Positions 1 through 64,000 of a stretch of 64,000 nt of DNA are shown here, one piece after another (positions within the stretch are counted from its first letter, which is position 1; every line of letters starts with the position of its first letter). Under the pieces are notes generated by a model that ran no database searches, was not told the origin of the DNA, and saw only the letters and a list, made by a program, of their open reading frames with translations. The position numbers and the translations under genes were made by a program. Source of the DNA: Pararhodobacter oceanensis (lineage in GTDB: Bacteria > Pseudomonadota > Alphaproteobacteria > Rhodobacterales > Rhodobacteraceae); NCBI RefSeq assembly GCF_003076755.1, contig NZ_QDKM01000003.1, forward strand, positions 124,001-188,000, in the 5' to 3' direction.

Positions 1-134
1 CAACCGCAACACCCGCTTCACCTTTCTGCCATTCCCATATTGCCACCCCCGCCCCCTACCGCTTACCCTGCCCGCACCGCGTCGCCGGCTGGCGTCCACC
101 GACAGCCCACCCCTTCGGAGATTTCGCCCCATAA

Positions 135-1358
135 ATGCCGGCTCAAACCCCGCCCCCTGCCCCCAAAGCCTCCCTCGCGGCGCGGCTACTCACCGGCCTG
201 ATCATCGCGGTCTTCTTCGCCGTCATCGTGCAATTGGCCAATCTCGTGCCCGTGCTCGGCGCGCATAACCTGCTGGTCGATTTCGACGCCTTCTATATCG
301 TCGGCCAACTCGCGTGGGAGGGCCGCGCCGCCGAGGCCTACGATTCCGCCGCCATGGCCCGGATCCAGCGCACGCTGGTCGCCCGTGAAGGCTTCATGCC
401 CTGGACCTATCCACCGCAATTCGATCTCCTTGCGATGCTGTTGCCCGGCTTGCCGCGCGGCCTGTCTTACGGGCTGTTCACCGGCCTCACCCTCGCCGCC
501 TATCTATGGGTCTTGGCGCGCCTCGCCGGGCGCGAGTTCGTCTGGATCCTGATCGCCCTCGCACCGCCAATCTATGTCACCGTCACCATCGGCCAGAACG
601 CCTTTCTGACCGGCGCCCTGATGGGTCTCTTCGTGCTCGCCACATGCGCCACCCAAAACCACCGCCGCGCCTTGGCGGGCTGGCCACTGGGGCTCTTGGT
701 GCTCAAACCGCATCTCGGCATTGGGCTGGGCATTCACGCGCTGGCCGCGGCCCGTTGGCGGGTGCTGGCGCTGGCCATCGGCATTGCGCTGGCCTCCTCG
801 GCGCTTGCCACATGGGTGCTGGGCCCCGAGATCTGGGCGGCATTCCTCGCCGGTGTGCGCCAAGCCGGCGAGGCGCTGCGCACCGGCTTCTACCCGCTGT
901 TTCGCATGACCTCACTCTATGCTGCCCTCCATACCGCGGGCCTCGCCCCCAACCTCGCGCTTGCCGCACAGGCCACCATCGGGATCGCCGCCTGCGCCGC
1001 CATCGCCCTCGCCGTGCGCCGCGGCCTGCCGCTCCACCAGACCCTCGCCATGGCCTGTTTGACCTCCGCCTTGGTCAGCCCCTATCTTTACGACTACGAT
1101 ATGGTGGTCACCGGCATCGGGCTGGCCCTGATCGCGCCGGATCTGCGCGCGCGCAGCACATGGTTCGACCGCGCCGTGCTGCTGGCGCTGATCTGGGTCG
1201 CCGGCGGCTGGGGGATGATCCACGCGATTGCCGGTATTGACCTGCCCGAAGCCACCCGTGCCGCCAATGCCCGCGCGACCTTCTCCTATGGCGCTATCGC
1301 CTATCTGCTGGTCCTCGCATTGCTGTTTCGCATCCTGCGCCGCCCCAAGATGACCTGA
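135..1358 (+). CDS. GT87/DUF2029-family integral membrane glycosyltransferase
   Basis: Polytopic membrane protein of 407 residues with roughly nine to ten hydrophobic segments. The first spans about residues 19-40. A polar loop at about 44-95 carries the DFDAFYIVGQLA and PWTYPP motifs, which are characteristic of the GT87 (DUF2029) family of polyprenyl-phosphate-mannose-dependent transferases, where an acidic residue in the first periplasmic loop is thought to be catalytic. The length fits the family (about 400). A purine-rich GGAGA lies about 14 bases upstream of the ATG. The acceptor substrate cannot be inferred. The next gene is on the same strand 65 bp away but is functionally unrelated. 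The 134 bases before this gene hold no ORF I can assign. Confidence 0.8.
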   Translation: MPAQTPPPAPKASLAARLLTGLIIAVFFAVIVQLANLVPVLGAHNLLVDFDAFYIVGQLAWEGRAAEAYDSAAMARIQRTLVAREGFMPWTYPPQFDLLAMLLPGLPRGLSYGLFTGLTLAAYLWVLARLAGREFVWILIALAPPIYVTVTIGQNAFLTGALMGLFVLATCATQNHRRALAGWPLGLLVLKPHLGIGLGIHALAAARWRVLALAIGIALASSALATWVLGPEIWAAFLAGVRQAGEALRTGFYPLFRMTSLYAALHTAGLAPNLALAAQATIGIAACAAIALAVRRGLPLHQTLAMACLTSALVSPYLYDYDMVVTGIGLALIAPDLRARSTWFDRAVLLALIWVAGGWGMIHAIAGIDLPEATRAANARATFSYGAIAYLLVLALLFRILRRPKMT

Positions 1359-1423
1359 CGGCAGGAACGGGCACAGCGGCGCGGATCCCTCGACATAGCC
1401 GCGTTTCCCTGCAAAATACGCCG

Positions 1424-2185
1424 ATGCATCCGTTCCTTGATCACCCGCGCCCCTTGGCGATTGCCCATCGCGGCGGCTCGCTCGAGGCCGAGGAAAACAC
1501 CATGCCCGCCTTTGCCCATGCCATCGGGCTGGGCTATTCGCATATCGAGCTGGACGTCCACGCCACCAAGGACGGCGAGGTGATGATCCACCACGACCCG
1601 ACCCTGCAGCGGATGACCGGCGATCCGCGCGCGATTGCCGATCTCACCTATGCCGAACTCGCGCAGGTCCGCACCCATGGCGGCGCCGAAATCCCGCGCC
1701 TGGCTGATCTGCTTGAGGAACACCCCGAGACGCATCTCAATATCGAGACCAAATCCGACGCCGTCATCGCGCCCTTCGCCCGTCTCGTCACCCGCACCGG
1801 CGCTCTGCCACGCATCGGCACCGGCAGCTTCAACCCCGCCCGCACCCGTCGCTTGCAGCAGTTGCTCGGCGAGGGCCTGTGCTGGTCGCCCGCGCATCTT
1901 GGCGTTGCTGGTCTATGGCTCAAAAGCTGGCGCATTCCCCTGCGCAGCGGCGGTTTCCCGGTGGTGCAAGTGCCGCCCAGATGGCGCGGCATCCCGCTGG
2001 TCACCCGCCGCTTTGTCGAGACCGCCCACCGCCACGGCATTCTGGTGCAGGTCTGGACCGTCGACGAGGCACCGCAGATGCACCAACTTCTCGATATCGG
2101 CGTCGACGGGATCATGTCCGACCGCCCAAGCCTGCTCAAACAAGTGCTGATCGAACGCAACCAATGGAAAGGGCCTTCATGCTGA
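1424..2185 (+). CDS. glycerophosphodiester phosphodiesterase, UgpQ-like
   Basis: Hydrolyses glycerophosphodiesters to glycerol-3-phosphate and an alcohol, and is probably cytoplasmic because no signal peptide is visible. The 253-residue protein shows the GDPD TIM-barrel signatures: AHRGG at residues 14-18 followed by EN at 24-25, the metal ligands in ELD (E42, D44) and HHD at 56-58, NIETK in the middle, and VWTVDE plus GVDGIMSDRP at the end. The length is typical for bacterial cytosolic UgpQ-type enzymes. The stop codon overlaps the start of the downstream CoA-transferase (ATGCTGA), so the two are translationally coupled, although no pathway link is obvious. Confidence 0.9.
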   Translation: MHPFLDHPRPLAIAHRGGSLEAEENTMPAFAHAIGLGYSHIELDVHATKDGEVMIHHDPTLQRMTGDPRAIADLTYAELAQVRTHGGAEIPRLADLLEEHPETHLNIETKSDAVIAPFARLVTRTGALPRIGTGSFNPARTRRLQQLLGEGLCWSPAHLGVAGLWLKSWRIPLRSGGFPVVQVPPRWRGIPLVTRRFVETAHRHGILVQVWTVDEAPQMHQLLDIGVDGIMSDRPSLLKQVLIERNQWKGPSC

Positions 2186-3264
2186 CCGGCACCCGTATCG
2201 TTGAAATCGAAGGCCTCGGCCCCGGCCCTTTCGCCGCGATGATGCTCGCCGATCTCGGCGCCGAGGTGATCTGCGTGCAGCGCCCCGAAGGCCCGCCCCT
2301 GCCCGGCCTGCCACCGCGCAACCTGTTGGATCGCGGCAAACGCACCATCGCGCTTGATCTCAAATCCGCCGAGGACCGGGTGGTGCTCGAGGCGCTGATC
2401 CGCCGCGCCGATGCGCTGATTGAAGGCTTCCGCCCCGGTGTGATGGAGCGCCTGTCGCTGGGCCCGACTGAGTGCCACGCGCTCAATCCCAAGCTGGTCT
2501 ACGGGCGTATGACCGGCTGGGGGCAGGACGGCCCGCGCGCCAGAGAGGCGGGCCATGACCTCAACTATATCGCGCTTTCGGGCGCGCTTTGGTATGCCTC
2601 ACCGCCCGGCGAGCCCCCCTTCACCCCGCCGACGCTGCTCGGCGATATAGGTGGCGGCGCGCTCTATCTGGTCGCCGGCATTCTGGCGGGTCTGCTCAAC
2701 GCCGCACGCAGCGGCACTGGCACCGTGGTCGACGCCGCGATTGTCGATGGCTCGGCGCATATGATGGCGCTTCTGATGTCGCTGCAAGCGGGCGGGTTGT
2801 TTCAAACCACCCGTGGTGAAAGCCTCCTCGACGGCCCGCATTGGTCACGCAGCTATCAATGCGCCGACGGCGGTTTCCTCTCGGTGCAATGTCTCGAGCC
2901 GAGGTTCTACGCCGCGTTTCTGGCGCTCCTTGATTTGACCAACGACCTCGATTTCGCCCGCCAGATGGACCCTGCCACATGGCCCAAAGCCAGTGCCCGC
3001 CTGACCGCGCTCTTTGCCTGTCAGTCGCGCGATCATTGGACGGCGCTCTTCGCGGGCTCCGATGCCTGCGTCGCGCCGGTGCTCTCGCCCAAGGAAGCCG
3101 CCAATGACCCGCATCTCGCCGCCCGCCAGACATGGGTGCAGACCGAGGGCGTGCTGCAACCCCGTGCCGCCCCGCGCTTTGACGGCCATATCGCCACGCC
3201 CAATCCAGCCCCCAGCCGCGACCAGCACCGCGCCGACATCCTCGCCGACCTCGGCCTCGCCTGA
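2179..3264 (+). CDS. CaiB/BaiF CoA-transferase family protein (alpha-methylacyl-CoA racemase-like)
   Basis: Family III CoA-transferase fold of 361 residues. The ATG at 2179 overlaps the preceding stop and has a GGAAAGGG Shine-Dalgarno just upstream; a longer reading frame upstream is not needed. Motifs visible are RIVEIEGLGPGPFAAMMLADLGAEV at the N-terminus (described by position, residues 6-30), YGRMTGWGQDGP, and AGHDLNYIALSGAL with the His and Asp that act as general acid/base in alpha-methylacyl-CoA racemases. The length of about 360 and the absence of an extra domain favour the racemase branch (2-methyl-branched acyl-CoA epimerisation) over carnitine or formyl CoA-transferases, but that is an inference. 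The following gene is a thiolase, consistent with acyl-CoA metabolism. Confidence 0.87.
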   Translation: MLTGTRIVEIEGLGPGPFAAMMLADLGAEVICVQRPEGPPLPGLPPRNLLDRGKRTIALDLKSAEDRVVLEALIRRADALIEGFRPGVMERLSLGPTECHALNPKLVYGRMTGWGQDGPRAREAGHDLNYIALSGALWYASPPGEPPFTPPTLLGDIGGGALYLVAGILAGLLNAARSGTGTVVDAAIVDGSAHMMALLMSLQAGGLFQTTRGESLLDGPHWSRSYQCADGGFLSVQCLEPRFYAAFLALLDLTNDLDFARQMDPATWPKASARLTALFACQSRDHWTALFAGSDACVAPVLSPKEAANDPHLAARQTWVQTEGVLQPRAAPRFDGHIATPNPAPSRDQHRADILADLGLA

Positions 3265-3276
3265 CCCGCAACACTG

Positions 3277-3385
3277 CCCCCGTCATCTGTCGATAAATAT
3301 CCTCGGGGGTCTCCAAGGGGGTGGAAAACCCCCTTGGTGGCGTATGGGGCCACCCCATGCGGCGTGCGGGGGCTCGATGCCCCCA
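3277..3385 (+). repeat. dispersed intergenic repeat, CCCCCGTCATCTGTC family, copy 1
   Basis: The core at 3277-3309 reads CCCCCGTCATCTGTC, then an AAATATCC block and a GGGGG run. Three more copies lie at 31312, 26095 (reverse) and 57071. Here it starts 12 bp after the CoA-transferase stop and is followed by a perfect 10-bp hairpin (3313-3322 with 3328-3337) and two smaller GC hairpins. It may serve as a terminator. Confidence 0.75.
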
Positions 3386-3489
3386 AGCGCCGCCCCCCCT
3401 CACCCAATTCGCCGCGACGCAGCGCTTTCCCTGCCCAAAGATCGCCGCTAGTATCCGGCGCCAGAAAGACGCAAATCAAAGGGACGGAT

Positions 3490-4665
3490 ATGGACGAGAT
3501 TGTAATCCTCAGCGGCGCACGCACCGCGATTGGCACCTTCGGCGGCGCGCTGGCCAATACGCCGGTCTCCGAGATCGCCACCCATGTCACCAAAGCCGCC
3601 CTTGAACGCGCGCAGGTCACCCCTGAGCAGATCGGCACCGTGGTCTTCGGCCATGTGATCAACACCGAACCCCGCGATATGTATATCTCGCGCGTTGCCG
3701 CGATGCAGGCGGGCATTCCCGACAGCGCACCGGCGATGAACGTCAACCGGCTCTGCGGTTCGGGCGCGCAGGCGATTGTCTCGGTGGTGCAGGCGCTGGC
3801 GCTGGGGGATGCGGATTTCGGCGTCGCTGGCGGGGCCGAGGCGATGAGCCGGTCGCCCTATATCGTGCCCAGCGCGCGTTGGGGCCAGAAGATGGGCGAT
3901 GCGACGGCGCAGGATATGATGCTCGGCGCGCTCACCTGCCCCTTTGGCACCGGCCATATGGGTGTGACCGCCGAGAATGTCGCCAGCGAGCATGAGATCA
4001 CCCGCGAAGAGCAAGACGCCTTTGCGCTGGAGAGCCAGACCCGCGCCGCGGAGGCCATCGCCGAGGGCCGGTTCAAGGAGCAAATCGCACCCTTCACCAT
4101 GAAATCCCGCAAGGGCGAGGTGGTATTCGACACCGACGAACACCCAAAATCGACCTCGCTGGAGAAACTCGCGGGCCTGCGTCCGGCATTCCAGAAAGAC
4201 GGCTCGGTGACTGCGGGCAATGCCAGCGGCATCAATGACGGTGCCGCCGCTCTCGTGCTGGCCCGCGCGGATGCCGCCAAAGCCGCCGGTCTGACCCCGC
4301 GCGCGCGCATTCTGGGCTATGCCGTCGCCGGTGTCCGCCCCGAGGTGATGGGTGTCGGCCCGATCCCGGCGGTGGAAATGCTCTGCCGCCGCATCGGCAT
4401 GCAGCCCACCGATTTCGACGTGATCGAGAGCAACGAGGCCTTTGCCGCGCAGGCGCTGGCGGTCAATAAGGCGCTCGGCCTCGACTCTGCCAAGGTCAAC
4501 CCGAACGGCGGCGCGATTGCTTTGGGCCATCCGGTCGGCGCCACCGGCGCGATTGTCACCGTCAAAGCGCTCTATGAACTCGAGCGCACGGGCGGCAAAT
4601 TCGGGTTGATCACCATGTGTATCGGCGGCGGTCAGGGCATCGCTTTGGCCATCGAACGCCTGTAA
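3490..4665 (+). CDS. acetyl-CoA C-acetyltransferase (thiolase)
   Basis: Thiolase of 391 residues, which is the standard length for biosynthetic and degradative acetyl-CoA acetyltransferases. It condenses or cleaves acetoacetyl-CoA in the cytoplasm. The ATG at 3490 gives [19 protein letters not shown], the canonical thiolase N-terminus, with AGGGA upstream. Catalytic residues are all present: Cys89 in NRLCGSGAQ (acyl-enzyme), His347 in [10 protein letters not shown], and Cys377 in [15 protein letters not shown] supplies the family Asn loop. The N-terminal domain ends at about residue 270. It could act in PHB synthesis or in fatty/amino acid degradation, but no phaB or partner gene is adjacent, so I give no symbol. 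Confidence 0.93.
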
Positions 4666-4728
4666 GTCAAAAAATATTCGAAAAATCCCCTGCGATTAAG
4701 CAGGTCTTCACTCCTTGCAGCGATTCTG

Positions 4729-4756
4729 TGCGGGCTGGCAGCAGTGCCGGCCCGCA
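4729..4756 (+). terminator. stem-loop downstream of the thiolase gene
   Basis: TGCGGGCTGGCA (4729-4740) pairs with TGCCGGCCCGCA (4745-4756) around a 4-nt loop with a single mismatch. There is no T tract after it, so rho-independent termination is uncertain. Confidence 0.45.
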
Positions 4757-4799
4757 GATTAATGAATGGCCCGTCTCTCATGATGGCCCGTTACCCTTC

Positions 4800-7100
4800 A
4801 TGGTGCATGTGGCAATGACGATGTTTGACAAGCTGACTGCAGAGCGCAGGAACCGGTTGATCGCCGAACGACAACTCGACCACCGCACGCGGGAGCTGGA
4901 CAAGGCGCTGGCACAGCTAGATGCCGCGCGCCGCGAAGTGCAAAGCCTGCGCCTGCAAGGCCGCTCGACCGCGCTTGAGGATGCGCAGCGCGCGGCAGAA
5001 GTGCAAAACCTGCAATCGCGCGCCCGTGAGGATGCCGAGAACGCGCATCGCACCGCCGATATGGCCGAGCGGCGGCTGTGGGATTCGATCAACACCCTGC
5101 GCGACGGCTTTGCGGTGTTCAATCGCCACCATGAGCTGATCGTCGCCAATCAATCCTATCTCAACCTGTTCAGCGGCTATGCCGAGGTGCAGCCCGGCGT
5201 GCCCTACCGGCGCATTCTGGAAATTCTGGCCTATGACGGGCGCGCGCTGCTTGACCCCGACACCGCGCCCGAGGTCTGGATCGATGCGATGGTCGCGCGC
5301 TGGGATCAGGATCCGATCCCGCCCTTGGTGCTGAATTTCGCCCGTGGCGATACCGCGCAGCTTCTCGACCGCCGGGCGCGTGGCGGCGATATCGTCAGCC
5401 TTGTGCGCGATGTCACCGAGGCGCAGCTCCACGCCAAGGAACTGGAAGAAGCGCGCCGCCACGCCGAGGCCGCGAACCGCGCGAAATCCTCGTTTCTGGC
5501 CAATATGAGCCATGAAATCCGCACCCCGATGAATGGTGTCGTCGGCATGTCGGAACTCCTGTGCGACACCCCCCTGAGCGACGAACAACGGCTCTATGCC
5601 GAAACCATCCGCTCCTCGGGCGAGGCCTTGCTGGGCATCATCAACGACGTGCTCGATTTCTCCAAGATCGAGGCCGAGAAACTCACCCTGCACCCTGAGC
5701 CTTTCGATCTGGAACGCTGCATTCATGAGGTGCTGATCCTCTTGCAAGCGGGTGCGCGCAATCGCTCTATCGACCTGCATCTCGATTATGATCTGTTCCT
5801 GCCGACGCGATTCATGGCCGACCCCGGACGCATGCGGCAGATTCTGACCAATCTGATCGGCAACGCGGTCAAATTCACCCAGCGCGGCCATGTCTTGATC
5901 CGCGTCGTCGGGTTTGAGGCCGAGAACGGGCGCCAGCAGCTCAATGTCACGGTTGAGGACACCGGCATCGGCATCGCGCCCGAGAATATCGGTGATGTCT
6001 TTGGCGACTTCGCGCAGGTCGAGACCCAGTCCAACCGCAAGTTCGAGGGCACCGGTCTGGGGCTGGCGATCACCAAACGCTTGATCGAATTGATGGGCGG
6101 GCAGATCTGGGTGGAAAGCGAGGTCAATAAGGGCACCTGTTTCGGCTTTACCGTGACCCTGACACTGGCCGAGGACGCGCCGCAAATCCGCATTGATCCG
6201 GTGAAACTCCGCCGCGTTCTGGTTGCCGATGACAATGTGATCAACCGCACGATTCTGGACCGGCAGTTAACCTCGCAGGGTCTGAACGTGACCCACTGCA
6301 CCAGCGGTGAAGAGGCGCTCGCCCTGCTCACCACCGCCCACGATGCAACCCGCGATGCCCCCCTTTTCGACCTTCTGATCACCGATCACCAGATGCCGGG
6401 GATTGACGGGCTGGAACTGACGCTGGCATTGCGCCGCGCCGGTGTCGTGCTGCCGGTGATCCTGCTCAGTTCCAGCCCTTCGTTGCTGCGTGACCATGAG
6501 GCGCTGCCCGATCTCACCGCGATTTTGCAAAAACCGCTGCTGCGCCATGATCTTGTGCGCCAGTTGCAAATGCTCTCGAACCCGACACCGCCCGACCTGC
6601 GAACCGCGCCGCAGCCCTGCGCGCCGCAACTGGTGCGCGGTGACGGGCGCCCGATGCGCATTCTCTGCGCCGAGGACAATAAAACCAACCGGCTGGTGTT
6701 TTCGAAAATGGTCGAGGGGCTGGCCATCGACATCGCCTTTGCCGAAAACGGGCTACAGGCGATTGAATGTTTCAAATCCGGCAAGCCCGATCTGGTGTTC
6801 ATGGATATCTCGATGCCCGAAATGGACGGGCGCGAGGCGACCCGCGCCATCCGCCAACTGCCCGGCGGCGCTCATCTGCCGATTGTCGCGCTGACCGCCC
6901 ATGCGATGAGCGGCGATCGTGAGGATATTCTCGCCGCCGGTCTTGATCACGTGCTGACCAAACCGCTGAAGAAACCGCTCTTGTGGGACATGATCCACCG
7001 CTATCAGCCCGCCGATGTCTGCCCGCTACATCCGGTCAAAAAAGCCGCGGTCGGAGCACTGGCACCCCCCGCCAGATCCGCCCCGGCCCGGCCAATATAG
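4800..7100 (+). CDS. hybrid sensor histidine kinase with PAS, HisKA, HATPase and two receiver domains
   Basis: About 766 residues with no transmembrane segment, so probably a cytosolic sensor. Order: an N-terminal coiled coil (about residues 5-90, rich in E/R/L/Q), a PAS-like domain (about 95-205), a second short coiled linker, HisKA with the phospho-acceptor His238 in NMSHEIRTP, HATPase_c with N box [10 protein letters not shown]1 box DTGIGI and GTGLGLAI, receiver 1 with Asp529 in [13 protein letters not shown], and receiver 2 with Asp669 in [11 protein letters not shown]. Both receivers keep the switch Lys (QKP, TKP). There is no Hpt domain and no cognate regulator next to it. The start is uncertain: ATG codons at 4800, 4815 and 4821 are all possible, none with a strong ribosome site. 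The coiled-coil-plus-PAS architecture is common in Rhodobacteraceae kinases. The signal is unknown. Confidence 0.88.
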
Positions 7101-7194
7101 CCCGATCCGCGAGGTCGCTCTTGCTCTTGCGGCGCGCGCCCATTACCTGAGAGATGAGATACCCTTCGCCTTTCCTCATCACGCCGGAGCCGCC

Positions 7195-7482
7195 ATGCTG
7201 TCGATCATCCAGATCCTTTTCCTCATCCTTAATGTGATCTGGTGGATCGTCATTGTGCATATCGTGCTGTCATGGCTGATCAACTTTCAGGTGCTCAACC
7301 TGCGCCAGCCCTTGGTCGCGCAGATCTGGGACGGGCTGAACCGGCTGCTGGATCCGGTCTATTCGCGCATCCGCAACTTTCTGCCCGATATGGGCGGGCT
7401 GGATCTGGCGCCCCTGATCGTGCTCTTGGCGATCTATGCGCTGCGCATCGTGATCACCAATAATATCTCGGCCTTCATTTAA
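7195..7482 (+). CDS. YggT family membrane protein
   Basis: Small integral membrane protein of 95 residues with two hydrophobic segments (about 3-28 and 68-88) separated by an amphipathic region containing RLLDPVYSRIRNFLP, the signature of the YggT family. In other bacteria YggT proteins are linked to cell shape, division or osmotic adaptation, but the function is not settled. The start codon at 7195 is preceded by GGAG. recQ begins four bases after this gene, so the two are probably co-transcribed. Confidence 0.88.
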   Translation: MLSIIQILFLILNVIWWIVIVHIVLSWLINFQVLNLRQPLVAQIWDGLNRLLDPVYSRIRNFLPDMGGLDLAPLIVLLAIYALRIVITNNISAFI

Positions 7483-7486
7483 CACC

Positions 7487-9562
7487 GTGTCCACCACCGC
7501 CGAGGATCCGCTGGCCGAGACGATGCCAAAAGCCCGCGAACTCCTGTCGCGGGTGTTCGGCTTTGCCGAGTTCCGCCCCGGTCAGGAAGACATCGTGCGC
7601 GCGGTGATCAATGGCCGTGACGTGCTGGCGATCATGCCGACCGGCGGCGGCAAATCGCTGTGCTACCAGCTTCCGGCCTTGGTCCGCGACGGGCTCACCG
7701 TGGTGATCTCGCCGCTGATTGCCTTGATGCGCGATCAGGTCGGCGCGCTGCAACAGGCAGGCGTCGCGGCGGCCTCGCTGACCTCGGGCAACACGCCCGA
7801 GGAAAACGACGCGATCTTTGACGCGCTCAACGACAACCGGTTGAAACTTCTGTATATAGCGCCCGAACGGCTGTCCTCGGGCGCCGCGATGCAGATGTTG
7901 CGCAACGCCGGTTGCAGCCTGATCGCGGTGGATGAGGCGCATTGCGTCAGCGCTTGGGGCCATGATTTCCGCCCCGATTACCTGCGCATCGGTGAGCTGC
8001 GCCAAGCCCTCGATGTGCCCTTGGCCGCCTTCACCGCCACCGCCGACGCCGCCACCCGCCATGAGATCGCCGAGCGCCTGTTTGCCGGTCGTGAGCCCGA
8101 GAATTTCCTGCGCGGCTTTGACCGGCCCAATATCCGGCTGGCCTTTGCGGTCAAGGACAGCCCGCGCAAGCAGATCCTCGGCTTTGCCGCATCGCGGCGC
8201 GGGCAGTCGGGCATCGTCTATTGCGCCACCCGCAAACGCACCGAAACCCTCGCCGCCGCGCTGTCGGAGGCCGGTCACGAGGCACGCGCCTATCACGGCG
8301 GGCTCGAGGATTGGGAGCGGCGCAAGGTCGAAGGCCTGTTTCAGACCGAAGAGGGCTTGATCGTCTGCGCCACCGTCGCCTTCGGCATGGGCGTCGATAA
8401 ACCCGATGTGCGCTGGGTCGCCCATGCCGATCTGCCCAAATCCATCGAAGCCTATTATCAGGAAATCGGCCGCGGTGGGCGCGACGGTCTGCCCGCCGAC
8501 ACGCTGACCCTCTTTGGTCCTGATGACATCCGCCTGCGGCGCGCGCAGATCGACGAATCCAACGCCCCGTGGGAGCGCCGCGAGGCCGATCACGGGCGGC
8601 TCAATGCGCTTTTGGGGCTGGCCGATGCCACCGCCTGCCGCCGCCGCATGTTGCTGGCCTATTTCGGTGAGGTCTCCGAGCCCTGCGGCAATTGCGACCT
8701 CTGCGAGACGCCGGCGAAACTGTTTGACGCGACCGAGCCCGTGCGCAAGGCGCTCTCGGCGATGCTGCGCACCGGCGAAAGTTTCGGCACCAACCATCTG
8801 ATCGACATTCTCACCGGCAATCCGACCGAGAAAGTCCGCCAGCGCGGTCATGACCAACTGCCCACCTTCGCCGTCGGCAAAGAGTTGAAGCGCAATGCCT
8901 GGCAGGCGGTGTTCCGGCAGATGATGGGCCGCGATCTGGTCCGCCCCGATCCCGACCGTTTCGGCGCGCTACGGATGACCGAGGGCGCGCGCCCGCTGCT
9001 GCGCGGCGAATCCTCGATCGAATTTCGCGCCGACACCATGCAAACCAGCGCCACCCGCGCCGAGCCGAAAGCGCTGGTCTCAGATGACGACGCGCCGATG
9101 CTCTCGGCGCTCAAGGCCCACCGCCGTGCGCTGGCGCAGGCCGCGAAAGTGCCGCCCTATGTGATTTTCAACGACCGCAGCCTGATCGAGATGGCCGAGA
9201 CCCGCCCCGCCACTTTGGATGATTTCGCCAAGATCACCGGCGTCGGCGCCACCAAATTGGAACGCTATGGCAGCAGTTTTCTGGCGGTGATTTCGGGCCA
9301 TGACGAGGTGCCGGAACACCCCGCGCGGCTGAAACTGGCGGCCAAGGGCGGCGGCACGCTTTATGACCGGCTGTTCGAGGTCGAGCAATCTCTGGCGCGC
9401 GGCGCATGCGGCACGCTCAAGCCGATGTCGCTGACCACTGCGCAACGCGCGCGGCTCGCCGACCGCCGCCCGCAGGATGGTGTCGCACTGACCCGCCTGA
9501 TCGGCGATAAAGCCGCCGAAAGGTTCGGCAATGCATTCCTGCAGGTAATTTCCGACGGGTAA
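7487..9562 (+). CDS. recQ: ATP-dependent DNA helicase RecQ
   Basis: 3'-5' superfamily 2 helicase of 691 residues acting in recombination and replication-fork repair. Helicase motifs are complete: FRPGQ at the N-terminus, Walker A TGGGKSLCYQLP, Walker B DEAHC, motif III FTATA, and motifs V-VI AFGMGVDKPDV and QEIGRGGRDG. The RQC zinc site follows (CRRR then CGNCDLC), and an HRDC domain lies at about residues 545-620 (PPYVIFNDRSL). A GTG start at 7487 follows YggT directly; an in-frame ATG at 7523 is an alternative. The gene converges with trhA, 8 bp apart. Confidence 0.95.
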   Translation: MSTTAEDPLAETMPKARELLSRVFGFAEFRPGQEDIVRAVINGRDVLAIMPTGGGKSLCYQLPALVRDGLTVVISPLIALMRDQVGALQQAGVAAASLTSGNTPEENDAIFDALNDNRLKLLYIAPERLSSGAAMQMLRNAGCSLIAVDEAHCVSAWGHDFRPDYLRIGELRQALDVPLAAFTATADAATRHEIAERLFAGREPENFLRGFDRPNIRLAFAVKDSPRKQILGFAASRRGQSGIVYCATRKRTETLAAALSEAGHEARAYHGGLEDWERRKVEGLFQTEEGLIVCATVAFGMGVDKPDVRWVAHADLPKSIEAYYQEIGRGGRDGLPADTLTLFGPDDIRLRRAQIDESNAPWERREADHGRLNALLGLADATACRRRMLLAYFGEVSEPCGNCDLCETPAKLFDATEPVRKALSAMLRTGESFGTNHLIDILTGNPTEKVRQRGHDQLPTFAVGKELKRNAWQAVFRQMMGRDLVRPDPDRFGALRMTEGARPLLRGESSIEFRADTMQTSATRAEPKALVSDDDAPMLSALKAHRRALAQAAKVPPYVIFNDRSLIEMAETRPATLDDFAKITGVGATKLERYGSSFLAVISGHDEVPEHPARLKLAAKGGGTLYDRLFEVEQSLARGACGTLKPMSLTTAQRARLADRRPQDGVALTRLIGDKAAERFGNAFLQVISDG

Positions 9563-9570
9563 AAGCGGCG

Positions 9571-10254
9571 TCAGACCACCGGCGGCGCGGTGAAGACAAA
9601 CACCAAAACCGCCGCGTAGAACACGAAACTTGCTGCCAAAACAAAGACATGCCAGATCGTGTAATGGAACGGCAGGCGCTTCCACAGGTAGAACACCACG
9701 CCCAGCGTATAGAGCAAGCCGCCGACCACCATCAGCACCAGAACCGGCATCGGCAGCGCGGCGAATAGCGATCCGCCCGCCACCACGCCAGCCCAGCCCA
9801 TCCCGAGATAGAGCGCCAGCGCGGCGATCTTGAACCGCTCGGGCGAGACGATTTTCAGGCTGATCCCCGCCAAAGCCGCCGCCCAGACCCCCACGGTCAG
9901 CGCAAACCCGTGGCCCGACAGCAGGGTAAACGGCGTATAGGTGCCGGCGATTTTCAGATAGATCGCCGAATGATCAAGGCGGCGCAGCAGCCATTCCTTG
10001 GCGCTGCCCAATCCCGACGTCTCGCCGATGTTATATAGCGCGGAAAACAGGATCATCGCCACCAGCGCCACGCCGTAGATCGTCACGCCGGTGACCGAGG
10101 CCCAATCGCCACGATACAGCGCGGTCAGCACGATCAACACCGGCACCGCCATCAGCACCAGCGTCAGCCCGGTGATATGCACCACCGCGTCAGAGATTTT
10201 CTCGGCCCGCGAATAGGCCGTTCTCAGCATGTCGTTCACCGCGTCACTGGTCAT
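9571..10254 (-). CDS. trhA: hemolysin III / TrhA family membrane protein
   Basis: Seven-transmembrane protein of 227 residues, of the PAQR/hemolysin III superfamily. Characteristic polar residues are visible: the SALYNI segment after TM2, RRLDHSAIYLKIAGTYTPF in the middle, and PFHYTIWHVFVLAAS near the C-terminus, which supply the Ser, Asp and three His residues of the presumed metal site. In E. coli and Bacillus this family (YqfA/TrhA) affects membrane lipid and energy homeostasis; true hemolysin activity is doubtful. The ATG at 10254 has AGGA six bases upstream; a TTG one codon earlier is less likely. Confidence 0.88.
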   Translation of the reverse strand: MTSDAVNDMLRTAYSRAEKISDAVVHITGLTLVLMAVPVLIVLTALYRGDWASVTGVTIYGVALVAMILFSALYNIGETSGLGSAKEWLLRRLDHSAIYLKIAGTYTPFTLLSGHGFALTVGVWAAALAGISLKIVSPERFKIAALALYLGMGWAGVVAGGSLFAALPMPVLVLMVVGGLLYTLGVVFYLWKRLPFHYTIWHVFVLAASFVFYAAVLVFVFTAPPVV

Positions 10255-10559
10255 CAATTCCTCAAGCCGTCGGTGTCTCTATTTCTGTCGCAAACCGGTC
10301 CATCTGGCAATCCGCGCAAATCCCCGCCGCAGCAGTCTGGCCGATGCGCTGCGTCAGCGCAATCGGCTGCCTGATAACTTAGGCCCGCCACCGGGGTTGG
10401 GCAACGCGGACGCTAGGGAAACTTTCCGTCACATCGCGGAAACCTGCCAGCCCTGCACCACCCGCGTCGCGCCGCCGTGACCCCACGTGCCCGCTTGACG
10501 CGCATGTTTAACCCATTCACCAACTGCCCTTTCACCAGCCGTCGGGAAAGGGGTTCGCG
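10255..10559. other. divergent intergenic region (305 bp)
   Basis: Separates the divergent trhA and thioesterase-like genes and must hold both promoters. I see no convincing ORF, RNA gene or strong hairpin. A GGGAAAGGGG purine run at about 10546-10555 is the ribosome-binding site of the downstream gene. Confidence 0.5.
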
Positions 10560-11162
10560 ATGTATCCGATTTTTCGCCTGATCAAAGAGCGGATCTGCCT
10601 TGATCGCAGCAAGCTCGGGCTGTTCGAGACCCATGTCTCGCGGCATATCTGCTGGCCGTGGGATCTGGACCCGTGGATGGAGCTGAACAACGGCCGCACC
10701 CTGACGCTCTATGATCTGGGGCGCATTCCGTGGTCGCTGCGGCTGGGGATGATTGCGCCGATGCGCGACAACCGCTGGGGCATGACCGTCGCCGGATCCA
10801 CCCCGCGCTACCGCCGCCGCGTGCGCATGTTCCAGCGCTTCGAGACCCATAGCGCACTGATCGGCTGGGATCACCGGTTTCTCTATATGCAGCAATCGAT
10901 GTGGCGGGGCGGCGAGGCGCTCAACCATGTGCTCCTGAGGCTGGCGACCACCGATGCCAAGGGGATCGTGGCGCCGCAGCGGCTGATCTCGGCGATGGGT
11001 TACGGCGATCAGCCCAGTCCTGAGCTGCCCGATTGGGTGCAAGCCTGGATCGAGGCCGAAGCGCAACGCCCCTGGCCACCGATGCAGGTGGCCAGCCCCG
11101 CCACTCCCGCCGCCCCGCGAACCGACCCCCAAACTGCCCCCAAAATCGCCGGTCGCGGGTAA
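10560..11162 (+). CDS. acyl-CoA thioesterase-like hotdog protein (THEM6-like)
   Basis: Protein of 200 residues resembling the 4-hydroxybenzoyl-CoA thioesterase/THEM6-like hotdog group: ETHVSRHICWPWDLDPWMELNNGRTLTLYDLGR contains the Asp-x-Asn substrate helix motif (DPWMELNNGR), followed by strands with GSTPRYRRRVRMFQRFETHSALIGWDHRFLYMQQ (positions about 80-113). The last 35 residues are Pro/Ala-rich and probably disordered. The hotdog core is about 150 residues. Substrate unknown. A strong purine ribosome site precedes the ATG. It is followed by the leucine leader region. Confidence 0.72.
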   Translation: MYPIFRLIKERICLDRSKLGLFETHVSRHICWPWDLDPWMELNNGRTLTLYDLGRIPWSLRLGMIAPMRDNRWGMTVAGSTPRYRRRVRMFQRFETHSALIGWDHRFLYMQQSMWRGGEALNHVLLRLATTDAKGIVAPQRLISAMGYGDQPSPELPDWVQAWIEAEAQRPWPPMQVASPATPAAPRTDPQTAPKIAGRG

Positions 11163-11192
11163 TTTCGGCCTTTTCTTTTCGTCATGCCTCCG

Positions 11193-11198
11193 TATAGT
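11193..11198 (+). promoter_or_regulatory. candidate -10 element of the leu leader promoter
   Basis: TATAGT ends 7 nt before the leader ORF ATG at 11206, so transcription would start at or within a base or two of that ATG. No good -35 is seen (T-rich 11169-11180). Rhizobial trp leaders begin at their AUG in the same way. Confidence 0.45.
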
Positions 11199-11205
11199 CG
11201 CGGGC

Positions 11206-11304
11206 ATGGAACGCCAAAGCACCCATATTTGCTCTCGAATTCAGCCGGCCTTTGTCGCTGAAGGTGCCTGCCTGCGCGGTCTGCTGCTTCTTAGCGGCCT
11301 CTGA
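11206..11304 (+). CDS. leucine-rich leader peptide upstream of leuA
   Basis: A 32-codon ORF beginning ATG GAA CGC and ending with a TGA at 11302-11304. Its C-terminal ten residues are LRGLLLLSGL, with six leucines out of ten including four in a row (CTG CTG CTT CTT). It ends 70 bp before leuA and its stop codon lies inside a perfect hairpin. Leucine codons placed just before competing stem-loops are the hallmark of ribosome-mediated attenuation of leucine biosynthesis. There is no Shine-Dalgarno, and the putative -10 is so close that the mRNA may be leaderless. The peptide itself would have no function beyond regulation. Too short for ordinary gene finding. Confidence 0.72.
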   Translation: MERQSTHICSRIQPAFVAEGACLRGLLLLSGL

Positions 11305-11348
11305 GCGTGCCCTCGGGCGCGACCGCTCAGAGGTAGCCAGCGCCCTTT
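11298..11348 (+). promoter_or_regulatory. putative leucine attenuator (mutually exclusive hairpins)
   Basis: Hairpin A: CCTCTGAGCG (11298-11307) pairs perfectly with CGCTCAGAGG (11324-11333). Hairpin B: GGGCGC (11315-11320) pairs with GCGCCC (11340-11345), followed by TTT. The two interlock and cannot form together. Hairpin B with its short U run is the candidate terminator; its U tract is weak. Which state is favoured by ribosome stalling at the Leu codons cannot be settled by eye. Confidence 0.6.
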
Positions 11349-11374
11349 GCACACCGCTTAGACCCCTATAATCC

Positions 11375-12955
11375 ATGAGAAAAACCATGACAGACACCAG
11401 TGAACAGAACCAGGTTCTGATTTTCGACACGACCCTGCGCGATGGCGAGCAATCCCCCGGCGCGACCATGAGCCACGAGGAAAAGCTGGAAATCGCGGCG
11501 CTGCTTGACGAGATGGGCGTCGACATCATCGAAGCCGGTTTCCCGATCGCCTCGGATGGTGACTTCGAGGCGGTCTCGCAAATCGCCGCGCAGAGCAAGC
11601 ATTCGGTAATCTGCGGTTTGGCGCGGGCCAGCACCAATGACATTGACCGCTGCTGGGAGGCGGTCAAACACGCCGAAAAACCGCGCATTCACACCTTTAT
11701 CGGCACCTCGCCCCTGCACCGCGATATCACCGCGCTGACCCAGGACGAGATGATCGCCAAGATCCAGACCACGGTCAGCCACGCACGCAATCTCTGCGGT
11801 GACGTGCAATGGTCGCCGATGGATGCCACCCGCACCGAGCATGATTACCTCTGCCGTGTGGTCGAAACCGCAATCAAGGCTGGTGCCACCACGATCAACA
11901 TCCCCGACACCGTCGGCTACACCGCACCGCGCGAATCCGCCGAGTTGATCCGCATGCTGCTCGAGCGGGTGCCGGGGGCCGACGAAATCATCTTTGCCAC
12001 CCATTGCCACAATGATCTGGGCATGGCGACCGCCAATGCGCTGGCCGCTGTCGAGGCAGGCGCGCGGCAAATCGAGTGCACAATCAACGGCTTGGGCGAG
12101 CGCGCTGGCAATACCGCGCTGGAAGAAGTAGTGATGGCGCTGAAGGTGCGCAACGATATCATGCCCTATCAGACCGGCATCGACACCACCAAGATCATGC
12201 ATCTGAGCCGCCGCGTCAGTCAGGTTTCCGGCTTTCCGGTGCAGTTCAACAAGGCGGTGGTCGGCAAGAACGCCTTCCTGCACGAATCCGGCATCCATCA
12301 GGACGGTGTGCTGAAAAACGTGCAGACCTTCGAGATCATGCGCCCCGAGGATATCGGGCTGTTCGCCAAGAATATCGCACTGGGCAAGCATTCTGGCCGC
12401 GCCGCGCTGCGGGCGAAACTGGCCGAACTGGGGTTCGAGCTGGGTGACAACCAACTCAAGGACGTCTTCGTGCGCTTCAAGGCTTTGGCCGACCGCAAGA
12501 AAGAGGTCTATGACGAGGATCTGGTCGCGCTGGTCGCCAGCAGCGCTGGCACCGGCGGTGATGACCATCTGAAAGTCTCGAAACTGCGCGTGGTCTGCGG
12601 CACCGAGGGCCCGCAAGAGGCCGAGTTGACGCTGGAAATCGACGGCACCCCTGCGACCATCGACGCCACCGGCGGCGGGCCGGTGGATGCGGTGTTCAAC
12701 GCGATCAAGATGCTCTATCCGCATGGCGCGAAATTGGACCTCTATCAGGTGCAGGCCGTCACCGAAGGCACCGATGCGCAGGCCACGGTCTCGGTGCGGC
12801 TGACGCTGGACGGGCGGGTCTATTCCGGCCAATCGGCGGATATCGACACCGTGGTCGCCTCGGCGAAAGCCTATGTCAACGCGCTCAACCGGTTGCACGC
12901 GGGCCAAGGCCGGACCAGCAACGCGGCGCTGATGCAATCGGCAGGCGAATCATAA
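11375..12955 (+). CDS. leuA: 2-isopropylmalate synthase
   Basis: First committed enzyme of leucine biosynthesis: condenses 2-oxoisovalerate and acetyl-CoA to 2-isopropylmalate. At 526 residues it is a full-length long-form LeuA. The catalytic TIM barrel begins FDTTLRDGEQSPGATM, and the metal-binding HCHNDLGMA and NGLGERAGNTALEE motifs follow; SGIHQDGVLK belongs to the linker region. The C-terminal LeuA allosteric domain (about residues 390-515, with GGGPVDAVFNA) binds leucine for feedback inhibition. A second ATG at 11387 (MTDTSEQ) has GAGA spaced well upstream and may be the true start. The upstream leucine-rich leader indicates regulation by attenuation as well. Confidence 0.96.
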   Translation: MRKTMTDTSEQNQVLIFDTTLRDGEQSPGATMSHEEKLEIAALLDEMGVDIIEAGFPIASDGDFEAVSQIAAQSKHSVICGLARASTNDIDRCWEAVKHAEKPRIHTFIGTSPLHRDITALTQDEMIAKIQTTVSHARNLCGDVQWSPMDATRTEHDYLCRVVETAIKAGATTINIPDTVGYTAPRESAELIRMLLERVPGADEIIFATHCHNDLGMATANALAAVEAGARQIECTINGLGERAGNTALEEVVMALKVRNDIMPYQTGIDTTKIMHLSRRVSQVSGFPVQFNKAVVGKNAFLHESGIHQDGVLKNVQTFEIMRPEDIGLFAKNIALGKHSGRAALRAKLAELGFELGDNQLKDVFVRFKALADRKKEVYDEDLVALVASSAGTGGDDHLKVSKLRVVCGTEGPQEAELTLEIDGTPATIDATGGGPVDAVFNAIKMLYPHGAKLDLYQVQAVTEGTDAQATVSVRLTLDGRVYSGQSADIDTVVASAKAYVNALNRLHAGQGRTSNAALMQSAGES

Positions 12956-13111
12956 TCCTGCCACAGCCACCCAGGCGGGAGCGCCCTGCGCGCCCCGCCG
13001 CAATTCACCCCTGCCGCCTGCGGTTTTGGCAAACACCGGATCAGTCCTCCTCCGCCTGATGACCCAGACGTGACGGCGGGCTGGGCAGAATAGCGCCGAT
13101 GGTCAGGATGA

Positions 13112-14245
<1,134 letters not shown>

Positions 14246-14272
14246 CCCTAAGGTCGGCAACGAGGGATCGAC

Positions 14273-15319
14273 GTGCCGTCAGACCGCAGCAATGAGGCCG
14301 ATTTTGTCCGCCCCGTCAGACGTCTTGTTCTGGGGGTGATCGCGGTCGTATTGCTGGCGCTGTTCCTGCTCTGGCGTATCGACAGCCCGCGCGTCGAGCG
14401 GTTCCGCATGGCGGTGGTCGATACGGTGGTGCCGAATATGGATTGGGCAATGGCGCCGGTCACCCGCGTCACCCGCATGTTCGAAGACTTCCGCAGCTAC
14501 GCCCGTATCTACGAGCAAAACCAAGAGCTTCGCCGCGAATTGCAGCAGATGCGCGCTTGGCGCGAGGCGGCACTGCAGTTGGAACAGCGTAACGCCCAGC
14601 TCTTGGATATGTCGCGGGTGCGGCTTGATCCGCAATTGACCCATGTCACCGGCGTGGTGATGGCCGATGCCGGCTCGCCTTACCGGCAGTCGGTGTTGAT
14701 CAATGTCGGCGCGCGCGACGGGATCGTGGACGGCTGGGCGGTGATGGACGGGCTCGGACTGGCCGGACGGATTGCCGGTGTCGGCGACCGCTCGTCGCGG
14801 GTGATCCTGCTCACTGACTTCAACTCACGCGTGCCGGTGATGGTGCAACCCTCGGGGCAGCGCGCGCTCCTCAGCGGCGACAATTCCCGCGTGCCGGTGC
14901 TCGAATTTGTCGAGAGCGCCGAGGCCCTGCGCCCCGGCGACCGTGTGGTCAGCGCGTCGGACGGCGGCGTCTTCCCGCCCGGCCTCTTGGTCGGCGAAGT
15001 GGTGCAGGGCACCGACGGGCGCCTGCGGGTGCGGCTGGCGGCGGATTACGGGCGGCTCGATTTCCTGCGGGTGCTGCGCTCGCGCCCCGCCGAACGGATC
15101 GAGCAATCGGGCACCCTTTTGCGCCCGCTCGATGCCGCGGGCACGCCCTTGGACCCCGCCACCGGCGAGCCTTTGTTCGACGCCTACCCCGACGACGAAA
15201 GCCTCGCGCCCGCGCCCAATGTGCCGGTGATGCCAGTGCCCGGCGCACCGGATCTCCCCGTTGGCGTGACCACCGCGCCGCAAGCCGATGCCGAGATCAG
15301 CGGGTCCGCCGATGAATGA
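14273..15319 (+). CDS. mreC: rod shape-determining protein MreC
   Basis: Inner-membrane protein of 348 residues with most of the chain in the periplasm, where it scaffolds PBP2. It uses a GTG start at 14273 with GAGGGA nine bases upstream. One transmembrane helix lies at about residues 20-40, a coiled coil at about 70-108 (EQNQELRRELQQMR...), then the paired beta-barrel MreC core (GVVMADAGSPYRQSVLINVGARDG region through FLRVLRSRPAE). The last 70 residues are Pro/Ala/Asp-rich and variable, as usual in Rhodobacterales. It lies 27 bp after mreB and overlaps mreD by 8 bp. Confidence 0.94.
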   Translation: MPSDRSNEADFVRPVRRLVLGVIAVVLLALFLLWRIDSPRVERFRMAVVDTVVPNMDWAMAPVTRVTRMFEDFRSYARIYEQNQELRRELQQMRAWREAALQLEQRNAQLLDMSRVRLDPQLTHVTGVVMADAGSPYRQSVLINVGARDGIVDGWAVMDGLGLAGRIAGVGDRSSRVILLTDFNSRVPVMVQPSGQRALLSGDNSRVPVLEFVESAEALRPGDRVVSASDGGVFPPGLLVGEVVQGTDGRLRVRLAADYGRLDFLRVLRSRPAERIEQSGTLLRPLDAAGTPLDPATGEPLFDAYPDDESLAPAPNVPVMPVPGAPDLPVGVTTAPQADAEISGSADE

Positions 15320-15851
15320 TGCGCTCCGGTTTGAAACCCTCGCCTATCTCGGCCTGTTCCTGCTGATCGCCGCGCTCAGTATTCTGGCCCGTATTCTGCC
15401 GCTTTCCGTCGCCTCGGATGCTTGGCCGCGCCCCGATATCCTGATCGCGCTGACCATGGCTTGGGTGCTGCGGCGTCCGGCGCATATGCCCGCCATAGCC
15501 ATCGTGCTGGTGTTTCTGGCCGAGGACCTGTTCCTGATGCGTCCCCCCGGCCTCTGGGCGCTGCTCATGCTTGTGGGCACAGAATTCCTGCGCCGCCGAC
15601 AGCCTGTGGTGCGCGATATGAACCTGCTGTTGGAATGGGGGCTGGTCGCTTCGGTGATGGTCACGCTGTTGGTCGCCAACCGGCTGGGTCTTATGATTGT
15701 GATGACCCCGCGCCCGCCATTGGACTTGAGCCTTCTGACGCTGGTCTTCACAATGGCCGCCTATCCGCTGGTGGTTCTGGTGCTGCAAGGGCTGCTGCGG
15801 GTGCGCAAACCCGCCACCGGCGAGGTTGATGAACGGGGGCACCGGATATGA
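15312..15851 (+). CDS. mreD: rod shape-determining protein MreD
   Basis: Small integral membrane protein of 179 residues with five to six hydrophobic helices, fitting MreD, the membrane partner of MreC and PBP2. Sequence conservation in this family is low, so the call rests on length, topology and position between mreC and mrdA. The ATG at 15312 lies inside the mreC stop (ATGAATGA), and its own stop overlaps the next start by 4 bp, so translation is coupled along the operon. Confidence 0.88.
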   Translation: MNDALRFETLAYLGLFLLIAALSILARILPLSVASDAWPRPDILIALTMAWVLRRPAHMPAIAIVLVFLAEDLFLMRPPGLWALLMLVGTEFLRRRQPVVRDMNLLLEWGLVASVMVTLLVANRLGLMIVMTPRPPLDLSLLTLVFTMAAYPLVVLVLQGLLRVRKPATGEVDERGHRI

Positions 15852-17797
15852 AACGCCCGGCCAAGGAAACCGAGGAAAGCGCCCGCAAAATCTCGCGCAG
15901 GGCGGCGCTTTTGGGTGGCGCGCAACTGGCCTTTGCCGGTGTCTTGGTGCTGCGCATGCGTTCGTTGCAATTGGGTCAATCCAGCGAATACCGCCTGCTT
16001 GCCGATGAAAACCGGATCAATATCCGCCTGCTGCCGCCCTCACGCGGGCTGATTCTGGACCGCAACGGGGTGACGATTGCCAGCAATGTGCAGAATTACC
16101 GCATCGTTTTGGTCCGCGAAGACGCCGGTGAGCCGCGCGAGGCGCTGGAACGACTGGCGCAACTGATCCCGCTGTCAGAGCCTGAAATCGAGCGCGCCGA
16201 ACGCGAGATCCTGCGCCACCGCCCGTTTGTGCCGGTCACCATCATCGACCAGCTTAGCTGGGAGGAGGTCGCCCGCGTCGCCGCCAACGCCCCCGCCCTG
16301 CCCGGCATCACGCCGGAGGTCGGGCAAACGCGGTTCTACCCTTACGGCGCTGATTTCGCCCATGCGGTCGGCTATGTCGGGCCGGTCTCCGAGCGTGATC
16401 TCGCCGAGCGCGAGAACCCCGAGCCGCTGCTGATGATCCCGCGCTTCCAGATCGGCAAGATCGGCGTCGAGCGTGAGTTGGACGATAATCTGCGCGGCAG
16501 CGCCGGTCATCGCCGCATCGAGGTCAACGCCGTGGGCCGCGAAATGCGCGAGCTGGACCGGCAAGAGGGCGACCCCGGCACCAATATCGAACTGACGCTG
16601 GACCGTGAGTTGCAGGCCTTCAGCCTCGCGCGGCTTGGCGAGGAAAGCGCCTCGGCGGTGGTGATGGAGATCGCCACCGGCAATATCCTCGCGCTGGCCT
16701 CTTCGCCCTCCTTTGACCCGAACCTCTTTGTGCGCGGCATCTCGATCGACGATTACGCCGGTCTGCGCGACAATGATCGCCGCCCGATGTCGAATAAAAC
16801 CGTGCAAGGCGCCTATCCGCCCGGCTCGACCTTCAAAATGGTCACCGCTCTGGCGGCGCTTGAGGACGGGCTGGCAACACCTGAAGAACGGGTGTTCTGC
16901 CCCGGCTATCTTGAGGTCAGCGGGCGGCGCTTTCACTGCTGGAACCGCGGCGGACACGGGCGCGTCAATCTGGTCTCGGCGCTGTCGGAAAGCTGTGATG
17001 TGTTCTTTTACGACATGGCGCAACGTGTCGGCATTGACCGGATCAACGCCATGGCCGCGCGGCTCGGGCTGGGCATCCGCTATGATCTGCCGCTCTCGGG
17101 CGTCTCCAGCGGTTTGAACCCCTCGCGGGAATGGAAACGCGCGCGCCGCGACGCCGAATGGGTGGTCGGCGACACGATCAACGCCTCGATCGGGCAGGGT
17201 TTCGTGCTGACCACGCCCTTGCAACTGGCGGTGATGACCGCGCGGCTGGCCACCAACCGCGAGATCCTGCCGCGTCTGGTGCATAAATTGGGCGGTGTCG
17301 AGCAGCCGATTGCCGATCAACCCTCGCTGGGGCTCTCGGCGGCGGGGCTGGCGCAGGTGCGGCGCGGCATGTCCGAAGTCTCGAATTCAAACCGTGGCAC
17401 AGCCTATTCCTCGCGGATCGTCGATGCGACAATGCGGATGGCGGGGAAAACCGGCTCGTCGCAGGTGTTCTCGATTACCGCCGCCGAACGCGCCGCCGGT
17501 GTGCGCCGCCAGAGCCAACTGCCGTGGAACCGCCGCGACCACGCGCTGTTTGTCGCCTTCGCGCCCGAGGAAACTCCGCGCTATGCGATTTCGGTGGTGG
17601 TCGAACATGGCGGCGGCGGCTCCTCGGTGGCGGCGCCAATTGCCCGCGACATCATCCTCGCCGCGCAAAACCGCGGGCTGCCGCCGCTCGACGCTTATCC
17701 GCGTTCGCAGCGCAACCGCATCGAGTCGATGATCAACACGATATCCGAGCAGATCGGCCCCGCCGCCGTGCCGACCACCGGCCGGAGCCGCGCATGA
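15848..17797 (+). CDS. mrdA: penicillin-binding protein 2 (peptidoglycan transpeptidase)
   Basis: Class B PBP of 649 residues that cross-links lateral-wall peptidoglycan with RodA. One N-terminal membrane anchor (about residues 22-40, after a twin-arginine-like RR that is not a Tat signal here), a PBP dimer/pedestal domain (about 55-230, with SRGLILDRNG), and the transpeptidase domain with the active-site Ser327 in PGSTFK (SxxK), SCD as the second motif (as in E. coli PBP2), and AGKTGSSQ as KTG. Overlaps mreD by 4 bp and rodA by 4 bp. Confidence 0.96.
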   Translation: MKRPAKETEESARKISRRAALLGGAQLAFAGVLVLRMRSLQLGQSSEYRLLADENRINIRLLPPSRGLILDRNGVTIASNVQNYRIVLVREDAGEPREALERLAQLIPLSEPEIERAEREILRHRPFVPVTIIDQLSWEEVARVAANAPALPGITPEVGQTRFYPYGADFAHAVGYVGPVSERDLAERENPEPLLMIPRFQIGKIGVERELDDNLRGSAGHRRIEVNAVGREMRELDRQEGDPGTNIELTLDRELQAFSLARLGEESASAVVMEIATGNILALASSPSFDPNLFVRGISIDDYAGLRDNDRRPMSNKTVQGAYPPGSTFKMVTALAALEDGLATPEERVFCPGYLEVSGRRFHCWNRGGHGRVNLVSALSESCDVFFYDMAQRVGIDRINAMAARLGLGIRYDLPLSGVSSGLNPSREWKRARRDAEWVVGDTINASIGQGFVLTTPLQLAVMTARLATNREILPRLVHKLGGVEQPIADQPSLGLSAAGLAQVRRGMSEVSNSNRGTAYSSRIVDATMRMAGKTGSSQVFSITAAERAAGVRRQSQLPWNRRDHALFVAFAPEETPRYAISVVVEHGGGGSSVAAPIARDIILAAQNRGLPPLDAYPRSQRNRIESMINTISEQIGPAAVPTTGRSRA

Positions 17798-18942
17798 GCT
17801 ATCTCGAGTATAACGTCAAACTGACGCCCACCGGCCTGTCGAAAGTGCTCTATATCAACTGGGCGTTGGTGGTGCTGCTGACCGCTGTCGCCTCGGTCGG
17901 CTTCCTGCAGCTTTACTCGGTCGCGGGCGGGGATTTCGACCGCTGGGCAGGCCCGCAAATGCAGCGCTTCGCGATCTCGCTGGGGGTGATGTTCATTGTC
18001 GCCTTCGTGCCGCTATGGTTCTGGCGCAGCATGGCAGGGCTTGGCTATGCGGTCTCGGTGGTCCTGCTACTGGGCGTGGAGTTCTTCGGCTCGGTCGGCA
18101 TGGGCGCGCAGCGCTGGCTCGAGATCGGGCCTTTGCGCCTGCAACCCTCCGAGATGACCAAAATCACTGTGATCATGGCGATGGCGGCCTATTACGACTG
18201 GCTCGACCCGCAGAAAGTCTCGCGGCCCCTATGGGTCGGCGTGGCGGTGGCGATGATCGCGATCCCGTCGTTCCTGGTGCTCAAACAGCCCGACCTCGGC
18301 ACCGCGCTGCTGATCTTTGGCGGAGGTGCCATTGTGATGTTTTTCGCCGGTGTCAGCCTGTGGTATTTCGGCGGCGTGATCGGTGCGGGCGGCGGGGTGA
18401 TCACCGCGGTTTTCGCCTCGCGCGGGACCGAATGGCAACTCTTGCGCGACTACCAGTTCCGCCGCATTGACGCCTTTCTCGACCCTTCGATTGACCCGCT
18501 CGGCGCCTCTTATCACATCAATCAGGCGATGATCGCACTGGGATCGGGCGGCTGGTCGGGGCGCGGTTTCATGCAGGGCACCCAGTCGCGGCTCAACTTC
18601 CTGCCCGAGAAACACACCGACTTTATTTTCAACACTCTGGCCGAGGAATTCGGCTTTGTCGGCAGCGTGTTCCTGCTGTCACTCTACATCGCCGTGCTGG
18701 TGGTCTGCGTGATCTCGGCGCTGCGGGCCAAAAGCCGCTTTGCCAGCCTGCTGACGCTGGGCATCGCGGGCAACTTCTTTCTATACTTCGCGGTGAATAT
18801 GGCGATGGTGATGGGGCTGGCGCCGGTGGTCGGCGTGCCCTTGCCGCTGGTCAGCTATGGCGGCTCGGCGATGCTGATGATCCTGATCGGCTTCGGCCTC
18901 GTGCAAAGCGCCTGCGTCCACCGCCCGAGGGAGCGTGCATGA
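17794..18942 (+). CDS. rodA: rod shape-determining protein RodA (SEDS glycosyltransferase)
   Basis: SEDS-family peptidoglycan polymerase of 382 residues with about ten membrane helices. Diagnostic motifs: GAQRWLEIGPLRLQPSE in the first half, the catalytic-loop region YQFRRIDAFLDPSIDP, and SRLNFLPEKHTDFIFNTLAEE, followed by PLPLVSYGGSAML near the C-terminus. The ATG at 17794 overlaps mrdA's stop, matching the fixed PBP2-RodA pair. Its own stop overlaps the next gene's start. Confidence 0.96.
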   Translation: MSYLEYNVKLTPTGLSKVLYINWALVVLLTAVASVGFLQLYSVAGGDFDRWAGPQMQRFAISLGVMFIVAFVPLWFWRSMAGLGYAVSVVLLLGVEFFGSVGMGAQRWLEIGPLRLQPSEMTKITVIMAMAAYYDWLDPQKVSRPLWVGVAVAMIAIPSFLVLKQPDLGTALLIFGGGAIVMFFAGVSLWYFGGVIGAGGGVITAVFASRGTEWQLLRDYQFRRIDAFLDPSIDPLGASYHINQAMIALGSGGWSGRGFMQGTQSRLNFLPEKHTDFIFNTLAEEFGFVGSVFLLSLYIAVLVVCVISALRAKSRFASLLTLGIAGNFFLYFAVNMAMVMGLAPVVGVPLPLVSYGGSAMLMILIGFGLVQSACVHRPRERA

Positions 18943-19874
18943 CAACGATACTTTTCGCCGCCGGTCAGCGGGCTTGGCCCGTGTGGCAGGCGCCCCTGCG
19001 TGCTGCGCTTGTTGAAGCTGGCATTGACGCCGATCTGACGCTTGAAGCCGCGCCCGAGGATGTCGACGTGATGATCTACGCGCCGGGTGGTGACACGCCC
19101 GCCGATTTCACCCCGTTCACCAATTGCCGTCTGGTGCAAAGCCTCTGGGCCGGTGTCGAGCGCATCGCCCCCAATCCGACGCTGACCCAGCCCCTGTGCC
19201 GCATGGTCGATCCCGGGTTGACCCAAGGCATGGTGGAATATGTGGTGGGGCATGTGCTGCGCGCGCATCTCGGCGTCGAAGCGGTGAAATCCGCACAGCG
19301 GGCCCGCGACTGGGCGCCGGTGATCCCGCCCTTGGCCTCGGAACGGCCGGTGGCGATCCTCGGGCTGGGTGCTCTGGGCGCGGCCTGCGGCCGGGCGCTG
19401 GTCGGGCTGGGGTTTCAAGTCTTGGGCTGGAGCCGCACCGCGCGGCAGATCGACGGCATCACCTGCTATCACGGCACGGCCGGGCTGCGGGATGTGTTGG
19501 AGAAGGCAGAGATCGTCGTCACCCTGCTACCCGCCACCGCAGGCACCGAGAACACCCTCAACGCCGACACCTTGGCGCTGCTGCCGCGCGGGGCCGCGAT
19601 CATCAATCCGGGGCGTGGCAGCTTGATTGATGACGACGCGCTTTTGGCGGCGCTGGATAGCGGGCAGATCGGGCATGCGACGCTGGATGTTTTTCGCAGT
19701 GAACCTTTGCCCCAAGATCACCGCTATTGGGCGCATCCAAATGTCACCGTCACGCCCCATATCGCCGCCGATACCCGCCCCGGCACCGCCGCGCGGGTTG
19801 TGGCCGAGAATATCCGCCGCATGCTCACCGGTGACCCCTTGCTCAATCTGGTGGATCGCAGCGCGGGATATTGA
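18939..19874 (+). CDS. glyoxylate/hydroxypyruvate reductase A-like D-2-hydroxyacid dehydrogenase
   Basis: NAD(P)-dependent dehydrogenase of 311 residues in the GhrA branch of D-2-hydroxyacid dehydrogenases, reducing glyoxylate or hydroxypyruvate. The Rossmann motif is ILGLGALGAACG (about residues 140-151), followed by GWSRTAR, which suggests NADP preference. NPGRGSLIDDDALL, DVFRSEPLP and PHIAADTRP supply the active-site Arg, Glu and His. The N-terminal half is shortened as in GhrA. It is coupled to rodA by a 4-bp overlap (ATGA), an odd partner for the elongasome. The glyoxylate-producing urate pathway lies about 5 kb away, so a role in glyoxylate disposal is conceivable but unproven. Confidence 0.85.
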   Translation: MTTILFAAGQRAWPVWQAPLRAALVEAGIDADLTLEAAPEDVDVMIYAPGGDTPADFTPFTNCRLVQSLWAGVERIAPNPTLTQPLCRMVDPGLTQGMVEYVVGHVLRAHLGVEAVKSAQRARDWAPVIPPLASERPVAILGLGALGAACGRALVGLGFQVLGWSRTARQIDGITCYHGTAGLRDVLEKAEIVVTLLPATAGTENTLNADTLALLPRGAAIINPGRGSLIDDDALLAALDSGQIGHATLDVFRSEPLPQDHRYWAHPNVTVTPHIAADTRPGTAARVVAENIRRMLTGDPLLNLVDRSAGY

Positions 19875-19942
19875 GCGCCGCGACTGGCCGCCAGAGCCGC
19901 GCCGGTCTTGACCTCGCCCCCGCTGCGTGGCCCTGTAGCCCG

Positions 19943-20608
19943 ATGTGTGGACGTTTCGCGATAACCCTGCCGGATGATGCGATGGCGCAGATGTTTGATG
20001 CGGCGCCGGCGAATGATCTGCCGCTGGTGCCGCGCTATAATATCTGCCCGACCGATCCGGTGGCGGCGGTGGTCAGCGATGGCGACCGGCGGCGGCTGGG
20101 GCCGATGCGTTGGGGATTTCTGCCGCGCTGGTATAAAACCCCCACCGATGGGCCGCTGCTGTTCAATGCCCGCGCCGAGACTTTGGCCGAGAAACCCGCC
20201 TTTCGCGAGGCGGCGCGGCGGCGGCGGTGTTTGATCCCGGCGAGCGGGTTTTATGAATGGACCAAGGAGGGCGAGGCGCGGTTGCCGTGGTATATCACCC
20301 GCGCGGATGGGGCGCCGATGGTCTTTGCCGGGGTTTGGCAGGCCTGGGAGGGGGCTGCGGGCGCGCGGGTGGCCTCGGCGGCGATGGTGACCACGCAGGC
20401 GAGCGGGAAAATGGCGGAACTCCACCACCGCGTGCCGGTGATTTTGGAGCCCGAGGATTGGCCGCTCTGGCTCGGTGAGGCGGGGCATGGGGCGGCGCGA
20501 TTGATGGCGCCCTTGGAGGAGGGGGCGCTGGCATTCCGGCGGGTCTCGGTGAAGGTGAATTCCAACCGCGCCGAGGGGCCGGAGTTGATCGACGAGATCG
20601 AGAGTTGA
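19943..20608 (+). CDS. SOS response-associated peptidase (YedK/HMCES family)
   Basis: Protein of 221 residues that in other organisms (YedK, human HMCES) forms a covalent thiazolidine DNA-protein crosslink at abasic sites in single-stranded DNA. The start at 19943 is fixed by MCGRF: after Met removal, Cys2 becomes the catalytic N-terminus. Other SRAP signatures are RYNICPTDP, MRWGFLPRW, NARAET, the catalytic Glu in SGFYEW, and the His in MAELHHRVPVIL. Length is standard for bacterial SRAP proteins. A palindromic element begins 7 bp after the stop. Confidence 0.93.
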   Translation: MCGRFAITLPDDAMAQMFDAAPANDLPLVPRYNICPTDPVAAVVSDGDRRRLGPMRWGFLPRWYKTPTDGPLLFNARAETLAEKPAFREAARRRRCLIPASGFYEWTKEGEARLPWYITRADGAPMVFAGVWQAWEGAAGARVASAAMVTTQASGKMAELHHRVPVILEPEDWPLWLGEAGHGAARLMAPLEEGALAFRRVSVKVNSNRAEGPELIDEIES

Positions 20609-20611
20609 GGC

Positions 20612-20696
20612 GCTGTCCCGCGCGTGGGACGGGTGCAGGATGTAGGGATATCAAGGGGTTAGTGTGTCGCGTTAAGGGGGTGTTAGGGATGATTGC
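20612..20696 (+). repeat. 85-bp palindromic element, copy 1 (islet edge)
   Basis: Contains GTCCCGCGCGTGGGAC (20615-20630) and GATATCAAGGGGTT (20647-20660), followed by a T/G-rich tail. A second copy lies at 63349-63433 with the same 32-bp spacing between the two blocks. Each copy starts about 5-7 bp after a core-gene stop and precedes AT-richer DNA. The stem could act as a terminator. Confidence 0.7.
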
Positions 20697-20839
20697 GAGC
20701 ATCCTTTATGTGCCAGCTATGTTTCCTATATGAAGTTTTAATGAATATTGCATACCAATAGATCATGCCGATTACATATTAATTGATTAATATCCCCCGT
20801 ATGCTAGCTTGGCAGCATCAAAGTAAAGGAGCGCTTAAA

Positions 20840-21037
20840 ATGAGTAACGACGTGGTTGAAAATAGCAGCAGTGATCCGGCGCGGATTGCGTACGAAATGG
20901 CGAAGGACATGTGGTGGGAAACACACCAAAAAAACCCCAATCTGTCTGACGCCGCAAACTTTATACAACTTGTGAACAGCTGCGCACTTTCATTGAAAGG
21001 CAGGTCTCCCGAAAAAACAAGGCTCGACTGGATCTGA
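20840..21037 (+). CDS. hypothetical protein, 65 residues
   Basis: I do not recognise this protein. The ATG at 20840 is chosen because AAAGGA lies nine bases upstream; an upstream ATG at 20783 lacks a ribosome site. The product is polar and acidic at the N-terminus (MSNDVVENSSSDPAR), with a Trp pair in AKDMWWETHQK and a short hydrophobic helix (FIQLVNSCALSL). No membrane segment or signal peptide. The base composition is clearly lower in GC than neighbouring genes. It points toward the AbiEii-like gene and ends 78 bp from that gene's end. It could be part of the islet's cargo. Confidence 0.5.
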   Translation: MSNDVVENSSSDPARIAYEMAKDMWWETHQKNPNLSDAANFIQLVNSCALSLKGRSPEKTRLDWI

Positions 21038-21115
21038 AAATCCATTGTCGCCCAAACTAACTAACTCCACCATTTGGCGTAGAAAACGCAAGTGGTTATT
21101 TATTCCCCAGTCGCT

Positions 21116-21808
21116 CTACTTGCGCCGCAGTATGCGCGACGCGCCAATAACGTGACTGCAAATACGGATCGTGTCAGCCTGCGCGGTTTGCCGCACATCT
21201 TCGTATCCAGCGCGGACGTTCAAACCTTCCAGAATCTGCCCTAGAAGCCCAGCATCGAATTCCTTTGCGACATTAAGAGCTTCGGCAGTTTGCTCCGGCA
21301 ACTTGCTCAAGGCCTGCACAAGATAATTGTCACCAAAATGCCGTGCCGTGGCAGCAATATCAAACATATCACGCGGCTGTAGGCGGTTGCCTCTGTGATA
21401 AATCTTCTTTGCAATAATCTCCGCCGGTGTCTCCAGTTCGACAAGCGCCCCTCGCACATTAAATCGAACTGTTGCTTCGGTTAGAACTGGGAAACTGCAA
21501 ATAAAGTCGATTTCGCCGATCCCGTCGAAAACGATTTTCAGACTCTGCACACCATCCGTTTTATAGGTACTGGGCGCAATCCGCAGTTGAAAATCCTGCG
21601 TCTCGGGATTCAGATACGGCAGCACCGAGGGGTCATCGATGAAAAAATCGACATCATGGCTTTCGCGATGATCTATCTGCAACATCAAGGCGGTACCGCC
21701 ACCAAATGCCCAATAGCGCACAACCTCGGATGCCGCATTCGCCTGAGCTATGATGGAGACTGCGGCATCAAACAACTCCGGCCAGCGGCTGGGCGAAGGT
21801 GTGTTCAT
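21116..21808 (-). CDS. AbiEii/AbiGii-like nucleotidyltransferase toxin family protein
   Basis: Protein of 230 residues with the signatures of AbiEii-type nucleotidyltransferases: AFGGGTALMLQ, then HRESHDVDFFI (the R-x-S-x-D-x-D-F-F signature that carries the metal-binding Asp pair), and later AKKIYHRGNRLQPRDMFDIAA, which matches the conserved K...R...RD-x-FD helix. In type IV toxin-antitoxin systems AbiEii inhibits growth by NTP-dependent modification, and AbiEi is the wHTH antitoxin; MenA relatives modify tRNA. Here the upstream gene is not an AbiEi but an 87-residue protein 9 bp away. Moderate GC and position in an islet suggest transfer. Function as toxin is inferred from family only. Confidence 0.75.
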   Translation of the reverse strand: MNTPSPSRWPELFDAAVSIIAQANAASEVVRYWAFGGGTALMLQIDHRESHDVDFFIDDPSVLPYLNPETQDFQLRIAPSTYKTDGVQSLKIVFDGIGEIDFICSFPVLTEATVRFNVRGALVELETPAEIIAKKIYHRGNRLQPRDMFDIAATARHFGDNYLVQALSKLPEQTAEALNVAKEFDAGLLGQILEGLNVRAGYEDVRQTAQADTIRICSHVIGASRILRRK

Positions 21809-21817
21809 GTGCGCCGG

Positions 21818-22081
21818 TTACGCCGCGAGTGCCAGCTTATAAGGGCAGGATGCTTGCAGGTTCTTGGCAACAGCTTGCACCTTATCATACGGCAAATTCA
21901 TCTCTTCAATGAAAGCCTTTTGAAGTTGCGGCGCGACTTCGGAGAAAAACGAAAACACCGGTCCCAATGTGGCTTTAGAAGCCTCAAGACCAGAGATGCA
22001 GGCCGCGAGTTGCCCAGCCGAAAGCTGCGCACCATAGGGTGCGTTCACTGTGGCAAGAACGATGGACGCGGTGGGCAACAT
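21818..22081 (-). CDS. hypothetical protein, putative partner of the AbiEii-like nucleotidyltransferase
   Basis: Unrecognised 87-residue protein, predicted mainly helical, with ACISGLEASKATLGPVF and EVAPQLQKAFIEEMNLPYDKVQAVAKNL segments and three Cys. No helix-turn-helix, signal peptide or transmembrane segment is evident. It precedes the nucleotidyltransferase by 9 bp on the same strand, starts from ATG with GAAAG upstream, and follows a strong promoter with an inverted repeat over the -10. Position suggests the antitoxin or regulatory partner of the module, but nothing in the sequence proves it. Confidence 0.6.
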   Translation of the reverse strand: MLPTASIVLATVNAPYGAQLSAGQLAACISGLEASKATLGPVFSFFSEVAPQLQKAFIEEMNLPYDKVQAVAKNLQASCPYKLALAA

Positions 22082-22106
22082 GGCCGCTTTCTTTCATTTT
22101 GTCAGG

Positions 22107-22157
22107 GCAACACCGTAACAGACCTTATATATATGTGTTGCGAGGTGCTTGCGTCAA
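22107..22157 (-). promoter_or_regulatory. promoter and candidate operator of the AbiEii-like module
   Basis: On the minus strand a -35 TTGACG (22152-22157) and a -10 TATATA (22128-22133) are 18 bp apart, close to the sigma-70 consensus. GCAACAC (22107-22113) and GTGTTGC (22135-22141) form a perfect 7-bp inverted repeat bracketing the -10, which is a plausible autoregulatory operator. Confidence 0.6.
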
Positions 22158-22260
22158 CTATTGTCGTCTCCGCGGCCGGCCCTGGTTCGACGCATTTTAC
22201 GGCGCAAAAGCTTTCGAATTCATGACGATCACGAGCAATTGCGTTCTTCAGCTTTGCACG

Positions 22261-22310
22261 GGGGCACCCCGGGCAGCGCCCGTCCCTCCCCAGTGCCGCC
22301 CCTGTAGGGT
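22261..22310 (+). repeat. truncated head of the 225-bp GC-rich repeat
   Basis: GGGGCACCCCGGGCAGCGCC and the CGTCCCTCCCC that follows match the start of the unit at 33658-33690, but the tail of the unit is missing. It marks the right edge of the AT-richer islet. Confidence 0.5.
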
Positions 22311-22334
22311 GTGTGCTCTGCACGCACCGTCGCT

Positions 22335-23687
22335 CTATTCCATCAAGCGGCGGGTGGCGGCGCGGGCTTGGGTGGCGAGGAGCCCAGTGTCGAGCGTGGT
22401 TAACTGCCCGTCGCGCACCACCTGACGGCCCTCAACCAGCAGATGTTTCACCCGGTGCGGCGCGCAGAGGACCAGCGCCGCGACCGGATCCCAGGCACCC
22501 GCCGTTTGCAGGCTTTGCACGTCCCAGATCGCGATATCGGCGCGTTTGCCGGGCACCAGCGAGCCCAGCGCCGCCGCGCGGCCCAGCACCTTGGCGCCGC
22601 CGAGGGTGGCGATCTCCAGCGCCTCGCGGGCGCTCATCGCATCGGCGCCATTGGCCACGCGCTGCAACAGCATCGCCTGCCGCGCCTCGCCGATCAGATC
22701 ACCGGCGTCGCTGCTTGCCGAACCGTCAACGCCCAGACCAACCCGCACCTTGGCGTCGCGCATCTGGCGCAGGGGCGCGATGCCCGAGCCGAGGCGGCAG
22801 TTTGAACAGGGGCAATGCGCCACGCCGGTGAGGGTTTTGGCAAAGAGGGCGATCTCGCTGGCGTCAAGTTTCACGCAATGGGCGTGCCAGACATCGGCGC
22901 CGGTCCAGCCGAGGTCCTCGGCGTATTGCCCGGGGCGGCAGCCGAATTGGGCCAGCGAATAGGCGACATCCTCATCGTTCTCGGCCAGATGGGTGTGCAG
23001 CATGACGCCCTGCTCGCGGGCCAGAGCGGCCGTGTTGCGCATCAGGTCGCGGCTGACCGAGAACGGTGAGCAGGGCGCGAGGGCGATGCGCAGCATGGCG
23101 TTTTCTGAGGCGTCGTGGAAGTCATGGATCACCCGCTGGCTGTCATCAAGAATGGCGGTGTCGCTTTCCACCAGCGTATCGGGGGGGAGGCCGCCATCGG
23201 ATTCGCCAATCGACATCGCGCCGCGGGTGGCGTGAAAGCGCAGGCCGACCTCGAGCGCGGCCTCGATACTGTCGTCAAGCCGCGCGCCATTGGGAAAGAG
23301 ATACTGGTGGTCCGCCGACATCGTGCAACCCGAGAGCGCCAGCTCCGCCAGCCCGAGTTGCGCGGAGATGCGGAAATCATTGGGCGTATAGCGCGCCCAG
23401 ATCGGGTAGAGGGTGCGCAGCCAGCCGAACAGCAGCGCGTCCTGTCCGCCCGGCACCGCCCGCGTCAGGGTTTGATAGAGATGGTGGTGGGTGTTCACCA
23501 GACCCGGGGTCACCACACAGCCGCTGGCGTCGATCACCTCATCGGCGCGGGCGGCGGCATCGGCGGGCAGATCGGCACCCAGCGCCGTGATCTCGCCGTC
23601 CTTGATCAGCAGCGAGGCTCCGGCCAGCTCACGCCGCGCCCCGTCCATGGTGACGATCACATCGGCATTGCGGATAAGGGTGTGCAT
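22335..23687 (-). CDS. 8-oxoguanine deaminase (amidohydrolase family)
   Basis: Metal-dependent amidohydrolase of 450 residues, probably converting 8-oxoguanine to urate plus ammonia. The ATG at 23687 has a perfect AGGAGG; a longer frame upstream is not needed. Metal and catalytic motifs: NTHHHLYQTLTR, HTHLAEN, WHAHCVKL, AHCPCSN and GLGVDGSASSD. These are shared with the 8-oxoguanine deaminase and hydroxydechloroatrazine ethylaminohydrolase/AtzC subgroup. Direct neighbourhood of a xanthine/urate permease and the complete urate ring-opening set favours 8-oxoguanine, whose product feeds urate oxidation. Guanine deaminase is the main alternative. Confidence 0.82.
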   Translation of the reverse strand: MHTLIRNADVIVTMDGARRELAGASLLIKDGEITALGADLPADAAARADEVIDASGCVVTPGLVNTHHHLYQTLTRAVPGGQDALLFGWLRTLYPIWARYTPNDFRISAQLGLAELALSGCTMSADHQYLFPNGARLDDSIEAALEVGLRFHATRGAMSIGESDGGLPPDTLVESDTAILDDSQRVIHDFHDASENAMLRIALAPCSPFSVSRDLMRNTAALAREQGVMLHTHLAENDEDVAYSLAQFGCRPGQYAEDLGWTGADVWHAHCVKLDASEIALFAKTLTGVAHCPCSNCRLGSGIAPLRQMRDAKVRVGLGVDGSASSDAGDLIGEARQAMLLQRVANGADAMSAREALEIATLGGAKVLGRAAALGSLVPGKRADIAIWDVQSLQTAGAWDPVAALVLCAPHRVKHLLVEGRQVVRDGQLTTLDTGLLATQARAATRRLME

Positions 23688-23806
23688 ATGGGCCTCCTGC
23701 TCGGGTGGAATGGGAATGGCGCGCGAGTCCTTACGACCCGCGCGCCATTGTATCACGTCAGGCGCCATCCGGCGTCAGTCGTTGGCAGGGGCTGTCCCTG
23801 CCAGCG

Positions 23807-25231
23807 TCACTCCTTGCCGGTGTCCGCGTCATAGCGGTGGCCGGCCATCCCGCCCGAGATCCCCGGAGCGGCTTCGCTGGCCAGTTCTTCGGGCAGCATC
23901 AGGTTGAGCAGCACCGCGATACCGGCGGCGGGCAGAAGACCCGAGGTCAGCAGGATTTTCAGCGTGTCGGGCAGGTGCTGCAGCGCCGAAGGCTCGAGTT
24001 GCAGGCCCAGACCGACCGAGAGCGAGACCGCGAAGATCACCATGTTGCGGCGGTTCCAGTCGACATCCGAGAGCATCGAGATGCCCGAGGCGGCGACCAT
24101 GCCGAACATCACGATCACACCGCCGCCGAGCACATTGATCGGCACCGTGTTGATCACCGCGGCGACCTTGGGGATCAGACCGCAGGCGATCAGGAAGATC
24201 CCGCCGATGGTGACCACATGGCGGCTCATCACGCCGGTCATCGCGATCAGCCCGACGTTCTGGCTAAAGGACGTATTGGGCAGCGCGCCAAACACGCCCG
24301 AGACCGCGGTGCCGAGACCATCGGCGAATGTGGCGCCGGCGATCTCCTTGTCGGTGGCCTCGCGTCCGGCGCCGCCTTTGGTGATGCCGGAGACATCGCC
24401 GACGGTTTCAATCGCCGAGACCACGGCCATGAAACACATGCCGATGATGATCGCCCAGTTGATCTCGAACCCCCAGTGGAACGGGCTGGGCACGTTGAAC
24501 CAGCCAGCGCGGGGGAGGTTGGAGAAGCTCACCTGCCCCATGAAATAGGCGACGATATAACCGGCGATGATGCCCAGAAGCACCGCCGCCACGGCGGTAA
24601 ACCCGCGGGTGAAGAATTTGATCCCGAGGGTGACAAGCACCACGACCAGCGCGGGGAACCATTTTTCCAGCGTACCGAAGTTCTCGGTGCCCATCAAGGG
24701 CACACCGCCGGCGGAATACTGGATGCCGACTTTGACCAGCGCGAGGCCGATCATTAGAACGATGAGACCAGTCACCAAGGGCGGCAGGGCAAAGCGGATT
24801 TTACCGATGAAAAAGCCCAGAAAGAAGTGGAACACGCCGCCGAGCATCACGCCGACCATCAGCCCGCCCAATCCGGCGGTGCCGAGACCGGCGACGGCGG
24901 GGATCATGATCGGGATGAAGGCAAAAGACGTGCCCTGCACGATGGGGAGCTTTGCGCCCACCGGCCCCAGACCGATGGTCTGGATCAGCGTGGCCAGACC
25001 GGCAAAGAGGATCGACATCTGGATCATATAGGTCATATCGGGAAACCCGAGCGCGCCTTGATCCGAGCCAAAACCGATGCCCGCCGCGCCGCAGATGATG
25101 ATCGCCGGAGTGACGTTCGAGACGAACATCGCCAGCACATGCTGGATGCCGAGCGGGATCGCAGTGCCGATGGGGGGGGTATAATTCGGGTCGCGGAGCT
25201 GTTCCGGCGTCCCGATGCTATTGTCTGCCAT
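23807..25231 (-). CDS. NCS2 uracil-xanthine/urate permease
   Basis: Nucleobase:cation symporter-2 of 474 residues with about 12-14 membrane helices. Signature segments include VQGTSFAFIP, the SAIETVGDVSGITKGG motif of TM8 with the substrate-binding Glu, DGLGTAVSGVFGALPNTSFSQNVGLIAMTGV of TM10 (positions about 290-320, with the NCS2 Asn-x-Gly), and NVLGGGVIVMFGM. In this setting the substrate is most likely xanthine or urate. It is transcribed with the 8-oxoguanine deaminase (119-bp gap) and on the same strand as allA. Confidence 0.9.
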   Translation of the reverse strand: MADNSIGTPEQLRDPNYTPPIGTAIPLGIQHVLAMFVSNVTPAIIICGAAGIGFGSDQGALGFPDMTYMIQMSILFAGLATLIQTIGLGPVGAKLPIVQGTSFAFIPIMIPAVAGLGTAGLGGLMVGVMLGGVFHFFLGFFIGKIRFALPPLVTGLIVLMIGLALVKVGIQYSAGGVPLMGTENFGTLEKWFPALVVVLVTLGIKFFTRGFTAVAAVLLGIIAGYIVAYFMGQVSFSNLPRAGWFNVPSPFHWGFEINWAIIIGMCFMAVVSAIETVGDVSGITKGGAGREATDKEIAGATFADGLGTAVSGVFGALPNTSFSQNVGLIAMTGVMSRHVVTIGGIFLIACGLIPKVAAVINTVPINVLGGGVIVMFGMVAASGISMLSDVDWNRRNMVIFAVSLSVGLGLQLEPSALQHLPDTLKILLTSGLLPAAGIAVLLNLMLPEELASEAAPGISGGMAGHRYDADTGKE

Positions 25232-25540
25232 TGTCCTAATCCTTCCCTGAGAGAGATTTTATTCGCGCCGGCCTCATACCACTCTCGGTGATTGGCATGG
25301 GCCGGTTAGATCCGGTCGGGTTTACCCCCGTCCTGTTATTTTATCGGTTTGCCCGATTTCCTCGGGTCGTGGTTCAGGGCCGTGGTTTGGCCTCGTATTT
25401 TGGTGCCGTGTTTTAGTGTCGGCTTTTCGTCTCGACTTTGGGGTCGTTTTTTCGTCTTGGCGTTAAGGCGCGCCAGTCACGCGCATTGGCACAGCGATGA
25501 ACCACCCCATACTCTGGGACAATCTAAACCCTGTGTCACG
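25232..25540. other. 309-bp intergenic region between the permease and allA
   Basis: No ORF or RNA gene recognised. Presumably holds the permease promoter on the minus strand. The segment 25360-25470 is strongly G/T-rich on the plus strand with recurring TCG-GTTT words, resembling degenerate short repeats. I see no clean terminator hairpin. Confidence 0.4.
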
Positions 25541-26044
25541 TTAATCTTGCACCACAGTATATGGGGTGTCGAACCAGTGCTCCTGTAGATTGGCGGTGTC
25601 GCCGATCCGGTCGATGACGGCAAAGAGACCCGGCGCCGACAGCGGGGTCAGCACGCCGTGCCAGATATTGCGGTGAAAATTGATCGCCTGCGCGCCATTG
25701 GTCAGGAAGGCGCGCGGGGTGCCGGGGGTGCCGCCCTGATCAAGGGCTACGATCACCATAAAGGGGTTCTGGTGCATCGGGACGAAAGCCTGCGAGCCTT
25801 CGGGGTGACGCTCGACCAGTTCCAAGACATAGGGGAATGCGCGCGGTTCGGCGTTGAAAATCGAGATACCGGCGCGGCCTGCGGGCATGGTCTCGGGCCC
25901 GAAATCCAGCGCGGCGCGGTCATGGTGACGGCCGCACATACCTTGGTTGATCAGCTTGTCAGGGGCGCCGCTGGCATCGAGCAGATCGCCGAAAGGGGCG
26001 AAGGCGGCGGCGGTGAGGGGTTCGGTGCGGATGGTGTGCGTCAT
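25541..26044 (-). CDS. allA: ureidoglycolate lyase
   Basis: Releases urea from (S)-ureidoglycolate to give glyoxylate, the last step of allantoin degradation. At 167 residues it is the normal size. The start at 26044 gives MTHTIRTEPLTAAAFAPFGDLL, the typical AllA N-terminus, with CGAGG upstream. Further signatures are FNAEPRAFPY, LVERHPEGSQAFVPM, FMVIVA, NFHRNIWHGVLTPL and FAVIDRIG, which contribute the cupin-like active site. It follows allE with about 100 bp between them occupied by an intergenic repeat. Confidence 0.94.
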   Translation of the reverse strand: MTHTIRTEPLTAAAFAPFGDLLDASGAPDKLINQGMCGRHHDRAALDFGPETMPAGRAGISIFNAEPRAFPYVLELVERHPEGSQAFVPMHQNPFMVIVALDQGGTPGTPRAFLTNGAQAINFHRNIWHGVLTPLSAPGLFAVIDRIGDTANLQEHWFDTPYTVVQD

Positions 26045-26094
26045 GGGCCTCGGGTGGTTCTTGATGAGAGCGCCGGGGGCTTCACGCCCCCGGA

Positions 26095-26128
26095 CCCCCG
26101 TGGGATATTTATGGACAGATGACGGGGG
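26095..26128 (-). repeat. CCCCCGTCATCTGTC-family repeat, copy 3 (reverse)
   Basis: Read on the minus strand, the same CCCCCGTCATCTGTC core, AAATATCC block and GGGGG run begin 22 nt after the allE stop. A GC hairpin (GCCGGGGGCTT / AAGCCCCCGG type) follows at about 26070-26094. Sits between allE and allA inside one operon. Confidence 0.75.
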
Positions 26129-26150
26129 CCGAAATTGCTTGGGGCTGCGG

Positions 26151-26999
26151 TTAACCTTGGTGGCCGGGGTTGGACCAGGGGCCGCGCAGGCGGGCGTGGC
26201 GGTTGACGTCTTTGTAAAGCAGGTAGCGGAAGGGTTCCGGTCCGGCGGCGTAGCAGGCCTGCGGGCAATAGGCGCGCAGCCACATGAAATCACCGGCCTC
26301 GACCTCGACCCAATCCTTGTTGAGCTTATAGCTGGCCTTGCCCTGCAGCACGTAAAGCCCGTGCTCCATGACGTGGGTTTCCTCAAAGGGGATCAGCCCG
26401 CCCGGCTCGAAGGTGACGACATTGACGTGCATATCGTGGCGCATGTCTTCGGTGTCGATCAGGCGGGTGGTGGCCCAGCGACCCTCGGTGTCGGGCATGG
26501 CGTTTTTGGGCAGGTCACGCTCATTGGTGACAAAGGCCACGGGGCGGGTGAGACCCTCGGCGGGCTCCCAGAGTTTGCGAATCCAGTGGAAACGCGCCGG
26601 GGTGTCACCCGTGGCGGTGAGGGACCATATGCTGCCCGCAGGGATATAGGCGAAACCGCCGGCGGTGAGCGCGTGGGTGGTGCCGTCGATGGTGACACTA
26701 AGGGTGCCTTCGGTGACGAAAAGCGCGGATTGCGCCTGCGGGTCATTGTCGGGCGTGTCGGAACCGCCGCCGGGCGCGACCTCCATCACATATTGGCTAA
26801 AGGTCTCGGCAAAGCCCGACATCGGTCGGGCGATGATCCACAGGCGGGTGTCACGCCAGCCGGGCAGATAGGAGGTGACGATATCCGAGAAACAGCCGCG
26901 CGGGATGACCGCATAGGCCTCGGTGAACACCGCGCGCTGGGTCATCAGCGCGGTCTGCGGCGCGAGGCCGCCTTTGGGGGCGTAGTAGCTCTGGCTCAT
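26151..26999 (-). CDS. allE: (S)-ureidoglycine aminohydrolase, bicupin
   Basis: Mn-dependent bicupin of 282 residues that stereospecifically deaminates (S)-ureidoglycine to (S)-ureidoglycolate. [20 protein letters not shown] is close to the family N-terminus. The C-terminal cupin holds the metal set in PFEETHVMEHGLYVLQGKASYKLN (positions about 200-223, with Glu, His, His and a downstream Gln). DFMWLRAYCPQACYAAG is a conserved substrate-pocket stretch. Its start overlaps the stop of the upstream puuE-uraD gene (ATGA), so they are coupled. Confidence 0.93.
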   Translation of the reverse strand: MSQSYYAPKGGLAPQTALMTQRAVFTEAYAVIPRGCFSDIVTSYLPGWRDTRLWIIARPMSGFAETFSQYVMEVAPGGGSDTPDNDPQAQSALFVTEGTLSVTIDGTTHALTAGGFAYIPAGSIWSLTATGDTPARFHWIRKLWEPAEGLTRPVAFVTNERDLPKNAMPDTEGRWATTRLIDTEDMRHDMHVNVVTFEPGGLIPFEETHVMEHGLYVLQGKASYKLNKDWVEVEAGDFMWLRAYCPQACYAAGPEPFRYLLYKDVNRHARLRGPWSNPGHQG

Positions 27000-28408
27000 G
27001 GCAGCAAATCCTGCAGGCGAATTTCGGCGATCCGCTCGACTTGGGCGCAGGCGGTGGCGAATTCGGTGTCGGTGTCATTGGCGATGCGGCGGGTGAATGC
27101 CTCGGTGATCGTGGCTTTGGTGTTGTCGCGCACGGCGATGATGAAGGGAAAGCCGTGTTTGGCGACATAATCCGCGTTCTGGCGCTGGAAGTTTGCGCGC
27201 TCTTCGTCGGTGAGCGCATCGAGACCGGCGGAGGATTGCTCATGGGTGGATTCGGCGGTGAGGCGTTTGGCCTCGGCCAGTTTGCCCGCCAGATCGGGGT
27301 GGGCGTTGAGGACGCCGAGACGCTCCTCGCGGCTGGCCGAGCGGAACATGCGCGCGAGGGCATTGTGCAGGCCCACGGCGGTGTCATGGGCGGGGCCGAG
27401 CTCCAGATCAAAGGCGCGCTCGGCGATCCACGGGGAGTGTTCAAAGATCGAGCCGTAGCGGGCGACGAAACTGGCGCGGTCCATCTGGCTGGGGCGCTCA
27501 ATACGCTGGTGCGGGTGGTGCGCGGCCCAGAAATCGGCGATTTCGCTGCGGGTGGCGAACCAGGCGCCGCCCTTTTGCGCGACATGGTCGAGAAAGCGCA
27601 GGAAGCCCGCCAGTTTGCCGGGGCGTCCGATCAACCGGCAATGCAGACCGATGGAGAACATCTTGCCGCCCTCGGCGTGGAGGACATCGAAGGCGTCGAT
27701 CAGATATTGGCCGAAGTCCTGCCCCGTCACCCAGCCGGGCGCGGTGGCAAAGCGCATGTCGTTGGCCTCGAGCGTATAGGGGATCACCAGTTGATCGCGG
27801 GCGCCGATCTCGCGCCAATACGGCAGGTCGTCATCGTAAGTGTCTGAAATCCAGTCAAACGCGCCGGTCTGCGCGGTCAGGTCCACGGTGTTCTCGCTGC
27901 AGCGGCCGGTGTACCAGCCGCGCGGGGCGGTGCCGGTGACTTCGGTGTGCAGGCGGATCGCCTCTTGGATCTGCGCGCGTTCCTCGTCGGCGGGCATGTC
28001 CTTGTGCTCGACCCATTTGAGCCCGTGCGAGGCGATGTCCCAATTGGCGGCTTTCATCGCTGCAACCTGCTCGGGGTTGCGGGCCAGCGCAGTGGCGACG
28101 CCGTAGATTGTCACCGGCAGGTTGCGGGCGGTGAAATGCTTGTGCAGCCGCCAGAAACCGGCGCGGGCGCCGTAGTCATAGATCGATTCCATGTTCCAAT
28201 GGCGCTGGCCCGGCCAGGCGGCGGCACCGGCGATATCGGAGAGAAACGCCTCGGAGCCGGCGTCGCCATGGAGGATGCAGTTCTCGCCGCCTTCCTCATA
28301 GTTGAGCACCAGGGAGATCGCGACTTTGGCGCCATTCGGCCAAGTGACCTGCGGGGCGCGCGGGCCGTAGCCGATGAGGTCGCGGGGGTAACGTTTGGAA
28401 TCACTCAC
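26996..28408 (-). CDS. puuE: bifunctional allantoinase (PuuE) / OHCU decarboxylase (UraD)
   Basis: Fusion of 470 residues. The N-terminal domain (about 1-305) is the metal-independent, polysaccharide-deacetylase-like allantoinase Puu[23 protein letters not shown], and SHGLKW with the deacetylase His. The C-terminal domain (about 315-470) is Ura[25 protein letters not shown] (catalytic His), [11 protein letters not shown] and [14 protein letters not shown]. Together they turn OHCU into (S)-allantoin and then allantoate. A GTG at 28408 is preferred because AGGATGAAG lies about ten bases upstream; another GTG at 28432 lacks a ribosome site. The PuuE-UraD fusion recurs in Rhodobacteraceae. Confidence 0.92.
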
Positions 28409-28594
28409 GGGGTCTTCATCCTTTTGCGTCACAGCAGGTCGTCGGGGTTTCTGCGGGTCATTTGCCAGTATATCCCAAAAGATCGCCCGCGATTTTCATT
28501 ATTTCCCGAAAAGAGTTTTCTCAACTGTCCATTTGGCAGTCGCAGCAATCTCGGGCAGGATGCGGCGGCATCAGCATGGCAACAGGAGCAGTTT

Positions 28595-28951
28595 ATGGCC
28601 GGATATCTCACCACGCATGTTCTGGATACGGCGCGGGGCTGCCCGGCGGCGGGGCTGAAGATCACGCTCTATGCGGTGGCAGGCGATGAAAAGCGCCAGT
28701 TGGCCGAGCTGGTGACCAATGGTGACGGGCGCACCAATGCGCCGATCCTGCCGGCTGATGATTTCAAGACCGGCACCTATGAGTTGGTGTTCCACGCGGG
28801 CGACTATCTGCGCGCGACGGGGCAGGAGGGCGATGATCCGCTGTTTCTCGATCAGGTGCCGATCCGCTTTGGCATGTCGGATGCCGCCGCGCATTACCAT
28901 GTGCCGCTGCTCTTATCGCCCTACGGGTATTCGACCTACCGCGGCAGCTAA
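28595..28951 (+). CDS. uraH: 5-hydroxyisourate hydrolase
   Basis: Transthyretin-related protein of 118 residues that hydrolyses 5-hydroxyisourate to OHCU. N-terminal [16 protein letters not shown] carries the first catalytic His; the second His and the Arg lie in the middle and later strands ([35 protein letters not shown]); the closing YRGS tetrapeptide is the family hallmark. Start at 28595 has GGAGC upstream. It diverges from the puuE operon and converges with the LysR gene, 27 bp apart. Confidence 0.95.
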
Positions 28952-28978
28952 GACCACCGTGCTATCTGACCCCGCGGC

Positions 28979-29899
28979 TCACAGGTCGCGGGTCAGCTCC
29001 TCGAGCGCGCGTTTGCAGTGCTGGGTGATGAAATCCGAGAACAGCTGCACCTTGGGATCGCGCAAACGCCGGTGCGGGGTGAGGATGCTCAGCGTCACCG
29101 GCAGCGGCGGCGTCGCCTCGGCGACTTTGACCAAAGCGCCCGAGCGCAGATGCGGGGCGACCTCGAACAGCGGTTTCATCACGATGCCATGCCCGTCGAG
29201 CGCCCATTGCGTCAGCACATCGCCGTCGTCGATCTCGAAGGGGCCGGAGATGTCGAATTTCTGATAACCGTCAGGGGTTTGCAGGGTCCATTGGAACTCT
29301 TTGGCGCCGGGAAACCGCAGGTTCAGACAGTCGTGCCTGTCGCGCACCAATGCGGCGCCATCCACCGGCATGCCGCGGCGCTGCACATAAGAGGGCGCGG
29401 CGCAGAGCACCCGCGGGCATTCCGCAATCACCCGCATTTTCAGCCCCGAATCCTCGAGCCGCCCGAGATGCAGCGCCACATCCAGCCCCTCGGTGGTCAG
29501 GTCGATGATCCGGTCGGAGAGCCGCAAACGCAGGTCAATCAGCGGGTTTTCGGCCTTGAACGCGGGCACGAAGGGCGCCACGAACCGCCGCCCGACGCCC
29601 AGAGGCGCGCCGACAAACAGCACCCCGCGCGGGTTTTTAGCGGCATCGGCAACGGCGGCTTCGGCATCGGCAATCGCCTGCAGGATGGTCTGCGCACCGT
29701 CATAAAACAGCCGCCCGTTCTCGGTCGGTTGCAATGAGCGCGTGGTGCGGTTGAACAGCCGCACGCCGAGATGCTTCTCCAGCTCTGATATCCGCCCCGA
29801 GGCCACCGCTGGCGAGGTCCGCTGGTCGCGCGCCGCCGCCGACATCGAGCCCAATTCATAGACCCGCACGAACATCTGGATCAATTTGACATAGGCCAT
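28979..29899 (-). CDS. LysR-family transcriptional regulator
   Basis: 306-residue LTTR: winged helix-turn-helix at residues 1-62 (FVRVYELGSMSAAARDQRTSPAVASGRISELEKHLGVRLFNRTTRSL spans it), linker helix about 63-90, then a periplasmic-binding-protein-like effector domain. Divergent from puuD with 94 bp between them, the classic arrangement for an LTTR controlling its neighbour, so it probably regulates urate use in response to a purine-derived effector. Binding sites were not identified by eye. Confidence 0.88.
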   Translation of the reverse strand: MAYVKLIQMFVRVYELGSMSAAARDQRTSPAVASGRISELEKHLGVRLFNRTTRSLQPTENGRLFYDGAQTILQAIADAEAAVADAAKNPRGVLFVGAPLGVGRRFVAPFVPAFKAENPLIDLRLRLSDRIIDLTTEGLDVALHLGRLEDSGLKMRVIAECPRVLCAAPSYVQRRGMPVDGAALVRDRHDCLNLRFPGAKEFQWTLQTPDGYQKFDISGPFEIDDGDVLTQWALDGHGIVMKPLFEVAPHLRSGALVKVAEATPPLPVTLSILTPHRRLRDPKVQLFSDFITQHCKRALEELTRDL

Positions 29900-29993
29900 T
29901 GTTCGTTCCCGCTTGAAAGTCTTCTGTCATTTGAAGAATTAACAGAAAGGCCACTTCTGGTATAGCCTTTGGCAAAACAATGGGGAGAGAGCG

Positions 29994-31220
29994 ATGTTTG
30001 AACTCGCGATAATCGGCGCATGGGCGGAATTTGCGGTGCGCTGGCTGCATGTCATCACCGCGATGGCATGGATCGGCTCGTCGTTCTATTTCATCGCGCT
30101 GGATCTGGGGCTGCGCAAATCCCCGCATCTGCCCGAGGGCGCGCATGGCGAGGAATGGCAGGTCCATGGCGGCGGCTTCTACCATATCCAGAAGTATCTG
30201 GTGGCGCCGGCGCAGATGCCCGAGCATCTGATCTGGTTCAAATGGGAGAGCTATACGACATGGCTGTCGGGTTTCGCGCTGATGGTGTTGGTCTATTATC
30301 TGGGCGCGGAATTCTATCTGATCGACCCGAATGTGATGGATCTGGCGGTCTGGCAGGCGGTGGCGCTGTCGGTGGGGTCGCTGGCCTTCGGCTGGCTGAT
30401 CTATGACCAGATCTGCAAGCGGTTTGTGAATGCAAACCAGACGCTGGTGATGGTGGCGCTGTTTGTGGTGCTGGTGGGCATGGCGTATTTCTACACCTCG
30501 GTGTTCTCGGGCCGTGCGAGCCTGCTGCATCTGGGCGCGTGGACGGCGACGATCATGTCGGCGAATGTGTTCATGATCATCATGCCCAACCAGCGGGTGG
30601 TGGTGAAGGATCTGCAGGAAGGCCGCAAGCCCGATCCGAAATACGGCAAGATCGCCAAACAGCGCTCGACGCATAACAATTACCTGACGCTGCCGGTGAT
30701 TTTCCTGATGCTGTCGAACCATTATCCGCTGGCCTTTGCCACCGAATATGCCTGGATTATTGCCTCTTTGGTGTTCCTGATGGGGGTGACAATAAGGCAT
30801 TATTTCAACGCCAATCACGCGGGCACCGGCAATCCGACCTGGACCTGGGCGGTGACGGCGGTGATTTTCATCCTGATCATGTGGCTCTCGGTGGTGCCGC
30901 GGCAAAGCGCCGAGGAAGAGCTCGCCGCGCTGCCGCCTGCGGCGCAGCGGTTCGCGCAGTCCGAGCATTTCGAAGAGGTCTATTACGCGGTCGCCGGGCG
31001 CTGTTCGATGTGCCACGCCGAAGAGCCGGGTTATCCGGGCATCAATTGGGCGCCGCGCGGGCTGGTCTTGGAAACCGAGGCGCAGATCGCCCGCGCCGCG
31101 CAGCAGATCTACCTGCAATCGGGGCGCAGCACCGCGATGCCCCCCGCCAATGTCTCATGGATGGAAGACGAGGAACGCGCCCTGATCCGCCGCTGGTATC
31201 AAAGCGTCACACAGGGCTGA
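29994..31220 (+). CDS. puuD: urate hydroxylase PuuD (membrane-bound, cytochrome c domain)
   Basis: Membrane urate oxidase of 408 residues converting urate to 5-hydroxyisourate and passing electrons to a respiratory chain instead of making peroxide. About eight transmembrane helices fill residues 8-300, with conserved His in VRWLHVITAMAWIGSSFY and GGGFYHIQKYL. The C-terminal part (about 320-408) is a cytochrome c domain with one CSMCH heme-binding motif and a later Met in STAMPPANVSWM as likely axial ligand. Start at 29994 with GGAGAGAG upstream. Divergent from the LysR gene. Confidence 0.93.
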   Translation: MFELAIIGAWAEFAVRWLHVITAMAWIGSSFYFIALDLGLRKSPHLPEGAHGEEWQVHGGGFYHIQKYLVAPAQMPEHLIWFKWESYTTWLSGFALMVLVYYLGAEFYLIDPNVMDLAVWQAVALSVGSLAFGWLIYDQICKRFVNANQTLVMVALFVVLVGMAYFYTSVFSGRASLLHLGAWTATIMSANVFMIIMPNQRVVVKDLQEGRKPDPKYGKIAKQRSTHNNYLTLPVIFLMLSNHYPLAFATEYAWIIASLVFLMGVTIRHYFNANHAGTGNPTWTWAVTAVIFILIMWLSVVPRQSAEEELAALPPAAQRFAQSEHFEEVYYAVAGRCSMCHAEEPGYPGINWAPRGLVLETEAQIARAAQQIYLQSGRSTAMPPANVSWMEDEERALIRRWYQSVTQG

Positions 31221-31250
31221 GCCCCTCCCTTCAATATAACCCCCCTCAAC

Positions 31251-31287
31251 AGAAAACCGGCGCCCTCCCCGAGAGCGCCGGTTTTCT
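31251..31287 (+). terminator. rho-independent-like terminator after puuD
   Basis: AGAAAACCGGCGC (31251-31263) pairs perfectly with GCGCCGGTTTTCT (31275-31287), giving a 13-bp stem ending in a T-rich arm, 31 bp after the puuD stop. Symmetric A/T ends could serve both strands. Confidence 0.8.
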
Positions 31288-31311
31288 CTATGCAGCAAGT
31301 CCAAAACTCCG

Positions 31312-31370
31312 CCCCCGTCATCTGTCCAGAAATATCCCGGGGGAGGCGTAGCCGGGGGCAGCGCCCCCAT
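31312..31370 (+). repeat. CCCCCGTCATCTGTC-family repeat, copy 2
   Basis: Core at 31312-31343 followed by a GCCGGGGGCAGCGCCCCC hairpin. It lies downstream of puuD, past that gene's terminator. Confidence 0.75.
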
Positions 31371-31395
31371 TCGCGGGCCTGCCCGCGTCCCTATA

Positions 31396-31557
31396 GTGGC
31401 GGCGAAGGCGGGCCATAGGCCCTCCGCCGCCGCCACATCCTGCTTAGCGCATGTCGCGTTCAATTGAATTCACCTGTTGGCGTGAACGCATTTGCTTTGC
31501 AAACGCTGCCTCACGCCAACAGGCACATACGCAGATCATCTTCGTCGCGACACGCTT
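31396..31557. repeat. nested palindromes downstream of the 5'-nucleotidase gene
   Basis: First hairpin: GTGGCGGCG (31396-31404) with CGCCGCCAC (31428-31436). Second, larger: CCTGTTGGCGTGA (31473-31485) with TCACGCCAACAGG (31511-31523), a perfect 13-bp stem whose loop itself folds (GCATTTGC/GCAAACGC). Outer arms AGCGCATGTCGCG (31446-) and CGCGACACGCT (about 31546-31556) are also partly complementary. No gene here; probably transcription end for converging genes. Confidence 0.65.
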
Positions 31558-33173
31558 TAATCAATCCGCGTAATGCGCCCGTCGGTATAGGGCGTATAGG
31601 GCGTGTTTTCAGCAAGGAATTCCGCCACCACATCGCCAACATCGGGGCCGAAGTCATAGGCGTTGATCGCATTGTCGCGGAACATCGCATAGCCATCGCC
31701 GCCGTTGCGCATAAAGTCATTGGAGACCACGCCATAGATCATCTCGGGATCAATCGGCACAAAGCCGCTCTCCGACATCACCATCACATCCGAGATCCGG
31801 CTGCCGGGCTCGGCGGTGGAATTGACCGTGTATTGCAGTCCCGAGACCTGCGCAAAGCGCCCGCCGCCGTCTTCCAACCGGCTGGCGCCATTTTCCAATG
31901 CGGCGATGACATCGGCGCCGGACAGCTCAAAAGTGGCCAGCGTGTTCTGGAACGGCAGCACCGAGAGCACTTCGCCCAGGGTGATCGTGCCTTCGTCAAT
32001 CGAGGCGCGCAACCCGCCGCCGTTCTGGATCGCGATACTGATGCCCTGCCCTGCCACGCGCGAGAGCATCGCATCGGTGACCAGATTGCCCATCTGGCAT
32101 TCGACCTGACGGCAGACGCTGCGGTCGCCCTCGATCGGGCCGGCGGATTCCGAGACCACAAGGCTGCGCGTCGCCTCGATCGGCTCGGCCATGCTGGCGA
32201 CCCATTCGGCGATCTCGGGGTCGGGCTGGACCTCGGCGTTGATCTCGATGGTGTCGCCCGAGGCGAACATCAGTTTGCCGTCACCGTCGAGTTCCAGCAC
32301 CAGATGCCCCAGATAGCGGCTATAGGCGCCGGCCTGCACCACCGGCACCATGCTGCCGTCGACATTATCCACCCAGGTCGGATAGGGGCCTTCGCGGCGC
32401 GGGTCGGTGGCCGAGAGATAGGTATGGCTATGACCGCCGACCACCGCCGTCAGACCGGGGATCTGCGCGGCCATTTCCTGCTCGGGCACATAGCCGACAT
32501 GGGTCAGGGCGATGATCGTGGTGATCCCCTGCTCCTGCAGCTCCTCGACCGAAGAGCGCACCGATTCCAACGCGTCATTGACGATAATCGTCGGCCCCGG
32601 CGAGGAGATATCCGGCGTGTCATTGGTGATCGCGCCGACAACACCGACCTGCAGGTCACCGGCGGTGAGCACCGCATAGGGCACCACGCGACCGGCCAGC
32701 ATATTGTTGCCCGAGACATCGAGATTGGCCGCGACCAGCGGGTATTCGGCGGTTTCGGCAAAGACCATCAGCCCCTCGGGGCCGTTGTCGAATTCATGGT
32801 TGCCGACCGCCATCGCATCCAGTCCGATACGGTCGTTCAACTCGGCCTCGGCGCGGCCGCCGTAGGTGGTAAAGAACAATGAGCCCTGCGAGCTGTCGCC
32901 AGCGCTGAGCACCAGCACGGGATCGCCCTGCGCAGTGATCGCGTCGCGCATCTGGTTGATCAGGGTGAACAGCCGCGCGGCGCCGCCAAAGCACTCACCG
33001 GCGGCGTCATCTTCCGCTGAACAGGTCGAGTTGAACCGGTTGATCGGCTCGATCCGGCTGTGGAAATCGTTGAAATGCAGGATGTGCAAATGCGTATCCG
33101 CCAGCGCGGGGGCGCCCAGCGCCGCCAGTGCCGCCGCGCCGGTGAGCGCCCGCAGTTTCGGTGAAATGGACAT
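31557..33173 (-). CDS. periplasmic bifunctional metallophosphatase / 5'-nucleotidase
   Basis: UshA-like enzyme of 538 residues, secreted through a signal peptide (residues 1-25, cleavage after ALA). N-terminal metallophosphatase domain: HFNDFHSRI, VLSAGDSSQGS, AVGNHEFDNG, THVGY and GGHSHTY provide the two-metal ligands. C-terminal 5_nucleotid_C domain (about 345-520) has NLVTDAML, QNGGGLRASI and SNDFMRNGGDGY for the nucleoside stack. It probably salvages extracellular nucleotides, fitting with the purine genes upstream. Possible single substrate variants (2',3'-cyclic nucleotides, NAD) cannot be separated. Confidence 0.92.
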   Translation of the reverse strand: MSISPKLRALTGAAALAALGAPALADTHLHILHFNDFHSRIEPINRFNSTCSAEDDAAGECFGGAARLFTLINQMRDAITAQGDPVLVLSAGDSSQGSLFFTTYGGRAEAELNDRIGLDAMAVGNHEFDNGPEGLMVFAETAEYPLVAANLDVSGNNMLAGRVVPYAVLTAGDLQVGVVGAITNDTPDISSPGPTIIVNDALESVRSSVEELQEQGITTIIALTHVGYVPEQEMAAQIPGLTAVVGGHSHTYLSATDPRREGPYPTWVDNVDGSMVPVVQAGAYSRYLGHLVLELDGDGKLMFASGDTIEINAEVQPDPEIAEWVASMAEPIEATRSLVVSESAGPIEGDRSVCRQVECQMGNLVTDAMLSRVAGQGISIAIQNGGGLRASIDEGTITLGEVLSVLPFQNTLATFELSGADVIAALENGASRLEDGGGRFAQVSGLQYTVNSTAEPGSRISDVMVMSESGFVPIDPEMIYGVVSNDFMRNGGDGYAMFRDNAINAYDFGPDVGDVVAEFLAENTPYTPYTDGRITRID

Positions 33174-33419
33174 CGTCGACTCCCCTGTTGTTTTTATCCC
33201 TATGCCGCAGGTTGCGCGGAATTGACCGTCAAGTCAAAGCCCGTGAGCAGGGGTTGCGGGACTTTGGGCGGGATCGGCAGGTTTTCGCAGTGCGGCGACT
33301 TGCGGGAGCGGTTGGTTGCGCTTTGAGTGGCGGGTGGCGGGAGGTGATTACGCGCTGCGTATCTTTTGTCAGGCACCGGCGGAGCGCCGTGCCCACTTTC
33401 AGGCCCTGCGGCACACCTT

Positions 33420-33580
33420 ATCCTCTGTCAGGCCCGGCGGCACCGCCGGGCCGCGCCCGACCCTCCCCCCGGGAGGGCGCATTGTTGATGGCCTTCACAG
33501 CACGCCTAGCATGAATGCTATTGAGCGCAGCGCGCTGTGGAAAGGATGCGCGCGCCCGCCCAGGGTCGGGCGCCGCCCTA
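33420..33580 (+). repeat. 225-bp-period tandem repeat, copy 1
   Basis: Begins with a perfect palindrome of two 10-bp arms (GGCCCGGCGG / CCGCCGGGCC, 33431-33452), then GCGCCCGACCCTCCC, GGGAGGGCGC, and ends in GCGCCCGCCCAGGGTCGGGC. The two ends are partly complementary to each other. Confidence 0.75.
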
Positions 33581-33640
33581 TGGACTTTGGGATTGAGGCC
33601 GGTCTGGACGACAGGAGACAGGATTATTCTGCTCGCTCCA

Positions 33641-33800
33641 GATCAACCGTCAGGCGCGGGGCACCCTGGGCCGCGCCCGTCCCTCCCCACGGGAGGGCGC
33701 CTTGGCGAAGTGGTGAGCGGCTCGGACGGCTTGGATGCTTTTGAACACGGCGCGTTGCGGAAAGGATGCGTGCGCCCACCCAGGTTCAGGCGCGGCCCTG
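33641..33800 (+). repeat. 225-bp-period tandem repeat, copy 2
   Basis: Same unit with a decayed palindrome (GGGGCACCCTGGGCC) but well-kept GGGAGGGCGCCTTGG, GTGGTGAGCGGCTCGGACGG and AAAGGATGCG blocks. Confidence 0.75.
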
Positions 33801-33865
33801 GGTGCTTAGGGGGTGGTTGGAATTGGGCGGTAGGCGCCACATAAGTGAAAGAATTGCTCGCGCCG

Positions 33866-34027
33866 TATCAACCGTCTGGCCCGGCGGCACCGCCGGGCCG
33901 CGCCCGACCCTCCCCATGGGAGGGCGCCTTGGAGATGTGGTGAGCGGCTCGGACGGCATGGGCGCTTTTGAGCGCGGCGCGTTGTGGAAGGGATGCCGGC
34001 GCCCGCCCAGGGTCGGGCGCGGCCCTA
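33866..34027 (+). repeat. 225-bp-period tandem repeat, copy 3
   Basis: Palindrome at 33878-33899 identical to copy 1, then GTGGTGAGCGGCTCGGACGG as in copy 2. It starts 216 bases upstream of the DUF952 gene. Confidence 0.75.
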
Positions 34028-34242
34028 TTCGCTTTGCTTTACCGGCGCTGCAAGTCACCTGCGGCTCTGGGCGAGCGAAAGGAATGGATTGTTCAGGCAC
34101 GCGGGCGCCCTCTCTGGGCGGGTGCGACCCTTTGCGCTTTGGCTCGGCCAGCGGCAAAGCCGTGGGCGATGCAGCGGGGCAAAGCGGGCGCCCATTCGCC
34201 ATTGGCATTGACCGCGGCGCGTGGTTTCGGCATGAGCATCTT

Positions 34243-34581
34243 ATGATGATATACAAGATATTCCGCCGTTCCGAATGGGACGATTTCACCATTGCCGGGC
34301 GGACCTTGGGCGCGCCGGTGGATCTGACCGATGGCTACATCCATCTGTCCACCGCCGCGCAGGTCGCCGAGACCGCGGCCAAACATTTCTCGGATCAAAG
34401 CGATCTGGTGCTGGTGGCGGTGGATGCCTCGGCGCTGGGCGAGGCGCTGAAATGGGAGCCCTCGCGCGGTGGCGCGCTGTTTCCGCATCTCTACCGGCCC
34501 CTGTTCCTCACGGATGTCATCTGGGACAAATCCCTGCCCTTGGGCGTCGCCGGACATATCTTTCCCGAAGGGGTGATCTGA
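34243..34581 (+). CDS. DUF952 domain-containing protein
   Basis: Small cytosolic protein of about 112 residues (ATG at 34243 or 34246). DUF952 features: [12 protein letters not shown] at the N-terminus, [20 protein letters not shown] in the middle (YIHLS is the family signature), [18 protein letters not shown] and a C-terminal region. The biochemical role of the family is unknown, although the fold is related to ADP-ribosyltransferase-like/RNA 2'-phosphotransferase-type proteins. Its stop overlaps the pyrD start by one base, so the two are coupled. Confidence 0.88.
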
Positions 34582-35645
34582 TGATCAGCGCGCTGGGACT
34601 GAAGGCAATGCACCGGCTCGACCCCGAGCGCGCGCATCATCTGGCGCTGCGGGCGTTGCGGCTGGGGCTGGTGCCGGCGACGGGGGTCTATACCTCCGCG
34701 CGGCTGCGGGTGCAGTTCGCCGGGCTGGAGCTGCCCAATCCGGTGGGGCTGGCGGCGGGGTTCGACAAGAACGCGGTGGCGCTGGCGCCCTTGGCCAAAC
34801 AGGGGTTCGGCTTTCTCGAGGTCGGCGCCGCGACGCCGCGCCCGCAAGAGGGCAACCCGCGCCCGCGTCTGTTCCGGCTGAGTGAGGATCAGGCGGTGAT
34901 CAACCGCTTTGGCTTTAACAACGAGGGCGCGCAGGCGATTGCCGCGCGGCTGGCGAAACGGCCCAAGGGTCGGGGCGAGCGCGCGGTGGTGGGGCTTAAT
35001 CTGGGCGCGAATAAAGACAGCGACGACCGCGCCGATGATTTCGCGCAAGTCCTGCGGGTCTGCGGGCCGCATGTGGATTTCGCCACGGTGAATGTGTCCT
35101 CGCCCAATACCGAGAAGCTGCGCGACCTGCAGGGGCCCGAGGCGCTGCGCGCACTTCTGGCCGGTGTGATCGCGGCGCGGGACGAGATGGCTGCGCCGAT
35201 CCCGATCTTTTTGAAAATCGCACCGGATCTCGATGCCGAGGGGCTAGCGGGGATTGCCGAGGTGGCGGTCAGCAGCGGCTTGGATGCGGTGATCGCGACC
35301 AATACCACGCTCTCGCGGGAGGGGCTGGTAAGCGCCCATGCGGGCGAGGCGGGCGGGCTCTCGGGCGCGCCTTTGTTCGAGCGCTCGACGCGGGTCTTGG
35401 CGCAACTATCCAAGCTGACCGATAGCGCATTGCCACTGATCGGGGTCGGCGGGATTGCCAGTGCCGAGGATGCCTATGCCAAGATCTTGGCCGGGGCGAG
35501 CGCGGTGCAGATCTACTCGGCGCTGATCTATCACGGCATGACACTGGTCGATGAAATCGCGCGCGGGCTCGATGCTTTGCTTGAGCGTGACGGGTTCGAG
35601 ACCATCGCGCAGGCAAGCGGAAAGGGACGCGACGCATGGCTGTAA
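34581..35645 (+). CDS. pyrD: dihydroorotate dehydrogenase (quinone), class 2
   Basis: Membrane-associated FMN enzyme of 354 residues that oxidises dihydroorotate to orotate with quinone as acceptor. The N-terminal helical extension (about 1-40), which marks class 2 enzymes, is present. FMN barrel motifs: [44 protein letters not shown] with the catalytic Ser, FLKIAPDL, and [32 protein letters not shown]. Length and order are standard. It overlaps the ArsC-like gene by 10 bp. Confidence 0.95.
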
Positions 35646-35962
35646 CGCTCTGGCACAATCCGCGCTGTTCGAAATCCCGCGCGGCGCTTGCTTTGCTTGA
35701 GGATAAGGGGCTGGCGGTCGATATCCGGCTCTATTTGCAGGATGCGCCGGATGCAGAGGCGCTGCGCGAGATGCTGGCGGCGCTGGAGCTGCCGGCGTCG
35801 GCATTGTTGCGCAAGGACGGGGCGGCGCTCAAGGACCGGCCCGAGGCTGAGATCATCGCGGCGATGGTCGAGACACCGGCGTTGATCGAGCGGCCGGTGG
35901 TGCGGATCGGTGAGCGCGCGGTGATTGGCCGCCCGACCGAGGCGATCGAAGACCTGCTTTAG
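35636..35962 (+). CDS. arsenate reductase (ArsC, glutaredoxin-coupled)-like protein
   Basis: Protein of 108 residues with thioredoxin fold of the ArsC/Spx family. N-terminal [10 protein letters not shown] contains the single catalytic Cys followed by Ser-x-x-Arg, and the C-terminal [19 protein letters not shown] matches the ArsC GRP block. Whether it reduces arsenate or is a housekeeping YffB-type paralogue cannot be decided, since no ars operon is nearby. It overlaps pyrD by 10 bp and converges with the next gene, sharing 4 bases. Confidence 0.85.
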
Positions 35963-36855
35963 CGACTGGCCACCGCGCTGCCGGCCTCGCCGCCCACCGC
36001 GCTGATCGCAAACACGCAGCCATCGCTGGGCAATTGCGGCACGGTGGCGCAAAGCCCGCGCGCCACGGTCCATGCGGCGAGCACCCGCGGCACGTAATCG
36101 CGGGTCTCGGCATAGGGCGGCACGCCGTGGTTGCGCCGCACCGCGCCCTCGCCGGCGTTATAGCCGGCCAGCGCCAGCACGATATCATTGTCGAACTCGC
36201 CCAGCAGCCAATCGAGATAAGCGACCCCGCCGCGGATATTCTGCGCCGGATCATTGCTGTCCGTAACGCCGAAGCGTTCGGCGGTGGCGGGGATCAACTG
36301 CATCAGCCCCTGCGCGCCCGCATGGCTGACCGCGGTCACACGACCGGCGGATTCCACCGAGATCACCGCCAGCGCCAAGGCCGGAGAGACCGAGGTGCCG
36401 ATGGTCGCGCCCAAGATGCGGGCGCCGTGGCTGGCGGCGATGTCTTGCAGGTGCTGCACCGAGGGTTCGGGGATACGCGCGCCCTCGGGCGCCATGCGCA
36501 GGGCGGCGATGGAGGCCAGAAACCGCCCCTCGCCCTGGGTCAGACCGGCTGGCACATAATCCCAATACCAGCCAAAGCGCGCCGTGGGCGGGGTGCTGGC
36601 GTCGGGCGTGGCCTGCGGTGCGGCGAGGGCGGTGGGGCTTGGCGCGACGGGCGCAGGCGGGGCGATGCGGCGGGCCTGTTCTTCGGGGTCGATCTGCACG
36701 GTGATCCGGCTGCTGCCATTCTGCGGCGCGACGGCAATGCGGCGAAAGGTGAAATCCTCGGCATTGGCGGGCGGGACATAGGGCGCCACGGCCAAAACCG
36801 CCGCCAGAAGGGCGACGCAACGCGGGGCGGGGAACTTGGGCAAGCTGCTCGGCAT
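35959..36855 (-). CDS. lytic transglycosylase (SLT domain)
   Basis: Exported murein hydrolase of 298 residues. Signal peptide about 1-32 (cleavage after ANA). A Pro/Ala-rich linker (about 65-95) is followed by the SLT lysozyme-like domain (about 150-260): catalytic Glu in ISVESAGRVTAVS, then GAQGLMQLIPATAERFGV, NIRGGVAYLDWLL and ALAGYNAGEGAV, the three family motifs. It cleaves the MurNAc-GlcNAc bond to give anhydro-muropeptides. Often linked to secretion or pilus systems, and the tad locus begins just beyond its start on the opposite strand. Confidence 0.9.
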   Translation of the reverse strand: MPSSLPKFPAPRCVALLAAVLAVAPYVPPANAEDFTFRRIAVAPQNGSSRITVQIDPEEQARRIAPPAPVAPSPTALAAPQATPDASTPPTARFGWYWDYVPAGLTQGEGRFLASIAALRMAPEGARIPEPSVQHLQDIAASHGARILGATIGTSVSPALALAVISVESAGRVTAVSHAGAQGLMQLIPATAERFGVTDSNDPAQNIRGGVAYLDWLLGEFDNDIVLALAGYNAGEGAVRRNHGVPPYAETRDYVPRVLAAWTVARGLCATVPQLPSDGCVFAISAVGGEAGSAVASR

Positions 36856-37203
36856 GGACCCAACTTTACTGGCGTTTCTATCGCGCGCCTTTGCTGTTGC
36901 TGCCCAGATTGACAGAAAACCCGCAGATTCGCAAACCTGCTGATCCGGCGCTCATGCAACCGATAGAGGAGGTCGTTGCGCGAGGTGGAACAATCAAAGC
37001 AATCCGCCACGCTGACGAAACAATGCCGCGGTATGTCCTAATATTTACCTTTTTTTAGTCTTGATTGCCCCGCGCTGCGCCGCATTCACGCCACGCGAAC
37101 ACCCGATATTCAATCATGTTCGGAGGGTGTCGCTGGCCCAAACCCATTAACTGCCAAGGCGTCTCCGGGCATTATTTTAGTATAGGCAATCTGGAGAAAA
37201 CCT
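36856..37203 (+). promoter_or_regulatory. 348-bp region upstream of the first flp pilin gene
   Basis: Holds the divergent promoters of the lytic transglycosylase and flp. AT-rich stretches at 37036-37060 and 37171-37190 are candidate promoter areas, and GGAGAAAA lies just before the flp ATG at 37204. I find no ORF or RNA gene. Confidence 0.45.
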
Positions 37204-37416
37204 ATGAAAATGACTGCAATGATCAAGCATTTCGCTGCCGACGAGTCGGGCGCTGTCACCGTGGACTGGGTGGTTCTGACCGCCGCCATCGTCGGCCTCG
37301 GGCTGGCGGTTGTGACCTCGGTCCGCACCGGTGTGAACTCGCTGGGCACCGATATCTCGAACTCGCTGACCACCGCTTCGGTGGCGACGCTGAGCACGCT
37401 GGGCAACAATAGCTAA
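37204..37416 (+). CDS. flp: Flp-type IVc pilin, copy 1
   Basis: Prepilin of 70 residues. A short positive leader ends in ESG, and cleavage after the Gly would give a mature pilin starting AVTVDWVVLTAAIVG, a hydrophobic assembly helix. The usual Flp Glu5-Tyr6 pair is replaced by Asp5-Trp6. Ribosome site GGAGAAAA. The Ser/Thr-rich C-terminus is short. It is followed by a stem-loop and then a second, near-identical pilin gene, suggesting recent duplication. It builds the fibre exported through CpaC/CpaF. Confidence 0.92.
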   Translation: MKMTAMIKHFAADESGAVTVDWVVLTAAIVGLGLAVVTSVRTGVNSLGTDISNSLTTASVATLSTLGNNS

Positions 37417-37436
37417 GCCTGCCGGCGCGAAGATCG

Positions 37437-37458
37437 GGGCTGCGTTTCGGCGCAGCCC
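37437..37458 (+). terminator. stem-loop between the two pilin genes
   Basis: GGGCTGCG (37437-37444) with CGCAGCCC (37451-37458), loop TTTCGG. The rest of the 378-bp gap to the next pilin (37417-37794) shows no gene. Probably shapes pilin mRNA ends or strong early termination. Confidence 0.55.
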
Positions 37459-37794
37459 TGACGTTTAGACTGAGGGATCGCCCGGTATTAGAGCGGCGAA
37501 TCATCCTTGATACGGCCTGCCGGTGCTGGGATTTTGCCCAAGCGTGGCGACAAAAGAGCAGCGGGATTGTCGCGCTGCAATGAACGATCAGAGCCGGGGC
37601 GCAGCAGCGTCAACCGGCCCAAGACAATTCATCAAATAACCGAAGAATGGCCGCGGAATCGCCCGATTTGTCGCGGGTTGAGGCCGTGTTCCTGAGGGAT
37701 TTTGAACCTGTCCAGATCACAGGCGGCTCAAACCCATTCAACCAACGTCTCGGGTCTGGCGATACCAGTAAGGTCAAACCACAGGAGACATGAT

Positions 37795-38010
37795 ATGTCG
37801 ATGACCACTTCTCTCAAGACTTTCGCCCGCGACGACTCCGGTGCTGTCACCGTCGATTGGGTGGTGCTGACCGCCGCGATCGTCGGCCTCGGGCTGGCGG
37901 TTGTGACCTCGGTGCGCACCGGCGTTGGCGCGCTGGGCACCGAGATCTCGACCTCGCTGTCCTCGGCCTCGGTGGCCTCGCTCTCGACGCTGGGCACCGC
38001 CGGCGAATAA
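37795..38010 (+). CDS. flp: Flp-type IVc pilin, copy 2
   Basis: Prepilin of 71 residues. The ATG at 37795 is set by AGGAGA six bases upstream; the in-frame upstream ATG at 37702 has no ribosome site. From SGAVTVDW to VVTSVRTGV it is identical to copy 1; only the leader and the last 20 residues differ (ISTSLSSASVASL). The same Asp5-Trp6 replaces Glu-Tyr. It could provide pilus heterogeneity or dosage. Confidence 0.92.
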   Translation: MSMTTSLKTFARDDSGAVTVDWVVLTAAIVGLGLAVVTSVRTGVGALGTEISTSLSSASVASLSTLGTAGE

Positions 38011-38085
38011 GGCGTAGCAACACATCACAACAGCAAGCCGCACAGGCTTGGACTGACCCACTCCGCGACAAAACGCGCGGGGCTC

Positions 38086-38121
38086 GCAAAAAAGGTCGCG
38101 TAGAATGCGCGGCTTTTTTGC
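38086..38121 (+). terminator. terminator after the second pilin gene
   Basis: GCAAAAAAG (38086-38094) pairs with CTTTTTTGC (38113-38121), with GCG/CGC inside the loop, so a long stem ends in six T. The remaining gap to cpaB (38011-38372) shows only promoter-like sequence. Confidence 0.75.
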
Positions 38122-38372
38122 ATTCTGCCGCAGAAACGGGCAAGGCTTGCACGACGGGCGCCCACAAGGCGCAAACCCCGGGTGGGATTGCGGCATTTGG
38201 CGGGATCTGTCGGGTTTTAGACGAATTTATCGTCAATTTGACTCTTATCGTCCGCATTCCCGCCCGTTTGCGGCCATGTTCTCGCCCCATTCCCTTGCAA
38301 TAAACACTGCAACACAGTGACAAATGGCGGATTTCCCTGCTCGGAACCCGACCAATGTACAGGAGTAGTTTT

Positions 38373-39206
38373 ATGCGTGGCGTTCAAATCGGCATTCTGG
38401 GAATCGGGCTGGCTCTGGCCGGTTTCGGCGTTTACATGGCCAAGGGCTATATCGACCAGACCGACGCGGTGATCGCTGCTGCCCAATCCGCGCGTCAGGC
38501 CGCCGCTCCGGCGATTCCGACGGTCGAGGTGCTGGTGGCCAGCCGCGCGCTGCGTTACGGCGAGCCGATCCGCCCCGATGATATCCGCGCTGTCGCCTGG
38601 CCCGCCGATGCGGTGCCGCCGGGCGCCTTTACCGAGGTCAGCGCGCTGATCCCCGACACCGACCGCCCGCGTGTCGCCCTGCGCGCGATGGAACCCTCCG
38701 AGCCCCTGCTGGCGGTGAAAGTCAGCGCGCCGGGGCAATCGGCAGGAATTGCCGCGATGCTGACCCCGGGCAACCGTGCGTTCACCATCCGCGTCGATGC
38801 CAGCAGCGGGATTTCCGGCACGCTACGCCCCTCGGACACGGTGGATATCTATTGGACCGGCCGCGGCGCCAGTGGCGAGGTGACGCGCCTTTTGTCGGAC
38901 GGGGTGCGGATCATCGCGCTGGACGAGAATGCCGATCAGGACCGCACCTTTAACGGCGTGCCGCGTTCGGTGACCATCGAGGCCGAGCCCGAGATCGTGG
39001 CGACACTGGCGCAGGGTCAATCGACCGGCCGCCTGTCGCTATCGCTGGTCGGGCTGGATGACACCACCGCGATTGGCCAGTTTCAGGTCGATTCGCGCAA
39101 CCTTCTGGGCATTGAAGAGCGTGTCGAACAAGCCTCGGAGCGCTGCACCGTGCGCACCCGTCGCGGCGCCGAAGTGCTGATGATCGAGATCCCCTGCACC
39201 AATTAA
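38373..39206 (+). CDS. cpaB: Flp pilus assembly protein CpaB/RcpC
   Basis: Protein of 277 residues with one N-terminal membrane/signal segment (about 4-25), a SAF-like domain (about 55-115, VEVLVASRALRYGEPIRPDDI), and the CpaB C-terminal domain (AFTIRVDASSGISGTLRPSDTVDIYW). It is thought to act in the periplasm with the secretin CpaC. The ATG at 38373 is favoured over 38355 because AGGAG sits eight bases before it. A terminator-like stem separates it from cpaC. Confidence 0.9.
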   Translation: MRGVQIGILGIGLALAGFGVYMAKGYIDQTDAVIAAAQSARQAAAPAIPTVEVLVASRALRYGEPIRPDDIRAVAWPADAVPPGAFTEVSALIPDTDRPRVALRAMEPSEPLLAVKVSAPGQSAGIAAMLTPGNRAFTIRVDASSGISGTLRPSDTVDIYWTGRGASGEVTRLLSDGVRIIALDENADQDRTFNGVPRSVTIEAEPEIVATLAQGQSTGRLSLSLVGLDDTTAIGQFQVDSRNLLGIEERVEQASERCTVRTRRGAEVLMIEIPCTN

Positions 39207-39292
39207 GGCCTGCGGCATGAAAGGCGCGGCCCTATGGTCTCGCGCCCTCGCCTGCCTGAGCGGACAGCGATCATCTTACCCTTAATCCCTGC

Positions 39293-39322
39293 AAATGCGC
39301 CCCTGCCAGCGGGCGCATTTTT
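39293..39322 (+). terminator. terminator-like stem between cpaB and cpaC
   Basis: AAATGCGCCC (39293-39302) with GGGCGCATTT (39311-39320) plus two more T. Lies in a 354-bp gap (39207-39560) with no ORF I trust; the rest of the gap, AT-richer from 39430, may hold a cpaC promoter. Confidence 0.7.
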
Positions 39323-39560
39323 CGTGGCGCAAGGGGCGATGGATCGCGCCATTCCTGCAACACGCCCGCCCCTATATCTTGGGGCGCCTGCCCGCCGCGA
39401 CCCCGAAACCTCGCTGTAAGCGCCGGAAAAACCGCGAAAACGACTCGAATAACGCGGCGCAAATATTTGATTCTTGCAATAAAAAGCGGTTTCAAGCATT
39501 CTACCCTCGAACCGGCACGACAGATTGCCGGCACCATTGGTGATCAAGAGGCAGGATCAC

Positions 39561-40970
39561 ATGACAGTTAAGAAGTTAATCGCGTCAGGAATGACGCTGG
39601 CCCTACTCGGGTTGGGACAGGCCGTGATCGCGCCAAGCATCGCCGAGGCGCAGGCGCTGCGCATCATGGCGGGCGGCGTGCGCGACACGCTGGCGGTGGC
39701 GATGAACCGCGCCGTGGTGGTGGAAACCGACATGCCCTTTGCAGAGCTGTCGATCGCCAACCCCGGCATTGCAGATATTTCCACGCTCTCGGATCGCTCG
39801 ATCTATGTGCTCGGCAAAGCGCCGGGCCGCACGACATTGACCATCCTTGGCGCCTCGGGCGATCTGATCGCCAATGTCGAAGTGCAGGTGACCCCCGATG
39901 TCGCCGAATTCCGCGAGCGCCTGCGCCAAATCCTGCCCTCCGAGCAGGTCGAAGTGCGCACCGCCAATGACGGGATTGTGCTGTCGGGCACGGTGTCTTC
40001 GGCCGAGCGGCTGGATGCGGCGATGCAACTGGCCGAACGCTATGCGCCGGGTCGGGTGTCGAACCTGATGTCAGTAGGCGGCACCCAGCAGGTGATGCTG
40101 CGGGTGCGGTTTTCCGAAGTGCAGCGCGGCGCCGCGCAACGGCTGACCGCAAGCATGGCGATGGATGGCTCGGGCGTGCCCTCGCTGGGCACCGGCGCAT
40201 ACCGCTCGCCGGCTTTGGTCAGCGGCGCTTTGGGCGGCACACGGGTGCCGACACAGACCGACAATACCGCGGTGCTGGCCGCCGGGGTCAGCATCGGCAG
40301 CGTCCAGTTTCAGGTGATGCTGGAGGCGATGGAATCCAACGGCCTTGCCCGCACGCTTTCGGAGCCGAGCCTGACCGCATTGTCGGGCCAGCCTGCCGAT
40401 TTCCTTGCCGGTGGCGAATTTCCGGTGCCGGTGCTGGGCGAAGGCGGCTCGGTGACCATCGACTACCGCCCCTTTGGTGTGCAGCTCGAGTTCACCCCGC
40501 GGGTGCTGGATGACGATGTGATCAACCTGCAGCTCAACGCCTCGGTCAGCAGCCTCGATTCGACCACCACGGTGACCTCGGGCGGCGTTTCGGTGCCCGG
40601 CTTCCGGCGCCGCCAGACCTCGACCACGGTGGAATTGCGCGACGGCGAGAGTTTCGCCATTGCCGGGCTGTTGCAGGATGATTTTCAGGGCAGCATCTCG
40701 CAGGTGCCATGGCTCGGCGATATCCCGATCCTTGGCGCGCTGTTCCGCTCGACCGATTACCAGCGCGACCAGAGCGAGTTGATGATTTTCGTCACCGCGC
40801 ATCTGGTCTCGCCGACCCGTGGCGAAGCGCTGCTGCTCCCGACCGACCGCATCCGCCTGCCCAATGAAGAGCAGCTCTTTGTGAACGGCCAGCTGACCGG
40901 CGGCACCAGCGGCGCGTCAGAAGTCGCGCGGCAGGAGTTCCGCGGCGGCTATGGCTATGTGATGGATTAA
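39561..40970 (+). CDS. cpaC: outer-membrane secretin CpaC/RcpA
   Basis: Secretin of 469 residues forming the outer-membrane channel of the tad pilus. Signal peptide about 1-35 (cleavage after AEA). N-terminal pilus/BON-like domains (about 40-190: NRAVVVETDMPFAELSIANPGIADI), then the secretin core (about 240-425) ending VPWLGDIPILGALFRSTDYQRDQSELMIFVTAHLV (positions about 400-434). Start at 39561 with GAGG upstream (39548-39551). The OmpA-like gene begins 9 bp after its stop. Confidence 0.94.
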   Translation: MTVKKLIASGMTLALLGLGQAVIAPSIAEAQALRIMAGGVRDTLAVAMNRAVVVETDMPFAELSIANPGIADISTLSDRSIYVLGKAPGRTTLTILGASGDLIANVEVQVTPDVAEFRERLRQILPSEQVEVRTANDGIVLSGTVSSAERLDAAMQLAERYAPGRVSNLMSVGGTQQVMLRVRFSEVQRGAAQRLTASMAMDGSGVPSLGTGAYRSPALVSGALGGTRVPTQTDNTAVLAAGVSIGSVQFQVMLEAMESNGLARTLSEPSLTALSGQPADFLAGGEFPVPVLGEGGSVTIDYRPFGVQLEFTPRVLDDDVINLQLNASVSSLDSTTTVTSGGVSVPGFRRRQTSTTVELRDGESFAIAGLLQDDFQGSISQVPWLGDIPILGALFRSTDYQRDQSELMIFVTAHLVSPTRGEALLLPTDRIRLPNEEQLFVNGQLTGGTSGASEVARQEFRGGYGYVMD

Positions 40971-40979
40971 GGAGCCGAG

Positions 40980-41579
40980 ATGCAGATTTCCCGTCGCGCC
41001 CTGATGTTCGGCCTTGCTGGCGCGCCTTTGGCCGCCTGTAGCCCGCTGCCGGTGGGCACCCATCTGGATGAGGGGCAATTCGGCAACCCCTCGGCGCATA
41101 ACCTGATGGTGCAGACCGGACAATTGCCCTATGTGATTGATCTGGCTGAGAGATTTGAGGCAACCGTACCGACAACGGTGACCTTTGCCTTTGATTCGGT
41201 GGCGCTGGACGCACCGGCGCGGGCGGCCTTGCTGGCGCAGGCGCGGTTCATCCGGCATTTCCCCGAGGTGACGTTTAGGGTGTTCGGCCATACCGATCTG
41301 GTGGGCTCGGCGGCCTATAACCGGCGGTTGGGGCTGCGCCGCGCCCGTGCGGTGGTGAATTTTCTGGTCCGCAATGGTGCCAGCCGCTCACGGCTGGAGG
41401 CGCTGGTCTCCGAGGGTGAGACCCAGCCACGGGTGCGCACCACCGACCGCGAGCGTCTGAACCGGCGCACGGTGACCGAGGTTTCGGGCTTTTGGCAGAG
41501 CCATCCGACGGTGATGAACGGCGAATACGCAGCGATCCTGCACCGCGAATATGTGCAAAGCGCCTCTTACGAAATGTGA
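40980..41579 (+). CDS. OmpA-family lipoprotein of the tad locus
   Basis: Lipoprotein of 199 residues: signal with lipobox GAPLAAC (Cys20) and a C-terminal OmpA/peptidoglycan-binding domain (about 65-165: VTFAFDSVALDAPARAAL, FRVFGHTDLVGSAAYNRRLGLRRARAV). The Asp and Arg of the diaminopimelate-binding site (TDLVG, LGLRRA) are kept. It occupies the place where CpaD/RcpB usually sits, so it may anchor the secretin to peptidoglycan. This is an inference from position. An unusually AT-rich 259-bp gap follows, containing the promoter of the next operon. Confidence 0.87.
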   Translation: MQISRRALMFGLAGAPLAACSPLPVGTHLDEGQFGNPSAHNLMVQTGQLPYVIDLAERFEATVPTTVTFAFDSVALDAPARAALLAQARFIRHFPEVTFRVFGHTDLVGSAAYNRRLGLRRARAVVNFLVRNGASRSRLEALVSEGETQPRVRTTDRERLNRRTVTEVSGFWQSHPTVMNGEYAAILHREYVQSASYEM

Positions 41580-41838
41580 GCGATAGGCCGCGCGTTTAAC
41601 CCCAGAGGATAAACGCCGGCTATTATCTGAAATTTAACGCCCTGCTGTCATCTTGTGACCGCGGGGCGATTTCAGTTTTAACCATAACCGGCCCGATAAT
41701 TACGTTTTTTTAGCCCAATTGTCGCCAAGATTGCACGCAATATTGGTCGCCAGACAGGGCTCCGGATTCGTGAGTGTTGTGATGTCGTCACCCGTGCCAC
41801 ATGGGCCTGCAGAATGCGGTGCCTGGAGGAAATGAACA

Positions 41839-43080
41839 ATGTCGAGCTCGAACGCCAGTCAGAAACTATCGGCCCCGATCCGCGCCTGCACGGTCTCGCG
41901 CGATGTGCAGAATTTTGATCTGCTGATCGAGGATATGGAGATGGAGCTGGGCGAAAGCTGGGGCGATCTGTCATTCCCGAGTGCGTTGAAATATCTCGAT
42001 CAACCGGATGCGCGGTCGCTGGAATTCATCGCGATTGCGATTGATGACGACGACGAGCCGAATATGGCGCTGATCGAAACGGTGATCCAGCGCGCGCATA
42101 TGCTGGGCGTGCGGATCCTGTTGATCGCCGAGGAATTGGGGCCGATTGCGCTGCACCGGTTGCTGCGGCTCGGCGCCAATGATTTTGTGCCCTACCCGCT
42201 GCCCGAAGGGGCGCTGCATGACGCGATTGAGCGGCTGCGCCAGCCCAGTGTGGACGCGCTGATGGTGACGCCGCAAAACCGCAACGCGCAGGCGGCGCCG
42301 CAAGCCCAAGGCACGGTGCATGCGGTGCATCCGCTGGCCGGTGGCGCCGGGGCGACGACCTTCGCGGTTAATCTGGCCTGGGAGATTGCCAATTCCGGCA
42401 AGAATGCCCCCTCGGTCTGCCTGTTGGATCTGGATTTGCAGACCGGCTCGGTCTCGACCTACCTGGATCTGGCGCGGACCGAGAAAGTCTATGAACTGCT
42501 GTCGAATACGGCGGTGATGGACCGTGATTTTTTCATGAATACGCTGCAGATTTTCAACGAGAAGCTGCATGTGCTGACCGCCGCCTCGGATATGCTGCCG
42601 CTGGATCTGATCTCGCCGGATGATATCGAGCGGGTGATCAATATGGCGCGCAGCATTTTCGACGTGGTGATCATCGATATGCCCGGCACGGTGGTGCAAT
42701 GGACCGAAACGGTGATCAACGAATCCGATTCCTATTTCGCGATGATGGAGCTGGATATGCGCTCGGCGCAGAACGCGCTGCGCTTGATCCGTGCGCTCAA
42801 GGCCGAGGATCTGCCGCTGGAAAAGCTGCAATATGTGCTCAACCGCGCACCGAAATTCACCGATCTGTCCGGTAAGGCGCGGGCCAAACGCATGGCCGAA
42901 AGTCTGGATATCGAATTCGAGGTGATGCTGCCCGACGGGTTGGTGCAGGTCACCCATGCCAATGACCACGGGCTGCCTTTGGCGGAAATTGCGCCGAAAA
43001 ATCCGCTGCTTAAGGAAATCCGCAAACTGGCAGCGGGTTTTGCCAGTAGCGCCCGCGACGACAACCGCGCCGCAGCCTGA
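41839..43080 (+). CDS. cpaE: pilus assembly ATPase-like protein CpaE/TadZ
   Basis: Polar localisation factor of 413 residues. N-terminal response-regulator-like receiver domain (about 20-135) without clear phospho-acceptor signature, then a ParA/MinD-type domain (about 155-390). Its Walker A region reads GGAGATTF and lacks the usual lysines, an atypical ATPase as described for TadZ. LLDLDLQTGSVSTYLDL and VVIIDMPG represent the later deviant-ATPase motifs. Ribosome site GGAGGAA. Promoter must lie in 41580-41838. Confidence 0.92.
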   Translation: MSSSNASQKLSAPIRACTVSRDVQNFDLLIEDMEMELGESWGDLSFPSALKYLDQPDARSLEFIAIAIDDDDEPNMALIETVIQRAHMLGVRILLIAEELGPIALHRLLRLGANDFVPYPLPEGALHDAIERLRQPSVDALMVTPQNRNAQAAPQAQGTVHAVHPLAGGAGATTFAVNLAWEIANSGKNAPSVCLLDLDLQTGSVSTYLDLARTEKVYELLSNTAVMDRDFFMNTLQIFNEKLHVLTAASDMLPLDLISPDDIERVINMARSIFDVVIIDMPGTVVQWTETVINESDSYFAMMELDMRSAQNALRLIRALKAEDLPLEKLQYVLNRAPKFTDLSGKARAKRMAESLDIEFEVMLPDGLVQVTHANDHGLPLAEIAPKNPLLKEIRKLAAGFASSARDDNRAAA

Positions 43081-43091
43081 GGAGAGCCGAG

Positions 43092-44567
43092 ATGTTTTCG
43101 CGTTACAGAAAAACCGATCAGGCGCGCACCGCCCCCGCCACCTCGCGCGCGGCGCCGACACCGGGCGTGGCCGAGGTGACCTCGGACGGGCTGCGCCGTG
43201 CCGAGGCGCCGGTGAAGCCGAAACCCAGTTTCCACGCCGCGCCCAGCAAGCCGATCCAGGCCAAGCCGCCGGCCAATGACAAGGACAAGCGCCGCCGCCA
43301 CCGGATCCTTGAGGTGAAATCGGAGCTGCACACCAAGCTGTTGGAAAACCTCAACCTTGCGGCGATTGATGACGCCTCGGAGGCGGAGTTGCGGGCCGAG
43401 ATCAGCGCCATTGCCGCCGAAGCCCTCAGCGAGATCAATTTCGCCCTGACCAGTGAAGAGCGGCTGCAGTTGAACAATGACCTGTTCTTCGAAGTGCGCG
43501 GGTTGGGCCCGCTTGAGCCGCTGCTGAAGGACGATTCGGTCAATGATATTCTGGTCAATGGCCCGAACCGCGTCTTTGTCGAGCGCAACGGCAAACTGGA
43601 ACTAACCGAGGTGACCTTTAAGGACGAGCGCCATCTGCTGCGGATCATCGATAAGATCGTCTCGGCGGTGGGGCGGCGGGTGGACGAATCCAACCCCTCG
43701 GTGGACGCGCGTCTGGCCGATGGCTCGCGGTTCAACGCGATGGTGCCGCCGGTGGCCGTCGATGGGTCGCTGGTCTCGATCCGCAAGTTCAAGAAGGAAA
43801 AGCTCGGGGTCAATGATCTGGTCGATTTCGGCGCGTTTTCCGAGGAAATGGCGATGTATATCGAGGCGGCGGTGGCGACGCGGCTGAATATCATCGTCTC
43901 GGGCGGCACCGGCTCGGGTAAAACCACGACGCTGAACGCGCTGTCGTCCTTTATCGCCCATGACGAGCGGATCCTGACGATTGAAGACACCGCCGAACTG
44001 CAATTGCAGCAGGCCCATGTTGGCCGGATGGAAAGCCGCCCGCCCAACGTTGAGGGCAAGGGCGCGGTGACCCAGCGCGATTGTCTGCGCAACGCCCTGC
44101 GCATGCGGCCCGACCGGATCATCGTCGGCGAGACCCGCGGCGAAGAAGTGATTGATATGCTGCAGGCGATGAACACCGGCCATGACGGCTCGATGACCAC
44201 GATCCACGCCAATTCGGCGCGTGATGCGGTCTCGCGGCTGGAAAATATGGTGGCGATGGCGGGGATTGAAATGCCGTTGAAAGCGGTGCGCTCGCAGGTT
44301 GCCAGCGCGGTCAATCTGATCGTGCAGGTCAGCCGCTTGCAGGATGGCTCACGGCGGATGATGTCGATCACCGAGGTCACCGGCATGGAGGGCGAGATCA
44401 TCACCATGCAAGAGGTGTTCCGCTTTGAGCGCACCGGTCTGGAACCCGACGGCACGATCATCGGCCATTTCACCGGCTGCGGGCTGCGCTCGCATTACGC
44501 CGAGAGATTCCGCCGCTGGGGCTATGATATCCCCAGCAGCATCTACGACCATGTCGAGGATCGGTAA
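43092..44567 (+). CDS. cpaF: secretion/pilus ATPase CpaF/TadA
   Basis: Cytoplasmic motor ATPase of the type II/IV secretion superfamily, 491 residues. N-terminal 75 residues are basic, Pro/Lys-rich and variable. The catalytic part has GPLEPLLKDDSVNDILVNGP, Walker A GGTGSGKTTTLNAL, ASP box, Walker B LRMRPDRIIVGETRGEE and the His box MSTIHANSARDAVSRL-like MTTIHANSARDA. Powers pilin polymerisation at the TadB/TadC platform. Spacing of 11 bp after cpaE; next gene 5 bp away. Confidence 0.96.
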   Translation: MFSRYRKTDQARTAPATSRAAPTPGVAEVTSDGLRRAEAPVKPKPSFHAAPSKPIQAKPPANDKDKRRRHRILEVKSELHTKLLENLNLAAIDDASEAELRAEISAIAAEALSEINFALTSEERLQLNNDLFFEVRGLGPLEPLLKDDSVNDILVNGPNRVFVERNGKLELTEVTFKDERHLLRIIDKIVSAVGRRVDESNPSVDARLADGSRFNAMVPPVAVDGSLVSIRKFKKEKLGVNDLVDFGAFSEEMAMYIEAAVATRLNIIVSGGTGSGKTTTLNALSSFIAHDERILTIEDTAELQLQQAHVGRMESRPPNVEGKGAVTQRDCLRNALRMRPDRIIVGETRGEEVIDMLQAMNTGHDGSMTTIHANSARDAVSRLENMVAMAGIEMPLKAVRSQVASAVNLIVQVSRLQDGSRRMMSITEVTGMEGEIITMQEVFRFERTGLEPDGTIIGHFTGCGLRSHYAERFRRWGYDIPSSIYDHVEDR

Positions 44568-44572
44568 GCATC

Positions 44573-45544
44573 ATGAGTATCTCCCCTACCCTGTTGATAT
44601 ATGCGCTGATTTTCGGCGGTATCCTGCTGCTGGTCGAGGCGCTTTACCTGATGACCTTCGGGCGTTCGGCGCGGCTGGGCAGCCGGATGAACCGGCGGCT
44701 GGAAATGCTGGATGGCAATGCCAAACGCGCCGATGTGATCGAGGCGCTGCGCAAGGAAACCACGCAGCACAGCAAGAGCGCCGGCATCCCGTTTTATTCG
44801 CTGCTGGCCGAGAAGGCCGAGAAGGGCAAGATCGCCTATTCTCCGGTGATGCTGATCGCGATGATGGGGCTGCTGGCGGGGGTGGCCTTTGTGGCGATCT
44901 CGTTTTTTCTGGCCGGTGCGCCGGTGCAGCTAAAGATCGGGGTCAGCGCCTTTATGGGCATCGGCGGGGTCTGGATGTGGGTCAACGGCAAGGCCAAGAA
45001 ACGCCGCGACATGATCGAAGAGCAACTGCCGGATTCGATTGATCTGATGGTGCGCAGCCTGCGCGTCGGGCATCCGTTTGTGCATGCTTTGGCCAATGCC
45101 GCCAAGGAAATCCCCGATCCCCTGGGCTCGGAACTGGGGTTGATCGCTGATGAGGCCGCCTATGGCCGCGATGTCGGCGAGGCGCTGATGGCCTTTGCCG
45201 AGCGGATGGATATGCAGGATCTGCGGTTTCTGGCGGTCTCGGTGACCATTCAGGCGCAATCGGGCGGCAATCTGGCCGAGATTTTGGACGGGCTGTCCAA
45301 GGTCGTGCGGGCGCGGTTCAAACTGTTCCGCAAAGTGCGCGCGATCACCGCCGAGGCGAAATGGTCGGGGATGTTCCTGTCCGGTTTTCCGATCGCGGCG
45401 ATGCTGATGATCTCGATGCTCAAGCCCGATTACTACGATGAAGTGAAAGAAACCGCGCTGTTCATTCCGGTCGCCCTTGTGGTGGTGGCATTCTTGATCG
45501 TGAATGTCCTTTATATGCGCAAAATGGTGAATATTCAGGTGTAA
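44573..45544 (+). CDS. tadB: inner-membrane platform protein TadB
   Basis: Type II secretion system F-domain protein of 323 residues with four to five membrane helices: one at the N-terminus, a pair at about 88-132 and two at the end. The cytoplasmic GspF-like loop (about 140-270) includes LPDSIDLMVRSLRVGHPFVHALANA, ADEAAYGRDVGEALMAF and SVTIQAQSGGNLAEIL, typical of TadB. Forms the heteromeric platform with TadC for the CpaF motor. Confidence 0.94.
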   Translation: MSISPTLLIYALIFGGILLLVEALYLMTFGRSARLGSRMNRRLEMLDGNAKRADVIEALRKETTQHSKSAGIPFYSLLAEKAEKGKIAYSPVMLIAMMGLLAGVAFVAISFFLAGAPVQLKIGVSAFMGIGGVWMWVNGKAKKRRDMIEEQLPDSIDLMVRSLRVGHPFVHALANAAKEIPDPLGSELGLIADEAAYGRDVGEALMAFAERMDMQDLRFLAVSVTIQAQSGGNLAEILDGLSKVVRARFKLFRKVRAITAEAKWSGMFLSGFPIAAMLMISMLKPDYYDEVKETALFIPVALVVVAFLIVNVLYMRKMVNIQV

Positions 45545-45553
45545 GGCGGTCTC

Positions 45554-46531
45554 ATGTTGAATTCTGCTCTCGAACTTCTGCTCTCGCCTTTGGTGCTGAT
45601 CGTTCTGACCGTGGCCATCGGGCTGACGCTGGTGCTGTTCATCGTGACCGGCGCGGATAAGGCGCGCAAAGATCCGATGCTGCGGCTGCGCGAACAGCCC
45701 AAGGACCATAGCGCGCGCAAACAGAACCTGTCGCGGGCCAAGGAAACCGGCGGCTGGGCGAAGAAAACCGAAGCGTTCAAAGCCTTTCTCGAGCCCGCAA
45801 AGGCCGAGGAATACGGCGAGGCGCGCATGCAGATGGTGCAGGCGGGCTATCACGGGCGCAATGCGGTGCGCGATTTCAACGCGGCGAAATTCATCATGGG
45901 GGTCAGCGGCCTGCTGCTGGGGCTGGGCTATAATCTGGCCTTTCCCCCGGCTGCCGACGCCTCGATCATCGCCACGCTGCTGCCGGTGATGGGGCCGACG
46001 CTGGTGGGCTATTACCTGCCGATCTATTGGGTGTCGAAACGCCGCGAGGAACGCCAGAAACAGATCACCGGCGGGTTTCCCGATGCGCTGGATATGCTGT
46101 TGATCTGCACCGAGGCGGGGCAATCGATGGACCAGTCGATCAACCGCGTGGCCAAGGAATTGCAGGCCGGTTATCCGGCGCTGGCCGAGGAATTCGTCAC
46201 CGTCTCGCATCAGACCAAGGCCGGGCGCGACCGGCTGGAGGTGCTCAAGGAGATGGGCGAGCGCTGCGGCAACGCCGATATCCGCTCGTTTGTGACGGTG
46301 CTGATCCAGTCGGCGACTTACGGCACCTCGGTGGCCGATGCGCTGCGGGTCTATGCGGCGGAAATGCGTGACAAGCGCGTGATGCTGGCCGAAGAGAAAG
46401 CGAATGTCTTGCCGACCAAGCTGACCTTGGGCACAATGATGTTCACCGTGCCGCCCTTGCTGATCATCCTGATCGGCCCGTCGGTGCACGGGGTGATCAC
46501 AATGCTTGCAACGGCCGATTTCAGCCTATGA
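45554..46531 (+). CDS. tadC: inner-membrane platform protein TadC
   Basis: Second GspF-domain platform protein, 325 residues, with paired helices at about 8-30, 110-160 and 295-320. The cytoplasmic loop has FPDALDMLLICTEAGQSMDQSINRVAKEL and ALADEF-like PALAEEF, GNADIRSFVTVLIQSATYGTSVADALR, characteristic of TadC. It overlaps the downstream lipoprotein gene by 4 bp. Confidence 0.94.
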   Translation: MLNSALELLLSPLVLIVLTVAIGLTLVLFIVTGADKARKDPMLRLREQPKDHSARKQNLSRAKETGGWAKKTEAFKAFLEPAKAEEYGEARMQMVQAGYHGRNAVRDFNAAKFIMGVSGLLLGLGYNLAFPPAADASIIATLLPVMGPTLVGYYLPIYWVSKRREERQKQITGGFPDALDMLLICTEAGQSMDQSINRVAKELQAGYPALAEEFVTVSHQTKAGRDRLEVLKEMGERCGNADIRSFVTVLIQSATYGTSVADALRVYAAEMRDKRVMLAEEKANVLPTKLTLGTMMFTVPPLLIILIGPSVHGVITMLATADFSL

Positions 46532-47079
46532 TACGACCGATTTGCGCCGCCGTGCTTTTGGCATTGGCGGCGTGCCAGACCACCGGCGCGGAGTTCTCGC
46601 CCGACGGCCTTGCCGGACGGGCGATCAGTCCTGCCGAGGATGTGGACGGTTTGCTGGTCGGCCACCGGCTGATGGCGGCGGGCGAGTTTGAACTGGCGCT
46701 GCGGGCCTATTACCGCTCGATGGCGCAGCAGGGGCCGACGGTGGATGCGCTTTCGGCGATCGGCTCGGCAAACCTGCGACTGGGGCGGCTGGGGCAGTCT
46801 GAGCAAATGCTGCGCCGCGCGCTGGATCTCGATGCCGCATTCGTGCCGGCGCTGAACAATCTGGGCGTGGTGATGGTGGAAAACGGCGCTTGGGGACAGG
46901 CCGCGCATCTGTTCCGCAACGCCTTTGCGCTGGACAGCGGGCGCTCGGAAGAAATCCGGCAGAATTTGACACTTGCTCTCGCAAACTTGCAAGATTCCGG
47001 CTATACTGAAGAAAACAATAATGACTTCGCTCTGGTTCGGCGCGGAAACGGGCGTTTTCTGCTTCTGGCCACACCCTGA
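46528..47079 (+). CDS. tadD: TadD-like tetratricopeptide lipoprotein
   Basis: Lipoprotein of 183 residues with lipobox LALAAC (Cys16). TPR helices fill about 45-150 (GEFELALRAYYRSMAQQGPTV, LGRLGQSEQMLRRALDLDAAF, GAWGQAAHLFRNAFALD). TadD proteins are outer-membrane-associated pilotin-like factors needed for pilus biogenesis. Its start overlaps TadC's stop (ATGA). A second TPR lipoprotein follows 24 bp later. Confidence 0.88.
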   Translation: MIRPICAAVLLALAACQTTGAEFSPDGLAGRAISPAEDVDGLLVGHRLMAAGEFELALRAYYRSMAQQGPTVDALSAIGSANLRLGRLGQSEQMLRRALDLDAAFVPALNNLGVVMVENGAWGQAAHLFRNAFALDSGRSEEIRQNLTLALANLQDSGYTEENNNDFALVRRGNGRFLLLATP

Positions 47080-47103
47080 GCATCGAGCAGTGAAGGACAG
47101 GCA

Positions 47104-47946
47104 ATGCGCAAGGTGTGGATCGCACCGATGTGCCTTGTGGGGCTTGCATTTCTGACCGGGTGTTCCGATGGAATGCGCGCGCAAACCGCACGGGCCATCG
47201 ACAGCGTCGCGGAAATCGACCAAGAAAACATGGCGGAAATGATGCTGGCGGTCTCGGACCCCCGCGAAGCCGTGACCTATTTCACCAATGCCAGCGCCGC
47301 CAATCCCGACCGGATCATGTTCCGGCGCGGGCTGGCGCGCTCACTGATGCGGGCCGGAAATGCCGAAGCCTCGGTGCCGGTCTGGCGCGAGGTTGTCGCC
47401 CATCCCGAGGCGCTGCCCGATGACCGTGTGGAACTGGCCGAAGCCTATATCCGCTCGAACAATTGGGCCGAGGCCGAGGCGGCGCTGAATGCGGTGCCGC
47501 CGACCTTCGAGACCTATAACCGCTACCGGTTGGAGGCGATGGTCGCCGATTCGCGCCAGCAATGGGACCGCGCCGATAGTTTCTATGAGATCGCCTCGGG
47601 GCTGACCGCCGAACCTGCCGGTGTGCTCAACAACTGGGGCTATTCGAAACTGACCCGCGGCGATCACCGTGGCGCCGAGCGGCTGTTCGCCGAAGCCCTG
47701 AGCCATGATCCCGATCTGTTCACCGCGAAAAACAACCTTGTGCTGGCCCGCGCCGCGCAGCGCCGCTATGAGCTGCCGCTGGTGCAGATGACCCAGATCG
47801 AGCGCGCCGAACTGCTGCATACGATGGCTTTGGTGGCGATAAGGCAGGGCGATACCCGCACCGGTCGCGGGCTGCTGGAAGACGCGATTGCCACCCATCC
47901 GCAACATTTTGAGGCCGCTGCCACCGCGCTGGCCGCATTACGATAG
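47104..47946 (+). CDS. second TPR lipoprotein of the tad locus
   Basis: Lipoprotein of 280 residues with lipobox AFLTGC (Cys20). Several TPR-like repeats are visible (PDRIMFRRGLARSLMRAGNAEASVPVW at about 70-95, and GVLNNWGYSKLTRGDHRGAERLFAEALSHD at about 178-207). It is paralogous in architecture to the upstream TadD and probably also supports pilus assembly at the outer membrane; two TPR lipoproteins in tandem are usual in Rhodobacteraceae tad loci. Ribosome site AAGGACAGG. Confidence 0.85.
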   Translation: MRKVWIAPMCLVGLAFLTGCSDGMRAQTARAIDSVAEIDQENMAEMMLAVSDPREAVTYFTNASAANPDRIMFRRGLARSLMRAGNAEASVPVWREVVAHPEALPDDRVELAEAYIRSNNWAEAEAALNAVPPTFETYNRYRLEAMVADSRQQWDRADSFYEIASGLTAEPAGVLNNWGYSKLTRGDHRGAERLFAEALSHDPDLFTAKNNLVLARAAQRRYELPLVQMTQIERAELLHTMALVAIRQGDTRTGRGLLEDAIATHPQHFEAAATALAALR

Positions 47947-47952
47947 GCGGGT

Positions 47953-48453
47953 ATGATGCTGGCGCAATCCGCCTTTGCAGCCCTCTGGCTGTTGATTTTC
48001 TCGACCCCGATCGCGCTGTTCGTCGCCTGGAGCGACCTGCGCGAGATGCGTATCCCCAATCTGGCGGTGCTGGCCTTGATGCTGGTCTATGCGGTGGTCG
48101 GCGCGCTGACCCTGCCGCTGGCCGATTTCGGCTGGTCATGGCTGCATTTCATCGTCGTGCTGGTGGTCGGTTTCGCGCTCAGCCTGACCGGCGGGTTCGG
48201 CGCCGGCGACGCGAAATTCGCCGCCGCGATGGCGCCCTTCGTGGCGCTTGGTGATCTGCGGCTGTTTCTGGTGCTGTTCAGCGCGGTGGTGATCGCGGCT
48301 TTTGTCGCGCACCGGATTTTCCGCGCGATCCCCGCGATGCGCCGCGCCACGCCCGATTGGGCAAGCTGGGAGCGCAAGGAATTCCCCTTCGGCCTCGCCC
48401 TGGGGCCGGCGTTAATCTTTTATCTGGGATTGGCGTGTCTTTATGGGAGCTGA
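47953..48453 (+). CDS. Flp prepilin peptidase (CpaA/TadV)
   Basis: A24-family aspartic peptidase of 166 residues with about five membrane helices. The two catalytic Asp are seen in WSDLREMRIPN and GFGAGDAKFAAA (GxGD). It cleaves the Flp leader after Gly. It lacks the N-terminal methyltransferase domain of classical PilD, as expected for CpaA. Only 6 bp separate it from the previous gene. No pseudopilin genes tadE or tadF follow. Confidence 0.92.
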   Translation: MMLAQSAFAALWLLIFSTPIALFVAWSDLREMRIPNLAVLALMLVYAVVGALTLPLADFGWSWLHFIVVLVVGFALSLTGGFGAGDAKFAAAMAPFVALGDLRLFLVLFSAVVIAAFVAHRIFRAIPAMRRATPDWASWERKEFPFGLALGPALIFYLGLACLYGS

Positions 48454-48481
48454 CACGAATCACAAGAAGTGAGTCGCCACG

Positions 48482-49804
48482 ATGAATGACCAGACCCCGG
48501 GGGCCAGCGCGATCACCCCGCCGCCGATGCCCGCTTCATTGGCCGACACCGGCCTGCCGATGACCCTGATGCGCGACAATCTGCTGAAAACCATGTTCCG
48601 CATGTCGCTCAACCATGCCTCGGAACTGGCCCGCATCCTCTGTCTGTCGTTCAGCCAGGTGCAGCAGTTGATCGATGACGCGCGCGGCGAGCATCTGATC
48701 GAGGCGATGGGCACGATGCATGCCACCGCGATGTCCTCGGAGATGGGGTTTCAACTGACCGACGCGGGGCGTAACCGCGCGCAGCAGGCGCTGGCGATCT
48801 CGGAATATTACGGCGCGATGCCGGTGCCTCTGGATGCCTACGGCGATCAGGTGCGCCGCCAGTCGATCCGCAAGGTGCGCATCACCCGTGAGCAGCTCTT
48901 GGCGGCGATGGGCGATCTGATCCTGCCCGAGGGGCTGTTGGGCGATCTGGGACCGGCGGTGACCTCGGGGCGTTCGATCCTGATGTATGGGCCGCCCGGT
49001 AACGGCAAATCCTCGATCTCGAACGGTATCCGCGACGCGATGGGCGACAATATCTATGTGCCGCGCGCGGTGCTGCATGCGGGGCAGATCATCTCGGTCT
49101 ATGACCCGATTGTGCACCGGCTGGTGGAGCCGCCAAAGCAGTCGGGCAATGCGCTGCGCGTCACCGGTCTGCGCTATGATCCGCGTTATGTGCTCTGCGA
49201 ACGGCCGACGGTGATCACCGGCGGCGAGTTGAAGCTGGATATGCTGGAGCTGAAATACAACGCGGTGTCGCGCACCTATCAGGCACCCCTGCAGTTCAAG
49301 GCCACCGGCGGCGTGTTCATTGTCGATGATCTGGGCCGCCAAGAGGAACCACCGCAGGCGCTGATCAACCGATGGATCGTGCCTTTGGAGATGAATTACG
49401 ACATTCTGTCGCTGAACTCGGGCGAGAAATTCATCGTGCCGTTTGACACGCTGGTGATCTTCTCGACCAACTTCCACCCGAATGATATTTTCGATCAGGC
49501 GGCGCTGCGGCGGATCTTTTTCAAGATCAAGATCGACGGGCCCAATCAGGCGGATTTCCTGAAGATCTTCGCTTTGGTGGCGCGCAAGCGGCGGATCCCG
49601 TTGAATGAAGAGGCGCTGATCCATCTGCTGCAGACCAAATACCCGACGATTGATAATGTCTATTCGAACTATCAGCCGGTGTTCCTGATTGACCAGATGA
49701 TCGCGATTTGCAATTTCGAGGGTCGGCCGCATCATATGTCGCCGGACCTGATCGACCGCGCGTGGAAGAATATGTTTGTCCGCGATGAGGATATTCTGCG
49801 GTAA
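48482..49804 (+). CDS. AAA-type ATPase of the tad locus, function unknown
   Basis: ATPase of 440 residues. N-terminal 60-130 region predicted helical with a winged-helix-like segment (ASELARILCLSFSQVQQLIDDA), then an AAA/sigma-54-like ATPase core with Walker A MYGPPGNGKSS, Walker B FIVDDLGRQ and a sensor-1 IFSTNFHPND. No DNA-binding effector domain and no membrane helix. Orthologues often end Rhodobacteraceae tad loci, but I know no experimental role. Ribosome site is poor. 28 bp after the peptidase gene. Confidence 0.75.
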   Translation: MNDQTPGASAITPPPMPASLADTGLPMTLMRDNLLKTMFRMSLNHASELARILCLSFSQVQQLIDDARGEHLIEAMGTMHATAMSSEMGFQLTDAGRNRAQQALAISEYYGAMPVPLDAYGDQVRRQSIRKVRITREQLLAAMGDLILPEGLLGDLGPAVTSGRSILMYGPPGNGKSSISNGIRDAMGDNIYVPRAVLHAGQIISVYDPIVHRLVEPPKQSGNALRVTGLRYDPRYVLCERPTVITGGELKLDMLELKYNAVSRTYQAPLQFKATGGVFIVDDLGRQEEPPQALINRWIVPLEMNYDILSLNSGEKFIVPFDTLVIFSTNFHPNDIFDQAALRRIFFKIKIDGPNQADFLKIFALVARKRRIPLNEEALIHLLQTKYPTIDNVYSNYQPVFLIDQMIAICNFEGRPHHMSPDLIDRAWKNMFVRDEDILR

Positions 49805-49830
49805 GTGCCGCGGTTTCAAAGGGTTAGGCG

Positions 49831-50259
49831 ATGTCCGAGGAGATCCAGTCAAGGGTGCGCGCCAGTTTCGCGCGGCAAACGATGATGACGACGCTGAGGG
49901 CCGAGATGCTGCTGGCCGATGCGGGGCGCTGCGTGTTGCGCGCGCCGATCGGGGCGCATGTGTTGCAACAACATGGCGCGGCGCATGCGGGATTGGCGTT
50001 CACCCTGGGCGATTCCGCCGCCGGCTATGCGGCGCTAACGCTGATGGATGCGGGCGCCGAGGTGATGACCGTCGAGATGAAGATCAACCTGATGGCACCG
50101 GCCTTGGGCGAGGCTCTGGAGGCGGTGGGCGAAGTGGTCCGCGCCGGACGCCGCCTGCTGGTGGTGCGCGCCGAGGTCTTTGCGCTGAGTGGCGAGACCC
50201 GTAAATCCATCGCGATCCTGCAGGGCACGATGATCCCGGTGGCGCCGCCCGCCGCGTGA
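49831..50259 (+). CDS. PaaI-family hotdog thioesterase
   Basis: Hotdog protein of 142 residues. APIGAHVLQQHGAAHAGLAFTLGDSAAGYAAL contains the HGGxxxxLxDxAxG-like PaaI motif (QHGAAHAGLAFTLGDSAAG); MTVEMKINLMAPALGE and GRRLLVVRAEVFAL are typical strands 3-5. It probably hydrolyses acyl- or aryl-CoA, but the substrate is unknown. 26 bp after the ATPase gene, with no functional link to the pilus evident. Confidence 0.85.
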   Translation: MSEEIQSRVRASFARQTMMTTLRAEMLLADAGRCVLRAPIGAHVLQQHGAAHAGLAFTLGDSAAGYAALTLMDAGAEVMTVEMKINLMAPALGEALEAVGEVVRAGRRLLVVRAEVFALSGETRKSIAILQGTMIPVAPPAA

Positions 50260-50292
50260 GTCAGGGGCGCAACCCGCGCCCCTGAACTTTGA

Positions 50293-51183
50293 TCAGGCAG
50301 TCAGCCCCTGCGGCTCGTCCAGCCCGTTCGCGCGGCAGGTGGCGGTCAGCGTGTTGGCCAAGAGACAGGCGATGGTCATCGGCCCGACCCCGCCCGGCAC
50401 CGGCGTGATCGCCCCCGCGACCTCTGCGCAGCTGTCGAAATGCGCGTCGCCGACCAGTTTGTTCTTCCCGTCGCGCTCGATCCGGTTGATGCCCACGTCG
50501 ATCACCGTGGCGCCCGGCTTGACGTAATCGCCGGTGATCATCTCGGCGCGCCCGACGGCGGCGACCAGAATATCCGCGCGGCGGCAGACTTCGGTCAGAT
50601 CCTTGGTCCGCGAATGCGCGATGGTCACCGTGCAGCTATCGCCGAGCAAGAGTTGCGCCATCGGTTTGCCGACGATATTCGAGCGCCCGACGACCACCGC
50701 ATTCAGCCCCGAGAGGCTGCCGTGATGTTCGCGCAGCATCATCAGACAGCCCAAGGGCGTGCAGGGAACCATGGATTTCTGACCGGTGCCCAAAAGCCCG
50801 ACATTGGAGATATGAAACCCGTCCACATCCTTGGCCGGATCAATCGCGTTGATCACCAGATCGGAATTCATATGGTCGGGAAGCGGCAGTTGCACCAGAA
50901 TCCCGTGCACCTTGGGGTCATGGTTCAACTGCGCGATCAGCGCCAGCAGCTCTGCCTCGCCGGTCTCGGCGGGGAGTTTATGCTCATAGGAGTTCATCCC
51001 CACTTCGGTGGTCTGCTTGCCTTTTGAGCGCACATACACCTGAGAGGCCGGATCCTCGCCGACCAGCACCACCGCCAGCCCCGGGATGATCCCATGCGCG
51101 CCCTTGAGCTGTGCGACATGCTCGGCCACCTGGCCCCGCACCTTGGCGGCAAACGCCTTACCGTCGATAATCTGCGCCGTCAT
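50293..51183 (-). CDS. folD: bifunctional methylenetetrahydrofolate dehydrogenase / cyclohydrolase
   Basis: Interconverts 5,10-methylene-THF and 10-formyl-THF, with NADP. The ATG at 51183 gives MTAQIIDGK; an ATG five codons upstream (51198) is also possible, since AGG lies before both. Signatures: [23 protein letters not shown] (catalytic Lys in SKGK), [10 protein letters not shown], the NADP site [14 protein letters not shown] and [10 protein letters not shown] at the C-terminus. About 296 residues, the normal FolD size. Located next to fhs on the same strand. Confidence 0.96.
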
Positions 51184-51233
51184 CTCTTGCCTCTTCATCT
51201 TGCCTTAAATACTCAAATTCGCCGGTAAAGGCT

Positions 51234-51266
51234 GCGGCGGCGGCCCCAATCGGGAACCGCCGCCGC
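51234..51266 (-). terminator. GC stem between fhs and folD
   Basis: GCGGCGGCGG (51234-51243) pairs perfectly with CCGCCGCCGC (51257-51266). No strong T run. Lies between fhs's stop and folD's start on the minus strand. Confidence 0.5.
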
Positions 51267-51274
51267 GTCAGGGT

Positions 51275-52951
51275 TTAGAACAGCCCTTCGACATGGCCCG
51301 CGTCACCGATGCGGATGTTTTCCGCCGCAGGGGTGCGCGGCAGGCCGGGCATGGTCATGATTTCACCGCAGATCACCACGATAAACCCTGCCCCCGCCGA
51401 GAGCCGCACCTCGCGCACCGGCACCGAATGTCCGGTCGGCGCGCCGCGCAGATTGGGATCGGTGGAAAACGAATACTGCGTTTTCGCCATGCAGATCGGG
51501 AAATGCCCGTAGCCCTGCTCTTCCCAAGTCTTGAGCTGCGCGCGCACCGATTTATCGGCGATCACCGCATCGGCGTGATAGATCCGCTTGGCGATGGTTT
51601 CGACCTTCTCGAAGAGCGGCATATCGTCGGGATAGAGCGGCGCGAAATTGGCGCTGCCCGAATCGGCCATTTCGACGACTTTCTTCGCCAGTTCCTCGGT
51701 GCCTGCCGAGCCATGGGCCCAGTGTTTGCAGACAATCGCCTCGGCGCCCTGTTCGGCGACATAGGCCTGCACCGCGGCGATCTCGGCCTCAGTGTCCGAG
51801 TGGAAATGGTTGATCCCCACCACCACCGGCACGCCGAAGGATTTGATATTGGCGATATGGCGGCCAAGGTTGGGGCAGCCCTTTTGCACCGCTTCGACGT
51901 TCTCGGCGCCCAAGTCAGCCTTGGCAACGCCGCCGTTCATTTTCATCGCCCGCACGGTCGCCACCAGCACCACCGCCGAAGGCGCGATGCCGGCCTTGCG
52001 GCATTTGATGTTCATGAATTTCTCGGCACCGAGATCCGCGCCGAAACCGGCCTCTGTGACCACATAGTCGCCCAGTTTCAACGCCGTGCGGGTGGCGATC
52101 ACCGAGTTACAGCCATGGGCGATATTGGCAAAGGGGCCGCCGTGAACGAACGCGGGGTTGTTTTCCAGCGTCTGCACGAGGTTGGGCTGCATCGCGTCTT
52201 TCAGCAGCACGGTCATCGCGCCATCGGCCTTGATATCGCGGCAATAGATCGGCGTGCGCTCGCGGGTATAGGCGACGACGATATCGCCGAGGCGGCTTTG
52301 CAGATCTTCCAGATCCTTGGCGAGGCAGAGGATCGCCATCACCTCGGAGGCGACGGTGATGTCAAACCCGGTCTGCCGCGGGAAGCCATTGGCAACGCCG
52401 CCCAGCGAGGTGACGGTGTCGCGCAGGGCGCGGTCGTTCATATCCATCACGCGGCGCCAGACCACGCGGCGGGCGTCGATTTCCAGCGCGTTGCCCCAGT
52501 AGATGTGGTTGTCGATCATCGCCGACAAGAGGTTATGCGCCGAGGTGATGGCGTGGAAATCGCCGGTGAAATGGAGGTTCATTTCCTCCATCGGCACGAC
52601 CTGCGCATAGCCGCCGCCCGCCGCGCCGCCCTTCATCCCGAAGTTCGGGCCGAGCGAGGCTTCGCGGATGCAGATCACCGCGTTTTTGCCGATTTTATTG
52701 AGCCCGTCGCCCAGACCCACTGTGGTGGTGGTCTTGCCTTCGCCGGCGGGCGTGGGGTTGATCGCGGTGACGAGGATCAGCTTGCCGTCCTCGCGCGTGT
52801 CCAGCGAGTTGATGAACTCCTGGCTGACTTTGGCCTTATCGTGGCCATAGGGCAGCAGATGTTCGGATGGAATGCCGAGATTGGCGCCGATCTCCATGAT
52901 CGGCTTTTTCTTGGCTTCGCGCGCGATTTCGATATCCGTCTTGAACGACAT
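51275..52951 (-). CDS. fhs: formate-tetrahydrofolate ligase
   Basis: ATP-dependent ligation of formate to THF, giving 10-formyl-THF for the folate cycle. 558 residues, full length. N-terminal P-loop [18 protein letters not shown], the [20 protein letters not shown] block and the HFHSDT block are strongly conserved family signatures. Start at 52951 with GGGAGAC upstream. Together with folD it forms a C1-unit cassette. Confidence 0.96.
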
Positions 52952-53139
52952 TTACGTCTCCCTGGATGTGATGAGTTTGCCCTCTGGGGTATGCCCTTTC
53001 CTTACGCATTTCCGCGCGGCGGGCGACACCCTTTTGCGACAGGTTCGCGCCGCTTTCCGCCGTTCCACCCCCGCCCCACCGAAAGCGCGCGCCTTTTGGC
53101 GTCAGGGGTTTCCCAATGTGTCCAATTGCGTGGTGCCGG

Positions 53140-53736
53140 TCACCCCTGCCCCGCCCAAGCGCGTTGGGCGGGGAGGAACAGGCGCAATGTGTCGCCGAGG
53201 GTCACGCGGCCCTCGGCCTCGACCCAGGCGGTGACCCCGCGGCGGGATTTGGCGGCGGGTTTGAACCGCGCGCCAAAGCCCGTGTGACAGTCCTCGATCG
53301 GGCGTGCGGGCAGGGTGCAGGGCTGGTTTTCCATATCCACGGTGAGACAGGCGCCGGAGTCCGCCAGCAGCCGCGAAGAGGGCGGCAGATGGGTGAAATC
53401 AGGCAGGCCCGAGACCACCATCGTCGCGCCCAGCAGCGCCGGATCGAGCGCTTCCAGCCCCATATCCGCGGCGATCAGCGCCAATTCCTCGGCGCTCAGA
53501 ATCGAGAGTTGCCGCGTGTTGCGGATTTCGGTGCCGCGCGGGTAAAGCCCCAGCACCCGCGAGCAGGAAGGCCGCGTCAGCCCGCCGTGATCCTCGCGCG
53601 CAGTTGCGCTATGCGGCCCGTCAAAGCGCAGGTCGAGACCGGTCTCGGGCTGCGAGGCAAGCGCGGCGGTGCGGTCCGGCACATAGCCCAGCCAAGTGAT
53701 CGTGGCGATGAACTCGGTGGCGATGAGGGCGGGCAT
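53140..53736 (-). CDS. MOSC domain-containing protein
   Basis: Protein of 198 residues with the MOSC (Moco sulfurase C-terminal) fold: DHGGLTRPSCSRVLGLYPRGTEIRNTRQLSILSAEELALIA (positions about 48-88) contains the RNTRQLSILSAEE block, and the C-terminal part has PARPIEDCHTGFG, SRRGVTAWVEAEGRV and the late G-D segment. MOSC proteins bind sulfur or Mo-cofactor species, or reduce N-hydroxylated compounds. The conserved Cys here is in the PIEDCHTGFG region. Substrate unknown. Confidence 0.82.
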   Translation of the reverse strand: MPALIATEFIATITWLGYVPDRTAALASQPETGLDLRFDGPHSATAREDHGGLTRPSCSRVLGLYPRGTEIRNTRQLSILSAEELALIAADMGLEALDPALLGATMVVSGLPDFTHLPPSSRLLADSGACLTVDMENQPCTLPARPIEDCHTGFGARFKPAAKSRRGVTAWVEAEGRVTLGDTLRLFLPAQRAWAGQG

Positions 53737-53758
53737 AGCGGTCTCCGGGCATGAAAAA

Positions 53759-53786
53759 GCCCCGCACCGTGACGCGGTGGCGGGGC
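53759..53786 (-). terminator. terminator of the tol-ftsH transcription unit
   Basis: GCCCCGCACCG (53759-53769) pairs with CGGTGGCGGGGC (53775-53786); on the minus strand the stem is followed by TTTTTC, a good rho-independent terminator 35 bp after the ftsH stop. Confidence 0.8.
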
Positions 53787-53821
53787 AAATTCAAGTCTGT
53801 GTTCAGCGCCTTGGCTTGAGA

Positions 53822-55735
53822 TCAGGCGCTCGGGTTCGGCTCCAGCCCGCTGTCGTCCGAGGGACGGCGCGGTTTGGTATGCGGGATCGCGGCCACCGAG
53901 GGCACGCTGCCCGAGGGGGTGCCGTCATCCTCGTCCCGGCCCGGACCCTCGCCGCGAATCACGCGGGCGATTTCCTTGCCGGTCAGGGTCTCGTATTCCA
54001 GCAAGCCCTGCGCCAGATTTTCCAGCTCATCCGCGTGATCGGTGAGGATCTGCTTGGCGCGGCGATAGCCCTCGTCAACGATGCGGCGCACTTCGGCGTC
54101 GATCTTTTCCTGGGTGTCGGGCGAGACGCTGGTGCCGCCCTGATAGCTGCCGAGATAGCTTTGCTGCTCGTTGGCGTAGTCGATATTGCCCAGCTCATCC
54201 GAAAAGCCGAACTGGGTGACCATCGCCCGCGCGATCCGGCTGACCTGCTGGATATCGCTGGCCGCGCCCGAGGTGACGTTTTCCTTACCGAAGATCAGCT
54301 CTTCGGCCACCTTGCCACCCATCGCCATGGCGATTTTCGACTTATATTTGGTGTAGGTCACGCTCAACTGGTCGCGTTCGGGCAGCGACATCACCAGACC
54401 CAGCGCACGGCCACGCGGGATGATTGTCGCCTTATGGATCGGGTCATGCTGCGGCACATGCAGGCCGACAACGGCGTGACCGGCCTCGTGATAGGCGGTG
54501 AGTTTCTTCTCGTCCTCGGTCATCACCATTGAACGCCGCTCGGCGCCCATCATCACCTTGTCCTTCGCATCCTCGAAGTCATCCATCGAGACAAAGCGCC
54601 GGTTCTTGCGCGCCGCCATCAAGGCCGCCTCGTTCACAAGGTTGGCCAGATCGGCGCCCGAGAACCCGGGCGAACCACGGGCGATAATCCGCAGGTCCAC
54701 ATTCGGACCCAGCGGCACTTTGCGCGCGTGCACGGCCAAAATACGCTCGCGGCCCTTGATGTCGGGGTTGGGCACCTGCACCTGACGGTCAAAGCGGCCC
54801 GGACGCAGCAGCGCGGGGTCCAACACGTCAGGGCGGTTGGTGGCGGCAACGATGATGATGCCCTCATTGGCCTCAAAACCGTCCATCTCGACCAGAAGCT
54901 GGTTCAGCGTCTGCTCACGCTCGTCATTGCCACCGCCGTAGCCGACACCGCGCGAGCGGCCGACCGCGTCGATCTCGTCGATGAACACGATACAGGGCGC
55001 GTTTTTCTTCGCCTGCTCAAACATATCGCGGACACGGCTGGCGCCGACACCGACGAACATTTCCACAAAATCCGAGCCCGAGATGGTGAAGAAGGGCACG
55101 CCCGCCTCACCGGCAATGGCGCGGGCCAGAAGGGTCTTACCGGTGCCCGGAGGGCCGACCAGCAGCGCGCCTTTGGGGATCTTGCCGCCCAAGCGGCTGA
55201 ATTTCTGCGGGGTGCGCAGGAATTCGACGATTTCCTCAAGCTCTTCCTTGGCCTCGTCGATGCCGGCGACATCGTCAAAGGTCACGCGGCCCGATTTCTC
55301 GGTCAGCAGCTTGGCCTTGGATTTGCCAAAGCCCATCGCGCCGCCTTTGCCGCCGCCCTGCATGCGGTTCATAAAGAAGATCCACACGCCGATCAGCAAG
55401 AGGAACGGCAGCCAGACCGAGATCGCCGACATCAGGCCCGAGCGCTCTTGCGGGCGCGCCTCGACGGCGACGTTGGAATCAATCAACCGCTCGGTGGGAT
55501 TTTCCCCTGCCGGACGGATGGTGGAATAGACCTGCCCCGAACTGTCTGTGACCTGCAGCGTCTCGCCGTCGATGACGACGCGGCTGACATCGCCCGCTTC
55601 TACGCGCTGCAAAAAGTCAGAATAACCGACCGTGCGTCCCGATGTCGTGCTGCCCCCGTTGTTGAACAGGGTGAACAGAACGATCATCAAGAAGAACAGG
55701 ACGATCCAAAAGGCGAAATTTCTCGCGTTGCCCAC
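53822..55735 (-). CDS. ftsH: ATP-dependent zinc metalloprotease FtsH
   Basis: Membrane-anchored AAA+ protease of 637 residues. Two membrane helices (about 5-25 and 100-122) flank a short periplasmic domain. AAA core: Walker [18 protein letters not shown], Walker [13 protein letters not shown] arginine finger [10 protein letters not shown]. Zinc site [12 protein letters not shown] start at 55735 ([10 protein letters not shown]) has GGAG eight bases upstream; a TTG at 55747 lies above it without support. C-terminal tail Pro/Ser-rich. Last gene of the minus-strand block with tilS. Confidence 0.96.
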
Positions 55736-55801
55736 TTGGCACTCCAATCACGCGGCCAGAGGTGGCCAGTTGTCTCTAAAATAGTGATGCGGCGGGCGAC
55801 T

Positions 55802-57064
55802 TCAATGCGATATTGCCATTACCTTGCCAATCGGCGGGATCGGGCGGGCAAATAACTGCCATTTCTGCGGATAAAAGGCGAAAGGCGCGGCGATCAGCCG
55901 CTGGTTTTGCCAGATCGCGGGGGTGGCGCGCAGGGTCGCCTCGCTGAGACCGGTGTCGCGCCAATGCGGATGCAGCCCTGATTTCGCCTGCGCGCTGAGT
56001 TGGGCGAGGCCCTCTGCGCCCATGGCGGCGATCTGGGCGTTTGCGGTCTCGGGGCCGGTGTCTGGGCCAGTTGCGGTCCAGCGCTGGTCCCAGATCTCGC
56101 CCACCGGCACCACCTGCCCCGCCACGGCCTGTGCCTCGCGCGCCAGCCGCAGATGCGCACCCTCTTGACTGAGCACACAGCCCGAGAGCACCCCGCCCTC
56201 AGTGATCAGCCGTTGCAGCGCCGCGAGACGCGGGCGGTAGGCGGCATGCGAGAGCGCCATCAGAAGATGCGCAAACAGCCGGTCGCGGATTTCCTCGGGC
56301 AGGGTGAGCGCGGCGCGGTCGATCAGCAGGGTGCCGCGGTCTTCTGTGACATGCGCGGTGAGCGCCGCTTGGGTTTGCACCTCCAAGGCCGCGCGGGCGT
56401 GTTGCATGCGTGCGGCGGTTTGGGCCAAGCATTGGGCGGTGATCCCCAAGGGTTCCAGTGCCACCAGCGCTTGGCGGGCGCGCACCCGTTGGAATTGTGT
56501 GTCGGCGTTGCTGGGGTCTTCGATCCACTCTTGCCCGCGCGCGCGCAGCACCTCGCGCAGTGCCTCGCGGGTGGTGTTCAGGAAGGGCCGAAGCCAGAGC
56601 ATCCCGCCGTGCTCCCGCGCTGGTGCCATCGCCGCAAGCCCGTCAACGCCCGAACCGCGCGCCAGACGCATCAACAGGGTTTCCGCCTGATCCTCCAGCG
56701 TATGCGCCACGATCACCGCGTCCACGCGGCCGGCCGCCCAGGTGCCGATCAGCCGCAACCGCGCCCTGCGGGCCGCGTCTTGCAGGTTGCCTTCGGCCTC
56801 GGCGCCCTCCCAGTTCAGCACCTGATGCGCCACGCCAAGCCGCGCGCAGGTCTCGCCAACAAACCGCGCTTCACTGGCGGATTCGGCGCGTAACCCGTGA
56901 TCGACCGTCACCGCTGCCACGTGCTCGGCGCCCAGCGCCTCGACCGCCAGCAGCAAAGCCGCCAGCGAATCACCGCCGCCGGAGACGGCGACGCCAAGGC
57001 GCTGCACCCCGCCCTGCGCCTGCAGCGCCGAGGTCAAAGCAAAAAGGGGCTCAGTCGCGCTCAC
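55802..57064 (-). CDS. tilS: tRNA(Ile)-lysidine synthetase
   Basis: Modifies C34 of tRNA-Ile(CAU) to lysidine with ATP and lysine. 420 residues. N-type ATP pyrophosphatase motif VAVSGGGDSLAALL (SGGxDS), then DHGLR, HTLEDQAETLLMRLARGSGVDGLAAM, and the RFTNLDATFQR-like RVRARQAL. C-terminal tRNA-recognition region follows about residue 230. GTG start at 57064. Essential gene, here directly followed by ftsH. Confidence 0.93.
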   Translation of the reverse strand: MSATEPLFALTSALQAQGGVQRLGVAVSGGGDSLAALLLAVEALGAEHVAAVTVDHGLRAESASEARFVGETCARLGVAHQVLNWEGAEAEGNLQDAARRARLRLIGTWAAGRVDAVIVAHTLEDQAETLLMRLARGSGVDGLAAMAPAREHGGMLWLRPFLNTTREALREVLRARGQEWIEDPSNADTQFQRVRARQALVALEPLGITAQCLAQTAARMQHARAALEVQTQAALTAHVTEDRGTLLIDRAALTLPEEIRDRLFAHLLMALSHAAYRPRLAALQRLITEGGVLSGCVLSQEGAHLRLAREAQAVAGQVVPVGEIWDQRWTATGPDTGPETANAQIAAMGAEGLAQLSAQAKSGLHPHWRDTGLSEATLRATPAIWQNQRLIAAPFAFYPQKWQLFARPIPPIGKVMAISH

Positions 57065-57070
57065 GCCCTG

Positions 57071-57146
57071 CCCCCGTCATCTGTCCTAAAATATCCTCGG
57101 GGGGTGAATTGCGCGCAGCGCAAGAGGGGGGCCGACAGCCCCCCTT
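57071..57146 (+). repeat. CCCCCGTCATCTGTC-family repeat, copy 4
   Basis: Core 57071-57104 on the plus strand, opposite to the transcription of tilS and pal. A GGGGGGC/GCCCCCC hairpin follows (57126-57145). Fills the pal-tilS gap where cpoB/ybgF is normally found. Confidence 0.75.
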
Positions 57147-57175
57147 CACGGTGTCAAACCACACCGCCCGCATGA

Positions 57176-57676
57176 TCAGTTTGAGACCACCACCACCGCG
57201 CGGCGGTTCAGGTCCCAGCAGCGCTGCTGTGCGCAGGCCTCAACCGGGCGTTCCTTGCCGTAGCTGACCGTGCGCAGGCGCGACGCGGCGACGCCCTGCC
57301 CGATCAGGAACTGCTCGACCCGTGCGGCACGGCGGGCGCCCAATGCGACGTTATATTCGCGGGTGCCGCGCTCGTCGGCGTGGCCTTCGATCAGGATCGA
57401 ATACTGCGGGTTGCGGTTCAGCCAGACCGCCTGCGTGCGCAGGATCACCTGCCCCTGTTCCGACAGATCGGTCGAGTTGAGGGTGAAATGCACGGTGTCG
57501 CCGATGGTCTGGTTGAAATAGGCAATCGACGCCGGATCGCTGGGATCGCCCAGCGCCGTGGAATTGATGCCGCTGCCTTGGCCGTAATCATAGTCATCCG
57601 CGCCGCCGCGCGGGTTCGAACATGCCGCCAGCACAATCGCGACGGCCAGTAACGTGGCTTTATTCAGAAAACTCAT
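57176..57676 (-). CDS. pal: peptidoglycan-associated lipoprotein Pal
   Basis: Outer-membrane lipoprotein of 166 residues. Lipobox VLAAC (Cys19) after a short signal. C-terminal OmpA domain (about 55-160): DTVHFTLNSTDLSEQGQ, ILIEGHADERGTREYNVALGARRA with peptidoglycan-binding Asp and Arg, VSYGKERP. It connects the Tol inner-membrane complex to outer membrane and cell wall. The following gene in most relatives is ybgF/cpoB, which is absent here. Confidence 0.95.
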   Translation of the reverse strand: MSFLNKATLLAVAIVLAACSNPRGGADDYDYGQGSGINSTALGDPSDPASIAYFNQTIGDTVHFTLNSTDLSEQGQVILRTQAVWLNRNPQYSILIEGHADERGTREYNVALGARRAARVEQFLIGQGVAASRLRTVSYGKERPVEACAQQRCWDLNRRAVVVVSN

Positions 57677-57833
57677 GGTGTTGATCCTTGTTGATCGTCC
57701 TGCCCCGCGGGCATTGTATCAGAGCGCAACCGTCGGGGGAATCACCGGCAGATCACGTTCTTGTCGCTTTGGTGCCGCGCCTGCCATTGCCGGTTTCCGG
57801 CCACTGCTGCAAGGGCGGTCATCGTGTTGGTGG

Positions 57834-59159
57834 TCACGGCAACAGCGGTGACCATGACGGGTCCGAGGCCGGTCCCGGTGTCGGCACGCGGCGCAGGTTG
57901 CGGCCGGTGATATCGACCGTCATCAGCACCGGATCGCCGCCCGCCTCTTCGCGGGTGAACATGATCACGCGGCCATTAGGCGACCATGTCGGGCCTTCAT
58001 CGAGGAAGCTGGCGGTCAGTAGCCGCTCATTCGAGCCATCGGTGCGCATGACGCCGATATGGAACCGCCCGTTAAGCTGTTTGGTAAAGGCCACCAGATC
58101 GCCGCGCGGCGACCAGACCGGCGTTGAATAGCGCCCCTGCCCCTGGCTGACGCGCTCGGCCGCGCCGCCCGCCACCGGCATGATATAGAGCTGCGAGTTG
58201 CCCGAGCGGTCGCTTTCAAAGATCACCCGCTGGCCATCGGGCGCGAAACTGGGTGCAGTATCAATGGCTTGGGTCTGGGTCAGCTGCCAACGCTGGCCGC
58301 TGGTCAGATTGAGCATATAAAGATCGGTGCTGCCACCCACCGAGAGCGAATAGACCACCGATTGCCCGTCAGGCGCAAAGCGCGGGGCAAAGGTCATCTC
58401 GCCGGGCTGGTCGCCGATCACCTGACGGCGACGGCTGGCAACATCCATCAGATAGATGCGCGGAAAGCCGGTCTCGTAGCTGGTGAACAGGATGCGGTCG
58501 CCGGTGGGCGAGAACCGCGGCGCAAAGGCCAGCGAGGTGCCATCGGTCAGATATTGGGTATTGGCGCCGTCCTGATCCATGATCGCCACCTGTTTGCGGC
58601 GGTTGGTGCGCGGCCCCGATTCGGCGATAAACACCACGCGGCTGTCGAAATAACCGCTCTCGCCGGTGAGCCGCTGATAGACCTGATCCGAGACCCGGTG
58701 CGCCATCCGCCGCCAGGCATCGGTGCGCCCGTCGAGTTGCAGACCGTCGCCCAACTGCTGGCCCGTCACCACGTCGAACAGGCGGAATTTCACCGTGATC
58801 TGCTGGGCGTTGACCCGCACCGCGCCGGTGACCAGCGCGCGGGCGTTGATAGTGCGCCAGTCGGAGAATTGCACCGGACTGTCAAAGCTGGTGATTCGCC
58901 CGATATGCGAGGATTGCGGGATCTCGCGTAACAGGCCCGTGCCGGTGAGATTATCGGCAATCACCTGCGCCAGCGAGGTCGCATATTCGGAACCAGCGCC
59001 ATTCTCGGCGACAAAAGCGGGCACCGCGAAGGGCACCGGCTCGATCACGCCCTCGTTGATCTCGATACGCAGCGGGGTTTGCTGGGCGAATGCGAGTTTC
59101 GGCGCGAGGGCGAAACCGGCCAGCAAACCAAGCACGGGGCGGCGGGAAATCTGGGTCAT
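57834..59159 (-). CDS. tolB: Tol-Pal system protein TolB
   Basis: Periplasmic beta-propeller of 441 residues. Signal peptide about 1-25 (cleavage after AFA), N-terminal alpha/beta domain (about 30-150), then six WD40-like PD40 blades with repeated [13 protein letters not shown]-type, [12 protein letters not shown]-type, [16 protein letters not shown]-type units. The C-terminal last residues (WSPLLP) match. It mediates TolA-Pal contact. Start overlaps tolA's stop by 4 bp. Confidence 0.95.
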
Positions 59160-60412
59160 CGTGTCATCATCCGTGCTGGGTTAAAGGTAATCTCTACAAA
59201 CCGCCATTGATCATACAGGTCCGGCGGCAGGCCGTAGCCATTGATACCACATTGCACGATCGCTTGTCGCCCGGCGTCAAAGGCGGCCTGCTGTGCGGCG
59301 AGCCCGCCGCCTTGGGCGTTGACCAGCCGGATCGAGGATTCGACGGGCCGCGCGTCGGCGGTCATTTCAAAGCCGATTTCCACCACCACGCCCAGCGCCT
59401 CGGTCGAGAGGATGCCGACGTTCCAGCAGCTTTCGATATTAAGCCGCAGCGCGTCGATATCCGAGGCGGCGAGGCTGGGTGCGGGATCAACCCCCAGATC
59501 GGAGGTCAGCGCCTGAAGAAGCGCGTCCTCGATCGCTGAAGCGGTGGCTTCGGGGGCCGGGGTGGGCTCGGGAGTCGGCTCGGGTGTTGGCTCCGGTGTG
59601 GACGCGGGGGTCGGTGCGGGCGCGGCGGGGGTGGCCGCGATCGGTTCGGGCAGCGCCGGACGGCGGCGCGGACGCAGGCTGACCTCGGGCGCGGTGGCGG
59701 TGCGCTGCGCCGGTTCGGTCTCGGAAATCCGCGTCGCTTCGGTGACGGTTTCGGTGGCGGCGGCCTCGCGCTGGGTGGCTTCCTGCGCCTCTTCGGCCTC
59801 GACCGTGGCGGTGGCGTCAGGGGTCACTGCGGCCTGATCCTGCGGCGCGATGGTGATCTGCGGGTCCGGCGTCGGCGCGGCCTCGGGGGCGACACGCTCG
59901 GCGGGGCGCTGCACCGGGGTGAGACTGGCGTCCGGCGTGACCGTGGGCGCGATCACCGCAGCCTGAGGCGGCTCGGGCGCGGGGGCTGGAGGTGTCGGGG
60001 CAGGCTCCGGTGCCGGTTCAGGCGCCGGAGTTGGGGCGGGTGCGGGCGGTGTTTCGACCGGCGGCGGCGGTGTGATCGCGGCCGGAGGGGTAATCGGCGC
60101 GGGTGTAGGCTCTGGGGCCGGTTCGGGCCTTGGCTCGGGTCTTGGCTCAGGCGTTGGTTCCGGCTGGGGTGCGGCGGCGGGCGGCGGCGTTAGCGGCTGC
60201 ATGAGCTGCTCGAAATCCTGCGCCGAAAGCAGCGCGACCTCGGTCACCTCGGGGACAAACGGGTCCTCGGGCCGGTTGAACAGATCGAACAGCATCACCC
60301 AGAGGATCAGCCCGATATGCAGCACAGCCGAAAGCTTCTGGCCGGTGTTCAACCGCTGCCAGACATTCGGCTTTTGACCGCTGTTCAGAGTGTTATGCGC
60401 CACTGCCGCCAT
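59156..60412 (-). CDS. tolA: Tol-Pal system protein TolA
   Basis: Inner-membrane protein of 418 residues. N-terminal membrane helix about 28-45 ([17 protein letters not shown]). A very long Pro/Ala/Glu-rich periplasmic domain (about 75-310, [11 protein letters not shown]-type repeats, strongly disordered) replaces the E. coli helical domain II. The C-terminal globular TonB/TolA domain (about 320-418: [33 protein letters not shown]) contacts TolB/Pal. The codon-repetitive proline run is prone to replication slippage, so length varies between strains. Confidence 0.88.
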
Positions 60413-60415
60413 GGG

Positions 60416-60892
60416 TTATTGATCCGTGCCGGCTCCGAACGTCGGGCCGCCTGTCTCGGTCACCAGACCGATGTTGCGAAAGCCTCCGGCGTTCAGCGCG
60501 CCCATCAATTCCGCCACCCGCGCATAGGGGATCGCCCCGTCAGCACGCAGGAAGATACGGGTATCCTGCCGCTCGGCGGCAATCGCCTGCAGCCGCGGCA
60601 GCAGCTCATTGGCGGCGATTTCGGTGGTTTGTAGCAGCAACTGGCCATCGGCGGTCAGGGTGATCGCCAAGGGTTCCTCTTGCTCGGCAGCCAGCGCTCC
60701 GGCGGCGGATTCGGGCAGTTCCACCGGCACACCAACGGTGAGCATCGGTGCCGCGACCATAAAGATGATCAGGAGCACCAGCATCACATCGACAAAGGGT
60801 GTGACGTTGATTTCCGACATGCGTTTGGCCTGCCCGCGACGGCGCCGCCGCGTGCCCGATCCCGATTGTCTGCGGATTGCCTGTGCCCCCAT
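60416..60892 (-). CDS. tolR: Tol-Pal system protein TolR
   Basis: ExbD/TolR family, 158 residues. Basic N-terminus, single membrane helix about 32-53 (PFVDVMLVLLIIFMVAAPML) carrying the proton-coupling Asp, then a periplasmic domain with AELMGALNAGGFRNIGLVTE. Couples proton motive force via TolQ to TolA. 2 bp before tolQ's stop, so translational coupling is likely. Confidence 0.95.
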   Translation of the reverse strand: MGAQAIRRQSGSGTRRRRRGQAKRMSEINVTPFVDVMLVLLIIFMVAAPMLTVGVPVELPESAAGALAAEQEEPLAITLTADGQLLLQTTEIAANELLPRLQAIAAERQDTRIFLRADGAIPYARVAELMGALNAGGFRNIGLVTETGGPTFGAGTDQ

Positions 60893-60894
60893 GA

Positions 60895-61590
60895 TCAGGC
60901 GTCCAGATTGCGCGACAGGAGGGTACCGAATTCATCGGCGAATTGCTCGTAGCCGCTGGCGATAGTGTCGCTGTCGTCGGACAGTTTGTTGTAAAAGATC
61001 GTCGCCGGGATCGCCGCGAGGAGGCCGAGTCCGGTGGCCAGCAGCGCCTCGGCGATGCCGGGGGCGACGACGGCGAGGTTGGTCGATTGCGCCAAGGCGA
61101 TCTCCTCAAAGGCGTTCTTGATGCCCCAGACGGTGCCGAAGAGGCCGATGAAGGGGCTGGCCGAGCCGACCGAGGCGAGGAAGGTCAGCCCCGCGTTCAG
61201 CCCCCGCGCCTCGCGGTCAATCGCCACATCCATCGAGCGGTCGATACGCTGCGGCGTGCCGGGGATCAGCGCGCCGTCCTGCCGATGCGAGCGTTGCCAT
61301 TCGGCCATACCGGCGGAAAACACCCGCTCCGGCCCGCTGCTGGGCGCGCCGCCAATACGGGCGTAAAGCTCATCCAGAGGCTCACCGGACCAGAAGGCGG
61401 TGTCGAATTCAGCGGCCTGCGCGCGGGCGCGGCGGAAGGTGAGATGCTTTTGAATGATGATCCCCCACGACCAGAAAGAGGCCGCGATCAGCAGGATCAT
61501 CACCAGCTTCACGGTGAAGGTCGCGCGCATGAACAGCGCTAGCAGCGAGAAATCAATATCGGCAGCATTCGCCAGCGTGGCGGTATCCAT
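60895..61590 (-). CDS. tolQ: Tol-Pal system protein TolQ
   Basis: MotA/TolQ/ExbB proton-channel protein of 231 residues with three membrane helices (about 17-40, 135-160, 170-195). Signatures: FWSWGIIIQKHLTF, GLTFLASVGSASPFIGLFGTVWGIKNAF and GIAEALLATGLGLLAAIPATIFYN. The ATG at 61590 lies 115 bp from ybgC. Confidence 0.95.
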   Translation of the reverse strand: MDTATLANAADIDFSLLALFMRATFTVKLVMILLIAASFWSWGIIIQKHLTFRRARAQAAEFDTAFWSGEPLDELYARIGGAPSSGPERVFSAGMAEWQRSHRQDGALIPGTPQRIDRSMDVAIDREARGLNAGLTFLASVGSASPFIGLFGTVWGIKNAFEEIALAQSTNLAVVAPGIAEALLATGLGLLAAIPATIFYNKLSDDSDTIASGYEQFADEFGTLLSRNLDA

Positions 61591-61705
61591 AGGGCCTAGG
61601 TCCTGCTCTTTGGTGGGCGTCGATTGTGGCGTTGGTGCCTGTTGCGCTCATCTGCCGCGATTCTATCCACATTCCAAGCCCGACGCCAAGCTTCCCACGC
61701 GAATG

Positions 61706-62110
61706 TTACGGTTTTCCGCCGAGTATGACAGTGATTTGAGCCAGTTCTGGCGGCAGGCGGCGCGGACGCCCGTCCAGCGACATCGCCACCAGCGTGGCGC
61801 GGGCCTTGAATAGGCAGGTTTCGGCGCGCCAGACCTGCTGCACCAGCACCAGCCGCGCGGGTGAGACCTGCGCGGCATGGGTGCGGACCTGTAGCTGCTC
61901 GTCCAGCCGCGCGGGGGCGAGGAAATCGGCCTCGATCCGGTGAACGGCGAACACGGTGCCGGCATCGCGCAGGGCGTTCTGGTCGATGCCCAGCGCGCGG
62001 ACCCAGTCGGAACGGGCGCGCTCGATGAATTTGAGGTAGTTCGCGTGGTAGACGATGCCGCCCATATCGGTGTCTTCGTAATAGACGGTGACGGGGAAAT
62101 GATGGGTCAT
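61706..62110 (-). CDS. ybgC: Tol-Pal system-associated acyl-CoA thioesterase YbgC
   Basis: Hotdog thioesterase of 134 residues, 4HBT type. Start 62110 gives MTHHFPVTVYYEDTDMGGIVYHANYLKFIERARSDW with the catalytic Asp in YYEDTDMGGIVYHANYLKF and the family Tyr-x-Asn-helix. Associated with the tol operon by conservation; YbgC in E. coli acts on short-chain acyl-CoA and interacts with phospholipid synthesis. A longer frame to 62965 runs through repeats and is not coding. Ribosome site AAGGCGCC. Confidence 0.93.
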   Translation of the reverse strand: MTHHFPVTVYYEDTDMGGIVYHANYLKFIERARSDWVRALGIDQNALRDAGTVFAVHRIEADFLAPARLDEQLQVRTHAAQVSPARLVLVQQVWRAETCLFKARATLVAMSLDGRPRRLPPELAQITVILGGKP

Positions 62111-62186
62111 AAGGCGCCTTCGGGTTGGGATGCGGCGGCAGGTTAGGGGGAAGTGATTGGGCTGGCAATCGGGGTGGCGGACGCGC

Positions 62187-62330
62187 AGGGACGCGCCTGA
62201 CCCTGGGTGGGCGATCCGGCCTTGCCACGATGCGGTGTGCTTGGAAGCATTGGCGTCGTTCGGGCGGTGAAGGGCATCGCCGATGCGCCCTCCCATGGGG
62301 AGGGTCGGGCGCGGCCCGTGGGTGCCACGG
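62187..62330 (-). repeat. GC-rich repeat unit, inverted copy A
   Basis: Reverse-oriented copy of the 33.4-34.0-kb unit: CGCCCTCCCATGGGGAGGG core (62286-62304), GGGTCGGGCGCGGCC on one side and ACCCTGGGTGGGCG at the other end. Confidence 0.7.
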
Positions 62331-62361
62331 GCCTGAGGGGTGGGTTGGCAGCGCGAAGGGA

Positions 62362-62505
62362 CGCGCCGGACTCTGGGTGGGCGCCGCTGCCGTTGCCGCG
62401 ATGCGGGGCGTTTGGAAGCATAGATGCCGGATGCGCGGTGACGGACGTCGCCAAGGCGCCCTCCCGGGGGGGAGGGTCGGGCGCGGCCCGTGGGTGGGCC
62501 GGGTA
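62362..62505 (-). repeat. GC-rich repeat unit, inverted copy B
   Basis: Second reverse copy with period about 170 bp: GGCGCCCTCCC and GGAGGGTCGGGCGCGGCC (to 62488) keep the palindromic core. Together with copy A it forms an array opposite in orientation to the 33-kb array. Confidence 0.7.
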
Positions 62506-62699
62506 AGAGGGCTGCAACGAGGGGCTGCGCATTACTGTGGTCGGTGGGGGTCGCGCGCCAGGGGGGTGGAATGTCGCGGGTGGGGGTATATCTGAGGGGC
62601 ACTGCAAGGAATTGTGACGGCGGGTTCCGCCGCTGCCATCGTCGCGGCTGGGCGGATTTGCTAGGCGGCGACAAGATAAAGTAACAAAGGGAGGTCGCG

Positions 62700-63344
62700 A
62701 TGACCCCGATCAGCGTTGATATTGTCTCGGATGTGGTCTGCCCCTGGTGCGCCATCGGATATCTACAGTTGGAAAAGGCCTCGAAAGCCAGCGGCATTCC
62801 GATCGAGGTGCATTGGCATCCGTTTGAATTGAACCCCGATATGGCGCCCGAGGGCGAGAACCTTGGCGAGCATCTGGCGCGCAAATACGGCAGTTCGGCG
62901 GCGGATTCGGTGCAGACCCGCGAGCGGCTGGCCGGGTTTGGCGCGGGGCTGGGGTTCGCATTCAATTACTCCGACCAAAGCCGCATGGTGAACACCTTCA
63001 AGGCGCATCAATTGATGGATTGGGCGGCGGCGCAGGGCAAGAAACATGAGCTGAAGCTGGCGCTCCTCAGTGCCTATTTCGAGCAGCAACTGGATGTCTC
63101 GGATATCGAGGTGCTGGAGGAAAAGGCCGGCGAGGTCGGGCTGGAGAATGCGGCGGCGCGGGCGGTGCTGGAAAGCGGCGAGCGGGCGGAATCGGTGCGC
63201 GAAAACCAGCAATTCTGGACCAGCCGCGGCATTCAGGGGGTGCCGGCGATGGTTTTTGAACGGCAGCATCTGGTGACCGGCGCGCAGGGGGAGGAGAATT
63301 ACGCGAATATCCTCCAGCAGCTGGTTGATATGCGGGCGGCCTGA
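62700..63344 (+). CDS. DsbA/FrnE-family oxidoreductase
   Basis: Cytoplasmic thioredoxin-like protein of 214 residues of the DsbA/FrnE (2-hydroxychromene-2-carboxylate isomerase-like) family. IVSDVVCPWCAIGYLQLE contains the CPWC dithiol site; HWHPFELNPDMAPEG and the RMVNTFKAHQLMDWA helix are FrnE-like; GIQGVPAMVFERQHLVTGAQ has the cis-Pro loop (GVPAM). In Deinococcus, FrnE assists redox balance and disulfide metabolism. An 85-bp palindromic element begins 5-8 bp after its stop, followed by accessory DNA. Confidence 0.9.
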   Translation: MTPISVDIVSDVVCPWCAIGYLQLEKASKASGIPIEVHWHPFELNPDMAPEGENLGEHLARKYGSSAADSVQTRERLAGFGAGLGFAFNYSDQSRMVNTFKAHQLMDWAAAQGKKHELKLALLSAYFEQQLDVSDIEVLEEKAGEVGLENAAARAVLESGERAESVRENQQFWTSRGIQGVPAMVFERQHLVTGAQGEENYANILQQLVDMRAA

Positions 63345-63348
63345 GGGG

Positions 63349-63433
63349 GCCGTCCCGCGCGTGGGACAGGGTGCGGGACGAGTGATATCAAGGGGTTGGC
63401 TTGTTGGATTAGGGGTTTGTTAAGGGTTTTTGG
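63349..63433 (+). repeat. 85-bp palindromic element, copy 2 (accessory edge)
   Basis: GTCCCGCGCGTGGGAC (63352-63367) and GATATCAAGGGGTT (63384-63397), with the same 32-bp spacing as copy 1 at 20612-20696, then a similar TTA-GGG-TGTTA-GGG tail. It marks the step into AT-richer DNA. Confidence 0.7.
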
Positions 63434-63655
63434 GTGTTGGAGAGAGCCGGAGGTGTGGCGATACTGTCGGCCCAGAACGGACCTAGGTTAGGTGAACCAA
63501 GGCAGCAAAGCGACGGCACCATATACCGGACAATCAGGCAAAACCCAATTAGGGTGAAAAGCGTGGCAACATCGACTTTCTAAAGCTGTTATTATTTGTC
63601 ATTGTTCGGAAAGGATCGAAAAGAAGATCAAACCGCATAGAGAGTGTATTGAAAA
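63434..63655 (+). ncRNA. structured untranslated region 5' of a reverse transcriptase, candidate RNA
   Basis: About 220 nt with no convincing ORF. Contains small stems such as CCTAGGTT/AACCAAGG (63482-63502) and CCCAATTAGGG (63544-63554). An upstream structured RNA is characteristic of several defence-associated RT systems and of retrons, where it serves as template. I cannot prove this by eye, so it is a low-confidence candidate. Confidence 0.35.
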
Positions 63656-64000
63656 GTGCCCGGATTAGACAAAAAAGTGATTGATGATATCGACTGGGCC
63701 AAAGCTGTCCAGAATATCATTGTCGATAATCGTTCAGATTTCATACTCGCTCCGCACTTTGACATCATCTTTCGCGAAAAGAGCGAAGAGTTGAAGCAAC
63801 AACTCTCCTCGGCGCTCGGCGCGGGCGTTTATGAGCCTCAGCTTCCGATCCAAATGAGCGTACCCAAGCAAGGCATCCTTTCCCGCCCAGGAAGCATCTT
63901 GCTTCCTCAAGACCGGCTTCTGTACCAGGGACTTGTCGAAGATATACTCCCTCAATTGGAAGCTCAAATGGACAGGGGTAGAACGTTCAGCCACGTACCA
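63656..64000 (+). CDS. reverse transcriptase-like protein, 5' part (truncated by window end)
   Basis: Open frame of 115 codons that runs off the window with no stop and follows an in-frame TGA at 63650-63652. A GTG at 63656 is the first plausible start (VPGLDKKVIDDIDWAKA). The translation contains a run typical of RT N-termini: LPIQMSVPKQGILSRPGSI, LPQDRLLYQGLVEDI and then RTFSHVP. The VPK-x-RPGSIL and DRLLYQ-x-LV stretches match motifs RT1-RT2 of many group II-derived, Abi and UG-class enzymes. It has no ATG early, so it is easily missed. GC is clearly lower than in core genes. I cannot say which RT class from this fragment. Confidence 0.72.
   Translation, partial: MPGLDKKVIDDIDWAKAVQNIIVDNRSDFILAPHFDIIFREKSEELKQQLSSALGAGVYEPQLPIQMSVPKQGILSRPGSILLPQDRLLYQGLVEDILPQLEAQMDRGRTFSHVP

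Follow-up and report, generated by a model that had tools for sequence, protein, structure and literature searches.

Does an open frame that leaves the edge of a sequenced stretch after 115 codons belong to a working reverse transcriptase (RT), and if so, to one of which kind? The question arises at the end of the window, the whole stretch of 64,000 nucleotides from Pararhodobacter oceanensis that was analysed (G000:C3:124001-188000; the genome comprises 4.08 Mb in 32 contigs), where a plus-strand frame with a GTG start runs from 63656 to 64000 and is still open at the border. A first-pass annotation had read these 115 codons as a truncated defence-type RT, and the particulars that it gave are present: there is no stop in the window, no ATG occurs within the first 60 codons (the earliest in-frame ATG is codon 67), and the quoted peptides LPIQMSVPKQGILSRPGSI and LPQDRLLYQGLVEDI are found in the translation, within a conserved N-terminal block. 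The sequence of L009, which is identical to the window from 62000 onward and extends past its edge, carries the frame on to a stop at L009:3207, giving 516 codons in total (L009:1657-3207; window-equivalent 63656-65206), with codons 1-115 in the window. The GTG start is supported because the closest in-frame stop on the 5' side lies at 63650 and because the same GTG is found in a relative, L010, whose frame is open up to a TTG four codons farther 5'. A minus-strand frame of 86 aa that overlaps the RT frame is taken as a shadow of the gene.

At full length the gene encodes a complete, intact RT. Pfam placed RVT_1 at residues 118-269 (E 1.6e-14), with no other family above the cut-off, and this match and the YVDD motif both lie outside the window, 3' of its edge. 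Where the annotation had allowed for an early stop past 64000 or a missing xxDD motif, the frame runs on to window-equivalent 65206 and carries YVDD. Among PADLOC profiles, RT_UG20 (one of the UG RTs, described there as DRT) matched residues 1-516 over profile positions 1-511 of 511, with an E-value of 2.3e-205 and 681.5 bits, and the next best profiles were UG21 (2.8e-64, 215.7 bits), Drt8 (1.5e-50, residues 15-513) and UG22 (8.9e-49), with matches to UG17 (DRT10) and Drt3a also present. Drt8 is the best-scoring numbered Drt family, but at 171 bits it is not the best profile. Judged by these matches, the gene is a UG/DRT-type RT of the known, named group UG20; the suggestion that it could be a new member of such RTs thus stands insofar as it belongs among the UG RTs, but since its group already has a name, it is new in a weak sense only. 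A chance ORF was ruled out by the 516-codon frame and the full-length family match. NCBIfam reached no cut-off, its best scores being those of the group II maturase TIGR04416 (75.6 bits against 300) and Drt5 (74.2 against 550), with Drt2 at 25.8 bits against 390; retron, group II intron, Drt2-Drt5 and AbiA identities were accordingly rejected (8 families listed). UG groups were reportedly defined in one earlier survey. We found no study or phage test of a UG20 member in the open-licence literature, and the accessible part of the main text of PMC8934634 does not name UG20.

Alignment of the protein with seven relatives (8 proteins; L017 was left out because its frame changes) showed that D151 of motif A and D230 and D231 of YVDD are invariant in all eight, as are, in the N-terminal part, VPK and then RPGSIL.P.DR..YQ, with approximately 14 residues after the VPK motif missing in our protein, L010 and L023 and present in the five other aligned relatives. 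The RT_UG20 profile matches 8 of 8, and Pfam found in these proteins no family except RVT_1 with E below 0.05, the nitrilase/phosphohydrolase domain that is a feature of UG Class 3 being absent from each of them. The RT domain is N-terminal (approximately residues 1-270) and is followed by a C-terminal part (approximately 270-516). Searched alone, the six C-terminal parts tested all matched the C-termini of UG21, UG22 and UG23, and four of them also matched that of Drt8 (E<=1.5e-4). A profile search against solved structures returned a retron-type RT (2e-11), a group II intron RT (5.8e-11), AbiK (4.2e-9), UG15 (1.6e-4), which we take to be DRT4, and a designed alphaRep (E 0.016). Together with a weak Pfam HEAT_2 match in one of the eight proteins (E 0.06), a HEAT-like (alphaRep) C-terminus of UG20 is only hinted at; a single-sequence AlphaFold2 model of the L010 protein had a pLDDT of 40.1 and was unusable.

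The UG20 RT is rare in the family, where it was found at the set cut-offs in 3 of 394 genomes, our own counted, with 2 of 398 in the phylum sample and 2 of 385 in the class sample (own counted in each). Within its own genome no other RVT_1 match was found. Genome contigs, scanned in a way that can reach only close relatives, yielded one relative (L010, Pseudosulfitobacter koreensis, 92% identical), and 4 of 72,556 plasmid records cover 80% or more of the RT, of which L017, L018 and L019 were used and H4 (23.7% identity, 91% coverage) was left out. Matches turned up in 7 of 50,697 phage records, in no case over 80% of the protein, for which reason a phage-borne element was rejected; four scans of viral contigs gave 13 distant matches of approximately 77-108 residues, or none. 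The gene is foreign in composition, with a G+C content of 46% against 64-65% in its surroundings, and was most likely acquired horizontally. What L009 and L010 have in common at the DNA level is limited to the gene, the 112 nt that precede its start codon and 5 nt past the stop, and the surroundings are otherwise different. Differences between the two genes fall at codon positions 1/2/3 as 38/17/162, indicating that the RT gene is under purifying selection. Frames are intact in 8 of the 9 UG20 loci examined. The UG20 frame of L017, on a Rhizobium acidisoli plasmid (L017:5001-6552), changes between residues 163 and 164, which may reflect a pseudogene or a sequencing error.

Partner genes, for which the first-pass annotation had proposed a search, do not recur across UG20 loci. 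We compared 705 flanking frames of at least 60 aa from the nine loci (5 kb per side, or to the contig end) and found no recurring protein partner among them; at E 1e-5 a single match linked different loci, between two MATE-type transporters, 27% identical, 3' of the RT in L009 and L010, and it was taken as coincidence because the L009 copy is part of flanking DNA that the genus conserves. On this evidence UG20 seems to be a lone gene. Defence genes are found beside some of its members. In L019 the UG20 gene adjoins LmuA (6e-142) and LmuB (1.7e-171) of Lamassu, in L017 it adjoins SIR2, DarG and DarT, and L018 is annotated with toxin-antitoxin genes. Two settings are less clear: L022, where genes for a Dam methylase and a DpdB/DndB-like protein lie approximately 4.5 kb from UG20, and L021, with another RT, RES and HNH genes nearby. 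No defence gene was recognised beside our own RT, where two flanking proteins scanned with PADLOC gave no matches, nor among the ORFs listed for L020 and L010, where few flanking proteins were scanned; the one neighbour scanned in L023 had no match.

Some of these neighbours deserve a separate description. The product of L022:852-3248, a protein of 798 aa, weakly matches a Card1-like nuclease (E 4.8e-5, under the cut-off) and has a DndB/DpdB-like part; its gene is followed by a Dam-type methylase gene, the two lying approximately 4.5 kb and more upstream of UG20. The additional RT of L021 is a short frame (L021:2640-3434, 264 aa) approximately 4.3 kb upstream of UG20, best matched, if modestly (E 2e-15 and weaker), by CRISPR-RT and retron-RT profiles; on the opposite strand beside it lies a gene for a protein of 527 aa that neither Pfam nor PADLOC matched.

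If UG20 resembled Class 2 systems, its RT would copy a short ncRNA, drawn from the leader or from its own mRNA, into repetitive DNA. The Class 2 UG systems that have been studied rely on cis ncRNAs, according to PMC13174585 and PMC13275509, and the profile matches to UG17 (DRT10) and Drt3a also favor such a scheme. The sole upstream non-coding DNA that matches L010 in blastn is the 112-nt leader of the RT (63544-63655, plus strand). Over its whole length this leader drifts like silent sites, with 77 of 112 positions identical between our locus and L010 as against 355 of 517 third codon positions. In the stretch closest to the start, 34 of 45 positions are identical (76%, compared with 69% for third positions; the best of 50 shuffles gave 0.83), so that a very short RNA beside the start codon is still conceivable. 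Among the 36 pairs that can be formed from the nine UG20 loci, 14 match at the DNA level, and in all 14 the match consists of the ORF with at most 112 nt on the 5' side and at most 5 nt on the 3' side. The closest pairs, L009/L010, L019/L021 and L017/L023 (85, 81 and 78% identity), have 112, 14 and 0 nt of leader in common, and the 112 nt upstream of L019 and L021 are identical at 62 of 109 positions, inside the shuffle range. A silent-site scan of the UG20 ORF detected no unusually conserved stretch (P >=0.11 at all four widths), and Rfam gave no match at the locus.

The same comparison was applied to DRT2, the sole ncRNA system used as a positive control, whose RT binds a neighbouring ncRNA according to PMC12039810. 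Of the 10 pairs from five DRT2 loci, four match, and all four have 206-441 nt upstream in common: approximately 340 nt in L064/L065, approximately 440 nt in L066/L067, and approximately 206 nt in both L062/L064 and L062/L065 despite a protein identity of 53-54%. These upstream stretches presumably correspond to the ncRNA. Over the 200 nt upstream, L064 and L065 are much more alike than at their silent sites (180/200 vs 206/416), whereas L066/L067 is a weak control because its leader lies below third positions (163/198 vs 379/422) and because 130 nt of downstream DNA are also in common. A conserved cis-encoded ncRNA, the feature of UG Class 2, was thus not found for UG20, in which 0 of 14 pairs share a leader of more than 112 nt compared with 4 of 4 for DRT2, both being UG/DRT-type RTs; we consider the copying of a cis ncRNA by UG20 quite improbable.

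The template might instead be supplied in trans, with cellular or phage RNA or DNA being copied by a group II-like RT in which there is no self-templating. The matches of the palm to solved retron-type and group II intron RTs are consistent with this, but the group II maturase score falls far short of its NCBIfam cut-off and the full-length matches are to UG groups, and we regard a trans template as unlikely. That the gene descends from a retroelement, as a domesticated or decaying RT with no part in defence, is highly doubtful: the lack of a recognised defence gene beside our own RT and the frame change in L017 would fit a relic of this kind, but the strong purifying selection between our gene and L010, the intact frames at the other eight loci, the different surroundings with common DNA restricted to the ORF, and the defence-type neighbours of relatives all argue against it.

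Since neither a flanking RNA nor a partner was found, a self-sufficient, probably protein-primed polymerase is the best-supported model. We therefore favor, with a probability of roughly 0.55, the reading that UG20 is an intact, horizontally acquired single-gene defence RT which synthesises DNA without a cis RNA template and is probably protein-primed. Under this model the RT protein alone, probably as an oligomer, would polymerise dNTPs without a cis-encoded RNA template, and synthesis would start from a hydroxyl of the protein itself, as in Abi enzymes. Upon infection, the DNA product or an active state of the enzyme would accumulate, and phage multiplication would then be aborted. The antiviral function is one that we infer, and template-free, protein-primed synthesis, the oligomer and the trigger are likewise to be read as predictions.

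As described in PMC13174585 and PMC13275509, Class 1 UG RTs typically have an alphaRep domain, with those studied being template-free, and Class 3 UG RTs carry or associate with enzymatic domains. UG20 resembles DRT4, AbiK and Abi-P2 in that an RT domain is followed by a C-terminal extension, and it resembles DRT4, which along with DRT6 is a single-gene system (PMC13213688), in that no partner was found. It differs from DRT4 and AbiK in that the sequence match is weak, as seen in the structure-profile search. AbiK, a hexamer, and Abi-P2, a trimer, both prime on a tyrosine (PMC9508834), but the N-terminal priming tyrosine of AbiK has no invariant counterpart in UG20: among the 8 aligned proteins there is no invariant tyrosine in residues 1-89, the first being Y90. 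Hydroxyl-bearing residues that all eight proteins share are S27, S80, Y90, S112, S203, S225, Y228, Y233, Y303, Y381, Y384 and Y478. Besides the lack of such a tyrosine, the faintness of the HEAT-repeat signal, the higher profile scores of solved retron-type and group II RTs relative to AbiK and the lack of a recognised defence gene beside our own RT speak against the model. We tentatively entertain the idea that UG20 is a one-protein, RNA-free anti-phage polymerase in which the RT and C-terminal domains themselves prime synthesis and set the product sequence, using some priming residue different from AbiK's N-terminal tyrosine and a trigger that has not been described before. For Drt8, PMC13213688 reports anti-phage activity at the family level and a mechanism not yet established, and a review table (PMC10952713) assigns it a Cap17 effector, whereas UG20 is without a recurring partner.

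Many UG RT groups are without any studied member, and UG20 is compact, consisting of one 516-codon gene, and the DNA that it has in common between distant hosts is sharply bounded. The gene is ordinary in kind, yet a well-bounded test case for its group, for which the comparison predicts DNA synthesis without a cis ncRNA. Asking whether DNA identity between close pairs ends at the ORF may be an inexpensive way of separating ncRNA-bearing from lone-gene RTs, given controls beyond DRT2.

In its own genome the RT is one of two cargo genes of a junction beside tolQRA. The conserved flank is represented by a TolQ-like gene (MotA_ExbB; 60895-61590, minus strand), and the left border by the adjoining 4HBT thioesterase gene in the ybgC position (61706-62113, minus strand). 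Between this border and the RT lies a DsbA/FrnE-like accessory gene (62700-63344, plus strand), which is no recurring neighbour of UG20; the genome has another FrnE-like copy, 34% identical, on C4. The first-pass annotation had taken this 5' neighbour for a core gene, but it seems not to be one: matches at E<=1e-30 occur in 15 of 17 congeners, and even the closest is just 36% identical. Elsewhere in the genus, ybgC-tolQRA adjoins a pair consisting of a MatE gene and a gene whose 211-aa product has no match in Pfam. We compared stretches from 8 of the 17 congeners, seven of which span both sides (the eighth contig ends early), and the RT and the window's FrnE copy are absent from all eight (E 1e-8). 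The site extends from 62113 to window-equivalent 65295, and at its homologous counterparts (L053-L056 and L058-L060) the gap ranges from approximately 30 nt in L058 to 3.3 kb in L053. The cargo differs as well, with genes for an Xre/MbcA-type antitoxin and a RES-domain protein in L059, seemingly the same pair in L054 (judged by eye), and an HWE histidine kinase gene in L053. Taken together, the varying gaps and differing cargo identify the junction as a variable site, whose cargo here is the RT and the DsbA/FrnE-like gene next to it.

No repeats were found at the RT borders, and scanning for promoters and terminators was of no use, with 4 and 2 sites found where 2.1 of each would be expected. 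A dispersed intergenic repeat occurs at 63352-63438 and again at 20609-20688, beginning with the 16-base near-palindrome GTCCCGCGCGTGGGAC, of which the genome holds 14 exact copies, whereas the reversed control pattern has none with at most one mismatch. A 1-kb query over the repeat at 63352-63438 found 14 places, its own included, and in the seven copies compared the similarity extends over 52-87 bases, often with TATCAAGGGGTTRGC.
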